A DNA stretch of 50,160 bases, from NCBI GenBank assembly GCA_903925005.1, contig CAIYDX010000083.1, positions 1 through 50,160 of the forward strand. The letters are read 5' to 3'. The first letter of the stretch is position 1. Every line of letters starts with the position of its first letter. A program made the position numbers and the translations under genes. The stretch is from an uncultured Geobacteraceae bacterium (lineage in GTDB: Bacteria; Desulfobacterota; Desulfuromonadia; Geobacterales; Pseudopelobacteraceae). Below the pieces are notes generated by a model. It was not told the DNA's origin. It was given only the letters and a program-made list of their open reading frames with translations, and ran no database searches. This document shows, one piece after another, positions 1 to 50,160 of the stretch.

Positions 1-141
1 CAGGTCTACACGACGCTTGAAAACCGGATGAAATGCGGCCTGGGCAAATGCGGCCGCTGCAACGTGGGGAATGTCTACGTCTGCAAGGACGGCCCGGTCT
101 TTACCGCCAAGCAGGTTAAGGCGATGCCGATGGAGTTCTGA
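1..141 (+). CDS. C-terminal end of a [2Fe-2S] FAD/NAD(P)-binding electron-transfer subunit (partial)
   Basis: Only the last 46 residues are in the window; the gene enters open from the left edge and stops at TGA 139-141. They carry four cysteines spaced C-x4-C-x2-C-x7-C (residues 12, 17, 20, 28 of the visible part) followed by DGPVF. This is the [2Fe-2S] site of the PyrK-like family, which includes dihydroorotate dehydrogenase electron-transfer subunits, hydrogenase/sulfhydrogenase gamma subunits and anaerobic sulfite reductase B. In that family the domain passes electrons between FAD and the cluster in the cytoplasm. The wording around the cluster looks most like hydrogenase gamma or Hdr-associated subunits, but the deciding FAD/NAD domain lies outside the window. 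A terminator follows. Confidence 0.8.
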   Translation, partial: QVYTTLENRMKCGLGKCGRCNVGNVYVCKDGPVFTAKQVKAMPMEF

Positions 142-176
142 TCTACTTCACCATGCATTATGACAGATACTATTTA

Positions 177-214
177 CAAGGCCCGGACGGATATCTGTTC
201 GGGCCTTGCTACAT
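177..214 (+). terminator. Intrinsic terminator after the Fe-S/FAD subunit gene
   Basis: A 9-bp perfect stem, CAAGGCCCG (177-185) with CGGGCCTTG (200-208), encloses a 14-nt loop and is followed by a T-containing stretch (CTACATTT). It lies about 35 bases after the stop at 141. The T-tract is short, so termination strength is uncertain. It also lies beyond the end of the leftward LysM gene and could act in both directions. Confidence 0.65.
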
Positions 215-288
215 TTAAACGAGGAAGCATTTGTTACGGAGATCGGTGAATACAGTGTTCCGGATAGCTCATGCTAGATATGGTGTGG

Positions 289-1188
289 TCACTTTGAAAC
301 GGGGATATCAGAACTAACTGTCAGCCTTAAATCTTTTCCTGATATGGCCGCAGGGAAAAGATAAGTCAGTGGATGGGCTGCGTTACCGGCGTTGGGCAAC
401 ACCCGGAAGGAAATTCCCAGGCCGGCAGCCACTCCTTCTATTACCATACGCGGCGGCTCATCGGCCTTGAAGGTCAGCAATTTAATGCCATGCTGTGTCA
501 GCAGCCGTTTAAGTGTATATGTTTCGGCCGGAGTACGACCGCAGACAATGACCGCTTTCACGGTGTTGTAAGATACACTGATGCTCTCTTCACCCATGAA
601 GGAATAAAACGTGGGGACATGCACTCCCAGTTGATCCGCTGCTTTGCGCGCGAGCAGGCAAGGTTGTGCCGGGTGCGCCACTACTTCACGTACAAGAGGT
701 GTTTCAGTGTCATGAGAGGGCACGGTTGTTGACTCTGGCTGAGGAGAGTGGCGTGGTTTATGGGGACTGCTCTGCGATGTTGTGTTCGTTGCTGGTGGCA
801 GCGGGATTGTCAGCTGCTGTCCCACCGTCAGGCTCTTTGGGCTCCGAATGCCGTTCAGGCGCATTATCTCCGGAATAAGCTGTTCGGCGGCATTGTTGGA
901 TAGTCCATAGCGTTGCATCAGAATGAGAAACAGATGGTCTCCCGGTCGAACGATATAACTGCTGCTCTCTCCCTTTTCGTTGGAGGTTGCGGCAACAGAC
1001 TCAGGATGTTCATGGGGCGCTCTTTTTACCTTCTCCTTGGCGCGCCGAACCGGAGGGCGTTGAAGCTCTTTCAAATCGATGTCGTACGGCTCCTGCGCGG
1101 CGTCTGCTACAAAAACAGACAATACGATGCCTGCTAAAGATATGAATAGGGACCGAATCAGCTGACGTCTGTTACATGTCGTTTTCAC
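289..1188 (-). CDS. Exported LysM-domain protein
   Basis: 299 residues from a GTG start, with a possible GAGG ribosome site 11 bases upstream. An N-terminal hydrophobic segment (about residues 12-30, ending ADAA) looks like a signal peptide. A basic, Pro-rich linker is followed by one LysM domain (about 76-130; starts YIVRPGDHLF, ends VGQQLTIPL), the fold that binds peptidoglycan N-acetylglucosamine. A second Pro/Ser/Thr-rich linker leads to a C-terminal region of about 130 residues that I do not recognise. The protein is probably periplasmic and tethered to the cell wall. The gene is last in the leftward run, 72 bases after the hybrid kinase, so it may be co-transcribed with the TonB/YfiR/kinase genes. 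No enzymatic domain is visible, so a hydrolase role is not claimed. Confidence 0.75.
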   Translation of the reverse strand: MKTTCNRRQLIRSLFISLAGIVLSVFVADAAQEPYDIDLKELQRPPVRRAKEKVKRAPHEHPESVAATSNEKGESSSYIVRPGDHLFLILMQRYGLSNNAAEQLIPEIMRLNGIRSPKSLTVGQQLTIPLPPATNTTSQSSPHKPRHSPQPESTTVPSHDTETPLVREVVAHPAQPCLLARKAADQLGVHVPTFYSFMGEESISVSYNTVKAVIVCGRTPAETYTLKRLLTQHGIKLLTFKADEPPRMVIEGVAAGLGISFRVLPNAGNAAHPLTYLFPAAISGKDLRLTVSSDIPVSK

Positions 1189-1260
1189 GCCGTCTGCAAC
1201 CTCATGCTAATATGATGCTTACTTGCATACTCTATAGCGTATATCACCTCTGTCTGGCTA

Positions 1261-3249
1261 TTAATTAAATGACTTGAGCAGAGTTTTAAGTTCATTCAGT
1301 GTGTATGGTTTGGGTATAACACCCTTGAAGCCGTATGAACGATAGTTGGACATTACAGCCTCATTCGTATAACCGCTGGATACGACGACAAAGGCATTGC
1401 TGTCATATTCAAGCAGCTTTCCGACCGCCTCAACGCCTCCCATCCCCCCTGGAATAGTCATATCCATAATGGTGATTTCAAAAGGGGTCCCGGCTTCCTT
1501 GGCCTCCCGATACATCGAAATCGCCTCGGCGCCGTCACATGCGAGTGAAGCTGAATACCCGAGCGTAGTAAACATTTCATAGGCAACATCCCTGATAATC
1601 TGCTCATCATCCATTATCAACACACGTGTAAACTCTTTTAATACATCAGTTCCGTCACCAAGTGCTGTAATAACAGGTGTTGCCAATGATTGAACGTAAC
1701 GCGCCGCCGGCAAAAAGAGTGTGAAGGTGGTACCTTTATCCAGCTCAGACGAAACGGAAATCAATCCGCCATGGTTTTTGATGATGGAATAGCAGGTAGC
1801 CAGCCCGAGTCCGTTACCAGATGGTTTTGTGGTAAAATAAGGGTCAAAAACACGATGAAGATTTTCTTCTGAAATGCCGCATCCGGTGTCTTCAACAGTT
1901 ATTTCAATGTATTCACCGGGTGTTATTGGGAAAACAGTATCGTTGTCGATGTATATATTGTCAACCCGTACGACTACAGAACCCCCGTTCGGCATGGCTT
2001 GGCAGGCATTGACCATAAGGTTGTTCAGTACCTGGATTATCTGTCCTGTATCGATGTCAGCCGAATTGAGCTCTTCAGCTATTTGGGCATCGCAGATCAC
2101 ATTGGAACCGGCGAAACTGATGTCAATAGCTTCTCTTATGACTGGCGCCAGCGTAGTAACTCTGCGAACCGGTTTACCCCCACGAGAGAAGGTCAAGAGT
2201 TGCTGCGTAAGTCCTTTTGCTCGGTAACACCCCTTCTCGGCGTTTGACAGAAATCCCTGAACCTTTTCATTGTCCTTTGTTCTGTTATTGGCAAGCGAGA
2301 TGTAGCCGACAATGGAGGTAAGGATATTGTTGAAGTTATGCGCTATCCCACCAGCCAGAACTCCTATTGATTCCAGTTTTCTGCTCTTGAGCAATTCATC
2401 TTCCATCAGTTGCCGGGCTTTTTCAGCATTAATGCGTTCTGTGATTTCAAGTTTTAGGTGTGAATTAGTCGTTTCAAGTTCGCACGTCCGCTCTGCAACC
2501 TGTTTTTCCAGCTGCTCATGGTATTTTAAAAGCAACCCGTCACGTTCCTGTATCTGAGCCAGCATCTCATTCAAACTGTCGGAAAGAGCACCGATCTCAT
2601 CTGCATTGAAACGTTTCGCACGGATGCTGTAGTCTTTATTGAGCGAGATGGAACGTGCCACTTCAGACAGGTTATTCAGTGGTTGCGCAATGAATCTCAT
2701 CAGTCGCGAAGCGATAATATATGAGAAGCAGGATGCCAGAAGCACTACCAGCAAAACCAGAGATAAAAAATTAAGTTGCCGTGTTGCCAACGACGTGAGG
2801 TTATATCGGAGGTAAATCGTGCCGATTTTCTCGGTTTCAAGATTAATCGACCGGAAGACATGGATGAAGCTCTGATCGAAACTCTGATTATTGTCCCGTG
2901 CGGAAGGCACAGGTTGCCCGACAGTCCGCTGGCGGACATAGAGGGCTATTACTGTGCCGTCTTTACGGTAAAGCGCCGCCATTTCAATATGTGGATGGGC
3001 TTTCAGGGCCTGGAGAATTTCTCCGGCGCTCTTTTTATCATCAAAGACAAGAGCGGCTGTGCTGGTATTTGCTATAGTATCGGCGAGAACCGTCGCCCCA
3101 CCAATCATGTCATTTCGCTCAGACACATAGTCATGTATCATGAAGATGGAACACGCAAGTACTAGAGAGGCACTGCTGGTCAACATAAAAGAGACCAGCA
3201 GTTTCTGCTTGAGAGTCAGGCCGCGGATATAATTACGTAGAGAAGTCAT
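1261..3249 (-). CDS. Membrane hybrid histidine kinase (periplasmic sensor-HAMP-HisKA-HATPase-REC)
   Basis: 662 residues. TM1 is at about 18-38 and TM2 at about 160-182; they bound a periplasmic sensor of about 120 residues resembling the CHASE8-type sensor of YfiN cyclases. HAMP (183-236) and a coiled coil lead to the phosphoacceptor H304 (GGIAHNFNNIL), an HATPase domain with DTGCGI and GLGLA boxes, and a C-terminal receiver with phosphoacceptor D596 and conserved K647. Its ATG overlaps the stop of the upstream YfiR-like gene by 4 bases (ATGA), indicating translational coupling. In Pseudomonas, YfiR binds the periplasmic part of the cyclase YfiN; here a kinase takes the place of the cyclase. 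The ligand and the final output of the receiver are unknown. Two of the three components of a YfiBNR-like system are suggested by this operon. Confidence 0.88.
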   Translation of the reverse strand: MTSLRNYIRGLTLKQKLLVSFMLTSSASLVLACSIFMIHDYVSERNDMIGGATVLADTIANTSTAALVFDDKKSAGEILQALKAHPHIEMAALYRKDGTVIALYVRQRTVGQPVPSARDNNQSFDQSFIHVFRSINLETEKIGTIYLRYNLTSLATRQLNFLSLVLLVVLLASCFSYIIASRLMRFIAQPLNNLSEVARSISLNKDYSIRAKRFNADEIGALSDSLNEMLAQIQERDGLLLKYHEQLEKQVAERTCELETTNSHLKLEITERINAEKARQLMEDELLKSRKLESIGVLAGGIAHNFNNILTSIVGYISLANNRTKDNEKVQGFLSNAEKGCYRAKGLTQQLLTFSRGGKPVRRVTTLAPVIREAIDISFAGSNVICDAQIAEELNSADIDTGQIIQVLNNLMVNACQAMPNGGSVVVRVDNIYIDNDTVFPITPGEYIEITVEDTGCGISEENLHRVFDPYFTTKPSGNGLGLATCYSIIKNHGGLISVSSELDKGTTFTLFLPAARYVQSLATPVITALGDGTDVLKEFTRVLIMDDEQIIRDVAYEMFTTLGYSASLACDGAEAISMYREAKEAGTPFEITIMDMTIPGGMGGVEAVGKLLEYDSNAFVVVSSGYTNEAVMSNYRSYGFKGVIPKPYTLNELKTLLKSFN

Positions 3250-3821
3250 GGCAGATCACGCGCTGTTTTTGACAAACCGAGCAGTTTGGAGCTTATTTCA
3301 AGACCGTTCCGTTTGGCCGCCACGGGATTTATTTCAAAGATCAATCTATTGTCGGAGGTGATAAACCTGATTATGCCCCCCTGCTTAATGAACGCAGAAG
3401 AGTCGCCGATGGTAAGAACCGGTTTGCTTGCAACAGCTCCCAAAATTTTTTTAGCTTGTGCCGGGTCTGTTGATTCTCCAATAAAAAGGAGGTGGCATTT
3501 ATCCGCACCCAATATACCTCGATATCGGATGGTTTGAATTTGACGCCCTTTGGTGACGCTTTGTACAAGGGATTCAAGCGCTTCGTCCAGCATCCTGTCA
3601 TCCACAACACATGCCCGGAATGGAGAGTAATCGTTTTCAAAAGCGGTTGACGGCCATAATACGAACTTGGTGAAATTATAGATGAAAGCGGCTTTAACTT
3701 CGTGCGTTGCCGCACTTATGGATGTTTCATACGCTGCCAAGACCGGAGCCGGTGCAAGGAGTGTCATGGCAAACAATGGGAGTAACAGCGTAATCACCGG
3801 TATGGCTTTTAAAATGTCCAT
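3246..3821 (-). CDS. YfiR-like periplasmic regulator (DUF4154 family)
   Basis: 191 residues, with a signal peptide at about 1-29 (ends PVLAA). The mature N-terminus VKAAFIYNFTKFVLWP is the signature opening of the YfiR/DUF4154 family. A segment reading IKQGGIIRFI and a final NPVAAKRNGLEISSKLL also fit the family. In Pseudomonas aeruginosa, YfiR is a periplasmic repressor that holds down the diguanylate cyclase YfiN. The gene sits between a TonB-dependent receptor (13-base overlap with its 3' end) and a CHASE-like hybrid kinase (4-base overlap). The coupling suggests that it transmits or gates a signal in the periplasm between these two membrane proteins; that link is inference. Only two cysteines remain in the mature part, so the disulfide pattern differs from the P. 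aeruginosa protein. Confidence 0.85.
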   Translation of the reverse strand: MDILKAIPVITLLLPLFAMTLLAPAPVLAAYETSISAATHEVKAAFIYNFTKFVLWPSTAFENDYSPFRACVVDDRMLDEALESLVQSVTKGRQIQTIRYRGILGADKCHLLFIGESTDPAQAKKILGAVASKPVLTIGDSSAFIKQGGIIRFITSDNRLIFEINPVAAKRNGLEISSKLLGLSKTARDLP

Positions 3822-5818
3822 GCCGCCTTACCATAGAAACTGCGTTCCGTCTGTGCAGCAGGATTTCCGAACATGTCCGGGCCAAATTCCAGGCGCTTCG
3901 GCTCAAGCAGGTTTTGCCCCACCAGCGACAGTTCCAGATTTTTGAGAGGTTTCCAGGCGATTCGGGCATCCAAGGTGACATAGTCTGACACGGCGGGATC
4001 AGGAAGAGCTCCAACATATCGGAGCCAGAGGTCACATTTCACATTGCCGGGAAGATTCAGCCCCGGCCGGAAGGATAACTGGTGGCGTGCCGACGTGTCG
4101 GCATATGAGAATGCCCTGTCCTGAGGTAAAGAAGAGGTGGAGCTGACGGAAAGATCAAGATATGAGTATAAAAGTGCAAGCTCAAGCCAGGCCAGCGGGT
4201 GCCAGTCAACTGACAATTCGCCGCCTTTGCCTGTTGCCGTGGATGTGGCAGCTGCGTTTATAGGGATAACTGTCGGCGGTGTCCCCCCTTGCGGTGTGCC
4301 CTGGACAACGCCGATCAGGGAACTGTAATCGTTGTAGAAGAGCGCCAGGTCAAATGAAAGTTTCGGCAACGGCTGGTAGCGATATCCGGCTTCGTAGGCA
4401 ATCAATTTTTCAGATGGAAGCCTGCTGTCCCCTAACAGACGAACTTCCGTCACCGGCGGAATAAAGCCGATCATAGACGAAATAGTGGTCTCTGCCCGCG
4501 AGGGGGTGCGCACGGCGCGAGAAACGGCACTCCAGAGAGTGTGTTGTTCGTGAGGGGTCCAGAGCAGCCTGGCGGTCGGCATCATCTCCCATCCGGTTGT
4601 GTCGTTATTCTCAACACGGGAACCAAGAATAAGATGGAGTGCTTCGGGCAGCAGAGTTATGTTGTCCTGCAGAAAGGCGCTGAAGAGATGATCTGTCCTG
4701 CCGCTGGGGATGAAGGCCGGGATGATGGTTGGATCGCCGTTCAACCGGTCTGAGTTCAGCCGGTATCCGGCACCCCAGACAATCTTCTGTACGGCGCCGA
4801 CGGCAAAGGTGTGCTGCAGATCGAGGTCGGCGGTATCCCTGGCCTCATGATGGTTCAGGTCGGAATCAAACCTCTTTCTGTTGGAGTTCCGGTCATAATA
4901 GAGTTGTACCGAGAGATTTGAAGTGTCTGAAAATGTGCTGTTCCAACGCCCCAGTATATTTCCACCCTGATATAGCTCCACACCGGCTCGGCCGTAATAA
5001 ATGTCCCCCTGCAGGGTAACGTCGTTCCTGGAGTTCAAGCGCCAATCGCCACGGAAGCCTCCCCGCCAGTCGCTCCAGTATCCGTCCATGTCAGGAGTAT
5101 CTACAGGTGGCTGACCATCCCGGTAAAAGTATTTGCCGTATGCCCGCAGATAGCCGTTTTCGCCGCTTTTTCCACCGTACCGTATTCCGGTTGCAGTCCG
5201 CTCCCAGGTCCCGCCGGAAGCGGTTATCAGGCCGCCTTGAGTATCGCGGGCATGTTTGGTGGTTATATTGATTACTCCGTTTACCGCGTTGGCACCCCAG
5301 AGGGTGGCCCCCGGACCACGTATTACCTCGATCTTTTCGACATCTTCCAGCATGATTTCCTGTGCATTCCAGTAAACGCCGGAAAACACCGGATTGTAGA
5401 GGGTGCGGCCATCTTGAAGCACCAGCAGCTTATTGGAAAATCGTCCGGCAAAACCGCGGATGCTTATCGCCCACTTGTTGCCGTCCATTCTTGAAACCTG
5501 GACGCCTGGTGCCAGTCGTAGAGCTTCCGGCAGCGAAGTGACTCCGGAGCGGATAATGTCATCATTGGTAATGACATAGATGGCGGCCGCTGTCGTAAAG
5601 ATTTTTTCCGGTTGTTTTGAAGCCGAATAAACCTCTACCTGCATCAGTTCCTCAAGAGATAAATTTGCCAGTATATTGGTTGTTGTTGCTTCCGGAGTTT
5701 CTCCGCGAGCTTCGTGCGGCGGCAGCTGAAACGAAAAGAATATTGCAAAAGCCGCAATATGAGATATAGAGAGGGTTAGCGAGATCGAACGAATGGAGGC
5801 AGGGAGTTTGTTGAGCAT
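3809..5818 (-). CDS. TonB-dependent outer-membrane receptor
   Basis: 669 residues. A signal peptide is likely, with cleavage near residue 39 (HEARG). The region LSLEELMQVEVYSASKQ (about 53-69) is the usual start of the plug, followed by plug motifs such as RDGNKWAISIRGF-like text and VEKIEVIRGPGATLWGANAVNGVINI. A 22-strand-type beta-barrel follows and ends in a terminal Phe (AAWTF), the outer-membrane assembly signal. The family takes up siderophores, cobalamin, sugars or other scarce ligands with energy from TonB-ExbB-ExbD; the ligand here is not predictable. There is no N-terminal secretin/TonB short extension of the FecA type, so signalling is not by the FecR route. The next two genes (YfiR-like protein and hybrid kinase) overlap in series, suggesting one mRNA and a shared task. 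Confidence 0.9.
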   Translation of the reverse strand: MLNKLPASIRSISLTLSISHIAAFAIFFSFQLPPHEARGETPEATTTNILANLSLEELMQVEVYSASKQPEKIFTTAAAIYVITNDDIIRSGVTSLPEALRLAPGVQVSRMDGNKWAISIRGFAGRFSNKLLVLQDGRTLYNPVFSGVYWNAQEIMLEDVEKIEVIRGPGATLWGANAVNGVINITTKHARDTQGGLITASGGTWERTATGIRYGGKSGENGYLRAYGKYFYRDGQPPVDTPDMDGYWSDWRGGFRGDWRLNSRNDVTLQGDIYYGRAGVELYQGGNILGRWNSTFSDTSNLSVQLYYDRNSNRKRFDSDLNHHEARDTADLDLQHTFAVGAVQKIVWGAGYRLNSDRLNGDPTIIPAFIPSGRTDHLFSAFLQDNITLLPEALHLILGSRVENNDTTGWEMMPTARLLWTPHEQHTLWSAVSRAVRTPSRAETTISSMIGFIPPVTEVRLLGDSRLPSEKLIAYEAGYRYQPLPKLSFDLALFYNDYSSLIGVVQGTPQGGTPPTVIPINAAATSTATGKGGELSVDWHPLAWLELALLYSYLDLSVSSTSSLPQDRAFSYADTSARHQLSFRPGLNLPGNVKCDLWLRYVGALPDPAVSDYVTLDARIAWKPLKNLELSLVGQNLLEPKRLEFGPDMFGNPAAQTERSFYGKAAWTF

Positions 5819-5872
5819 GGTATCCTCATGTCGGGACCGGCTTTCGACGAATTAACCATTATGAACGGAAAA

Positions 5873-6355
5873 CTATTTGCCGAGGGCTTCTTCAATTTTT
5901 TTCTGATCAAACCCAACAATGATCCTGCCGTTAATCAAAAAAGTCGGGGTGGAATCTACCTTCTGTCTGCGCGCGGTTTCGAACTGTTCTTCCTGTAATT
6001 TTATTCCCTTGGCGGTTATCCCCTCAAACTTCTGGACAGAATCCATTCTTCCGGACATGACTTCACGATAAGCAGCGGCGCGATCTGTTTGAGATAAAGC
6101 GTATTGGGCTTTTTCCTTCGCTTTGGGATGGCGGGGGAGCGGAAAGAAGAGTACATGGCGGGTGACATCGCTCCGTCCGTCAAAATATTTGGATGCTTTG
6201 CGGCAGTAGGGGCAATCGGGATCGGTGAACTCAACGACCGTCTTGGGACCGTTCCCAATGGTAATTGTTTTGCTGAAATCAAGATCGTTTGCATCTGCAG
6301 GTATTGATGTCGCGGCAACAATCAGCAACGTCAGAATCAGAAGTATCAGTTTCAT
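5873..6355 (-). CDS. Periplasmic thioredoxin-fold protein, DsbC/DsbG catalytic-domain type
   Basis: 160 residues. A signal peptide spans about 1-22, then a thioredoxin fold with active site C48-P-Y-C51 (DPDCPYCRK) and a cis-proline loop STPTFLING near the C-terminus. The family rearranges or forms disulfides in exported proteins. It lacks the N-terminal dimerisation domain of classical DsbC/DsbG, so it may work as a monomeric oxidase, reductase or isomerase. I chose the ATG at 6355, since GTGGGA lies at ribosome-site distance; an in-frame GTG at 6367 would add four residues. It lies 30 bases after the receiver-kinase gene and 54 before the TonB receptor, on the same strand. Substrates are unknown; heme-protein maturation or the neighbouring exported proteins are possible. 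Confidence 0.85.
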   Translation of the reverse strand: MKLILLILTLLIVAATSIPADANDLDFSKTITIGNGPKTVVEFTDPDCPYCRKASKYFDGRSDVTRHVLFFPLPRHPKAKEKAQYALSQTDRAAAYREVMSGRMDSVQKFEGITAKGIKLQEEQFETARRQKVDSTPTFLINGRIIVGFDQKKIEEALGK

Positions 6356-6385
6356 TACATATCCCACCAGTACAAGTTTGTAGTA

Positions 6386-7552
6386 TTATGGACAGCAGGG
6401 CAAAAGAATGACAAATTCGCTCCCCTGTCCCGCTTCACACTCTGCCCAGATTAGACCGTGAAAACTTTCAATAGACAGTCTGCAATATGCCAGTCCCAAC
6501 CCGGCCCCGCTCCGTTCCCGCTCCGTTTTACGTGGAAACTGTGTGAAACGGTCAAATATGCGTTCCAGCTCTCCCTGGGGGATGCCATTGCCGGTGTCAC
6601 TAACCGCCAATTTGACAAAACAGGCATTATCCAAAGTACCGGGTGGAATCGGCGCATAAGATGGTATTTTCAGCGCCAGCATTTCATCTTTGGTAATTCG
6701 TTTGCTTGAAACTACAATTTTGCCCCATTCAGGGGTGAATTTCAAGGCGTTGCCGAGCAGATTCCCCAATACACGGGAAAAAGCGTTTTTGTCTACAGCA
6801 ATATTCGAGGAGTGCGGTTCCAGCTCGACAGTAAGTTCAATGCCGTCATGTCTGGCTGCCCTGGCAAATTGATCGGAAATTTTGCTGATGAGTTCCTGAG
6901 CGTTGTAACTATTGATCGCCATCTGGATTTTTCCGGCTTCAAACTTCCTGATATCAAGAAGGTTGTCGATCATGACGACAACTTCATTGCAGCTGTCGAT
7001 AGCCGATTGCAGATATTCCTTCTGCTCCTCGTTGACATTGCCGAGGCACCCCTCGCGAACGATATCGATTGATCCTATTACGGCGGTCAGCGGGTTTTTC
7101 ATGTCATGCGAAAGCATCAGGATGAAGTCTTCTTTTTCCTTCTGCAATAACTGTTTCTCTAATCTTTCCAAGCGATGTGCACGAGCCCGTTCAATCCTCT
7201 GCAGCATATCTTCAAAGGCAAATGGTTTGGAAATATAATCTTCCGCGCCATTTCTCATGCATTTTACGGCCACCTCTTCGCTGCCCTGTCCGCTCATCAT
7301 GATAACCGCTGCGTCGCATCCCGAATCTTGAAGGCGGTTCAGAACCGTTACACCGTCGAGTCCCGGCATATTGATGTCGAGCAGAATAACCGAGAAATCA
7401 TTTTCGGTCACTATCATATCGAGCGCTGCTGAACCATCTAATGCCAGAGATGAATCAAACCCTTCATCGTCCAGATACTCTTTCAGAACCAGGCCGACTT
7501 CCTGTTCGTCATCAACAATCAAAATCTTATCCGGCGTTTTGGGGGCTAGCAT
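6386..7552 (-). CDS. Receiver-histidine kinase (REC-HisKA-HATPase), cytoplasmic
   Basis: 388 residues without membrane segments. An N-terminal receiver (about 8-122) has acidic residues D14/D15, phosphoacceptor D59 (LLDINMPG) and K109. A helical linker leads to the HisKA box with H149 ([15 protein letters not shown]) and an HATPase domain (DTGNGI, AGLGLA). Receiver-first kinases are controlled by phosphorylation of their own receiver by another kinase, so this is an intermediate in a phosphorelay rather than a primary sensor. Its ATG lies within the last codons of ispD (7-base overlap, ATGCTAG), so translation is probably coupled. No dedicated output regulator is adjacent. A link to isoprenoid synthesis is not implied by sequence. 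Confidence 0.9.
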
Positions 7553-8268
7553 TGCTTTCGCTCTCTTTCCATAACTGTCAGGAATGCTTCAGCCAGAACC
7601 AGATCTTCAGGCGTTGTAATTTTTATATTGCGATAATCGCCCGTAATAATATGCACTTCTCCTCCTATACGTTCAACCAGAGATGCGTCATCTGTGCCGA
7701 TGAAACCTTCTGACTCTGCAGATAAATGAGCAGTGAAAATTTTATCGAAACGGAAAGACTGCGGCGTTTGCGCCTGCCAGAGAGATTCCCGGGGAGGCGT
7801 GTCACTAACGATTCCGTTGCTCGCTATTTTAATTGTATCTTTAACAGGGACGGCCGCTAATGCGCCATCATAGAGCCGGGCACTGTTTATGGAATTGATC
7901 AGCAGGCTTTCAGTTATCAACGGCCTGACACCATCGTGAATCAGGACGACATCATCGTCGGAAATCTGCTCCCGCATGGCCCGCAACCCGTTCATAACCG
8001 AGTTCTGACGTTCCTTGCCGCCAGGAATGATAGCAGCAATCTTCAGAAATCCACAGGCTTCGACTACATGCTCCCGGCAGTAGGGGATCTCATCGGCGGG
8101 TATGACAAGGTAAATGGAATCGATAAGCGGCGACGCTTCAAATACAGAGATAGTACGGGCAACGATCGGAAGGCCGTTCAGATGCAGATACTGTTTGTTG
8201 ATGGAAGCGCCCATGCGCTTCCCCATGCCGGCGGCCGGTATTAGTGCTATAGATTTGAATGTAGCCAT
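7546..8268 (-). CDS. ispD: 2-C-methyl-D-erythritol 4-phosphate cytidylyltransferase (IspD)
   Basis: 240 residues. IspD transfers CMP from CTP to methylerythritol 4-phosphate in the cytoplasm, the third step of the MEP route to isoprenoids. The nucleotide-binding start [14 protein letters not shown], the K in NKQYL, HDGVRPL and GTDDASLVE match the family. I chose the ATG at 8268 because GGAG lies 9 bases upstream and the family begins here; an in-frame extension to 8343 adds 25 residues with no family similarity. It is not fused to IspF, and ispF is not adjacent. It lies between the GntR regulator and a receiver-kinase on one strand, so its expression may depend on the GntR-gene promoter at 9042-9069. 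Confidence 0.95.
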
Positions 8269-8339
8269 TAAATAATTCTCCGCAAGCAGTATATCAGCTT
8301 CTTGCAGAGATGCAATATCTGAGTTGGCATCAGGCGGGA

Positions 8340-9008
8340 TCAACTAATTTTATCTGCTGTAGCGCCGTCCATCAGCACCCGGCCTCCATACTCGGCGTTC
8401 TTACGAACCAGGGTTTCGGCCAGATCGGCATCTTTTCTCCGGAACGCATCGATGATTTTCTCGTGTTCCTGTACTGAAACCACCATTCGCCCCGGAAGAC
8501 TAAGTGAAGTAAAACGAAGACGTTGAAATTTTGTAACCAGCCCTGCTATTAATTCATGAAGTTTTTCGTTGTCGGCGGCTTTGATAAACAGCTCGTGAAA
8601 GTCACTGTGAACTTTGAAAAAATGCTTGATATCACCGATTTTAGCAAGTTCGGCCAGTTTGTCGTTGATTGCCTGAAGGCGATCCAGCTCTTTTTCGGAT
8701 AAATTATCACAGGCCCTTCGTGCCGCATACCCCTCCATGATGCTTTTGATGGCGTAAAACTCCTCAACGTCCTTAGGGCTGAATTCGCTGACCACGGCTC
8801 CGCGGCGGGGAATTACCGTCAGATATCCTTCCGATTCCAGTTGGCGGAAGGCTTCGCGGATTGGAGTGCGGCTGATCCCGTAGCGATCGGCCAGTTCGGG
8901 CTCGGAGACCCGGCTGCCCGCCTTGAGACTGCCGGAAACAATGGCATCGCGGATATTTTCGAGAATTTTTTCGCGCAACGTGAGATGCTTTTCCATCGGC
9001 TTTTTCAT
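8340..9008 (-). CDS. GntR-family transcriptional regulator, FCD subfamily
   Basis: 222 residues from the ATG at 9008. An N-terminal winged helix (about 8-75) contains the GntR recognition region [20 protein letters not shown]. The C-terminal all-helical FCD ligand/metal domain (about 85-215) has HSDFHELF and a later His in VQEHEKII, consistent with metal binding. FCD regulators sense small carboxylates or similar metabolites and repress nearby genes. The longer reading frame upstream begins with TTG at 9059 and would run through the promoter and operator, so it is not favoured. A near-perfect 17-bp palindrome with ATAC/GTAT half-sites overlaps the -10 region, which suggests autorepression. 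The effector is unknown. Divergent to the K+ channel gene. Confidence 0.88.
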
Positions 9009-9041
9009 GATTGGGTATAACTCCAGGGAAGATTTTGAAAC

Positions 9042-9069
9042 ATTGTATACAGTATGCAAAATTTGTCAA
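9042..9069 (-). promoter_or_regulatory. Promoter of the gntR-ispD run with overlapping palindromic operator
   Basis: On the minus strand, TTGACA (9069-9064) and TACAAT (9047-9042) are separated by 16 bases, a good sigma-70 promoter. A 17-bp imperfect palindrome TTGTATACAGTATGCAA (9043-9059, one mismatch between 8-bp arms) fills the spacer and -10. ATAC/GTAT half-sites are typical of FCD-type GntR operators. Binding here would block polymerase, so autorepression is the simplest reading. That part is inference. Confidence 0.7.
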
Positions 9070-9205
9070 TTGTAACAAGCCGTTTTTGACATGATTCTTT
9101 TGTGCCTGACCACTAGCCTGATACTGATATCCTTAATGTTTTTTTGACATAAACAAAATAAAGTACCTTGTTTTTTTGGATGCTAGCAGGTAATCTGCAG
9201 CAACT

Positions 9206-10255
9206 ATGGATCCAGTCCGACACCTTAAAATATCGTTTTTCGTTCTCCTGATGCTGATATCGGGTGGGACGGCCGGTTATATGTCCATCGAGGGTTGGCG
9301 TATGCTCGATGCCGTTTATATGACGGTTATTACCCTGGGAACGGTTGGCTTCAAGGAGGTCCACGATCTTTCCGACGGCGGTAAGCTGTTTACAATGGGG
9401 TTAATTGTTGTCGGCGTCAGCGTGTTGGGTTATATCGTCGGGAGTCTTGCCCAGATCATGTTCGAGGGGCAGATTCAGCGGATCATGGGGAGGAAAAAGG
9501 TGGAAAAGAAAATAGGGGCGCTCACCGGGCACTACATCATTTGCGGCTTCGGTCGAATTGGTTCGCTGATATGCAAAGAGTTCAAAGCGAACGGGCTTAA
9601 GTTTGTTATCATTGAAAAAAACATGGATGCGGCCGAACGGCTTGAAGAAGAGGGTTACCTGTTTATGAAAGGGGACGCCACTCTTGACGAAACTCTGCTG
9701 AAGGCTGGAATCAACAGGGCCAAGGGACTTATTTCCGTTGTTACCTCCGACACCGAAAACGTATACATCACCCTGACCGCGCGTGGCCTCAATCCGGATC
9801 TTTACATCATGTCCCGCTCGGGTGAAGAGGGATCCGAGATAAAACTCAAACGGGCAGGCGCCAACAAGGTGGTCTCTCCATACACCATCGGCGGCCACCG
9901 TATGGCGCAGTCGATATTACGCCCGAACGTGGTTGATTTTATTGAAATTGCCACCGGTCATGAACAGCTTGAGTTGCAGATGGAGGAGATCAACATTCCG
10001 GCCCATTCGGCCTTTGTCGGAGAAACGCTGGTCAGCTCCGGATTCCGCAAGGAGATCGGTGTAATTATTGTCGGCATAAAAAAGAGTCACGGAAAGATGG
10101 TTTTCAATCCGCATCCCCAGACCAAGATAGAAGGGCACGACACTCTGATTGTACTGGGAGATCCGCCTTCCATTCACAAACTTGAGGATTTGGTCGCCCG
10201 CGCGGCTTCAGATGAGATCATTAAACAGCATAGGAAACAACATCATGAAAAATAA
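9206..10255 (+). CDS. Two-TM potassium-channel protein with RCK (TrkA-N/TrkA-C) domains
   Basis: 349 residues. TM1 is at about 10-28, a pore helix and filter at about 38-51, and TM2 at about 61-86. A TrkA-N Rossmann domain follows (about 108-230; GFGRIG at 114-119), then a TrkA-C domain (about 250-335). MthK-type channels gate K+ flow across the inner membrane through RCK ligand binding (Ca2+, NAD(H), nucleotides). The filter reads T46-V-G-F49-K50 rather than TVGYG/TVGFG: the second glycine is a lysine. This raises doubt about ordinary K+ selectivity. The ATG is the earliest possible start, as a stop lies five codons upstream; no clear ribosome site is seen. The 3' end overlaps the next gene by 11 bases. 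Confidence 0.88.
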   Translation: MDPVRHLKISFFVLLMLISGGTAGYMSIEGWRMLDAVYMTVITLGTVGFKEVHDLSDGGKLFTMGLIVVGVSVLGYIVGSLAQIMFEGQIQRIMGRKKVEKKIGALTGHYIICGFGRIGSLICKEFKANGLKFVIIEKNMDAAERLEEEGYLFMKGDATLDETLLKAGINRAKGLISVVTSDTENVYITLTARGLNPDLYIMSRSGEEGSEIKLKRAGANKVVSPYTIGGHRMAQSILRPNVVDFIEIATGHEQLELQMEEINIPAHSAFVGETLVSSGFRKEIGVIIVGIKKSHGKMVFNPHPQTKIEGHDTLIVLGDPPSIHKLEDLVARAASDEIIKQHRKQHHEK

Positions 10256-11015
10256 GATTCACGCCCATGTACCGTATGGGCGTTTGGCTGAACATCTGGA
10301 GTATGCCATTGCGAATGGTATCAACCCCGAGGTGTTTTTTTCCGCCGAGGCGCTTGATCATCTGGTTTGGGAAGAGCTGTATTCACTGGCAAGCGCGCTG
10401 CATGCCGCAGGGCTCAAAACGACAATTCATGCCCCTTTTCTGGATCTGAATCCGGGCGCCGTCGATCCGACCATCCGCGCTGCCAGCCGCCATCGCATTC
10501 AGCAGGTTATGCAGGCCGCTGAACAGCTTCGTCCGCGGGTAATTGTGGTTCACCCAGGCTACGATGACCTCCGTTACGGAGACAATCGCCTGGTATGGCT
10601 GAAAAACAGCATTGGTTTCTGGCAGGAATTTGTTCCGCAGGCTCGCGAACTTGGAACGATCCTGGCGGTCGAGAATATTTTTGAGAAGGAACCGTCCACA
10701 ATCAAGGCGCTGCTTGATGCCGTTGATGATCCCTGTTTCCGGCACTGCTTCGATGTCGGACACTGGAATATGTTTACAACGGTAACTCTTGAGGAGTGGT
10801 TCGGCGAACTCGGTGCTTACATAGTCGAGAGTCATATCCATGACAATCATGGTCAGAGAGATGAACACCTCCCGGTTGGCGAGGGAGCAATTGATTTTGA
10901 ACGGTTTTTTCCGCTTTTGACACAGTATGCCCCAGCGGCGGTATGGACGGTAGAAGCACACAACACCGAACATCTTCAGCGGGCACTGAAAAATATCCAA
11001 AACTACATTTCATAA
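10245..11015 (+). CDS. Sugar phosphate isomerase/epimerase-like TIM-barrel protein (AP endonuclease 2 superfamily)
   Basis: 256 residues from the ATG at 10245, which overlaps the channel gene. Metal-site motifs of the xylose isomerase-like TIM-barrel superfamily appear in order: HAPFLDLNPG, VVHPGYDD, VENIFEKE, CFDVGHWN and ESHIHDNHG. This pattern gives the His/Glu/Asp ligands of a divalent-metal site. Members include sugar isomerases, hydroxypyruvate isomerase-like enzymes and endonuclease IV; the acidic/His pattern without DNA-binding loops favours a sugar-type isomerase or epimerase acting in the cytoplasm. The substrate is not known. It stands 13 bases before galE on the same strand, which suggests a role in sugar metabolism, but the link is weak. 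Confidence 0.82.
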   Translation: MKNKIHAHVPYGRLAEHLEYAIANGINPEVFFSAEALDHLVWEELYSLASALHAAGLKTTIHAPFLDLNPGAVDPTIRAASRHRIQQVMQAAEQLRPRVIVVHPGYDDLRYGDNRLVWLKNSIGFWQEFVPQARELGTILAVENIFEKEPSTIKALLDAVDDPCFRHCFDVGHWNMFTTVTLEEWFGELGAYIVESHIHDNHGQRDEHLPVGEGAIDFERFFPLLTQYAPAAVWTVEAHNTEHLQRALKNIQNYIS

Positions 11016-11028
11016 AAAAGGCTCCCCC

Positions 11029-12021
11029 ATGCTGGAAACCATATTAGTGACTGGCGGTTGCGGCTACATCGGCAGTCATGTCGTGCGCCAGCTGTCGGAA
11101 TCCGGCCGCACGGTTGTTGTCTATGATAACCTCTCCACCGGATTTCGCAATGCCCTGACGCTGGGTGAAGAGATGGTCGAAGGTGAACTGGCCGATCGTG
11201 AGGGATTGGACGATCTCTTTCAACGCTATCGTTTTACGACCGTCCTGCATTTTGCCGCCGCTATTGTCGCTCCGGAATCGGTTTCGAAACCTCTAAAGTA
11301 CTATGGCAATAATACCCGCAACACATTGGGACTTCTGGAAATGTGTGTGAAATATGGCGTCAGGCGCTTCATCTTTTCCAGTACTGCCGCCGTTTACGGC
11401 ATTCCTGACGGTGGCGTGGCATCCGAAGAGAGCGCCATGGTGCCGATCAACCCTTACGGCGCTTCCAAGCTGATGAGCGAATGGATGCTGCGTGATGTCG
11501 CGGCGGCGCATGGCATGCGGTACGTTGCACTGCGCTACTTCAACGTGGCCGGGGCCGATCCGCGGGCTCGCATGGGGCAGCGCACCCCGGAAGCCACGCA
11601 TTTGATCAAGGTCGCCTGTCAGGCCGCTCTTGGGATGAGGGAAAGCGTCACTGTATATGGCACTGATTATCCGACTCCTGACGGAACCGGTATTCGAGAT
11701 TATATCCATATTGAAGATCTTGCTTCCGCCCACCTCTGCGCTTTAAACTATCTGGAAAAAGGGGGCAAATCAGCCGCGATGAATGTTGGGTATGGTCATG
11801 GCAGCAGTGTGCGTGAGGTGCTGGAGGTCGTAAAGAAGGTGAGTGGAGTTGATCTGAAGATTATCGAAGCGGGGCGGCGTCCTGGAGACCCTGCCACACT
11901 GGTCGCCAGAGCTGATAAAATCAAATCGTTGACCGGTTGGCAGCCCCGATTTAATAATCTCGAAACTATTGTGGCGGATGCCTGGCGCTGGGAAAGCAGG
12001 TTGGCAAATATTCAAAATTGA
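11029..12021 (+). CDS. galE: UDP-glucose 4-epimerase
   Basis: 330 residues, a short-chain dehydrogenase/reductase of the extended type. NAD-binding GGCGYIG (9-15), SSTAAVYG (about 117-124) and catalytic Y143-x3-K147 (PYGASK) are all present, with the GalE C-terminal region RPGDPATLVA. The enzyme interconverts UDP-glucose and UDP-galactose in the cytoplasm, supplying galactose for LPS and exopolysaccharide. The length (about 330) fits the family. It lies 13 bases after the TIM-barrel gene and about 70 before the phosphorelay gene on the same strand. Homologous epimerases acting on UDP-GlcNAc or UDP-glucuronate cannot be fully excluded. Confidence 0.92.
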   Translation: MLETILVTGGCGYIGSHVVRQLSESGRTVVVYDNLSTGFRNALTLGEEMVEGELADREGLDDLFQRYRFTTVLHFAAAIVAPESVSKPLKYYGNNTRNTLGLLEMCVKYGVRRFIFSSTAAVYGIPDGGVASEESAMVPINPYGASKLMSEWMLRDVAAAHGMRYVALRYFNVAGADPRARMGQRTPEATHLIKVACQAALGMRESVTVYGTDYPTPDGTGIRDYIHIEDLASAHLCALNYLEKGGKSAAMNVGYGHGSSVREVLEVVKKVSGVDLKIIEAGRRPGDPATLVARADKIKSLTGWQPRFNNLETIVADAWRWESRLANIQN

Positions 12022-12093
12022 TGCGTTTCGGCAGGACTGCATTCTGTCAGATGTGCTGAAGTGCCATATCCAGGCGATTGCGAGGTGCAGGTC

Positions 12094-13752
12094 GTGACGG
12101 AGAAAACTACATCCACAAAAGACAAGCTTCAACAGCTATGGGACAGCTTTGCGGAGCAGCTTCCACAGAAGGTGGAACAGATCAGGGAGGATTGGAGCAG
12201 GGTACAGAGTCTCCGGGTGGACTCGAAGGAGATGAAGAGTTTCACGCTCATGCTCCATAATCTGGCCGGAACGGCGCCATCGTTCGGATTTACGGCTATG
12301 GGTGTCGCAGTACGGGATATCGAATCACTCATCCAGAACATGGAGGGGGATTCGCTTCCCTCTCGGCATGTAAAAGAGAAGATCGGGACAAAAATAACTG
12401 AATTGGCGGCATTATCCGCCATACGTTCTGAACCGACTGATCTTCAGACCGGTGCGCTCCAGGTTGAAGCCCGGTATGCCACCTCAGGAGAAATCGGCAG
12501 GCTTATTTTTGTCGTTGATGACGATAAGGCGCTGGTCGAACACCTTGCAGTACAGATAGAATGCTTCGGTTATGACGTACATGCTTTTAATGACATAAAG
12601 GAGATGAAAAAAGCGCTCAAGTTCTCCACGCCGGAAGTGATAATCTCTGATATGAGTTTCCCGGATGGCAATTTTGCTGGTGCGGACGAGATAATGGCGC
12701 TGAGACGCGAAGAAGGTCTTGGCATTCCGGCTATCTTCATGTCCCAGCGAAATCAGCTTGAAGCTCGCATCAAGGCGGCTAATGCCGGTGGAGAAGCCTA
12801 TTTCCTTAAGCCGGTAGCAATGTGCGACCTGATTGAGAAACTCGACAATTTGGTGTTCGGTGCAGTTCAGGAGCCGTATCGGATACTCATTGTCGATGAT
12901 GACCAGGAACTGTCGGAACTCCATGCCGCTATCCTCAAAGAGCATGGCATGGTCGTCAGAGTAGTCAACGATCCGATGCAGATATTGAAACATATGGTTG
13001 GATTCAGGCCCGACTTGGTGCTGCTTGACATGTATATGCCGGGGTGCAATGGGGATGAACTGGCACGGGCGATCCGTCAGATAGAAGATTACAACGGTAT
13101 TCCGATTGTTTTTCTTTCCGCAGAGACCTGTGTGGACAAGCAGGTGGACGCCATCCGTATGGGTGGCGATGATTTTTTGACCAAGCCGATTCGTCCTGAG
13201 TTTCTGATCTCGTCAATTAATATCAGAGCCGAGCGGATGCGGATTATGCGTACATTCATGGTGCGGGACAGCCTGACCGGACTCTTCAATCTGGTCAATA
13301 TACAGGCTCAGTTGGAGACGACTCTGGCTCGAGCAAAAAAGAACAATTCCCCCGTTGTCTATGCACTCATAGAGCTGGACAATTTTCAGGCGGTGAACGA
13401 TACACATGGCTATCTGGCCGGCAATCGGGCCATAGTCATTGCCGCCCTGCTTCTCAAACGGCGGGTCAGGTCCGCCGATGTGGTCGGCAGATATGGAGGA
13501 CAGAAGTTTGTTGTGATCATGCCGGATATAGACGCTGAAGCGGCCTTTACGGTTCTAGACGAGATTCGCACCAGCTTTGCCAAGATCCTGCACCGATGCC
13601 ATAGCGGTGAGTTTTATCTGACCTTAAGCGGGGGATGTGCCGTTTATCCGGATGCCAAAGATGTCGCCTCCCTCAATAGTTTATCCGGAAAGGCTCTTGC
13701 CGAAGCCAGAGATATGGGGAGGAACCGTATCGTGATGGCAGGGAGCCAGTAA
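12094..13752 (+). CDS. Hpt-REC-REC-GGDEF protein with degenerate GGDEF site (GGQKF)
   Basis: 552 residues from the GTG at 12094, preceded by GAGGTG at good spacing; an in-frame GTG at 12061 lacks a ribosome site. Order of domains: Hpt (about 1-105; probable phospho-His 55 in LHNLAGTAPSFGF), REC1 (about 125-245; VVDDD, SDMSFP, LKPV), REC2 (about 255-375; VDDDQ, LLDMYMPG, TKPI), and GGDEF (about 390-550). Both receivers and the Hpt look intact. The cyclase signature at 468-472 is GGQKF instead of GG(D/E)EF, so the metal-binding acidic residue and the adjacent Glu are lost. The protein is likely a phosphorelay hub whose GGDEF domain no longer makes c-di-GMP but might bind GTP or a partner. No membrane segment. 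Confidence 0.87.
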   Translation: MTEKTTSTKDKLQQLWDSFAEQLPQKVEQIREDWSRVQSLRVDSKEMKSFTLMLHNLAGTAPSFGFTAMGVAVRDIESLIQNMEGDSLPSRHVKEKIGTKITELAALSAIRSEPTDLQTGALQVEARYATSGEIGRLIFVVDDDKALVEHLAVQIECFGYDVHAFNDIKEMKKALKFSTPEVIISDMSFPDGNFAGADEIMALRREEGLGIPAIFMSQRNQLEARIKAANAGGEAYFLKPVAMCDLIEKLDNLVFGAVQEPYRILIVDDDQELSELHAAILKEHGMVVRVVNDPMQILKHMVGFRPDLVLLDMYMPGCNGDELARAIRQIEDYNGIPIVFLSAETCVDKQVDAIRMGGDDFLTKPIRPEFLISSINIRAERMRIMRTFMVRDSLTGLFNLVNIQAQLETTLARAKKNNSPVVYALIELDNFQAVNDTHGYLAGNRAIVIAALLLKRRVRSADVVGRYGGQKFVVIMPDIDAEAAFTVLDEIRTSFAKILHRCHSGEFYLTLSGGCAVYPDAKDVASLNSLSGKALAEARDMGRNRIVMAGSQ

Positions 13753-13826
13753 CAAGAGGGGAGCCGCCGAGCATGACGAGTATGTCCCGACTGTGATTTC
13801 CGTATCATTCCCACCGGTTGATCAGG

Positions 13827-14204
13827 CTACTTTATTTCTAAAATTTCGCGGGCCTTGGCGAGAACATCGACCGTATTGAAGGGTTTTGTCATGTAGTGAT
13901 CTGCTCCGGCCTCCCGCCCTTTTTCCTTGTCCAATTCCTCCCCTTTTGCGGATAACAGTACAATGTAAGTGTCATGCATACCCAAGCCGTTCTTCACTTC
14001 ATTGCATACCTCAATTCCATTCATTTCAGGCATCATTATGTCCATAAAAACCAGAGAAGGGCACTCTTTTTTGATTAGATTCAACGCGTCTTGACCATTT
14101 GCTGCGTTCAGCAGTTCAACCCCTTCATCCTCAAATTCTCCCAGAGTCAGCATCAAAAGCTGCCGTAGAAACGGTTCGTCGTCAACAACAAGGATTTTTG
14201 ACAT
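13827..14204 (-). CDS. Single-domain response regulator (CheY-like receiver)
   Basis: 125 residues, one receiver domain and nothing else. The acidic pair D8/D9 (VVDDE), phosphoacceptor D55 (VFMDIMMPEMNG), the switch Ser in LLSAKG and K107 (MTKPF) are all present, so it should accept phosphate. Stand-alone receivers act as phosphate shuttles or bind a partner such as a motor or kinase. The gene lies 28 bases after cbiD on the same strand, so it may be carried on the cobalamin transcript; a functional tie is not evident. The Hpt-REC-REC-GGDEF gene lies head-on next to it and is a possible relay partner. Confidence 0.9.
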   Translation of the reverse strand: MSKILVVDDEPFLRQLLMLTLGEFEDEGVELLNAANGQDALNLIKKECPSLVFMDIMMPEMNGIEVCNEVKNGLGMHDTYIVLLSAKGEELDKEKGREAGADHYMTKPFNTVDVLAKAREILEIK

Positions 14205-14232
14205 GTTCTCTCTCCTTATGTTTTCTGAAAGT

Positions 14233-15366
14233 TTAAAAAGCTACAGTGCCATCGTATCCGCACAGTAACGGACGCACCCGGACACCGGGCGCATGGACGG
14301 CAGCCGCCTGCCGTGCCCGATCGGAGACAAGTTCCATAACTGTTTTGTCAAATCCGGTTGATACGGCAATTTCGCGGGCGGTATTGGCTTGCGAAATAAT
14401 CGCCAGATTATCCTCTGGAACGTGCGCTGCTTCTGCCCATTCCTTCAGTACGGCAAGATCAAGCTCAGAAGCCGCAGCATGGGTGTTTTTATACCCACAG
14501 GCAATTTTGAGCATCTTGGCGAACTGGCAGGCGATGATCGGGTGCATGTAACTGCGTATGGAGCAGGCCTGCAGGGCATACGCGACATGATCTCCCATCA
14601 TTATGAAGGCTTCTTCAGGCAGGGTCAAGGGGCAAGGGGCAAGGGGCAAGATAGAGTCAATAACCCTTGACTTTTGACCCTTGACCCTGAAAAAGTTCTG
14701 TGCTGCCATCTCGCTGCTTCGGCCGGTGGAAAGGACAACCGTTTCGCAGCCGCAGGCCTTGGCGACATCCAGGGCGGCATCGATGGTATCGGTCCAGGCT
14801 TTGACTGATATGGGGCGCACTATGCCGGTAGTTCCGAGGATCGAAAGTCCTCCGATGATCCCTAGTCGGGCGTTGAGGGTCTTTTTGGCACGTTCTTCGC
14901 CGTCCGGAATGGAAATGACGACTTTTAGGGGCAAGGGGCAAGGGGCAAGGGGCAAGGGTGAAAAAACCGAATGAACAGCCTCTTCGATCATTCTAAGCGG
15001 CACCGGATTTATGGCCCATTCACCTGGTGGAATTGCCAGGCCTGGTTTGGTGACCTTGCCGATGCCGATGCCGCCGGAGATTGTAATGTCCCCTCCCCCC
15101 TGGCGGGGGAAGAGTGAAACAAGTGCGTGCACTTCTGCTCCGTTGGTAATATCCGGATCGTCTCCGGCATCCTTAACTACGAAACAGCTTGCTTCGTTCG
15201 CCGAAAATGTCTGGCCATGCAGCTGGAAAGTGGCGCTTACCCCGGCCGGGAGATCGATGCTGACCTCGGAAACAGACGACTGGAGTGCAAGCATCAACGC
15301 CGCGCCTTTGGCGGCTGCGGCTGCGCAGGCTCCGGTGGTGTACCCGGAACGAAGGAGTTTTTTCAT
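14233..15366 (-). CDS. cbiD: Cobalt-precorrin-5B (C1)-methyltransferase CbiD, with repeat-encoded insertions
   Basis: 377 residues. The start MKKLLRSGYTTGACAAAAAKGA and the segments NPVPLRMIEEAV, ISIPDGEERAKKTLNARLGIIGG and LGTTGIVRP are characteristic of CbiD. The enzyme methylates C-1 of the corrin ring during anaerobic cobalamin synthesis in the cytoplasm. Two peptides not expected in the family interrupt the protein: FSPLPLAPCPLPL after the EEAV helix, and about 22 residues ending ILPLAPCPLTL before LPEEAF. Both are encoded by GGGGCAA-type 7-bp repeats (14928-14958 and 14620-14689), in frame. They probably lie in surface loops. The ATG overlaps the AEC transporter stop by 4 bases. The activity is probably kept but untested. 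Confidence 0.93.
   Translation of the reverse strand: MKKLLRSGYTTGACAAAAAKGAALMLALQSSVSEVSIDLPAGVSATFQLHGQTFSANEASCFVVKDAGDDPDITNGAEVHALVSLFPRQGGGDITISGGIGIGKVTKPGLAIPPGEWAINPVPLRMIEEAVHSVFSPLPLAPCPLPLKVVISIPDGEERAKKTLNARLGIIGGLSILGTTGIVRPISVKAWTDTIDAALDVAKACGCETVVLSTGRSSEMAAQNFFRVKGQKSRVIDSILPLAPCPLTLPEEAFIMMGDHVAYALQACSIRSYMHPIIACQFAKMLKIACGYKNTHAAASELDLAVLKEWAEAAHVPEDNLAIISQANTAREIAVSTGFDKTVMELVSDRARQAAAVHAPGVRVRPLLCGYDGTVAF
14620..14689. repeat. 70-bp palindromic 7-mer repeat element inside cbiD
   Basis: Perfect 12-bp inverted arms CAGGGTCAAGGG (14620-14631) and CCCTTGACCCTG (14678-14689) bound the element. Within it are one GGGTCAA and three tandem GGGGCAA units (14622-14649). The other arm contains the matching but diverged units TTGACCC and TTGACTT. 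On the coding strand it adds about 22 residues to CbiD without breaking the frame. The structure looks like a small mobile or self-folding repeat inserted into a loop. Confidence 0.85.
14928..14958. repeat. Tandem 7-bp repeat (GGGGCAA x4) inside cbiD
   Basis: Four perfect tandem copies of GGGGCAA (14928-14955) plus a trailing GGG. On the cbiD strand it encodes the 7-residue period LPLAPCP. As the unit is not a multiple of three, gain or loss of one copy would shift the cbiD frame. The same unit occurs in the 70-bp element about 240 bp away. Confidence 0.9.
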
Positions 15367-16271
15367 ACCATCCTCATAAGAAAAAAGTGCCAGGCATGCA
15401 ATGTGATAAACGAGAGCGGGATGCCGATACCGACCAGCATGCCGACCAGCTCCGGACGGAGGTCGTGGTCGATGGCGATAATTCCGGCGGTGATCATCGG
15501 TGCCATGGCCGCTTCAAAGATTGTTACCTGAGTTACGGTTCCGGTAGCCCCGATAATGCCGCTATACAGCAGGAAAATCAGTGCCGGGCCAAGCAGGAGT
15601 TTATACGCGAGTCCCGCTGAAAGCGGTTTGAGTACTTGCCGCATGCCGCCGAACTGAAGCTGGAAACCTACCGAAACAAGCGCCAGCGGCGTCAAGGTGC
15701 TGCCAAGTTTTTGCAGGATCTGGATGCTCCATTCGGGGAAAACAACCGGACGCAGCAGCAGCGCCAGGATCAATGCTTGAAAGGGGGGGAACAGCAGAAT
15801 CTTGCGGGCCATTTGCCGGGGTGTAACATCCCCGGACGAATGTAGTGTTGCCGCAAGAATGCCGAGCGTAGAGAGCACCATGAAGGAACCGAGCTGATCG
15901 GCGATAATTCCGATACCCAGGAACTCTTTTCCGTAATATGCTTCAATCATCGGCAGGCCGACAAATGAGGTGTTACCCAGGCCGGCGACCAGTATCAGTG
16001 CGCCCGTAGTCTTTCTGTCAAGATCAAACAATTTCCCGGCGACTCCGAAAATCAGCCAGGCGGCCCCAAACAGCAGCCAGGCCATTGTGGCCGTAAGCAG
16101 CAGCGATGCATCGATCGCGAGGTTGTGGATATGCAGGATCGTCAGGGCAGGAAGCGATATGTGAATAATGAAGCCGTTCAGCGCCGCAGGGGTTGGGGCG
16201 GGGAAACGCCCCGTTCTCCTGAGCCCGATGCCTGCCAGAAGACAGACCGCCAGTAAGATGATGTTGGACAT
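15363..16271 (-). CDS. AEC-family membrane transporter (auxin efflux carrier superfamily)
   Basis: 302 residues with about ten hydrophobic segments in two halves. GLGNTSFVGLPMIEAYYG in the first half and TLTPLALVSVGFQL with PALIFLLY in the second match the AEC fold, a secondary transporter of the inner membrane. Known bacterial members move malate, malonate or other organic anions; the substrate here is unknown. The gene stands between cbiC (12 bases upstream) and cbiD (4-base overlap), so it is translated with the cobalamin enzymes. This position suggests a role linked to cobalamin synthesis, for example export or import of an intermediate or anion, but nothing in the sequence shows it. Confidence 0.85.
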   Translation of the reverse strand: MSNIILLAVCLLAGIGLRRTGRFPAPTPAALNGFIIHISLPALTILHIHNLAIDASLLLTATMAWLLFGAAWLIFGVAGKLFDLDRKTTGALILVAGLGNTSFVGLPMIEAYYGKEFLGIGIIADQLGSFMVLSTLGILAATLHSSGDVTPRQMARKILLFPPFQALILALLLRPVVFPEWSIQILQKLGSTLTPLALVSVGFQLQFGGMRQVLKPLSAGLAYKLLLGPALIFLLYSGIIGATGTVTQVTIFEAAMAPMITAGIIAIDHDLRPELVGMLVGIGIPLSFITLHAWHFFLMRMV

Positions 16272-16283
16272 GGCGTTATTTCA

Positions 16284-16919
16284 TCAGGCTTGCGTGGCCA
16301 GAATGGTCAGCGCATTCACTACCGCCGCAGCCACGTTAGAGCCCCCCTTGCGACCGATGTTTGTTATAAACGGTATGTCATGAGTGTCGGAGGCCAGGGC
16401 ATTTTTGCTCTCTTCCGCTCCGACAAAACCGACCGGCAGGCCGATAATGAGAGCCGGCCGAGCGGCTCCGGCTTCCATGAGCCGGAGCAACTCGAACAGT
16501 GCTGTCGGGGCATTGCCGATCACAAAGATACGATTATCCGGGTTGGCAACAGCCTTGCGCATCGCAGCGATGGAGCGGGTGATCCCTTCGGCTTTTGCCT
16601 GTTTGGCTACATCCGGATCAGCGATATGGCAGGATACCGAACATCCGAGTGGAAGCAGACGGGGCTTGCTGATTCCTGAAAGAGCCATGTTTGTATCGGT
16701 AACAATGCCGGCTCCACTCGTGAGTGCCGCAACCCCCTTTTCAATCACATCTTCGGAAAGTACCATGGATTGGGCATACTCAAAGTCGGCGCTGGTGTGT
16801 ATCGCTCGGCGCACAATTTGCCATTCACTCCTCGGCCAGCCATGGTCTCCAGCCTCGGCGTCGATGATGCGAAATGATTCCTCTTCAATCTCTTCAGGTT
16901 TCATGTTCAATGAATCCAT
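16284..16919 (-). CDS. cbiC: Cobalt-precorrin-8 methylmutase CbiC
   Basis: 211 residues. CbiC moves a methyl group from C-11 to C-12 of cobalt-precorrin-8 to give cobyrinate. The catalytic His is H41 in RRAIHTSADFEYA. SGAGIVTDTNM, IGNAPTALFEL and LPVGFVGAEESK are family blocks. Its ATG follows directly on the TAA of cbiX, and the AEC gene begins 12 bases after its stop, so the cbiX-cbiC-AEC-cbiD order is one operon. The rest of the cobalamin pathway is not in this window. Confidence 0.95.
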   Translation of the reverse strand: MDSLNMKPEEIEEESFRIIDAEAGDHGWPRSEWQIVRRAIHTSADFEYAQSMVLSEDVIEKGVAALTSGAGIVTDTNMALSGISKPRLLPLGCSVSCHIADPDVAKQAKAEGITRSIAAMRKAVANPDNRIFVIGNAPTALFELLRLMEAGAARPALIIGLPVGFVGAEESKNALASDTHDIPFITNIGRKGGSNVAAAVVNALTILATQA

Positions 16920-17303
16920 TTAGCGCCACCCAAGCCTTTCCAGTGACTCGCCAATCCGTTCGGCTTCAATCTCCGCCAGCTTACGATGCACCCCCAGATG
17001 CCCCCCCATCTCCATAATGAGTTTTGGATACCGTTTTTCAGCTTCAGCGATCTCCTCCGGCAGATCATGCAGTACATGTGCTCCCATGAAGAGGAAATAG
17101 GGCATCAATAGAATCCGCTCGGCCCCTTTTGCGACACATGCATCAATTCCTTGCTGGATGTTCGGCTCGTGCAGTTCCCGAAACGAGACTTCAACTATCT
17201 CAAAACCGGTAATCTCCCGCACCATCACCGCGACTTCGCGAGCAGCGTCATTTGCCTCGGAAATACGGCTGCCGTGGGCCATCATCAAAATTGCTGTTTT
17301 CAT
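16920..17303 (-). CDS. cbiX: Sirohydrochlorin cobaltochelatase, small form (CbiX-S)
   Basis: 127 residues from the ATG at 17303. This start puts the metal-binding histidines at H10 (MMAHGSR) and H76 (MGAHVLHDLPEEI), the numbering typical of the small archaeal-type CbiX. Cobaltochelatase inserts Co2+ into sirohydrochlorin in early anaerobic cobalamin synthesis. In-frame ATGs at 17315 and 17339 are possible; only the last has an AGGA, very close to the start, so the start is uncertain. The small form works as a homodimer, whereas the large form is a fused repeat. The next gene, cbiC, follows with no gap. A related chelatase for nickel or iron (SirB, CfbA) is the main alternative, but the neighbours favour cobalt. 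Confidence 0.9.
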   Translation of the reverse strand: MKTAILMMAHGSRISEANDAAREVAVMVREITGFEIVEVSFRELHEPNIQQGIDACVAKGAERILLMPYFLFMGAHVLHDLPEEIAEAEKRYPKLIMEMGGHLGVHRKLAEIEAERIGESLERLGWR

Positions 17304-17367
17304 GTTAATTGTCATGCCCCTATTGGTAGTATTATTCATGTGTCCTGATTTTAAGGCGTTGGTGCAA

Positions 17368-17667
17368 CTATTTCTTGAAGGTTTTCATGATATAATCGGC
17401 CAGCAGCTTGGCGTTGGCATCGGAAATAGCCTTGGTATCGAAGGCGGGCATTCCGCCGCCACCCTTACGGAGCTGAGTGATGATTTTTTTGGGATCTTTT
17501 ATACCCTTAAGGGTAGCTGTCGGTTTAATGATATTACCACCAGCCGGGTGACAGGAAGCGCATTTCGCTTTGAAGATTGCTTCTCCACCATCGCCTGCAG
17601 CAAAGCCTTCGGTTGATAACATGCCGACGCCTAACAAAACTGTTGCCATTAGAGTGCTTTTCTTCAT
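17368..17667 (-). CDS. Small periplasmic c-type cytochrome (monoheme, class I)
   Basis: 99 residues. The ATG at 17667 has AAGGAAG about 9 bases upstream. A signal peptide spans about 1-23 (MSTEGFAA). One heme site, C36-A-S-C39-H40, is near the N-terminus, and M73 in GGGGMPAFD is the likely second iron ligand, as in cytochromes c6/c553. It is a soluble periplasmic electron carrier. The gene is 64 bases upstream of cbiX on the same strand, so the cobalamin genes could share its transcript. Its leader holds a small hairpin (CTCCTC/GAGGAG, 17696-17714). Partners are not visible in the window. Confidence 0.92.
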   Translation of the reverse strand: MKKSTLMATVLLGVGMLSTEGFAAGDGGEAIFKAKCASCHPAGGNIIKPTATLKGIKDPKKIITQLRKGGGGMPAFDTKAISDANAKLLADYIMKTFKK

Positions 17668-17835
17668 AGATTTCTTCCTTTCAATACGTGTAATTCTCCT
17701 CTTTAGTTGAGGAGTTTTTAGTCTCTGCACAATACCACTCCGGAAGTATACCGGCAAGAAGTCGTTTTGTCTAATAAGTGGTCAGGAGAGCCTTTCGTAG
17801 TAATGCCGCTAATATATACCAATATTTTGTCTGAC

Positions 17836-18981
17836 CTATAGAAATGCGGCAAACACCCGGTTTGAAAGCAGCATCCCGCGTCTTGTCAGGGTAAGCATAT
17901 CCCCGGTTTGTATTAAAAGCCCGATGCCGACCAGATCTGCCACAACGGCACCGTAAAAGGATGCCAACGGCTGACCGAATTCCTGTTCAAAGTCGTGCCG
18001 GCTCACCCCCTCTGACAGGCGCAGCCCCAAAAACATATATTCAGCCATGGCTTCGCGCTCTGTCAGCCGATATTCTCCGCTTCGAACCAGCTCTCCGGAG
18101 GTCACTCCACGGCGATATTCATCAAGGGTGTCTGGATTACTGAAACGTACCCCATACCCATCACGCAAAAATGAATGCGCCGCTACACCCAGTCCCAGAT
18201 AACCATCGCGTCGCCAATAGCCGCTGTTATGCTCCGATCGAAAACCGGGACGGGCGTAATTGGCAATTTCGTAATGGTCAAAACCGGATGATGTCAGAAG
18301 TTCGTCCGCAAGTTCAAACATATCAGCCGAAAGGTCCTCATCAGCTAATTCCTGGCTGTCTGCAGGATAACTGTGCGCAAAAGGCGTACCCTCTTCCACC
18401 GTCAGTCCGTAGATCGAAATATGTTCCGGGGATAGCGCTACTGTTTGCTGCAGCTCAGATCGCCACTGTTCCAGACTTTGGCCGGGAAGGGTGTGCATTA
18501 GATCCATGCTGACGTTTTTGAATCCGGCCGAGCGCGCATCTTGGTACGCTTGGTGAGACTGCTCAGCGGTATGAATGCGCCCCAGACACTGCAGAAATCT
18601 ATTGTCAAATGATTGAATTCCCAGTGAAATCCGATTGAAACCGGCGGTTCTGAACGCCTTCAGGGAAGTGAGGTCCACGGTTCCGGGGTTTGCTTCGAGG
18701 GTGATTTCCGCATCAGGCTGGATGCCGATCAGTTCGGAGATTCCCTCAAGCAGCAGGGCCAACTGCAGCGGAACGAGCAGCGACGGGGTCCCGCCACCGA
18801 AATAGATCGAAGCGATCGGCCCAGCGGCAAGGGGATGGAGTTGCAACTCCCGCAGCAGAAGTTCAGGGTACTCCGCAAGTTCGCTTTCTCGCGGAGTGCG
18901 GGAGACAAAAGCGCAGTAGCCGCATTTATTTATGCAGAATGGCACATGAACATAGAGTCGGTTGAACGTTCGGTTGAACAT
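17836..18981 (-). CDS. hemW: Radical SAM heme chaperone HemW
   Basis: 381 residues from the ATG at 18981, with GGAG just upstream. The N-terminal radical SAM site C16-x3-C20-x2-C23 (CINKCGYC), GGGTPS, LEANPG and the C-terminal HemN-like domain (LGLGVAAHSF, EYMFLGLRLSEGV) identify the HemW/HemN-like family. HemW binds and delivers heme; it is often mis-named coproporphyrinogen III oxidase. It carries no additional N-terminal Cys of HemN, so HemW is favoured. A longer frame (to 19053) would overlap the divergent methyltransferase gene. Its position next to a cytochrome gene fits heme handling, though the two are separate transcription units by spacing (about 170 bases). Confidence 0.9.
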   Translation of the reverse strand: MFNRTFNRLYVHVPFCINKCGYCAFVSRTPRESELAEYPELLLRELQLHPLAAGPIASIYFGGGTPSLLVPLQLALLLEGISELIGIQPDAEITLEANPGTVDLTSLKAFRTAGFNRISLGIQSFDNRFLQCLGRIHTAEQSHQAYQDARSAGFKNVSMDLMHTLPGQSLEQWRSELQQTVALSPEHISIYGLTVEEGTPFAHSYPADSQELADEDLSADMFELADELLTSSGFDHYEIANYARPGFRSEHNSGYWRRDGYLGLGVAAHSFLRDGYGVRFSNPDTLDEYRRGVTSGELVRSGEYRLTEREAMAEYMFLGLRLSEGVSRHDFEQEFGQPLASFYGAVVADLVGIGLLIQTGDMLTLTRRGMLLSNRVFAAFL

Positions 18982-19045
18982 GGGGCTCCAGCAGGGCACA
19001 TTTTCTGATAGTTGAAAGCCGGGCGACATCCTGTTACAGTGCGGC

Positions 19046-20125
19046 ATGGCCAATCCGGTACAAGAACATTACCAGAAATATCCCTATCCGCACTATCCTC
19101 TTATTGCCTCGGTTCGGCGCTGCGATACCTACGCGCTCAATCTTGAAGCTCTCTGGACCCGCTTTAACCGCGCCCTGCCGCCGTCAGAAGCTAATAAAAT
19201 TCTTATTGCCGGATGTGGAACCTTTGCCCCGTACCCGTGGGCAGTTGCCAATCCGAACGTGCCGATTACCGCACTCGATCTGTCGGAGCGCAGCTTGCGA
19301 AGAGCCCGATGGCATTGTCTTCTGCATGGACGCCGCAATGTTGCTTATCGCTGCGGCGATCTTGCAGATCAGGAAACAATAGATGAAAAATTCGGGCTGA
19401 TTGATTCTTTCGGGGTGTTACATCACCTTGAGAACCCGCTTGCAGGCCTGAAGATGCTGGAAAGGCGGCTAGTATCTGGCGGCATACTGAGAGTCATGCT
19501 TTACAGCCGCTATGCCCGCCAGGAAGAGGAATCTATTCGCCGCGCTTTCAGGTTTATCGGAGTAGATTCGCCCCAAAACGCGCGGCGTCTGCTGCAGAGA
19601 GCCGCACCCGGATCACGTCTGGCGAACTACCTTGCCGCTTCCGATGAGCCTGTAACAGTTTCCGGTCTTGCCGACGCCCTGCTTCATCCGTGTGTACAGA
19701 CCTATCGTATTGATGAACTCCTTGAGATGATAGTGCAAACCGGGCTTGAACTGTTGATGTTCGCCCATCGGGGTGCTTGCGAAGACCCGATGGAGGAAAT
19801 TGAGCGTCTGAAAATTATGGAGAAAGACCATCGGTCACCCGGTAACTTCGTACTCTATCTTGGCAAAAACGTTAAACAGGCGGATAGCAGCAGTGACAGT
19901 ATGATTATGCTCAACCCATGTCTGGAGTCATCGGTCAGCAGATTTAAATTTGGAACGGTTATGATCCACCAACGGATCGGGATCGAAAATCCACAGCTCA
20001 CATACCGTGACAGGAGTTTTCTGCGGCTGTTTGCTACTCCGGTCCGACGTAGCGAACTGTCACGTGATATGGCCGCAAAGGTTGCTTTGTACAAACGTCT
20101 GTTTTTTTTGTCCGAGTACTCTTAG
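19046..20125 (+). CDS. SAM-dependent methyltransferase-like protein
   Basis: 359 residues. An N-terminal VQEHYQKYPYPHYPLI motif marks a family of class I methyltransferases. Motif I ILIAGCGTFAPYP (about 52-64), an acidic LDLSERSL and FGVLHHLENP follow in order, indicating a SAM-binding Rossmann fold to about residue 175. The C-terminal half (about 180-359) is helical and unrecognised. Substrate unknown; protein, lipid or tRNA-type targets are all possible. It runs divergently from hemW and converges on lptD, with 19 bases between the ends, so it is a single-gene transcript. Cytoplasmic. Confidence 0.78.
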   Translation: MANPVQEHYQKYPYPHYPLIASVRRCDTYALNLEALWTRFNRALPPSEANKILIAGCGTFAPYPWAVANPNVPITALDLSERSLRRARWHCLLHGRRNVAYRCGDLADQETIDEKFGLIDSFGVLHHLENPLAGLKMLERRLVSGGILRVMLYSRYARQEEESIRRAFRFIGVDSPQNARRLLQRAAPGSRLANYLAASDEPVTVSGLADALLHPCVQTYRIDELLEMIVQTGLELLMFAHRGACEDPMEEIERLKIMEKDHRSPGNFVLYLGKNVKQADSSSDSMIMLNPCLESSVSRFKFGTVMIHQRIGIENPQLTYRDRSFLRLFATPVRRSELSRDMAAKVALYKRLFFLSEYS

Positions 20126-20144
20126 TTGTTAAGCCGGATCGGAT

Positions 20145-22193
20145 TTATTTGCTCCCAAGCCCCGCCAGGTTGAAATTCACCGTATATGATTGATCCCCGG
20201 GGCGCTGATGGACCGCAAGGTTCACGCTCCAACATTTATGACGATATTCGGCGGCATACACCGTTTCAAGAAAATCATTTCGGTCGAACGAGTAGCGGGC
20301 TGTATAAGAAAGCATAAAAGGTTTAACCAGCTTGGTAGAAAATCGTCCTTCGAAATACTCCACCTGATTGCGGGCCATCTGGTAGGCGACGCCGATCGTG
20401 TTTCCTTGCCGGTCGTCAACTTCAGCTCCTGTCTCTACCGTTGACAGGCGATTCTGGTAGAGGTCGTAGCGTGCGTCCAAGGTGATCCGCAGAAATTTGG
20501 TCAGCCACGTATCCGATTCCAGTATCAGATCGCTCCATGGATGTTGAGTCTCTACCAGTGATAGAAGATCGCGTTGTTCCCCGGCAATCGAATAACGTGC
20601 TTCAAGTTTGATTCGGGAAATGTCGCGATATTCGCTCGTGTCTCCTGACACAAACTTGCCGTTGATCAAGTTGGTAGCCGACAAAGAAATCATATTCTGC
20701 TGGATCATGCGATCTGTGTAATCATAGAGCGGAAGCCGCTGCTGATTAAGTCCCGGAACCAGGCTATAACGAAATTCCGGGATGATTTCATGCCTGATTT
20801 TCTTTAACAGCTGGAAATCGGTGTCGTAGATGCGAGACAGTGATGTTGATAAACGTACGCCCGCTTCCGGCAGCAGATCTCCGTCACTTGCTTGAACTCC
20901 GCTGCCGCTGTCCCGCTTGTCGGTGGCATAGCCCCTGATATGTGTCCCCGCGAAAAATGTCGCCTGGAGGAAGCTGCTTTGGAATGGCAGCAGGGTGACT
21001 CTAGGGAAGAGATACAGGCGCTGGCCGCTGGGGGCGGATTCGCGGTAAAAATTGTTCACGGAGCTGTCAATATCAAAATAGAGTGGAAGCGATAAGATCG
21101 ATTGACGAACGCCGGTCATACCGACTGACGGCATAGTCTGCACTGTTGTCCGGTTATCGGACGCATAGAGATCTACGTTATATCTCAAAGTGGAAGTCAC
21201 GGCATAGTTCTGCCAGGTTTTCAGCGTGTTGATTATCGTATCATTCGATTGACGGTTATAATCGCCACTTTTTTCACCTAAATCACCCAAAAAAGAGCGG
21301 TCGCTGGTGGCATTGACAGACATGCGCAGATTTGCGCTACTGGAAAATATTTCTTTGTGCTCCTGGGCCATTTGCCAACGCCACCGGTTCTCTATCTGGT
21401 CGTAGATCGGATAAAGATTGATATGACCTTCACTCCCGCGCGTTCGGATGTAGCGATAGTCCAGTCCGGTGCCTACGCCGCGGCGCGACATGATGTCCAG
21501 GTCAAACAGAAGATCCTGACTGGGTGAAATAACCCAGTAGACCGGAATATCGAGCTGAGTCCCGTTGATTTTAGAATAGCCGATTCGTGGAAAAAGGAGG
21601 CCTGATCTTTTCTCCGGCACGACCGGGAAAGCGATCCAGGGAAGATAGAGTACCGGAATGCTTTTGACGTAGAAAATTACGTTACGCCCGGTGGCATACC
21701 CGAGCAAGTTGACTTTGAGCCTGTCCGCCCCTAAATTCCAACTTGGATCAGGCATATCGCAGGTCGTCAGATCCGTGGTCGTTGCCGTAAACTCGTTTTC
21801 ATTTATCCGGACAAGCTTCTCGGCGGTGAGCGTCATGCTTGATTCGGGTACCGTCATCCGCGTGGTATTCATTTCAGCCCGGCCGGTATCCATATCCAAA
21901 TCCAGCGTTTCACCCTTCAGGACAGAGGAATCTTTCGTCAAAACAACCGATCCGGTAGCGTGCAGTATATGAGTCGTTATTGCATAGCGGACCTTATCGG
22001 CAACGAGATTGAGCCCCTGCCAAGTTACGACCACATTGCCTTCGGCGGTATACACGCCATCAGATTGGCTTTGGCTCATTCGATCGGCGTTGATATGTAT
22101 GTTGTCATCGGAAAACGGCAGTGTGGCAGCGCCGGCAGATGGAGTCCAGCAGCAGAGAAGGAAGAAATATAAAAGATAGCGGATGAGCTTCAT
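20145..22193 (-). CDS. lptD: LPS-assembly outer-membrane protein LptD
   Basis: 682 residues. The signal peptide spans about 1-22. An N-terminal OstA/LptA-like domain (about 28-140; NIHINADRMSQSQSDG) is followed by a large beta-barrel. LptD forms the translocon with LptE that places LPS in the outer leaflet. Only two cysteines are in the mature part, C145 and C654; the E. coli protein needs two disulfides between these domains, so here a single interdomain disulfide is likely. I chose the ATG at 22193, as the signal peptide starts there, 8 bases after the folC stop. It ends the trpA-accD-folC-lptD chain. Confidence 0.9.
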   Translation of the reverse strand: MKLIRYLLYFFLLCCWTPSAGAATLPFSDDNIHINADRMSQSQSDGVYTAEGNVVVTWQGLNLVADKVRYAITTHILHATGSVVLTKDSSVLKGETLDLDMDTGRAEMNTTRMTVPESSMTLTAEKLVRINENEFTATTTDLTTCDMPDPSWNLGADRLKVNLLGYATGRNVIFYVKSIPVLYLPWIAFPVVPEKRSGLLFPRIGYSKINGTQLDIPVYWVISPSQDLLFDLDIMSRRGVGTGLDYRYIRTRGSEGHINLYPIYDQIENRWRWQMAQEHKEIFSSSANLRMSVNATSDRSFLGDLGEKSGDYNRQSNDTIINTLKTWQNYAVTSTLRYNVDLYASDNRTTVQTMPSVGMTGVRQSILSLPLYFDIDSSVNNFYRESAPSGQRLYLFPRVTLLPFQSSFLQATFFAGTHIRGYATDKRDSGSGVQASDGDLLPEAGVRLSTSLSRIYDTDFQLLKKIRHEIIPEFRYSLVPGLNQQRLPLYDYTDRMIQQNMISLSATNLINGKFVSGDTSEYRDISRIKLEARYSIAGEQRDLLSLVETQHPWSDLILESDTWLTKFLRITLDARYDLYQNRLSTVETGAEVDDRQGNTIGVAYQMARNQVEYFEGRFSTKLVKPFMLSYTARYSFDRNDFLETVYAAEYRHKCWSVNLAVHQRPGDQSYTVNFNLAGLGSK

Positions 22194-22201
22194 CGGAGAA
22201 A

Positions 22202-23479
22202 TCAGCCCCTGATCCCGGCGTAATCCACCTGTTCGAGCCATGCCTTAACTTCGCCCACCACAAAAAGCGAGCCGCATACCAGAATAAGATCCGCTTCGGA
22301 TGCGCGGCTGCGGGCTGCGCGGATCCCATCGGTTACGGAGCCGCATGGCTGGGATGCTATCCCAAGTTCGTGAAAAAAATGCGTGAGTTCTTTGTCTTTC
22401 ATGGCTCGTTCAACGGCTGGAGTGACCGTGTAAATATCATCAACAAGCGGTATGAGTGGTGCATATATCCGGTCTATCTCCTTGTCATCGCAGACCCCCG
22501 TCACCAGCAGCAGCCGCTTGTAGGAGTACTCTCCCAGAGCTTCGGCCAGAGCGGCCGCGCCTGCAGGGTTATGCGCCCCATCAAGCAGCAGCGGTGGAGT
22601 GCCGGGCACCAGCTCCATTCGACCTGGCCAATACGCCGAGGCAATACCCGTTTTGAATGCTGCAGGGGTTATTTTAATTCCGGCGGTCTCAAGTGCCTCG
22701 GCCGCGGCAAGCGCAACCGCCACATTTCCTGATTGATAACGACCGGAAATGCCAGGCAGGAATTGGGCAACGGTCCTATGCATACCCCGGTAATCAAGGG
22801 TGCCGTCCGGATTCCAGCCGATAGAAAAATCATTACCGAGGGTCTTTAAAGTACAATTACCGGCACGACTTAACCCTTCAAGCGCCAGATGCACCGCATC
22901 AGGCTGTTCGGCGCTGATAACGACCGTGCCCGGTTTGATGATACCCCCCTTTTCCATGGCAATATCTTCAAGGGTACCCCCCAGATATTCGGTATGGTCG
23001 AGAGAAATAGGGGTGATTATCGTCATCTCGCCGGCAAATGCGGCTGTCGCATCGGAACGGCCACCCATTCCGGCTTCCATGACAGCCAGTTCAATACGCT
23101 CCTCGCTGAAAACAAAAGCCGCCAGAGCCGTTGTTATCTCAAAAAAAGTCGCTTCTTCCGGTGCGGCTTCCAGCACGATATTCAGGCTGCTTGCCAACTT
23201 TTCAGCTGAATATTCGTTGCCGTTAATCCTGAAACGCTCGGTAAAGCGCACCAGGTGAGGAGAGCTGAACTGGGCGACAGTGAGCCCGGCTTGCAGGAGA
23301 ATTGAGGAGAGAAAGGCTGACGTTGAGCCTTTGCCGTTTGTGCCGACAACATGGATGGTGCGGAACTGTTTTTCGGGATTCCCCAGACGTCCGAGCAGTT
23401 TTTCGACCCTGTCGACGCCAGGGCGTATGCCAAAGCGCCGACGGGCGTAAAGCCTTTCCAGTACATCTGTCAGAGGCAT
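22202..23479 (-). CDS. folC: Bifunctional folylpolyglutamate/dihydrofolate synthase
   Basis: 425 residues. The P-loop VVGTNGKGSTSAF (about 44-56), SPHLVRFTERF and LLLDGAHNPAGA are FolC hallmarks, in the order of Mur-type ligases. The enzyme adds L-glutamate to dihydropteroate and polyglutamylates folates in the cytoplasm. Its ATG is one base after the accD stop and its end is 8 bases before lptD, so they form a tight operon. Whether both activities are present cannot be decided from sequence alone; the bacterial single-gene copy is usually bifunctional. Confidence 0.93.
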   Translation of the reverse strand: MPLTDVLERLYARRRFGIRPGVDRVEKLLGRLGNPEKQFRTIHVVGTNGKGSTSAFLSSILLQAGLTVAQFSSPHLVRFTERFRINGNEYSAEKLASSLNIVLEAAPEEATFFEITTALAAFVFSEERIELAVMEAGMGGRSDATAAFAGEMTIITPISLDHTEYLGGTLEDIAMEKGGIIKPGTVVISAEQPDAVHLALEGLSRAGNCTLKTLGNDFSIGWNPDGTLDYRGMHRTVAQFLPGISGRYQSGNVAVALAAAEALETAGIKITPAAFKTGIASAYWPGRMELVPGTPPLLLDGAHNPAGAAALAEALGEYSYKRLLLVTGVCDDKEIDRIYAPLIPLVDDIYTVTPAVERAMKDKELTHFFHELGIASQPCGSVTDGIRAARSRASEADLILVCGSLFVVGEVKAWLEQVDYAGIRG

Positions 23480-23480
23480 G

Positions 23481-24335
23481 TCAGGCAGCGGGACGATGCA
23501 GCATCTTCAGTATGGAAGCCAGTTTTGAGCGCATTTCGTTGCGGGGTATGATCGCATCGATCATGCCATGATCCAGCAGATATTCCGCCCGCTGAAAGCC
23601 TTCCGGCAGTTTTTGGCGGATCGTCTGTTCGATAACACGCGGGCCTGCAAAGCCGATCAGTGCTTTAGGCTCGGCAATATTGACATCTCCCAGCATGGCA
23701 AAGCTGGCGGTAACCCCTCCGGTAGTCGGATCGGTCAGCAATGAAACAAACGGAATGCCGGCACTCTTGAGTTTTGCCAGAGCAGCGGATGTTTTGGCCA
23801 TCTGCATCAGAGAGAGGATACTCTCCTGCATACGAGCACCGCCGGAAGCCGATATTATGATCACCGGCTGCCGCTTCTGCAGGCCTCGTTCAATAGAGCG
23901 GGTAATTTTTTCGCCGACTACGCTCCCCATGCTCCCCCCCATGAAGGAGAAATCAAAGCAGGAAACCTGTACCGGGAGCTCTTCGATAGCCCCTTCGACA
24001 CAGATTACCGCATCCTTTGCCCCCCCCTTGGCCAGCGCCGCATCGATACGTTCCTGATAACTTTTGGCATCTTTGAATTCAAGAAAATCGACCGATGTCA
24101 CACCGGCATCGAATTCCTGCCAGACACCGCCATCAAGCAAGGCTTCAAGGCGTTTGCGGGCAGAAATACGATAGTGATGACCGCACTTCGGGCAGACCTG
24201 CAGATTGGCTTCTACATCCTTGCTTAAAAGTGTTTCGGAACAGCCTGGACATTTGATCCACATGCCATCCGGAAACGTGACTTTTTTGCCGGCGGATTTT
24301 TCTATGCCGACTCTTTCTTTGGTAAACCAGCTCAT
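23481..24335 (-). CDS. accD: Acetyl-CoA carboxylase carboxyltransferase subunit beta
   Basis: 284 residues. A four-Cys zinc ribbon, C29-x2-C32 and C48-x2-C51, sits at the N-terminus, followed by the crotonase-like carboxyltransferase domain (GGSMGSVVGEKI, SASGGARMQE, TDPTTGGVTASFAMLGD). With AccA it transfers carboxyl from biotin to acetyl-CoA to give malonyl-CoA for fatty acids. The length fits the usual 280-305. The start ATG follows GCGAGG. The gene order trpA, accD, folC on one strand is common in proteobacteria. accA is not in the window. Confidence 0.95.
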   Translation of the reverse strand: MSWFTKERVGIEKSAGKKVTFPDGMWIKCPGCSETLLSKDVEANLQVCPKCGHHYRISARKRLEALLDGGVWQEFDAGVTSVDFLEFKDAKSYQERIDAALAKGGAKDAVICVEGAIEELPVQVSCFDFSFMGGSMGSVVGEKITRSIERGLQKRQPVIIISASGGARMQESILSLMQMAKTSAALAKLKSAGIPFVSLLTDPTTGGVTASFAMLGDVNIAEPKALIGFAGPRVIEQTIRQKLPEGFQRAEYLLDHGMIDAIIPRNEMRSKLASILKMLHRPAA

Positions 24336-24434
24336 AAACGACCTCGCATCTTTCGTAACGCTAAAATAGTTAAGTACAAGTAAAGCTGGTAGGTAGCAGA
24401 AGTGGCAAAATCTGTCAAGGGCGTCAATAAACTA

Positions 24435-25223
24435 TTATAGTGCTTGTTTCAGTTCACTGACGTAGCGTCGCAACTGCTGTTTAAGTTCTACTCCGCTGTA
24501 CTGCTCGAACAGTTTGACAATGGCACTGCCGACAACAACCCCGTCGGCAAGTCGGCTGACTTCGGCAGCCTGAGCCGGTGTCGATATCCCGAATCCTGCC
24601 ATGACCGGAAGCGCTATGGTCTTCTTCACACGAGACAGCTCCAGTGCCAGAGTATCGGAAACTGAAGCTCTGGCTCCCGTTACTCCGGTAACCGTTACAT
24701 AATAGATAAAACCGCTGCCAAGGCGGTCCACTGCAGCAATTCGAGCGGCATCGGACGTCGGTGTAAGCAGGAAAATTACGTCAAGTCCGTAGCGCCGGGC
24801 CGGTGCGGTCAGATCTTGCGATTCTTCAGGCGGCATATCCACCAGGAGGACACCGTCGACTCCCGCTTTCGCGGCATCACGGCAAAAGTTGTCGTATCCG
24901 TATGCATGAACCGGATTAAGATATCCCATCAAAATAATAGGAATCCGGGAACGGACACGAACTCTTGTTACGACCTCAAGAATGCCATGAAGCGTAGTTC
25001 CGGATGCCAGAGCCCTCTCGGAGGAGAGCTGGATCGTCGGCCCGTCAGCCATAGGGTCAGAAAAAGGTACCCCAAGTTCAATAATATCAGCCCCTGCGTC
25101 TTCAAGCAGATAGATCATCTCCTCGGTCGTGGGCAGGTCCGGGTCACCGGCGGTAATAAATGTTACCAGTGCTTTGGCTTGTTTAGCCTGAAGGGCTGTA
25201 AAGTGCGCTGCAAGTCTACTCAT
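24435..25223 (-). CDS. trpA: Tryptophan synthase alpha chain
   Basis: 262 residues from the ATG at 25223. Catalytic E49 and D60 ([16 protein letters not shown]) occupy exactly the E. coli positions, and the phosphate-binding [10 protein letters not shown] and VVGSAIVK motifs are present. The subunit cleaves indole-3-glycerol phosphate to indole and works with TrpB. An in-frame extension to 25283 overlaps the upstream chemoreceptor 3' end and has no family similarity; the chosen start lacks a clear ribosome site and lies 20 bases after the chemoreceptor stop. trpB and the rest of the pathway are not in the window, so the last genes of a trp operon may have been separated. Confidence 0.94.
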
Positions 25224-25242
25224 ATATTTATCACACAGCCGG

Positions 25243-27402
25243 TCATAACTTAAATCCGGACAACTCCTTCTCAAGCAGATCAATCTGATGTGTCAAGCCG
25301 GTAACCGCCTCGTTCATAGTCTTTGAGGCGTGGCTGTTTGCAACCGTTGCACCTTCGATCTCGTTAACGGATTTCAAAATGAGGGCATTACCGTCCACTT
25401 GCGAACGGCACGCTTCGCGAATCTGGTCAACCATTGAGGTCGCATCTTCTGTTGATCTGGCGATCAAATTGCTGGCTCGGCTCTGTTCGCGAGTCGAAGT
25501 ACGCACGTGAATAGTGAGGTCCTTCATGCGCTCAACCGCCGCTGAGATCATATCGGTTCCTTTGGAATGCTCGCGTGCAGAATTGGCGATGTTTTCAACC
25601 ATATCTTCGACGCTTCCCATCGCCTCCCGAATGCTCTGACTTCCGCGCGCCTGTTCGACCGTTGCCTTGGCGATTTCGCTTACCTGTATTCCTGCCCGCT
25701 GTACACCGGCGACGATCTTCTCAAGTGCTGTGCCGGAACGTTGCGACAGTTTTTCGCCGGCGGCAATACTCTCCTCGGCTTGGCTGATTGCATCTACCGC
25801 GCGCCGCGTCTCTTCCTGAACTCCTTTTATAACCGCTGCAATCTCCCGGGTGGAGCTGCTGGTACGCTCGGCCAGTTCCCTTATTTCGTCGGCAACTACC
25901 GCAAACCCCTTGCCATGTTCACCTGCCTGGGCGGCTATGATCGCGGCATTGAGCGCCAGAAGATTGGTCTGCTCCGCAACTTCATCAATAACGGAAAGGA
26001 TTGCTCCGATGTTGTTTACGCGTAAAGAAAGGGTTTCAACAACCTCCGAGGTTATCTGGGAAGAAGCTCTGATCGCCTGCATGCCGGTGATTGCTTCAAG
26101 AACGGCGTTTTTGCCGATCTCCGCGTCGCTTCGAACGGTTTCGGATATAGAGGCCGAGACCATGGCATTTTTTTCCACCTGTTTGATTGTTGCGTCCATT
26201 TCGGCAATTGATGAGGCCGTAGTAGTCGATGCATCTAATAAATTGATGATGCTTGTGCCGATTTCTTTGATCGAAACGGCCATTTCAGTTATTGAAGAGC
26301 TGACCTCTTCAACCGCTTCCTCAAGCTTTTCAGCGTTCATTGCAATCTCTTCGATGGTTGCGGCCATCTCAAGTGAAGAGGCGGATGTCTCGGTGGCGGA
26401 CCCGGAGAGTTTGTCAATCCCTTCAAATACATCCTGAACGGAATCGTTGATTTGCACAACAGCCCGCGACGTTTCCAGGACAGATCTTTCCTGCATCTGC
26501 GCGAAACTTACAGCCTGCCTGGCAGCGCTTTCAAGATTGTTGTCGATGGTAGTGAGTACGTCGGAAGTAGAGGCGATCCGCGAAACCATATTATGAAGGT
26601 TTTCGGCCATGATGTTCAATGCATGAGCCAGATCGGCGGCCTCTCCTCTGCCGCGTACTTTCAGGCGGGCATCCAGTTTGCCGTTGGACATCGCCTTGGC
26701 AAAATCGACACAGCTTCCGAGCGTACCGGTAATGGAAGTTGTGATGAAATATGAAAACAGGGCGATCAAACCGATAACGATGATTGTAACCATCACGGAA
26801 ATGGTGGTTTTTATTCTGATGCTTGTGGCAGCCTGTTGCTCTGTGGCGCTGACATCTTGTCGTATTCGATCAACCAACAGTACAACAGTTTCGGTGAATG
26901 TGCTGAATCTCTGTGCCTGAACTCCGGTCATAAGGTAGCTCGCTTTAAGAACATCACCTCTGGTCGCGGCCGGCAAGACTTCATTCAGTAACGTGTTCCG
27001 ATATTCTTTCCAGATGGCGTTTGCCTTGGTTATGGCGGCATGCTTGCCCTGTGACTCAGCAGATTTAAGAACAATCCCGAAATTGAGCTCAATGTCATTT
27101 GCAAGTTTTTTAATAGTTGTAAGGTTTTTTTCGGCAGCGGCGGGGTCCGCTTCAAGCATGAAATTTTGCATTTCACTGTTGATCTGGAAAAGGTCCGATT
27201 TAAGCAGGGCGATGCTTTCAAGGGCATCCCTGTCCCTTTGAATATACCTGTAAGCGGTGCTTCCGATTCTGACTTCATTCATCATAAACAGGCTGATCGC
27301 ACCGACCAACAGAATACCGACAAATGCGGACGCAAAAAGAAGTACCATTTTGGTGCGAAGGGTAAGACCGGTCAAGCCATCGGAATACGTTCCTCTCTCC
27401 AC
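25243..27402 (-). CDS. Methyl-accepting chemotaxis protein, large membrane receptor with atypical tip
   Basis: 719 residues from a GTG at 27402, chosen because GAGGAG stands 6 bases upstream; frames to 27438 (TTG) or 27432 (ATG) lie in or next to a terminator. TM1 is at about 19-41, followed by a four-helix-bundle-like periplasmic domain (about 42-185) and TM2 (about 203-225). HAMP (about 226-280) leads to a long coiled-coil signalling domain. The hairpin tip reads [16 protein letters not shown], whereas the other two receptors here have [11 protein letters not shown], so the conserved Glu and Arg are Ile and Gln. It signals to a CheA/CheW array in the inner membrane; the ligand is unknown. 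trpA follows 20 bases later, so it may share the transcript. Confidence 0.9.
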
Positions 27403-27433
27403 AAATAACTCCTCTTCGGGTATGGATACCATG

Positions 27434-27466
27434 AACAAAAAGCCGCTCGACTATAGCAGAGCGGCT
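27434..27466 (-). terminator. Intrinsic terminator between transglycosylase and chemoreceptor genes
   Basis: 8-bp perfect stem AGCCGCTC (27441-27448) with GAGCGGCT (27459-27466), loop 10 nt. On the minus strand it is followed by TTTTTG, a leftward terminator. It lies 130 bases after the transglycosylase stop and 38 bases before the chosen chemoreceptor start, so there is almost no room for a separate promoter between it and that gene. It could instead be a leader attenuator of the chemoreceptor gene, with a TATAAA-like box just upstream. Confidence 0.7.
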
Positions 27467-27597
27467 ACTTTTATATCAAGAAAAAACACCTGTGATCGCA
27501 CTCTTGAGTTTATTCTTAACCGGAAGCTGCATGCGATTGGAACATGTTTCCGGAAATAGATATTCGAAACTGAAATTAGAGTAGTGGTGGAGTCGGG

Positions 27598-28227
27598 TCA
27601 GCGGATTCTTGATGTGGTATCGGCCAATGCCAGTTTATCGTTCTGCAGGGAGAGTTCAACCATCATCTCTCGCCTTATCATGCGGATTTTTTTCATATAC
27701 GCATCGGCCTGCGGTCCCTGACCACAATAATATTTTTTGGCACGTTCCAGGTTTCCCCTGGCCATGTCAAGTTTGGCATAAAGCTCGCAAATTGCGGCTT
27801 CGGCACATTTGCCGTCGTCAAGCATGTCATTGGACGAATAGCCGTGGCTGCGGGCGCGAATCGGCATCAACTGCCATACCCCAAGCGCTCCACATGGCGA
27901 AACCGCCCGGTGAGAGAGCTGAAAACCGCCGGTTTCAGCCAGCGCAATCTCAGCCAGGTCAAACGGCATGAATACCGTGCCGTATGTCTTTTCAAAACAT
28001 ATAACCGCCAGACGATGCGCTCGTTCAGGTGACGTTATACGAGAGAACGCCGACTCGATAACCGCCTGCTGCTTTTTCCGCTGAATAATGGAAATTCTGC
28101 TTTTGTCAAGGATGGATAAGGCGGTGGCTTGAGATGTGGTAGATTGAATTTCCGTCTGCTTGAACGGGGCGTTTTCGCACGCTGTTAATATTAACAGGCA
28201 TGTCAAATAGATAAGTTTTTTTCGCAT
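27598..28227 (-). CDS. Lytic transglycosylase-like lipoprotein (SLT fold)
   Basis: 209 residues from the ATG at 28227. The signal ends in a lipobox LTAC (Cys about 17), so it should be anchored in a membrane. The SLT-like segment AETGGFQLSHRAVSPCGALGVWQLMP contains the catalytic-Glu region and the GAxGxxQxMP block of soluble lytic transglycosylases, which cleave peptidoglycan. The Ser of the ES motif is Thr here. The chosen start has no ribosome site; the strong AAAGGAG at 28312-28318 is 85 bases upstream and has no start codon close to it, so initiation may be odd. A copy of the repeat that also precedes rrf2 stands 117 bases upstream. Confidence 0.82.
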   Translation of the reverse strand: MRKKLIYLTCLLILTACENAPFKQTEIQSTTSQATALSILDKSRISIIQRKKQQAVIESAFSRITSPERAHRLAVICFEKTYGTVFMPFDLAEIALAETGGFQLSHRAVSPCGALGVWQLMPIRARSHGYSSNDMLDDGKCAEAAICELYAKLDMARGNLERAKKYYCGQGPQADAYMKKIRMIRREMMVELSLQNDKLALADTTSRIR

Positions 28228-28343
28228 AATAAATGAGTAGGGAAGTTGTAGTGGCTTTGCCGGAGTGGCGTCGTTGCCCACATGAATCGAGGGCGTAACT
28301 CCGGCGGGATGCTCCTTTCTAGTTATTTTGTTCTGACCCTGAT

Positions 28344-28471
28344 AAACAGGATAAGTGCGTTAACGAAATAATTTTCTGAAAAAAACGCATAAAACAATTT
28401 CTAACGCACTAAAACGACAAAATCCCGATAAGCGGGACTTTGGAAGTTTTGTTCAGGTTGTCGGAACAGTA
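28344..28471 (-). repeat. Repeat element copy 1, upstream of the transglycosylase gene
   Basis: About 128 bp, imperfectly matching 28967-29085 in the same orientation. Conserved blocks are AAACAGGATAAGTGCGTT at one end and CTAACGCACTAAAA about 40 bases on. The arms AGTGCGTTA (28354-28362) and TAACGCACT (28402-28410) form a perfect 9-bp inverted repeat spanning 57 nt, the same 57 nt as in copy 2. This copy also holds a CCCG/CGGG hairpin (28423-28436) that could terminate leftward transcription with its TTTTGTCGTTTT tail. Together with 28466-28494 it lies between a promoter and the lipoprotein gene. Confidence 0.8.
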
Positions 28472-28494
28472 CATCATTCGTTGAGGTCTGTCAA
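28466..28494 (-). promoter_or_regulatory. Probable promoter of the transglycosylase gene
   Basis: On the minus strand, TTGACA (28494-28489), a 17-base spacer and TACTGT (28471-28466). The -35 is perfect; the -10 matches the consensus at three or four positions. Transcription would run directly into repeat copy 1. Confidence 0.5.
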
Positions 28495-28538
28495 CTTAAT
28501 TTAAAAATTTATCAACAATATCAAAGTGTTGTGATTGC

Positions 28539-28946
28539 CTATTCCCCTATTGCCAACTCCTTGAGAGTCACTGCTTTCAATACACCGCGAACCTCTCCTT
28601 GAACCCGCCTCCAGACCGAATGTACATTACAGGTAGCGGAGCGGTCACAATCCGAAGGAGTAACGACACAACGGTTCGGAATTATCGGCCCTTCAACCGC
28701 TTCGACGACTTCCAGCAGGGTAATATTTTCCGGGGAGCGTCCGAGCATAAAACCACCACCGGTACCGCGGAATGATTTGACCAGCCCGATTTTACTGAAC
28801 TGCTGGAATATTTTGGCAAGAAATGTGGGGGGAACGTCGACTGCGATAGCTATATCACTCAGCAGGCAGACTTTGTCAAGCGGTTTGCCTGCCAGATATA
28901 CTATACCCCTGATAGCATATTCACCTTTACGAGTAAGCTCCATCAT
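28539..28946 (-). CDS. Rrf2-family transcriptional regulator with three-Cys Fe-S site
   Basis: 135 residues. The N-terminal winged helix opens MMELTRKGEYAIRGIVYLA and holds a recognition helix near VPPTFLAKIFQQFSKIGLVKSFRGTGGGF. A C-terminal loop has three cysteines in RCVVTPSDCDRSATCNVHSVW, spaced C-x6-C-x5-C, like the Fe-S binding loops of IscR, NsrR and RirA. Such proteins sense iron, oxygen, NO or sulfur status. AGGGG lies 7 bases before the ATG. The gene is enclosed by two copies of a ~120-bp repeat, so these may be its operators or a mobile unit. Its regulon is not visible from the sequence. Confidence 0.9.
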   Translation of the reverse strand: MMELTRKGEYAIRGIVYLAGKPLDKVCLLSDIAIAVDVPPTFLAKIFQQFSKIGLVKSFRGTGGGFMLGRSPENITLLEVVEAVEGPIIPNRCVVTPSDCDRSATCNVHSVWRRVQGEVRGVLKAVTLKELAIGE

Positions 28947-28966
28947 AGAAAACCCCTAACTATTAC

Positions 28967-29085
28967 AAACAGGATAAGTGCGTTGAAGAAGACTTTTTCT
29001 GCCAAAATTACAGAGAACAACTACTAACGCACTAAAAAGACACTATATATCCTTTTAGGAGTTTTGCTGAAACTTGTCAACAGTA
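28967..29085 (-). repeat. Repeat element copy 2, upstream of rrf2
   Basis: About 119 bp, with arms AGTGCGTT (28977-28984) and AACGCACT (29026-29033) in a perfect 8-bp inverted repeat spanning 57 nt. It matches copy 1 over the end blocks and the right-hand flank. On the minus strand a TTGACA (29080-29075), a 17-base spacer and TAAAAG could be the rrf2 promoter, so the inverted repeat would be in the 5' leader, ending about 20 bases before the start codon. Confidence 0.8.
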
Positions 29086-29098
29086 TTTATTGTGCACT

Positions 29099-29950
29099 TT
29101 ATGCCGCAGGCTCCGGTATCTCATCATTTACTATAACCCTCTTCTTGCCGAAGATCAGTGCCACCCAGATACTTATCTCATACATAAGGTAGAGTGGAAT
29201 CATGATCACAAACATGGTGATCAGATCTGCATGGAATGCCGCTACTATCGAGCTGACAAGTAATGCATATTTCCGTTTTGGCGCAAGGAACTGATAGCTT
29301 ACAATGCCGAAACGCGCCAGAAGAAGGGTCAGTACCGGCAGTTCGAAGATCAGGCCGAACAGCAGAATCAGTCGCAGGCAAAAGTTGACGTAGGCGCTGA
29401 TATTGAACCAGCTTTGCAGCCCTTCGGCCTCATACGACAGAGAAAAATTGATAATTACCGGCCAGATAATGACCAAAAAAAACATTGCGCCGATACAGAA
29501 GGTAACTGTTGCAGCAAAGACAAACGGAACCACCAGTCGTTGCTCGCGCCTTGTCAGGCCTGGCGCTACAAATGACCAGATCTGATAGAACACGACAGGC
29601 AGAACCATGACAAATCCGGCCAGCATCGATATCTTGCACTGAATGAAAAACGGTTCCAGAGGTGCGCTGTAGTTGAGTTGGTGCTGTTTTTGCGGTGTAT
29701 TGATCTCCTGGTCAAGTTTGTAGCGGGTGTACATTGATGGGGAAAGTTCTTTGACCTTGAGATAGACGCCCTTCTTGATCTCGGTAAGGTAGGTCTTGCC
29801 GCTCAGCGGTTTCTCGACGAATTTGAGAAGGTCGCTGGAGAAGTTCCATGCCACTCCCATGCCGACGACAATAGCAATAACGATTATGACCAGTCGCTTG
29901 CGCAGTTCAACGAGATGTTCTATTACGGGTATTACTCTTTCTTCGCTCAT
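29099..29950 (-). CDS. tatC: Sec-independent protein translocase TatC
   Basis: 283 residues, about six transmembrane segments. HLVELRKRL near the N-terminus, PLEPFFIQCKISMLAGFVMVLP, and VAPGLTRREQR are the TatC signatures. TatC is the receptor for twin-arginine signal peptides in the inner membrane and carries folded proteins out with TatA/B. A region of about 40 residues between the first and second membrane segments (TEIKKG to QLNYS) is longer than in E. coli. AGGAAG stands at ribosome-site distance before the ATG. tatA/B are not in the window. Upstream neighbour rnr is 60 bases away on the same strand. Confidence 0.94.
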   Translation of the reverse strand: MSEERVIPVIEHLVELRKRLVIIVIAIVVGMGVAWNFSSDLLKFVEKPLSGKTYLTEIKKGVYLKVKELSPSMYTRYKLDQEINTPQKQHQLNYSAPLEPFFIQCKISMLAGFVMVLPVVFYQIWSFVAPGLTRREQRLVVPFVFAATVTFCIGAMFFLVIIWPVIINFSLSYEAEGLQSWFNISAYVNFCLRLILLFGLIFELPVLTLLLARFGIVSYQFLAPKRKYALLVSSIVAAFHADLITMFVIMIPLYLMYEISIWVALIFGKKRVIVNDEIPEPAA

Positions 29951-30009
29951 GCTTTCTTCCTATCACAGTGGTGTGTCGGCTTGCAACCCGGGATTTACAA
30001 TAAACAATA

Positions 30010-32304
30010 TTAACGGCGCTTTCTGCCGCCTGTTTTCCCCGACGTGGTGTGGCTGCTTTTCCCACTTTTTTTCACCTGATCGCACCCTTCACCTCGTGGC
30101 TGCAGACCGGCCAGCCGTTTGCCTCGGAGCGGAATGCGCGGATACTCTTCCGCTCCGATCACCTTGGCTCCCGACCGGGTGGCGGGTGTGGAGGCGGAGT
30201 GTGTTGCCAGTACAAACTCGATGCGACGTGTGCCGGGAGAAACTGCCGCCACGGTGACTCGCGCCGCATCGCCGATCCGGAACAAGGTGCCGGTGCGTCG
30301 CCCGATCAACGAGTGCTGTTTCTCGGCATGACTGTACAGGTCGTCAGTCAGAGTGGAGATGTGTACCAACCCCTCCACGAACAGCTCTTCAAGTTCCACG
30401 AAAAAGCCGAAGTTGGTTACCCCGGTGATGTATCCGTCAAACTGCTCTCCGACATGCTGCTGCATGTACTGGAGCTTCTTCATCTCCACGACATCCCGCT
30501 CCGCCTCCATGGCGACCCGTTCGCGCTTGCTGGTGTGCTCGGCGACTTCGCCCAGCCGTTCGGTGGCGATAGCAAGCTGCCGGGAGGCGTTGGCAAGCGC
30601 TGCTTTCAATATCCGGTGGACCACCAGATCGGGATAACGCCTGATAGGAGAGGTGAAGTGGCAGTAACAGTCCGATGCCAGGCCGAAGTGTCCGACGTTG
30701 TCGGTGGCATAGCGAGCCTGTTTCATGCAGCGGAGCAGTGAGTAGTTGATCATTCGCTCTTCAGGTTGACCATCGGCCTGGGCCAGCAGGCGCTGAAGCT
30801 CGGACGGTTTAACCTTTTCTTCGACCAGTTTGAATTCGTAACCGAAACCATGGATGAATTCCTGAAAGGTATGCAGCTTGGCCGGGTCCGGATTCTCGTG
30901 GACACGATAGAGAAAAGGGATGTTACGGGCGGTGATGGTGCGGGCCACCGCTTCGTTGGCGCCCAGCATGAACTCCTCGATCAACTGGTGTGCCAGGTTC
31001 CGTTCGGCGCGGATAATTCCCTCTGTCTGGCCGGTCAGTCCGATAATTATTTCCGGCTCGGGGAGGTCGAAATCGATGCTACCGCGTTTTTTTCGCATCG
31101 CCATCAGAATCAGGGCCAGCTCCTTCATTTCCCGCAGCATCGGTGACACCGGCCGAAATTTGTCGGCCAGTTCGTGATCGTCATCGACAATGATCTGCTT
31201 CACAATCGTATAGGTCAGGCGGGCCGTACTTTTGATGACGCTGGTATAGAAGGACGACTCCAGCATGGTTCCACTGCGATCAAAGAGCATTTCGGCGGTC
31301 ATCGTCAGACGATCAACGTTGGGGTTGAGCGAGCAGATGCCGTTTGAAAGCCGCTCCGGCAGCATCGGAATGCAGCGGTCCGGGAAGTAGACCGAGGTGC
31401 CGCGCAGGTAGGCTTCGCGGTCCAGCGAACTGTCTTTTTTTACATAGTGGGAAACATCGGCTATCGAGACCCAGAGCCGGAAATTATCACCTTCGCGGCG
31501 CAGGGAAACTGCGTCGTCGAAATCGCGGGCGGTTTCCCCGTCAATAGTTACAGTCAACATCGAGCGCAGATCTACGCGTCCCTTCAAATCATCATCGGAG
31601 ACCGTTTCGGTAATTCCTTCCGCTTCGGCCAGCACGTCCGGGCCGAAAACATGCGGCAGATCAAAACGGCGAATCACCGACTGTATCTCCACCTCCGGGT
31701 CATCCGGCCATCCCAGTACCTCGACGATTCGTCCTTCGGCCGGGCGCCCCCCCAGCGGATATGAAGTCAGCTCGGCCACGACTTGATGGCCGTCTTCCGC
31801 CTGACCGCGCCCTTTGGCCGGTATCGACAGTACCAGATTCAGCCGCTGGTCATCGGGAATGATGATCGCGCCGCGCCTGGTCTCCTCATAGCGACCGACG
31901 ATGCGGCTGGTTGCGCGCTCCAGCACCGCAAGTACCCGCCCATCCAGTTTGTTCCCACCCATGCGGCTCGGCGTGGAGCTGGCCTCTACCAGGTCGCCAT
32001 GCAGCGCACTCTTCAAAAACTTTGACGGGATAAAGATATCCTCGCCCCCCTCTTCGGGGGTCACAAAGCCGTACCCGTCGCGGTGTACCGAGATTCGACC
32101 GCGAGTGCTCTTTATTTTTCCCGGCAGGCTGTAACTGTTGCCCTTTAGTCTGACCAATTCGCCATCTTCGGCCATGTCGTCCAGCATGTTTTTCATCTCC
32201 CGCTTGACGTGACGACCACCAAACATGCGCTCAAGCTCTGCAAAACTTGTGGCTTTTTCCTGATTTTTGAAAAATGCCAATATATGTTTTTTGGTGAGAT
32301 TCAT
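30010..32304 (-). CDS. rnr: Ribonuclease R (RNB-family 3'-5' exoribonuclease)
   Basis: 764 residues. An N-terminal winged helix (about 1-60), cold-shock-like RNA-binding domains (about 65-220), the RNB catalytic domain (about 230-590) and an S1 domain (about 635-715) are in the usual order, with a basic C-terminal tail (GKTGGRKRR). The catalytic Asp cluster is in TIDGETARDFDDAVSL. It degrades structured RNA in the 3'-5' direction and takes part in trans-translation and stress survival. AAGGAG precedes the ATG. There is no sign of a truncated RNase II type. Confidence 0.95.
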   Translation of the reverse strand: MNLTKKHILAFFKNQEKATSFAELERMFGGRHVKREMKNMLDDMAEDGELVRLKGNSYSLPGKIKSTRGRISVHRDGYGFVTPEEGGEDIFIPSKFLKSALHGDLVEASSTPSRMGGNKLDGRVLAVLERATSRIVGRYEETRRGAIIIPDDQRLNLVLSIPAKGRGQAEDGHQVVAELTSYPLGGRPAEGRIVEVLGWPDDPEVEIQSVIRRFDLPHVFGPDVLAEAEGITETVSDDDLKGRVDLRSMLTVTIDGETARDFDDAVSLRREGDNFRLWVSIADVSHYVKKDSSLDREAYLRGTSVYFPDRCIPMLPERLSNGICSLNPNVDRLTMTAEMLFDRSGTMLESSFYTSVIKSTARLTYTIVKQIIVDDDHELADKFRPVSPMLREMKELALILMAMRKKRGSIDFDLPEPEIIIGLTGQTEGIIRAERNLAHQLIEEFMLGANEAVARTITARNIPFLYRVHENPDPAKLHTFQEFIHGFGYEFKLVEEKVKPSELQRLLAQADGQPEERMINYSLLRCMKQARYATDNVGHFGLASDCYCHFTSPIRRYPDLVVHRILKAALANASRQLAIATERLGEVAEHTSKRERVAMEAERDVVEMKKLQYMQQHVGEQFDGYITGVTNFGFFVELEELFVEGLVHISTLTDDLYSHAEKQHSLIGRRTGTLFRIGDAARVTVAAVSPGTRRIEFVLATHSASTPATRSGAKVIGAEEYPRIPLRGKRLAGLQPRGEGCDQVKKSGKSSHTTSGKTGGRKRR

Positions 32305-32445
32305 TGACAGCTCCTTGATGATTCGTAGGAAAGTCGAGGCGGGAAAGCCGCACGTCAGGTTTAATAAGGGTGGGAAGGGAAGGTGCTCTCTACACTACCT
32401 CAACAATTAAATACGAAAATTTAGCGCATTTTCAGCGAATGGTGG

Positions 32446-33828
32446 CTAATCGTTCTGATCAGATAATTCTACATTTGTAACTTTAACCCGGTTACGCCCG
32501 GCAGCCTTTGCCGCATACAATCCCTGATCGGCAAGAGTGAGCAGTATTTCTGGTTTTGCGGCCTGATTGGGGATAATGTTGGCTACGCCAAGGCTTATGG
32601 TTACATGAGGCGCCACGTCGGAAGCAGAGTGGGGAATTGCCAGCGCCAGCACCGATCGGCGTATCCGCTCGGCCAGGTCGGTAGCGGCATTCAGATCGGT
32701 TGTTGGCAAAAGCAGGGCAAACTCCTCGCCGCCGTAGCGTACCGCAATATCTCCAGGGCGATGAGCTGATTGGTCAATTGCCGTGGCAACGGCTTTAAGG
32801 CAGGCATCTCCCTCCTGGTGGCCATAGGTGCCGTTGTAGCGTTTGAAGAAGTCGATATCCACAAGGATGATCGATAATTCCCCACATTCTCTCAACATGC
32901 GTCGCCATTCTCTATCAAGAGCCTCATCAAAGAAACGGCGGTTGCTGATCCCGGTAAGTCCATCCTTCATGGCCATGTTTCTGAGCTGTTCCTCTAACTG
33001 TTTCTGTTCGGTGATGTCACTGATGATCCCGGTAAACAGCATCTTGTTGTTTACGTGCATCTCACTCACACCCAGCCGCATCGGAAAGGTTGTGCCATCC
33101 TTGCGCAGGCCGGTCACTTCCTTGCCGACGCCTATGATTTGCGCTCGACCGGTCTTAATAAAATCATTAACATATCTGGCATGCTCGGAAAGATACGGGT
33201 CCGGCATCAGCACATCGATGTTTTTGCCAATTATTTCGTCCGCGCGGTAACCGAAAATACGCTCCGCGGCCTTGTTGAATTCCTCGACGAGAAGGTCAGT
33301 ATTAATTACAAGAATTGCCTCAACAGCTGTGTCAACGATGGAACGAACCCTTTCGGAACTCTCCTGAAGCGCAGTTTCAACGGCTTTTCTACGCTCAATT
33401 TCTTTTATTGCCAGCTGGTGAAGCCGACGACTCTCTTGTGCTGTCAACATCAGATCGGTAACATCCTGAATGGACGCCAAGGCGTATACGCCATTATCGA
33501 TAACAATCGGGGTTACAGTTGTCTGCTGAATTCGCTTCTGCCCGTCAGCCCGGACAGAGGGGATAAGATGAGGATGCAGCTGTGGTGAAAAAATCACCGG
33601 TGGCCCCCCCTCGAAAATCGGACGGATTCTTCCGGCATAGCGTATCGCGCCCAGGTCGGGGTACAAGTCTGTTACCGGATTGCCGACGATCTGTTCGCGT
33701 TGGACCCCGGTCCATTCAGTCAGCAGGCTGTTCCAGAACAGCACTGTCAAATCCGGAGCCAGCACCAGCACCCCAATCGGCAAGGTATCGAGCAGCAGAC
33801 ACATTTGAGCAAATATGTTTGTCAGCAT
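32446..33828 (-). CDS. PAS-PAS diguanylate cyclase (GGEEF, with inhibitory site)
   Basis: 460 residues, no membrane segment. Two PAS domains (about 10-130 and 160-285) precede GGDEF (about 300-450). The active site is R-Y-GGEEF, and an RPGD (R-x-x-D) lies five residues before it, the c-di-GMP inhibitory I-site, so synthesis should be feedback-limited. It makes c-di-GMP from two GTP in the cytoplasm under control of PAS signals. It is the last gene of a three-gene set: receiver (34445-34810), CheC (33837-34439), then this cyclase, with gaps of 5 and 8 bases. That set suggests receiver-phosphatase control of the cyclase pathway. Confidence 0.93.
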   Translation of the reverse strand: MLTNIFAQMCLLLDTLPIGVLVLAPDLTVLFWNSLLTEWTGVQREQIVGNPVTDLYPDLGAIRYAGRIRPIFEGGPPVIFSPQLHPHLIPSVRADGQKRIQQTTVTPIVIDNGVYALASIQDVTDLMLTAQESRRLHQLAIKEIERRKAVETALQESSERVRSIVDTAVEAILVINTDLLVEEFNKAAERIFGYRADEIIGKNIDVLMPDPYLSEHARYVNDFIKTGRAQIIGVGKEVTGLRKDGTTFPMRLGVSEMHVNNKMLFTGIISDITEQKQLEEQLRNMAMKDGLTGISNRRFFDEALDREWRRMLRECGELSIILVDIDFFKRYNGTYGHQEGDACLKAVATAIDQSAHRPGDIAVRYGGEEFALLLPTTDLNAATDLAERIRRSVLALAIPHSASDVAPHVTISLGVANIIPNQAAKPEILLTLADQGLYAAKAAGRNRVKVTNVELSDQND

Positions 33829-33836
33829 ACCGGTCC

Positions 33837-34439
33837 TTATCCGTTTATTGCCGTTTCCAGGGCTTCAACAAAGCTGTCGAATGAGCCAATCTCAAACAGC
33901 AACAAAAATTCTCCGGTTATATGCCGACTTTGAACCGTAAAACGGGTTGTTACCTCCATTGCCGCGCTTTCCTGTTGCAGTACCGGCAACAAGATGCCTC
34001 TCAGGTTCCCCTCCTGATACGTGGGAATTGCGTAATTGAGGCGGGAATCAAGTATGTTGCCGATGGAACCCATGACGGCATTCAACAGGATATTGCCTAT
34101 CTCTGTCAGGGTGCCGGTCTTGATTGCATCCAGATCGGCACCGGGAATCTCCTCGCCCATCAGCAAATCCACCAGTTTTGAGGCGCTGTCCGGAGTGAAA
34201 AGCAGGGTCGAAAGTCCGCTGAACTTACCGCTGAATTGGAGTGAAACCAGTGAAACCGTCTCTTCGGACCGGTTATTGAAATGATTGTCAAAATCGTTCG
34301 GGTGGACAACAACAATCCGGGGAACTTCAAGAGTTATATGGTGAGCTAGAAGTTCGTTTAATGTACCTGCTGCTTTGCCGACGCCTATATTGATTATTTC
34401 ACGAAGTGCATCCAGTAGGTCATCCGTAATTATTGCCAT
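33837..34439 (-). CDS. cheC: CheC-family phosphatase of receiver proteins
   Basis: 200 residues of the CheC/CheX/FliY fold. Two active sites with the E-x2-N pattern are intact: E14-x2-N17 (LREIINIG) and E113-x2-N116 (TEIGNILLN). CheC removes phosphate from CheY-P, and in some species also binds CheD. The gene follows the single-domain receiver by 5 bases, so the receiver is the likely substrate. It lies 8 bases before a diguanylate cyclase. cheD and other che genes are not in the window, so this could be a specialised module, not the main chemotaxis set. Confidence 0.9.
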   Translation of the reverse strand: MAIITDDLLDALREIINIGVGKAAGTLNELLAHHITLEVPRIVVVHPNDFDNHFNNRSEETVSLVSLQFSGKFSGLSTLLFTPDSASKLVDLLMGEEIPGADLDAIKTGTLTEIGNILLNAVMGSIGNILDSRLNYAIPTYQEGNLRGILLPVLQQESAAMEVTTRFTVQSRHITGEFLLLFEIGSFDSFVEALETAING

Positions 34440-34444
34440 TTGAT

Positions 34445-34810
34445 CTATACCCCTTTTGCCAGAATCCGAGCAATTAAAGCCAGTAGATCTTCCTCGCCTG
34501 GAGGTTTGTTGAGCAGGGCTGCCGCGCCCAGTTCAAGGCAGATTTTCGCGGTATCTTTCTGGACGTCGGCAGTCACCATGATGATCGGTATGTTGTTGCC
34601 CTGGTCCCGCAAAACCTCCAAAAAAGTGATCCCATCCATATCCGGCATCAGAATGTCACTGATTATCAGATCAGGTTTAGTGGTCCGCAACAGTTCAAGA
34701 GCACTTTTGCCGCTATCTGCCTGGATAATTTCATGTCCCCCCTTTTTGAGGGTCTTGCCGATCTGCATGCGGGAAAACGATGAATCGTCAACATGGAAAA
34801 TAATTGCCAT
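34445..34810 (-). CDS. Single-domain response regulator (CheY-like), partner of CheC
   Basis: 121 residues, receiver only. D8/D9 (HVDDS), phosphoacceptor D52 (ISDILMPDMDG), the Thr in MVTAD and K102 (LNKPP) are in place. Start ATG has AAAGG upstream. It begins a leftward set with CheC and a PAS-GGDEF cyclase. The kinase that phosphorylates it is not in the operon; several orphan hybrid kinases are in the window, but no pairing can be made. The 311-base region to its right (34811-35121) separates it from a divergent receiver gene and is AT-rich, with no other gene I can support. Confidence 0.9.
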   Translation of the reverse strand: MAIIFHVDDSSFSRMQIGKTLKKGGHEIIQADSGKSALELLRTTKPDLIISDILMPDMDGITFLEVLRDQGNNIPIIMVTADVQKDTAKICLELGAAALLNKPPGEEDLLALIARILAKGV

Positions 34811-35121
34811 AACAAAAGCCTTTCTATCGCGATATAGTTGTATTGAAAATACTTTTTTTAAATTTATTGCTATTTAACAATGCATTTGTAACAATAAAAA
34901 ACGTAGTTGTTCCTTAATTGTCGACAATACCACCTTGGGCCATCAACCGTCAAAACAATTACTGAAAATTTTGAGAGTATACCTGGTTCAAGCCGGGGAT
35001 ATATGTTTTGCGGACGTAATCAGATAATTTCCAAATTAACGACAAAACAGTGGTATCAATATACTGAAGATTCTGAGAAAATGATCGAAGTTTTTCCCAG
35101 GTATGGACGGAAAGGGTGAGT
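34811..35121. other. AT-rich divergent intergenic region
   Basis: About 310 bases between the divergent receiver genes. I see no supported gene, hairpin terminator or repeat. It must hold promoters for both sides, but I cannot fix them. A TTG-started frame at 34907-35119 has no ribosome site and is not accepted. Confidence 0.6.
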
Positions 35122-35496
35122 ATGCGCGTTCTTGTGGTGGATGACTCGGATATAGGGAGAATGATGGTGATTTTCGGCCTTGATGGCTCCTGCGTATGCG
35201 ATGAGGCAAGCGATGGGATGGAAGCGCTTGACCTGTTCACCAAGGCTTCGGCTGCCGGTCAGCCTTACGATCTGGTGTTTATGGATATTGTAATGCCCAA
35301 CATGGATGGCAAAGCTGCTCTGAGGAAGATCCGGAAGCACGAAGAAGGCACCGGTTCCGGCAGAACGCCTGTCTACATGGTTTCCGCGAGCGAAATGATC
35401 GATGATGTGGCTGAACTTGCTGACGGACTTTTGAGGAAGCCGACTCCGAGGCAACAATTTCAGGAAATAGTGGCAGGCTTGCGAGACATTGTCTAA
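35122..35496 (+). CDS. Single-domain response regulator preceding an RRM protein
   Basis: 124 residues from the ATG at 35122 (AAAGGGTG 5 bases upstream); the GTG at 35116 is part of that ribosome site. Receiver residues D7/D8, D55 (VFMDIVMPNMDG) and K106 (LLRKP) are all present. A loop of several residues (KHEEGTGSGRTP) is longer than normal. It is followed, 39 bases on, by a bacterial RRM protein on the same strand. There is no output domain, so it should act on a partner protein. It runs divergently from the receiver-CheC-cyclase set. Confidence 0.88.
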   Translation: MRVLVVDDSDIGRMMVIFGLDGSCVCDEASDGMEALDLFTKASAAGQPYDLVFMDIVMPNMDGKAALRKIRKHEEGTGSGRTPVYMVSASEMIDDVAELADGLLRKPTPRQQFQEIVAGLRDIV

Positions 35497-35535
35497 TAGA
35501 CCTGATTCCGTCCCACATGAAAAGGAAACTATAAG

Positions 35536-35889
35536 ATGGGTGTGGAAGTTTATGTGGGACAGATTTCCGGTATGACCACGGAAACTGAAGTGCGGGGCCT
35601 GTTTTCGGTGGTGGGTACGGTTACGTCCGTTCATCTGGTAATAGATCCCGGTTCCGGCGAATTCAGGGGGTGCGGGTATGTCAGGATGTCGACCGAAGAT
35701 GAAGCCAGAGAGGCGATTGATCTCTTGGATGGAGCCAAGCTCGGGGACCGCCTGATCGTTGTAAAGGCGGCCCCGCCAAAAAAAGGTAAGAAGCCGGGCT
35801 CCCACTACGGTGACCGGAGTAGGCCAGGTGAGCGCTCTGGTAATGGCGGACCTGATTCTAGAGGCTATCCGTTAAGAAAAAAACAGTAA
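35536..35889 (+). CDS. RRM-domain RNA-binding protein
   Basis: 117 residues. A single RRM fold (about 2-78) has RNP2 VEVYVGQI (about 3-10) and RNP1 RGCGYVRM (44-51) with the aromatic Tyr in place. The C-terminal tail is basic and Gly/Ser/Arg-rich (about 80-117). Bacterial RRM proteins, best known in cyanobacteria and delta-proteobacteria, bind single-stranded RNA and are often cold or redox regulated. The tail overlaps the 3' end of the convergent diguanylate cyclase gene by 25 bases. The gene follows a receiver gene, but no phosphorylation link is known. Confidence 0.9.
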   Translation: MGVEVYVGQISGMTTETEVRGLFSVVGTVTSVHLVIDPGSGEFRGCGYVRMSTEDEAREAIDLLDGAKLGDRLIVVKAAPPKKGKKPGSHYGDRSRPGERSGNGGPDSRGYPLRKKQ

Positions 35890-37193
35890 TTGTTCTTGCC
35901 GCTCCGTTTTACCTCGTACATGGCGGTATCCGCGCCATGCAACAGCCTCTCCGCGTCTTCGGCATCATCGGGAAAAATACTGATCCCGATACTTGCCCCT
36001 ATCTTGCATTCGACATTACCGATAACAATGGGTTCCGAGAGCTTGGCAAGGATCTTTTGAGCCACATGAGCAGCATCGCTCCGCCCTTTCAGGCTGGTGA
36101 GGATGGCTGTGAATTCATCGCCACCCATGCGTGCGGCGGTGTCCGACGTTCGCAGGGTTGATCTGATGCGCTCCGCGACGAGGCAGAGCAGTTGATCGCC
36201 GGTCTCGTGACCGTGAGTGTCGTTGATGCTCTTGAAGCCGTCCAGGTCGATGAACAGTACACCGCAGCGCCTGCTCTCACGCTTGGCAAGGGAAATTGCC
36301 TGGCTGGTGCGGTCGAAAAACAGCGCCCGGTTGGGCAGCCCGGTCAGGCAGTCGAAATGTGCCATGCGCGCCATCTGCTCCTGAAGCAGCTTGCGCTCGG
36401 TAATATCCTCCTTCACCGCCACAAAATGGGTGATAACGCCGGAGCTGTCCTTGATCGGCGAGATGGATGCCTTTTCCCAGAACAGCCTCCCCTCCTTACT
36501 GAGGTTATGGAACTCCCCCTGCCACTCTCTGCCCGCTTCAATGGTTTCCCACATCTCTCTGTAATATCCCGACGACAGAGTGCCGGCTTTCAGGAAACGG
36601 GGGTTCTGTCCAATCGCCTCTTCTGCGGTATACTCAGTCAACGCATAAAATTTGGGGTTAGCGTATTCAATAATGCCGACTGAATCGGTAACCACGATAG
36701 CCGTAGGACATTGCTCAATGGCCTTGGAGAGTGTGCGCAGGGTGTTCTCAGTCCGCTTCCGCTCGGTGATATCCCGCCAATGGACCAGTTGCACCTTCCT
36801 TCCTCGCAGCGAAATCAGGTTCAGTGATACTTCGACGTAAAACCCGGTTCCGTCCAGGCGGTGATGCAGCCATTCGAAATGCATGTTCTGCCGCTCGAAA
36901 ACCGTTCTGATTATCATATCCGCTTTTTGCGAGGAAGACTGACCATCCGGCTGTATTTCCGGCGAGAAGTAGGAGGGGTGTCTCATCAGCACCTGCTCCT
37001 TTGACGCAGCCCCCAACATGCGGACGGCCGCTTCGTTGCAGTCTACAAAACAGCTGGAATCGTCGATGAGTAAGATCGGGTCCGGTGCTTCGTAGAAAAT
37101 CTGCCGAAAGGTATCTTCACTCTCTTTCAATGCCGCTTGGGTACGTTTGACGTATAGAGTCTTACGTGCTCGGACATTTAATTGTCTGCTCAT
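35865..37193 (-). CDS. PAS-PAS diguanylate cyclase (GGDEF, with inhibitory site)
   Basis: 442 residues from the ATG at 37193, with AAGGG upstream; a longer frame to 37253 is possible. Two PAS domains (about 15-130 and 140-260, the latter with the FWEKASISPIKD wording of PAC-linked repeats) precede GGDEF (about 275-440). The active site is R-M-GGDEF, and RTSD five residues before it forms the I-site. It is predicted to be a working, product-inhibited cyclase in the cytoplasm. Its 3' end overlaps the RRM gene by 25 bases in the convergent direction. It is a single-gene unit. Confidence 0.93.
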   Translation of the reverse strand: MSRQLNVRARKTLYVKRTQAALKESEDTFRQIFYEAPDPILLIDDSSCFVDCNEAAVRMLGAASKEQVLMRHPSYFSPEIQPDGQSSSQKADMIIRTVFERQNMHFEWLHHRLDGTGFYVEVSLNLISLRGRKVQLVHWRDITERKRTENTLRTLSKAIEQCPTAIVVTDSVGIIEYANPKFYALTEYTAEEAIGQNPRFLKAGTLSSGYYREMWETIEAGREWQGEFHNLSKEGRLFWEKASISPIKDSSGVITHFVAVKEDITERKLLQEQMARMAHFDCLTGLPNRALFFDRTSQAISLAKRESRRCGVLFIDLDGFKSINDTHGHETGDQLLCLVAERIRSTLRTSDTAARMGGDEFTAILTSLKGRSDAAHVAQKILAKLSEPIVIGNVECKIGASIGISIFPDDAEDAERLLHGADTAMYEVKRSGKNNYCFFLNG

Positions 37194-37360
37194 GGAACAT
37201 ACCCTTTTGGTACAGAAATCATGGAAAATAAAGCTGCAGAGATCCTGTTGCAATTTATTTACTATTTTAATGAGGAACTAAATTTACTCGAAATAATAGT
37301 TTTAATCCACACAAAATAATGATCGCATCTGTATACGTTTTGATGCCGTTGCCACGCTCT

Positions 37361-37402
37361 ACAGTAAAAGAGGCGACCCGCCAGGCCGCCTCTTTTTACT
37401 GT
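37361..37402. terminator. Bidirectional intrinsic terminator downstream of the PAS chemoreceptor
   Basis: Long stem ACAGTAAAAGAGGCG (37361-37375) with CGCCTCTTTTTACTGT (37387-37402), one bulged T, loop 11 nt. A- and T-tracts lie in the stem sides, so it can act in both directions. It lies 18 bases after the end of the leftward chemoreceptor (stop at 37420). Confidence 0.88.
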
Positions 37403-37419
37403 AGATTTAGAGCAATCTA

Positions 37420-38538
37420 TTATTGCCGTGATATTTCCTCGAGATTGCTGGCAATCACGGTGGCCGTTGCCGCCTGCTCCTCCGATGCCGTGGCAATCTG
37501 GGCGATCATATTCTTGATCTCTTCGATTGACTCAACAATTGAGTTCAAGGATTCTTCCGCCTTATGAGAAAGCGCCTCCCCCTTTTCCGCTTCGGTCTTG
37601 CCCCGCTCAATCGAGTCAACCGCCAGTTTGGTGCCGTTCTGGATCTCGGCAACCATGGCGCTGATCTGCTTGGTTGATGTCATGGTTCGTTCCGCCAAAC
37701 GGCGAACCTCATCGGCTACCACGGCAAATCCGCGACCCATTTCACCGGCCCTTGCTGCTTCGATGGCGGCATTCAGAGCCAGCAGGTTGGTTTGATCGGC
37801 AATTTCGTTGATGACATTGACAAACTCGCCTATTTTTTCCGATGTTGCCCCTAAATTGCCGACGATAACGGCAGATGATCTGACAACCTCGGCTACCTTC
37901 TGCATCTCATGAACCGCCTGATTGACAACTTTTTGCCCTTCATAGGCGTTCTCGGACACCTGTGAAGCGGAATCGGACGCATTGCTGGTGTTTCCGGCAA
38001 CCTCGTTTACGGTCATGCTCATCTCTTCCATCGCTGTGGCGATCTGGTGAACACGCTCCTCCAGATAATTCTTCCGTTCAATCTGCTTGTACTGTTGCTC
38101 TTTAACCAGCTTTTCGGAGGTAATATCGCTCCAGCAGGCCATAAAGCAGAGCACCTTGCTGCTGTCGCTGCTGTCCCATATCGGGTAAGCCGTGGTTTTA
38201 AGTGTTACGGAGCCGATAGGAATTTCGGCTGAATGCGGCAGATCGGTACGTGGATTCGAAAAAAGCCGTTTCACGCGACCGGGATCCTTATGGTACTGGT
38301 GAATTGAATTGTCAAAGGCATTGCTGACATCTGCTCCCCGCAGCCCGGCATTCAACTCGGAGCGGTGTCGCTGCATCATCTCTTTTGCCCTGCTGTTCAT
38401 GTAAAATATCTTGTTCTCCGGGGTAGCATCACAAAGAATGACTATATTGTCCACATTATCGATCATTTGCATTAGCTTCTTTATTTCGGTATCCTTCTCG
38501 AGCAACTCTGCTTTGTTATTGCCCCCAAATAAACCCAT
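37420..38538 (-). CDS. Cytoplasmic PAS chemoreceptor (methyl-accepting chemotaxis protein)
   Basis: 372 residues without transmembrane segments. A PAS-like domain (about 15-150; [20 protein letters not shown] and [12 protein letters not shown]) is followed by a signalling domain (about 165-372) with the canonical tip [41 protein letters not shown]. It senses an internal cue, possibly redox or a small ligand through PAS, and couples to CheA/CheW. No HAMP is seen. GGGAGGGG precedes the ATG. It is followed by a strong terminator, and the upstream HD-GYP gene is 138 bases away. Confidence 0.9.
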
Positions 38539-38676
38539 GATTGTGCCCCTCCCGATCGGTTAAGATATTTTATGACAGTATCAATATATGAAAATTACCG
38601 CAAGCGTTTGATAATCATTTCGTTAAGCTTGATATTCAGAACCCTGATATACAGGATATCGAATTAGAAAATATAA

Positions 38677-39738
38677 CTACTCGGAGAATTTCTGCTGGAT
38701 ATTCTGCACTTCCGGCAGGATCGTCAGAAAATGTTCCACCAACTCCGGGTCAAAATGGGTCCCCTTCAGTTTTTGTATCTCCGCGACAGCCTCGTCTACC
38801 GGCCAGGCCTTTTTGTAGGGGCGCTCAGAGGTAAGGGCATCAAAGACATCGACAATGGCGGAGATTCGTCCCTCAAGAGGGATCGCCTGGCCGGCCAGCT
38901 TGCAGGGATACCCACTCCCATCCCATTTCTCGTGGTGAGTCAGAGCTATGATACGTGCGGTTTCAAGAAGCTCATTGTTAGATCCGGAGAGAATATCGGC
39001 GCCGATGGTCGTGTGGGTTTCCATGATCGTCCGTTCTTCATCCGTCAATCGCGCCGGCTTCAGCAAGATGGTGTCAGAAATGCCTATTTTACCCAGATCA
39101 TGCATCGGAGATGCGTGCAGCAGCAAATTGCAGCGCTCCTCGCTCCACCCGATCTGTCTGGCCAACAGAGCCGCACAATGGCTCATACGGAGGATATGCC
39201 GACCTGTTTCATTATCGCGATACTCAGAAGCGCGTCCAAGTCGCTGTACAATCTCCAGACGGGACTGAACCACCTCTGCGGTACGTTTGCTGACCATCTC
39301 CTCAAGAATCCCCTTCTGGTCAAACATAAGCCTGAGTGCCGAGTGCGCATCCAGCAGATTTCTGACTCTTGCCAGAAGCTCATAACGGTTGAAGGGCTTG
39401 CTGAGAAAATCGCGGGCGCCTTCACTCAGTGCTTTCATCAGAAACTCTTTCCCAGTTTGGGCGGTTAGAACCAGTATCGGGGGGAGCAACGGGTCTTCCA
39501 GCTCTTTCAACTGTGCCATGACCTCATAACCATTCAAAAATGGCATATTGATATCCAGCAGGATAAGATCCGTCGGTTCGGCGCAATATGCTTCCCGAAC
39601 CTGCCGGGGGTCAGATATTGAAACCAGGTTTATATATCCCTCAGCTCTCAGCATTTTATCCAGAAGCTTCAGGTTGACCGGCTCATCGTCAACAATCAAG
39701 ATTCTGTTGTTATGAGTTGTTTCAGCTGGCGCAATCAT
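38677..39738 (-). CDS. HD-GYP response regulator, c-di-GMP phosphodiesterase type
   Basis: 353 residues. The receiver (about 10-130) has D17/D18-type acidic residues, phosphoacceptor D62 ([13 protein letters not shown]) and K at SKPF (about 114). The HD-GYP domain (about 155-345) has HD at 213-214 (PMHDLGKIG) and [11 protein letters not shown] at 268-278, the full signature of active hydrolases. It is RpfG-like and would degrade c-di-GMP when its receiver is phosphorylated. AGGGAG precedes the ATG. The hybrid kinase 39750-42290 is 11 bases upstream on the same strand and is the natural candidate partner. Confidence 0.94.
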
Positions 39739-39749
39739 TCATTATCTCC

Positions 39750-42290
39750 CTAAATTGGTTTCTCCAGCAGCGCGTCGATCACAGCAACGAAATTCTGCAA
39801 GTTGATCGGTTTGGTAATGCAGTCATTAAAGCCGGCCTCCTTTATCCGTTGTACCTGATCCGGCATGGCACTGGCCGTTACCGCCACTACCGGAATATTG
39901 CATATTTTCGGGTTTCCCCGCAAACAATCAAGCGCCTCGAAGCCATTCATTCCGGGCAGGTTGATGTCCATCAGGATAAGGTGAGGCCGGTAGGTATTCG
40001 TTAGTTCCAACCCTTCCTCGGCAGATTCGGCCGTTAACAGGTGAATCCCTCCAAGACCGGAAACGATTTTTTTAACCAGCCTCATATTGGCCGGATTATC
40101 TTCGATATACAGCATCCGGCGTTCGCGTGCAGGCGGAACGTGCAGAGGCGCCGTCGGAGCGTCCTGAGATGTTTCCACCTCGCCCATCTGTCCGGCTTGC
40201 GGCAGCTTTATCCAAAAAAGAGTGCCGCTGTCGAGGGTGCTTTCCACCCCGATAGTACCGTTCATCGCTTCAGTCAGGCGCTTTGCCAGGACCAGACCGA
40301 TTCCGGTGCCTTCAATTTGGCCATCGACGGCGGCGGCGCGTTCAAATGGTTGAAACAGACGGGGCAGAAATTCCGGATCGATGCCGGAGCCGGTATCGCT
40401 GACCCAGATCCGGAGAAGGTCCTCCGGTATTATGTCGCAGCCAACTTCAACCCGTCCCCCATCTCGATTGTACTTGATCCCGTTAGAGATCAGATTGAGC
40501 AGTACCTGGCGAAGCCGTAAACGGTCCGCATGTATCCTCAAGCCTGCCGGCAATGTGTCAGCTATCGAAATTCCGCGCTGTTCCGCCAGAGGCATGAGCA
40601 GGCTGATACACTCCCTGCAGAGTTCCCCAACATCCAAAGGTTCAAGGGAAAGCGACAGCTGGCAGCTTTCTATCCTGGCAAGATCCAGCACCTCATTAAT
40701 CAGCTCCAGCAAGTGCGCGCCGGCCTTGCCGATTTCGTGGAGGTTGTCCAGTTGATCATCGGAAAGAGGATTGTCCCGATCATCCTCCAATAGTTGCGTG
40801 AAACCGATAATGGCGTTCATCGGAGTCCGGAGTTCATGGCTCATGCGTGACAGAAACTCGCTCTTGGCCCGGTTGGCGGCTTCTGCCTGTTCTCTTGCCC
40901 CTTTGAACAGACGATTGGATTCCAGAAGCATCTGTTCATCCTGCTTCCGTTCGGTAATATCCTGGATCATCCAGATTGAGCCATCCTCAAGTTTTTCCGC
41001 GTTTACAGCCTGGCCCACTATGCTGCACCAGATCAGGGAGCCATCTTTCTTTTTCATTTCCGACTCAATTGTATGGATTACGCCGCCGGCAATCGACTCA
41101 TATGCCTCTTTGCCAACACGCTCATATGTTTTACTGTCGAGATAGAACTCAAATGTGTCCATGCCTGTCGTTGTTCCGATTTCGTAACCAAAAATCTTGT
41201 CGAAGGCAGGGTTGGCCATCTGTACTTTTCGGCCCTTGAGAAAGCTTGCGCCAATCGGCATGGTGCTTAAAATGATCCGTTGCTCGTTTGCCAACTGTTC
41301 GACCTGCAGAGTTCGCAGTTTCAGCGCATCATTCACCAGCTTCATTTCCAGAATGTTTGCATGTAGCTTTTCGTCATTTTCCTTTAACGACTGCTCCGCC
41401 AGCTTGCGTTCGCGATCGATCGAGTTCAGCTTGTCCTGCGTTTCAGCCAACCATCTCATCACGCTCGGCTTCTGCTCGCCGTTTAGCTTAACGGCGGAAG
41501 AAAAATCGCCCTGTCCTATTTTAGTAATTTGGTGATAGACCTCATCAAAACGTCCTCCCAGGGTGTCACGTAACGCTCTGTACGTCAGCCAGAGCATGAA
41601 CATCAGCCACAGGGCGAATGCCACAAACAGATAGCGCAGTGTCAGCGCCAGTCTTTCGGCAGAGCGGACGACATCTTCCATGCGTTTGTCCACCAACAGA
41701 TGGAAATCGCTGATCGGCTTCATGATGTCGGCTTTGGCCTGGTGATAACGCTGATCGTGCATCATCATCCGCGCTTTGGCCCGTTCTGCCTCGGCACCTG
41801 GACCGGTGGCTTCGGCAAGCCTCATCGCCTCTTTCTCTGTTACAGCCAGCTGATCCGATTTCACCTTGGTTTCATTAAGTTTGTCCAACTCCTGCTCGCT
41901 GACGCCGCTCTTACGAATCAATTCAAGCAGGGGGATGGAATGCGCAGTAACAGAGCGGGAAGGTTTTGCATCACTTCGAACAAGATCCCAATAAATCCGC
42001 GATTCAGGTCGGGGTTTCCTGCCGTCGCGAATATCCAGGACATCCTGATGCTGTCGTTTGTATCTTGGTTCGCCGGTAATGATATAGGTGCGGGCCAAGC
42101 GGGTCAGATCATCTGATGACTGGCGTAACTCATCTGCGAGCAGAAAGGAGATGTGCCGCATATCATTGGCGTGGTCAATCCGCTTTTCAGCCCTAACATA
42201 AATGATAAAGACCAGTGCAAGCGGAACCAGCAGGAGGGATGACAATATGAGCTTACGGTAGAAACGGTTAATTACGTATCTGGGAATCAT
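39750..42290 (-). CDS. Membrane hybrid histidine kinase (periplasmic sensor-PAS-HisKA-HATPase-REC)
   Basis: 846 residues. TM1 is at about 14-33; a periplasmic helical domain (34-215), TM2 (219-239), coiled coil and a PAS domain (about 338-448) precede HisKA with phospho-His 485 ([13 protein letters not shown]), HATPase ([14 protein letters not shown]) and a C-terminal receiver (about 725-845; [14 protein letters not shown]). Signal enters from the periplasm; phosphate passes from H485 to the receiver and may go on to the HD-GYP regulator downstream. GGAGAGGAG stands upstream of the ATG. The kinase core resembles the frameshifted neighbour at 42363-43896, which suggests an old duplication. Confidence 0.93.
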
Positions 42291-42362
42291 GCTGACGCTC
42301 CTCTCCTTTCATCAAATCAGACCAGATGCCATTGAGTGGCCTCACACGGAAGAACACCCGGC

Positions 42363-43896
42363 TTATAACGCTCGGGGCAATTCCAGCCAGAAATCGCTCC
42401 CCTGTCCCGGGGTGCTGACAGCTCCCACCCGCCCCCCCATCTCTTCGATCAGCCGCTTGGTAATGGCAAGTCCTATGCCGGTGCCTTCCACCTCGCCCAG
42501 TTCCTGCCCCAGGCGGTGGAAGGGCTGAAACAGCTCCGAAAGCCGATCCGGTTCAATACCCGCCGGTGTCACGCACGTGGATGCGTATGCATCTTTCGTC
42601 CGACATCTCATATTCCAGAAGTATCTCTCCGTTGGGGCAGTTGTACTTGACGGCGTTACTGAGCAGATTGACAAGTGCCTGTTTCAGGTGGGTTCGGTCA
42701 GTATGCAGCGTGCATCCCGAAACAGCGGGAAGGGTGAAACAGATTCCACGGCTTGCGGCCAAAGGGGTAGTCAAGGAGAGGCATTCATTCACCAGTTCAT
42801 CCAATACAACCGTACTAAGCGTATGCGCCAGTCGGCCGGATTCGATTCTGGCCAGGTCCAGCACCTCATTTACGAGTTCCAGCAGGTGGCGTCCGGCATG
42901 GGTTATCTCTTGCACCGAATCGGACTGGTCAGATGTCAGTGTTGGATCAACTTCTAGAAGCTGACCAAATCCGAGGATGGCATTCAACGGGGTACGAAGT
43001 TCATGGCTCATGTTGGAAAGAAACAGAGATTTTGCCTTATTGGCGGCCTGTGCTTCGTCACGTGCGGCAATCAGGCCAGCTTCCATGGTCTTGCGCCGGG
43101 TCAAATCGCGAAAGACCGCCACAGCGCCCCACCCCCCGTCTCTGGAACCTATCGGGCTAACGGAGAGGCTGACCGGCAAAATACCGCCATCCTTGCGAAA
43201 AAGATTATTATCATCCGTTTTGCGGGGTATGCCGTCTTTCAGGGTGCCGCAGACCGAACAGTCTTCTTCCGGTGTCTGAAAACCGGGATCAAATGTGCAA
43301 CGAAAGAATTGGTGGGAATCTTTTCCCAAGATGTCATCCTGCTCATATCCAAGCATAGCCAGGGCGGCCGGGTTAATAAAAGTGCAAATGCCTAGAGCAT
43401 TGACACCGAAGACCCCCTCGCCCAGCGCCTCAAGCAAAGCCTGGGTCCGACCCAGCTCAAGTTCCAACTTCTCGTGGGCCTGTTTCAACGCGGTAATATC
43501 CGTGCGAATCGAGATATAGCGCCAGGGCTGCCCCACCTCATTGAGTATCGGCACGATTGTGGCCTCAACCCAATAAAAGCCGCCATCTTTTTTGCGGTTG
43601 CAGACAGTCCCCTGCCAGACGTTGCCGCTGGTTATGGTCGCCCACATCTCATTGTACAGTGAGTCTGAATGTACGCCTGATTTGACAATACGGTGGTTTT
43701 GGCCGATCAGTTCATCCCGGTTGTATCCGCAGATGGAACAGAATTTGTCATTCACCTCGACAATCGTGCCATGCTCGTCGGTCGCGCTGACAATGGCATG
43801 TTGGTCTATTGCATGACGCAATTGGTCGTAACGACTGATATCCAGCTGCAAATCACAAACGAGATGGTTTTGGGGGATACTCATATCTTTATCCAT
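42363..43896 (-). pseudogene. PAS-PAS histidine kinase disrupted by a one-base frameshift
   Basis: Two reading frames together give one kinase of about 510 residues. The first part (43896 to about 42553) has two PAS domains (one with the zinc-finger-like CSVCGTLKDG), HisKA ([14 protein letters not shown]) and the start of HATPase, ending at VRDTGGY-stop. The second part (to 42363) resumes in another frame at AGIEPDRL and carries the rest of HATPase (EGTGIGLAI, FWLELP). One extra G in a GGG run (about 42559-42561) explains the break: deleting it restores DTGGIEPD. Either it is a true broken gene or a sequencing error. A cut at the ATP-binding domain should abolish activity. An in-frame ATG at 43884 is an alternative start. 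Confidence 0.88.
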
Positions 43897-43908
43897 AAAT
43901 AGTATCAA

Positions 43909-44317
43909 ATTATAGGCCGGCTTTATTGCAGCCGGCGAAAAGCAGACTTGCGGGGAAATCTATTGGATGGAGGCCATGGATAATATAAAGAGCAACAGGA
44001 TCATATAAGCCCTTTATTATGCCTGCTCTCAATGTAATGTCAATAAAAAACAGCAAAAAGTGCTGTTTTGCAAAGGTAATGACAGGTGATGCCAATCGAC
44101 ATACTGGCGCAATTCTTCAAACAGTAGACTGCGAGGAAACAAAATAACATATAGTTTACATTATATACCAGCCATTATTTCAGAGCAAATATCCGGGTTA
44201 AGACGTACCGTTTTCATCTCATTAGAGCCATAAGTTTCAATCGGTTGTTAAATACAGAAAATTCTGCTAAAAAAGGGTTCCACCAATTCCAAGCAGATAC
44301 GAACCATAAAGCGACCT
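43909..44317. other. Divergent intergenic region with two hairpins
   Basis: About 400 bases between the kinase (minus) and amidase (plus) genes. It contains a GCCGGC palindrome (43916-43936, 9-nt loop) and an A/T-flanked hairpin (44047-44069). No gene is supported: a 61-residue leftward hydrophobic frame (43910-44095) has no start or coding support. Promoters for both neighbours must be here but are not evident. Confidence 0.6.
44047..44069. terminator. Hairpin with A/T flanks, possible bidirectional terminator
   Basis: 9-bp stem AAAACAGCA (44047-44055) with TGCTGTTTT (44061-44069), loop AAAAG. It has the T-run of an intrinsic terminator in the plus direction and A-run for the minus direction, but there is no gene ending beside it. 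It may be a relic or a regulatory hairpin. Confidence 0.45.
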
Positions 44318-45574
44318 ATGAATCGATGCTTTCACATACTAGCCTGTTTTTTGATTATCTGCCTGCTGCCGTTTCCGGTGTTGGCGGCCAAGAAGAAAAA
44401 GGATACCTTCAGCGAGCAGACATCGGCCGGAGCGCGGACTCCAGCTGTACTGAGCGAGATGAAACATTGGTCGAATCCCGATTACACACGGATTTCTCTA
44501 GAACTCGATCGTGATGTTACCTGGGAGGCGCATGAGCTTGGCACCGGCGCTCCCGGCAAGCCGGGGAGGGTTTATATCGATTTGAAACGGACGCGTCTTG
44601 GGAAAAGTGTCAAGGATATAACCATTGGAGATGGTTTGTTGAAGGGCGCCCGGGTTGGACAGTACAAGGCTGACGTGGTGAGGGTGGTGCTGGATACTGA
44701 AAACATCAAGGATTATAAAGTATTCCCCCTGTCCGATCCTGCGCGATTGGTGATCGATGTTCGCGGCGAGCGACCGACGGAGATAACGCGTTTAGAGCCG
44801 ACAATCAGTGCTGTACCGGAACGGGTTGTAGTACCAAAGCTTGAGGAAAAGTCTGCTGTTGTCGAGAAAAAGTCCAAGCCTGCAAAAAAACCGTCCATCT
44901 CAAAAATCCGGCGGATTGTTGTTGATCCAGGGCATGGTGGTCATGATTCGGGTGCGGTCGGCCCGAACGGAATTATGGAAAAGGACGTGGTGCTCGCTAT
45001 CGGACTCAAATTAAGGGATTTGTTTAAGGAAGAGTTGGGGGTGGATGTCGTAATGACCCGCTCGACTGATGTATTTATACCGCTTGAGGAGCGTACCGCC
45101 ATTGCCAATAAAGTGGGAGCCGACCTGTTTCTGTCCGTGCATGCCAATGCGGCGCTTAATCGTTCTGCTTGCGGTATTGAAACCTATTATCTTAATCTGG
45201 CCAAAACCGACAAAGTGGCACAGCTTGCCGCCAAGGAGAACGGAACGTCGCTCGAAAAGGTCAGTGTGCTGCAGGCTATTCTGTTTGATCTGATGGCAAA
45301 TTATAAATTGAATGATTCGGCGCATCTTGCCGACGAGGTTCAGAAGTCCCTGTTCAAAAAGATTAAGGTGAAGCATGCCGATGTGAAAAATCTTGGGGTA
45401 AAACAGGGCCCGTTTTATGTCCTGGTTGGGGCCGGCATGCCAAGCATACTTGTAGAAACAGCTTTTCTTTCAAACGCCCAGGAAGAATCCCGCCTTAAAG
45501 ATCCAACCTACCAGGAGATGACCGCTATCGGCATCTTTGAGGGTGTCCGCAATTATATCTCCAGCCTGAAGTAA
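44318..45574 (+). CDS. N-acetylmuramoyl-L-alanine amidase, AMIN-Amidase_3 type
   Basis: 418 residues. A signal peptide (about 1-23) is followed by an AMIN domain (about 48-145; SNPDYTRISLELDRDV to ARLVIDVRG), a Lys/Pro linker, and Amidase_3 (about 200-416). Zinc ligands and catalytic residues are in DPGHGGHDSGA, the Glu of MEKDVVLAIG, SVHANA and the Glu of VETAFLSN. It cleaves the peptide stem from MurNAc in the periplasm and helps daughter-cell separation (AmiC type). The first 70 codons overlap a shorter out-of-frame ORF, which is a shadow. Ribosome site is weak (AAAGCGACC). A chemoreceptor follows on the same strand after 160 bases. Confidence 0.93.
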   Translation: MNRCFHILACFLIICLLPFPVLAAKKKKDTFSEQTSAGARTPAVLSEMKHWSNPDYTRISLELDRDVTWEAHELGTGAPGKPGRVYIDLKRTRLGKSVKDITIGDGLLKGARVGQYKADVVRVVLDTENIKDYKVFPLSDPARLVIDVRGERPTEITRLEPTISAVPERVVVPKLEEKSAVVEKKSKPAKKPSISKIRRIVVDPGHGGHDSGAVGPNGIMEKDVVLAIGLKLRDLFKEELGVDVVMTRSTDVFIPLEERTAIANKVGADLFLSVHANAALNRSACGIETYYLNLAKTDKVAQLAAKENGTSLEKVSVLQAILFDLMANYKLNDSAHLADEVQKSLFKKIKVKHADVKNLGVKQGPFYVLVGAGMPSILVETAFLSNAQEESRLKDPTYQEMTAIGIFEGVRNYISSLK

Positions 45575-45735
45575 TTTAACTGCCTGAATTTGCAAAAATG
45601 CCAATTGTATGTATATTTAATTATGTTTTTTAACGTTGAGAATAACTGTAATGCTTCTCACTTGAGTCGTTTTGCATTCGCCTGTAAGCAAAATTGTTGC
45701 TGCTTAATCCCTGAACTGAATACACGGAGGATTGT

Positions 45736-47439
45736 ATGAAAAAGCCGCTTAGCAGCATCACTTTCAAGGCCAAGATTCTTTTACTGGTACTCAGCAGCTG
45801 TTTTGCCCTGGGTGCGCCTACGGGGGCCATAGCGCTGAAGCAGTTTGTCAGCAGCCATACCAATTTTATGGATGCCTATCGCAAGTCCCTTTTTACCGAT
45901 TTTGACATACTGACCAAAAGTCAGGTCGAACTTGCCATGAGCACTCTGCAACGGGTATACGATCGTCATCAGAAGGGTGAGATCGCCACTCTTGAGGAGG
46001 CCAAGTTGATCGGAGCCGACATCCTCCGCAATATGCATTTCGGCAAGGACGGTTATGTCTGGGCCGACACTTCGCGGGGCGACAATGTTGTCATGCTCGG
46101 AAAAGAAAAAATTGAGGGAAAAAATCGTTACGATCAGCAGGATGTCAAAGGCACCTACATGATGAGGGAGATCCTCAAAAACGGCATGCAGCCGGGTGGC
46201 GGCTATACAAATTACTGGTTTCCCAAGCCGGGTAGCGACAAACCGGCCCCGAAAAGGAGTTATTCGCTCTATTTCAAGCCGTTTGACTGGGTAATCGGCA
46301 CCGGCAATTATGTTGACGATCTGGAGGCGATGGTACAGAAAGCCGCCGACGAAGACAATAAGCGAATTTTTCAAGGAGTATATCTGCTTATCGGGGTTAC
46401 AATTGTAGTCTTGATTGCGGTTTGCCTGCTGGCACTTTATGTTACCAAACAACTGTTGCTGCATATCGGCGCCGAACCGACAGAGATGGAAGATATTGCT
46501 CGGCGGGTGGCGGAGGGTGATCTGACCATTCAGATGCAGACCGGCAAGAGCGGTGTTTACGAAGAGATGCGTCGCATGGTTGACAGTCTGCGGCAGGTGA
46601 TGGAGAAAGTCAATAAGAGTGCCCAGGAGGTCTCGGTTGCCGCGGTGCAGATGAACGGTAATGCTCAGAAAACCGCTGACGGCTCACTGCATGTAGTCAG
46701 TCAGTCCGACACGGTTGCAACGGCCAGTGAAGAGATGGCGGCCACCAGTACCGATATTGCCAACAACTGTCACCAGGCGGCCGACAGCTCAAACAGTGCC
46801 TGTGCGACGGCCCAGAGCGGCGCTGCCATCGTGCGGGAGACTGTGGAGGGGATGAGCCGGATTGCCGACAAGGTGCGCAGTTCGGCGGGAGCGGTGGAGC
46901 TGCTTGGCGCCCGCTCCGAGCAGATCGGTCAGATTGTCGGCACGATTGAGGATATTGCCGACCAAACCAACCTGCTGGCACTTAACGCCGCCATTGAAGC
47001 TGCCCGGGCCGGTGAACAGGGGCGTGGCTTTGCAGTAGTAGCTGATGAAGTAAGAGCGCTGGCCGAGCGTACCACACGGGCCACGCGCGAAATCGGCGAG
47101 ATGATCAAGAGCATCCAGAGCGAGACCAAGCTAGCGGTCAAGGCCATGGAAGAGGGTGTTGAAGAGGTTGAACGGGGGACAACCGGTGCCTCTCGGTCCG
47201 GCCAGGCGCTGGAGATGATTCTGGAACAGATCAACGAGGTGACCGGCCAGGTAAACCAGATTGCCACTGCAGCCGAGGAACAGACAGCAACTACGCGAGA
47301 GATCAGCAATAACATTCACAATATTTCCGATACGGTCCAGATGAGCGCCCGGAGTTCTCAGGAGATGTCACAGTCAGCTTCCAGGCTGTCACAGCTTTCC
47401 GTGGATCTGCAGGATCTGGTGCGGCGTTTCAGGTTGTAG
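45736..47439 (+). CDS. Methyl-accepting chemotaxis protein with single-Cache sensor
   Basis: 567 residues. TM1 is at about 12-32; the periplasmic sensor (about 35-205) has the sCache_2 features [13 protein letters not shown], and [22 protein letters not shown]2 is at about 212-235, HAMP follows (about 237-290), and a signalling domain with tip [29 protein letters not shown] (normal Glu and Arg). It senses a small organic acid or similar ligand outside the inner membrane and works with CheA/CheW. GGAGG is at ideal spacing. Ends nine bases before the convergent YkgJ-type gene. Confidence 0.94.
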
Positions 47440-47448
47440 CCAATTGTT

Positions 47449-47976
47449 TCAGCGGCGATGGTTTGATATTACCTCGGCAATAGTGAGCCGCTCGCAGGAT
47501 TCGGAACTTTCGGATTGTGTCAGGTAGATGGAATTAACCGCTACCAGCAGCGTATTGAGCCTGTCGAGATCTATTACGCTTGATCCGGATATCGATGCGG
47601 TCTCGGTCAAGTTAAGTGGGCAACAGTCACTGTTGCGCCGCCCTTCTATGGTGTAGACAATGGGCAGTCCATGAGTACGGCAGATGATCGGGCGGGCTTC
47701 ATATAGCAGGCAGTGGTGTTGATAAAGGAGAGGGCAACGTTCATCGTCGGCATGTTCTAATATATGTCGGCGAATCTCTTCCGCCTGGTGATCGGGCAAA
47801 TTGTCAAGCGCTTCCCGCATTGCCGCCGCTTCAACGGGGAAAACCGTAATGGCGGTACAGCAGGAGCTGCACCCTGCAAAACAGGTGATCTGATCCCCGA
47901 AGGTCGAGGCAATCCCGCTGCAGAGGGCATCAATTCGGGATGTCAGCTGTTTGTAATTGTCAAGAAAATGAGGCAT
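47449..47976 (-). CDS. YkgJ-family cysteine cluster protein
   Basis: 175 residues. C32-x3-C36-x2-C39-C40 (CFAGCSSCC) is the N-terminal cluster, and CPLLYQHHCLLYEARPIICRTHGLPI and DCCPLN complete the zinc/Fe-S binding pattern of the family, whose function is poorly known. It may bind zinc or an Fe-S cluster in the cytoplasm. No signal peptide. It lies 60 bases after prfA on the same strand; in many genomes the gene after prfA is the release-factor methylase prmC, but this is not a methylase. Confidence 0.83.
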   Translation of the reverse strand: MPHFLDNYKQLTSRIDALCSGIASTFGDQITCFAGCSSCCTAITVFPVEAAAMREALDNLPDHQAEEIRRHILEHADDERCPLLYQHHCLLYEARPIICRTHGLPIVYTIEGRRNSDCCPLNLTETASISGSSVIDLDRLNTLLVAVNSIYLTQSESSESCERLTIAEVISNHRR

Positions 47977-48035
47977 GGCGGTACTATAACATACCTTGAT
48001 ATCGTATAGTCGCAGAAAAAATGCCGGTCAGCGGA

Positions 48036-49106
48036 TCAATTTCCTTCACTCTGCGCTTTAAGCGCCTCCATCTGGTAAAATGCCCTCAGTGCGTCGGTAA
48101 TTTCCCCAATATCACCGGTCATGATCGAATCAAGACGATACAGCGTCAGACCGATGCGGTGGTCAGTCATGCGCCCCTGAGGGAAGTTGTAGGTGCGGAT
48201 GCGCTCGCTGCGATCACCTGATCCGACCTGTTGCTTGCGGTCGGCGGCCAGCTTGGAATCCTGAGCCTGCTGGATGGTGTCGAGAATACGCGTTTTGAGA
48301 ACCTTCATGGCCTTGGCGCGGTTCTTTATCTGACTCCGCTCCTCCTGGCAGGCCACGACGGTGCCGGTCGGAAGGTGAGTGATGCGCACTGCGGAGTCGG
48401 TGGTGTTGACATGCTGGCCGCCGGCACCTGAAGAGCGGTAGACATCTATCTTCAGATCATCCGGGCGGATGTCTATATCCACATCTTCCGCTTCCGGCAT
48501 GATTGCCACCGTGCAGGCGCTGGTGTGAATTCGCCCCTGCGCTTCGGTTTCAGGTACGCGTTGAACGCGATGGGTTCCTGATTCGTACTTGAGTTTGGCG
48601 AATACTCCTTCGCCTTCGACGGAGGCGATTATCTCTTTATAACCGCCACGTTCCGATTCGGAGGCAGAGATGATCTCCACCTTCCAGCGGTTGGTGTCGG
48701 CGTAGCGCGAATACATGCGGAACAGGTCCCCGGCGAAGAGGGCTGACTCGTCCCCACCCGTACCGGCACGGATTTCCAGGATGACGCTTTTGTTGTCGTT
48801 TGGATCCTTGGGGAGCAGCAGCAGACGGATATCGGCATCAAGCTGATCTTTTTCGGCTTCCAGACTCTTCAAATCATCTTCGGCCATCTCTTTCATGTCC
48901 GGATCGGCCAGCAGTTCCTGATTGTCGGAAATATCGTTCAGCACTTTACGGTAGCGGCGGTAGGACGCCACAAGTTCACTCAAGTCGGAATGCTCCCGAG
49001 AAAACTTTCTGAACTCCGGTTGGTTGGAAATAACCGCCGGATCGGAAAGCAGCGCTTCCAACTCCTGATAGCGGCGCTCCAGTTCTTCAATCTTGTCCAT
49101 CATCAT
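48036..49106 (-). CDS. prfA: Peptide chain release factor 1
   Basis: 356 residues. The catalytic GGQ is in [17 protein letters not shown] (about 230), and the codon-recognition P-E-T is in [13 protein letters not shown]. The latter P-x-T is the RF1 type that reads UAA/UAG; RF2 has [19 protein letters not shown] also fits RF1. It ends translation in the ribosome. The start may be any of three consecutive ATGs. hisG is 43 bases upstream on the same strand, so they may be co-transcribed. prmC, which methylates the GGQ, is not next to it. Confidence 0.96.
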
Positions 49107-49149
49107 ACGTCATAATCCATCGCCGCGATTAAACCGGCAGCGTCTCTTT

Positions 49150-50025
49150 TTAAATAATCTTGTTCAGCGGGTACTCGATAATTCCTTCGGCTCCCATCTT
49201 GATGAGTTCCGGAACAACTCTGCGTACATCTTTTTCCGACAGAATGCTCTCTATCGAAAGCCAATCGGAGTTGTAGAGGTGCGACACCGTTGGATTCTTA
49301 AGGCTTGGAAGCAGCTGGGTGATTGCATCAACCGCGTTTGCCGGAGCATTCATTTTCAGGCCGACCATCCCTTCGGCAGCCAGCGATGATTTTAAAAGCG
49401 TGGCAATCTGATTGATTTTAGCCCGTTTCCAGGGATCGGCCCAGGCGGATTTGCTTGCCAGCAGAACCGGCACCGACTCCATCAATTCGCACACGATGCG
49501 CAACCCGTTCGCTTTAATAGTCGAGCCGGTTTCGGTAACTTCGACGATGGCATCGCAGAGTCCGTCGACAACCTTGGCTTCGGTAGCTCCCCAGGAAAAT
49601 TCGACGTTGACCGGGATATTGCGTTCGGCAAAATAGCGCTTGGTAAATCCGACCAGTTCGGTTGAAATGGTGGCGCCGTGAAGATCCTCCGGTTTTTGCA
49701 CCTTTGAATCGCCGTTAACCACTAGCACCCAGCGGGCCGGGCGCCTGGATACTTTGGAATATACCATTTCGCAGACTTCAACCACATCCGAGTCGTTTTC
49801 CCGAACCCAGTCGCGCCCGGCAATACCGGCATCGATCGTCTCGCGCTCTACGTATCTGGCCATCTCCTGAGGACGGATCAGCTTGCAGTTCATTTCAGAG
49901 TCATCAACACCGGGAAAGTAACTGCGGGAAGAGATGCTGATCTGCCAGCCCGCCTTTTTGAACAGGCCCACGGTGGCGTCTTCGAGGCTTCCTTTGGGGA
50001 TGCCGAAATTCAGGATATTAGACAT
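49150..50025 (-). CDS. hisG: ATP phosphoribosyltransferase, long form (HisG)
   Basis: 291 residues. [27 protein letters not shown] and [15 protein letters not shown] are HisG signatures; the PRPP site lies in the last one. The length and a C-terminal regulatory region (about 205-291, ending EYPLNKII) are the long, histidine-inhibited form, which does not need HisZ. It makes the first intermediate of histidine synthesis from ATP and PRPP. AGAGGAAAG precedes the ATG. Other his genes are not in the window. Confidence 0.95.
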
Positions 50026-50121
50026 AGCTTTCCTCTTTCATGTTTATCATTTTTCCTGAATCGTTCTAAAAGAGCGCTTGCGTTTTCAGTATGACTTTTT
50101 CTGTCGCATGTATCTGCTATT

Positions 50122-50144
50122 CTCCTGATATCAAGAATCAGGAG
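50122..50144 (+). promoter_or_regulatory. Hairpin covering the ribosome-binding site of the gene at 50152
   Basis: Perfect 8-bp inverted repeat CTCCTGAT (50122-50129) / ATCAGGAG (50137-50144) with a 7-nt loop. The right arm contains most of the AGGAGGG ribosome site (50140-50146) just before the ATG. In RNA it would sequester the site and limit translation until melted or bound. Confidence 0.7.
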
Positions 50145-50151
50145 GGTACTC

Positions 50152-50160
50152 ATGAAAAAG
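50152..50160 (+). CDS. Start of an unidentified gene (partial, MKK...)
   Basis: ATG AAA AAG at the right edge of the window, preceded by AGGAGGG at 5 bases. The strong ribosome site and the MKK start, common for exported proteins, support a real gene, but only three codons are visible. It is divergent from hisG. Confidence 0.6.

Follow-up and report, generated by a model that had tools for sequence, protein, structure and literature searches.

A TonB receptor, a YfiR-like protein and a CHASE8 hybrid kinase encoded in series in a Geobacteraceae genome: a candidate three-compartment signalling cassette

In Pseudomonas, the periplasmic protein YfiR and the CHASE8 protein YfiN constitute a known functional pair, and YfiB and YfiN are thought to compete for YfiR. 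In TonB transducers of the FecA/FpvA type, the periplasmic N-terminal part of the receptor signals through FecR to an ECF sigma factor. How a TonB receptor that lacks the STN signalling domain might report its ligand to the cell has, to our knowledge, not been described.

Here, we focus on a cassette on the minus strand of a 50,160-nucleotide stretch of DNA (the window, contig C83) from an uncultured Geobacteraceae bacterium. With the YfiBNR system of Pseudomonas aeruginosa (yfiR-dgcN-yfiB in E. coli), it has in common a periplasmic protein of the YfiR family encoded next to a CHASE8-HAMP protein of the inner membrane, a putative input partner in the outer membrane, and a YfiR face predicted to serve both partners. 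The YfiB face of Pseudomonas YfiR overlaps the predicted YfiN face, according to PMC4655355. Unlike YfiBNR, the window has a TonB receptor in place of the OmpA-like lipoprotein YfiB, and its effector is a hybrid kinase instead of a diguanylate cyclase, while sister cassettes use GGDEF-EAL proteins, not GGDEF alone. The FecA/FpvA type is similar in using a TonB receptor as signal input via its periplasmic N-terminal part, whereas the receptor of the cassette has no STN domain among its Pfam matches, and a YfiR messenger and a CHASE8 kinase stand in the place of FecR and an ECF sigma factor. Three NCBI families (NF053590, NF053591 and NF053592) already designate the same three proteins and their neighbourhood by name, without a mechanism; two of the three curated cut-offs are passed in the window, whereas the receptor falls under that of NF053590.

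Layout and domain content of the cassette

The gene of the TonB receptor shares 13 bases with that of the YfiR-like protein, which in turn shares 4 with the hybrid histidine kinase gene; both coordinates and Pfam domains agree with the original prediction of three genes overlapping in series. The TonB-dependent receptor (669 aa; 3809..5818), the presumed input, matches the Pfam Plug (79.2 bits) and barrel (122 bits) families, and no other Pfam family, STN included, is hit at E values of 0.001 or below; the receptor's full-length match to NF053590 (TOL_0244 receptor; residues 50-669) reaches 616.4 bits, below the cut-off of 645. Residues 45-68 (5615..5686, minus strand) form a periplasmic tail between the signal peptide and the plug, and are predicted from a conserved segment and co-variation to contact YfiR. 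The segment L-S-L-E-E-L-M..V-T-S is conserved in the tail of the aligned receptors and presumably holds the Ton box. A FecA-like transducer was ruled out because STN is absent from the receptor's Pfam matches and FecR from the three contigs of the source genome that carry YfiR (C83, C269 and C22); the four FecR matches in this incomplete genome lie on C199, C71 and C212, as expected for the predicted path without FecR. Additionally, none of its 13 OmpA-family (PF00691) matches is on the YfiR contigs, where a YfiB-type gene was sought and none is present, consistent with the proposal that a TonB receptor stands in the place of YfiB.

The CHASE8 hybrid histidine kinase (662 aa; 1261..3249), the presumed output, contains CHASE8 (residues 53-147; 2809..3093; 62.8 bits, cut-off 27), HAMP (37.3 bits), HisKA, HATPase and a C-terminal receiver domain (residues 543-658; 1276..1623; 56 bits), each above its Pfam cut-off, and the phospho-acceptor residues His304 and receiver Asp596 are both in place. 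The anticipated resemblance of its sensor to CHASE8 is borne out by the Pfam profile, and residues 16-252 also match the NCBI YfiN family NF007423 (94.4 bits), below the cut-off of 325. The kinase passes NF053592 (YfiR-associated kinase, HK_near_YfiR_like; 197.5 bits, cut-off 194), a family that covers the N-terminal sensor part and is also matched, below cut-off, by GGDEF-EAL effectors. The predicted structure of residues 1-250 has a pLDDT of 92.8. With a receptor in the outer membrane, a YfiR-like protein in the periplasm and a sensor kinase in the inner membrane, the cassette probably spans three compartments and relays a signal from outside to the cell interior along a path that has received little study.

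The YfiR-like periplasmic protein (191 aa; 3246..3821), the presumed messenger, scores 140.3 bits against PF13689 (YfiR/HmsC; cut-off 24.9) and 126.3 bits against NF053591 (TOL_0243 YfiR-like; cut-off 125), and 40.7 bits against the NCBI sequest_YfiR family, whose cut-off is 85. Its predicted structure (pLDDT 89.7) has YfiR structures as its 15 best PDB matches, followed at ranks 16-18 by substrate-binding proteins (TMt 0.50-0.59), a likeness also given for YfiR in PMC4655355. This likeness favours a reading in which the receptor only imports, and YfiR, folded much like one lobe of a periplasmic binding protein, binds the ligand and then alters CHASE8, so that contact between receptor and YfiR would be needless. 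Strongly conserved YfiR residues, including N49, W56, P57, T137, G148, G149 and N165 in the aligned cassettes, could line such a site, but YfiR represents one lobe only.

YfiR and the kinase might instead answer envelope or thiol stress, with the receptor merely a co-regulated target in the operon. Two cysteines of the window YfiR, Cys71 and Cys109, fall at the alignment positions of the Cys71-Cys110 pair in P. aeruginosa YfiR (across 91 aligned cassettes, 79% have Cys109 and 51% have Cys71), and an exported thioredoxin-fold protein assigned by Pfam, a possible operon member, is encoded 54 bases upstream of the receptor gene (5873..6367, minus strand). However, the window YfiR has no sequence equivalent of Cys145-Cys152, the pair that forms the disulphide of Pseudomonas YfiR according to PMC4655355, and among the stretches searched the closest relative (L117) alone has a homologue of the thioredoxin-like gene. 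We regard such a stress-sensing role as decidedly unlikely. A soluble receiver-kinase protein (6386..7552, minus strand; Pfam), also a possible operon member, is encoded 18 bases before the thioredoxin-like gene and has an orthologue at the same place in L117. As candidates for indicating the ligand, the cobalamin genes CbiD and CbiC at 14.2-16.9 kb are too distant to argue from, and no RNA element in the window matched Rfam at gathering score.

Conservation of the gene order and exchange of the effector

The main survey comprised 150 distinct YfiR-like genes, recognised without using the receptor, in stretches fetched for class and phylum searches; it left out 10 identical YfiR sequences and L198, in which YfiR lies directly behind an IS30 transposase. 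A TonB receptor is directly upstream in 126 cases (124 as separate genes within 300 bases, two in one frame with YfiR) and adjoins YfiR in 134, an adjacency that a stress-sensing role would leave unexplained; the other 16 are without a recognised adjacent receptor, some of them at the end of a stretch. A CHASE8 effector lies directly downstream in 129, with 21 lacking a recognised CHASE8 neighbour, and the full order of receptor, YfiR and CHASE8 effector is found in 115 of the 150. This order is commoner than chance, and the neighbourhood recurs in related genomes, as had been thought possible. In an earlier set, at least 35 of 89 YfiR places (one fragment having been removed from 90) held full cassettes. 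Among the GTDB loci, 26 of 80 appeared without YfiR; at least five of these (L118, L121, L130, L147 and L156) repeat class-set stretches that show YfiR, and none was recognised in the others. The cassettes spread over at least eight phylum-level names, and some sit on plasmids. One with a kinase effector is present in the cultured species Geomonas limicola (L147).

With start codons chosen mechanically, the 13-base overlap between receptor and YfiR occurs exactly in 31 of 108 junctions of the first mixed set and 25 of 124 of the YfiR-found set, and the 4-base overlap between YfiR and effector in 51 of 96 and 53 of 129, respectively. Two shared receptor-YfiR frames (L075 and L063) were rejected as proof of contact; only the first receptor part is kept in both, and they look like deletion remnants.

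The 129 effectors include 91 kinases, 28 GGDEF-EAL proteins and 10 unclassified proteins. Since the effectors are exchangeable, the kinase form appears to be a re-wired YfiN. Of 51 kinase effectors, 8 have a GGDEF gene immediately behind them, compared with 12 of 375 other genes in the same stretches, and three effectors join kinase, receiver, GGDEF and EAL domains in one chain. C-di-GMP is the commonest recognisable output of the cassettes, because sister cassettes use either a GGDEF-EAL protein or a kinase beside or fused to GGDEF-EAL. The source genome itself holds three cassettes, and in the second (C269) the kinase gene overlaps by 4 bases with a following sigma-54 activator/regulator gene.

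The original prediction had missed these three cassettes, the GGDEF-EAL effector in the place of the kinase, and the kinase forms followed by or fused to GGDEF-EAL. As a whole it is partly supported. Of the three outcomes that it named as refuting, a neighbourhood without conservation and a sensor unrelated to CHASE8 are contradicted by the data; for the third, which concerns an interface between YfiR and the sensor, residue co-variation lends indirect support only. The TonB receptor-YfiR-kinase neighbourhood itself was already covered by the NCBI families, which carry no mechanism, and open-access library searches yielded no paper about it.

Co-variation of YfiR with the receptor tail and the kinase

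The new contribution is an exploratory analysis of co-variation in 150 cassettes, a low depth (150 of 161 triples retained by length; effective number about 122), in which several variants were run and the tail limits 45-68 were set after the first shuffle comparison of the 150 cassettes. Whole-protein distance correlations in 91 cassettes were 0.32 for YfiR-CHASE8, 0.29 for YfiR-HAMP and 0.28 for CHASE8-HAMP in one chain, with 0.02 for YfiR-plug, 0.14 for YfiR-barrel and 0.32 for barrel-CHASE8; YfiR and the receptor thus scarcely correlate, and the measure was uninformative. Compared with shuffles, mutual information in 91 cassettes showed a weak excess for CHASE8 (4.72 vs 4.38 ± 0.16) but not for the plug, HAMP or the barrel; in the set of 150, the shuffles were exceeded by tail-plus-plug and by CHASE8, partly by the barrel, and not by HAMP.

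Because shuffles do not keep ancestry, simulated nulls were used. Under the ancestry-simulated null, pairs with z>5 amounted to 6.2 per 1000 for YfiR x tail, 0.5 each for plug and barrel, and 1.5 for CHASE8 x tail. Against the cassette-tree null, which keeps ancestry, 14 to 17 tail pairs were observed vs a simulated mean near 1; under the YfiR-tree null the barrel was also in excess, as with plain shuffles. The signal from the tail weakened within the main subfamily of receptors (7 pairs vs a simulated mean of 1.2 and maximum of 6), and HAMP x tail reached 3.1 per 1000 vs 3.7 for YfiR x tail. With ancestry simulated, YfiR x CHASE8 (1.5 per 1000) barely exceeds YfiR x HAMP (1.2), so that counts of residues fail to set the periplasmic sensor apart. 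Overall, the statistics support a predicted YfiR-receptor coupling that is concentrated in the short tail preceding the plug, rather than in the plug or barrel.

Opposite charges outnumbered like charges by 10 to 3 in YfiR x tail pairs, an asymmetry reached in 0 of 200 simulations, compared with 11 to 10 for the plug, 45 to 44 for the barrel and 3 to 9 for HAMP. At |z|>3, the asymmetry for YfiR x CHASE8 (16 to 12) was not significant, being reached by 32 of 200 simulations, and a weak barrel asymmetry in test variants was reached by 8 to 15 of 200. Neither the opposite charges between YfiR and the tail nor the concentration of co-variation there is predicted if the receptor only imports and YfiR itself binds the ligand, an explanation that we consider unlikely.

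A transport gene and a regulator pair could also travel together without interacting, the co-variation then being residual ancestry or an alignment effect. The low depth, the barrel excess under shuffles and the YfiR-tree null, the per-pair coupling of HAMP as strong as that of CHASE8, and the carriage on plasmids would all fit such co-inheritance, but the tail lies far outside the cassette-tree null, ancestry would not be expected to give it more opposite than like charges, and YfiR and YfiN already work together in Pseudomonas. We think co-inheritance alone very unlikely.

Predicted contact between YfiR and the receptor tail, part of the reading that we prefer, also bears on the kinase. YfiR positions 52, 88 and 179 show opposite-charge coupling to the receptor tail and also to CHASE8, which predicts, at the level of aligned sequences, that tail and kinase may compete for YfiR in the manner suggested for YfiB and YfiN. 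The window itself lacks two of the charged partners, having Ser at YfiR position 88 and Asn at position 52 of the tail.

Proposed mechanism and its meaning

We propose a three-compartment signalling cassette in which the input would be the TonB receptor in the outer membrane, the messenger the YfiR-like protein in the periplasm, and the output the CHASE8 hybrid kinase in the inner membrane. YfiR would hold the CHASE8 sensor in one state, as it does YfiN in Pseudomonas, and the short receptor tail with its presumed Ton box would offer a second docking place for the same YfiR face. Ligand binding or TonB engagement may then alter exposure of the tail, so that YfiR would move between receptor and kinase and the phosphorelay would change. 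In sister cassettes, the same head would act straight on a GGDEF-EAL protein, or on a kinase that neighbours GGDEF-EAL or is fused to it. The genes with their domains and order, the conservation and the exchange of effectors are established, whereas the coupling of YfiR to the tail and the shared residues that point to competition have statistical support only; the dependence on ligand, the direction of switching and, in the window, the phosphotransfer target are inferred. Whether the cassette works in this way seems to us evenly balanced.

More tentatively, and with somewhat less confidence, we suggest that such cassettes represent a widespread, unstudied class of STN-less TonB receptors, in which the tail (Ton box) and CHASE8 bind the same charged YfiR face, and ligand or TonB engagement sets YfiR on the receptor or on an exchangeable effector, either a kinase or a c-di-GMP protein. 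The cassette offers a concrete signalling route, with named residues, for a TonB receptor of this kind, and suggests what three NCBI families, so far known by name only, might do. If true, outer-membrane capture of metals or nutrients would be linked to two-component and c-di-GMP signalling.

The receptor-YfiR-kinase cassette and its genomic setting

All three genes of the cassette lie on the minus strand and encode proteins that exceed the curated Pfam cut-offs: a TonB-dependent receptor with plug and barrel (3809-5818), a YfiR-like protein (3246-3821, PF13689), and a hybrid histidine kinase with CHASE8, HAMP, HisKA, HATPase, and receiver domains (1261-3249). The CHASE8 match bears out the original prediction, which had likened the kinase sensor to this domain, and the serial overlaps of 13 bases (receptor/YfiR) and 4 bases (YfiR/kinase) are as it described. 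At the first junction, the YfiR start codon sits over a Trp codon of the receptor end, and the 13-base overlap recurs because the receptor C-terminus is of the type T-W-x-F. By a hydropathy scan, the receptor and YfiR each have one N-terminal hydrophobic stretch, and the kinase has two (17-35 and 161-179). His304 and the receiver Asp596 are retained in the kinase. NCBIfam holds one family per cassette protein; the cut-offs of NF053591 (YfiR-like) and NF053592 (kinase) are passed, and the receptor falls narrowly below that of NF053590 (616.4 bits, cut-off 645). Judging by the names of these families, NCBI curators are already aware of the neighbourhood. For the predicted structure of YfiR (pLDDT 89.7), the best 15 PDB matches were P. 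aeruginosa YfiR, followed by substrate-binding proteins, while a model of kinase residues 1-250 (pLDDT 92.8) matched many extracytoplasmic sensor domains, along with an integrative WalK model and the LapD-type output domain CdgS9.

Genes for GntR, IspD, receiver-kinase, and thioredoxin-fold proteins (5873-8343) lie upstream, nearly contiguous with the cassette, and are retained at the locus of the closest relative (L117); the cassette transcript may therefore be longer than three genes. An exported LysM protein is encoded on the same strand 72 bases downstream of the kinase (289-1188), and no homologue of it was found among the related stretches searched. The window encodes three further GGDEF proteins (12061-13752, 32446-33828, and 35865-37253), one with two receivers and two with PAS domains, and nothing was found there tying them to the cassette.

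PF13689 has three matches in the genome, in the window, on contig C269, and at the end of contig C22, and each YfiR gene stands between a receptor gene upstream, intact on C269 and interrupted by the contig end on C22, and a CHASE8 kinase gene downstream. The second full cassette (L025:3201-9494, contig C269) encodes a receptor approximately 63% identical to that of the window and a kinase of 794 aa with a C-terminal Hpt domain, whose gene overlaps that of a receiver-sigma54 regulator by 4 bases. None of the 13 OmpA-family matches in the genome lies on the three YfiR contigs. The same holds for all four FecR matches, in keeping with the originally proposed signal path without FecR.

Conserved gene order and exchangeable effectors

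Within the class, NF053591 matched 63 of 146 genomes, and the NCBI families placed a receptor upstream and a kinase downstream at no fewer than 35 of 89 YfiR places (one fragment left out), a lower bound counted among the kinase matches listed and missing divergent receptors. Conversely, YfiR was found within 400 bases of 50 of the 58 receptor matches in the class (E up to 1e-60). At phylum level, 65 of 395 genomes matched with E no higher than 1e-15. The surroundings of the YfiR places from both searches were annotated with profiles built from the first loci, and among 150 distinct YfiR a receptor was recognised directly upstream in 126 (downstream only in 8 more) and a CHASE8 effector downstream in 129. 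The neighbourhood, as originally suggested to be possible, thus recurs in related genomes, with the complete order of receptor, YfiR, and CHASE8 effector at 115 of the 150. Scanning GTDB with the receptor alignment left 80 loci, among which 45 full cassettes were counted once repeats had been removed. Many of these come from metagenome bins, and from the record titles we take their phyla to be Desulfobacterota, Deferribacteres, Nitrospirota, Nitrospinota, Planctomycetes, Verrucomicrobia, Acidobacteria, and Proteobacteria. Sphingobium and Caballeronia plasmids also bear the cassette, with an ATP-binding protein and an EAL protein as third gene products, and the Sphingobium annotation likewise gives overlaps of 13 and 4 bases.

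Several loci depart from or add to this pattern. The mobilizable Sphingobium indicum plasmid pSRL1 (L197) carries a full cassette, and the annotation of the genes before it reads ATPase domain-containing protein and ATP-binding protein. On a Pseudoalteromonas plasmid (L198), an IS30 transposase lies directly before the YfiR gene, at the expected receptor place. In Methylobacter (L139, L140), a CHASE8-kinase-receiver-GGDEF protein of approximately 1360 aa directly precedes a receptor of the cassette family, and no YfiR was recognised within the fetched stretch. Nitrosomonas bins (L142, L194) have several such receptors in runs, adjoining YfiR-like genes with no CHASE8 effector alongside. Two loci (L061, L063) have two successive YfiR genes between two receptor genes, all on the same strand; the first receptor of L063 is only a plug remnant in a single frame with YfiR.

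A kinase ATPase domain is present in 91 of the 129 effectors, accompanied in 60 by a receiver; another 28 are GGDEF-EAL proteins, one of which has a receiver, and 10 are unclassified. Pfam recovered CHASE8, HAMP, GGDEF, and EAL in 4/4 GGDEF-EAL effectors tested, and in 3/3 kinase effectors it recovered CHASE8 together with kinase domains. Neither GGDEF nor EAL occurs in or beside 64 of the 96 cassettes of the first set, that of the window included. The next gene encodes a GGDEF protein for 8 of 51 kinase effectors, compared with 12 of 375 other genes in the same stretches (Fisher P 0.001), and three effectors (L173, L188, L189) combine the sensor with kinase, receiver, GGDEF, and EAL domains in a single polypeptide; the kinase form therefore sometimes leads back to c-di-GMP.

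Co-variation of YfiR with the receptor tail and CHASE8

Co-variation was scored in 150 paired cassettes (effective number approximately 122), with YfiR columns simulated on the FastTree cassette tree under per-column rates and compositions and every residue pair compared with its own simulations (z). Between YfiR and the periplasmic receptor tail (residues 45-68, limits set during exploratory analysis), 17 and 14 pairs exceeded z 5 in two runs, against a simulated mean of about 1. Per 1000 pairs, this amounts to 6.2, compared with 0.5 each for plug and barrel, 1.5 for CHASE8 with tail, and 1.4 for HAMP with tail. The ranking of tail over CHASE8 and HAMP, and of these over plug and barrel, was stable above z 4 under a stricter gap filter (13.0, 6.7, 6.6, 2.7, and 2.7 for tail, CHASE8, HAMP, plug, and barrel) and with 20 letters (9.2, 4.2, 4.7, 2.7, and 1.6). 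A YfiR-tree null gave 1.00, 0.20, and 0.19 pairs per column for tail, plug, and barrel, with the barrel also above its simulations (74 versus a maximum of 59). Within the main receptor subfamily the tail gave a weaker signal, 7 pairs where simulations averaged 1.2 and reached at most 6, and HAMP with tail (two pairs) came near its rate. YfiR and CHASE8 shared 21 pairs, against 3.8 on average and no more than 7 in simulations; relative to the number of pairs, this is barely above YfiR with HAMP, and pair counts therefore do not single out the periplasmic domain.

Contact favours opposite charges, whereas shared ancestry has no preferred sign. Above |z| 3, YfiR-tail pairs were opposite in 10 cases and like in 3, an asymmetry reached in 0/200 simulations (YfiR tree 1/200, main subfamily 5/200, kinase effectors only 0/200). 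The opposite/like counts of YfiR were 11/10 with plug, 45/44 with barrel, and 3/9 with HAMP, and CHASE8 with tail gave 3 of each; the barrel had a weaker asymmetry (13/200, 8/200, and 15/200 in the same three variants). For YfiR with CHASE8, the asymmetry above |z| 3 was not significant (16 opposite, 12 like), and beyond |z| 4 all four pairs were opposite (52-140, 88-140, 179-77, and 52-138). The same YfiR residues pair with the tail (52-52, 88-52, and 179-56), and YfiR 88 and CHASE8 140 swap charge, being Lys88-Glu140 in 50 cassettes and Glu88-Lys140 in 7. The window carries K52 and K179 in YfiR, E77, E138, and E140 in CHASE8, and E56 in the tail, the exceptions being Ser at YfiR 88 and Asn at tail 52.

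A possible competition for YfiR

No paper on the receptor-YfiR-CHASE8 cassette was found in searches of an open-access library, and a term search of the review PMC8846402 returned none of YfiR, YfiN, or TonB. In Pseudomonas, according to PMC4655355, the YfiR face for YfiB overlaps the predicted YfiN face. The same logic is proposed here, except that the receptor tail stands in for YfiB: a tail and a CHASE8 domain using common YfiR residues should exclude one another. Replacement of YfiB by the tail in competition for YfiR is the favoured explanation, at about an even chance of being right; its main rival is a relay of the ligand through YfiR. The Ton box should lie within the receptor tail. 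Since ligand alters how far the Ton box is exposed in other receptors, a tail containing it would be a natural switch.
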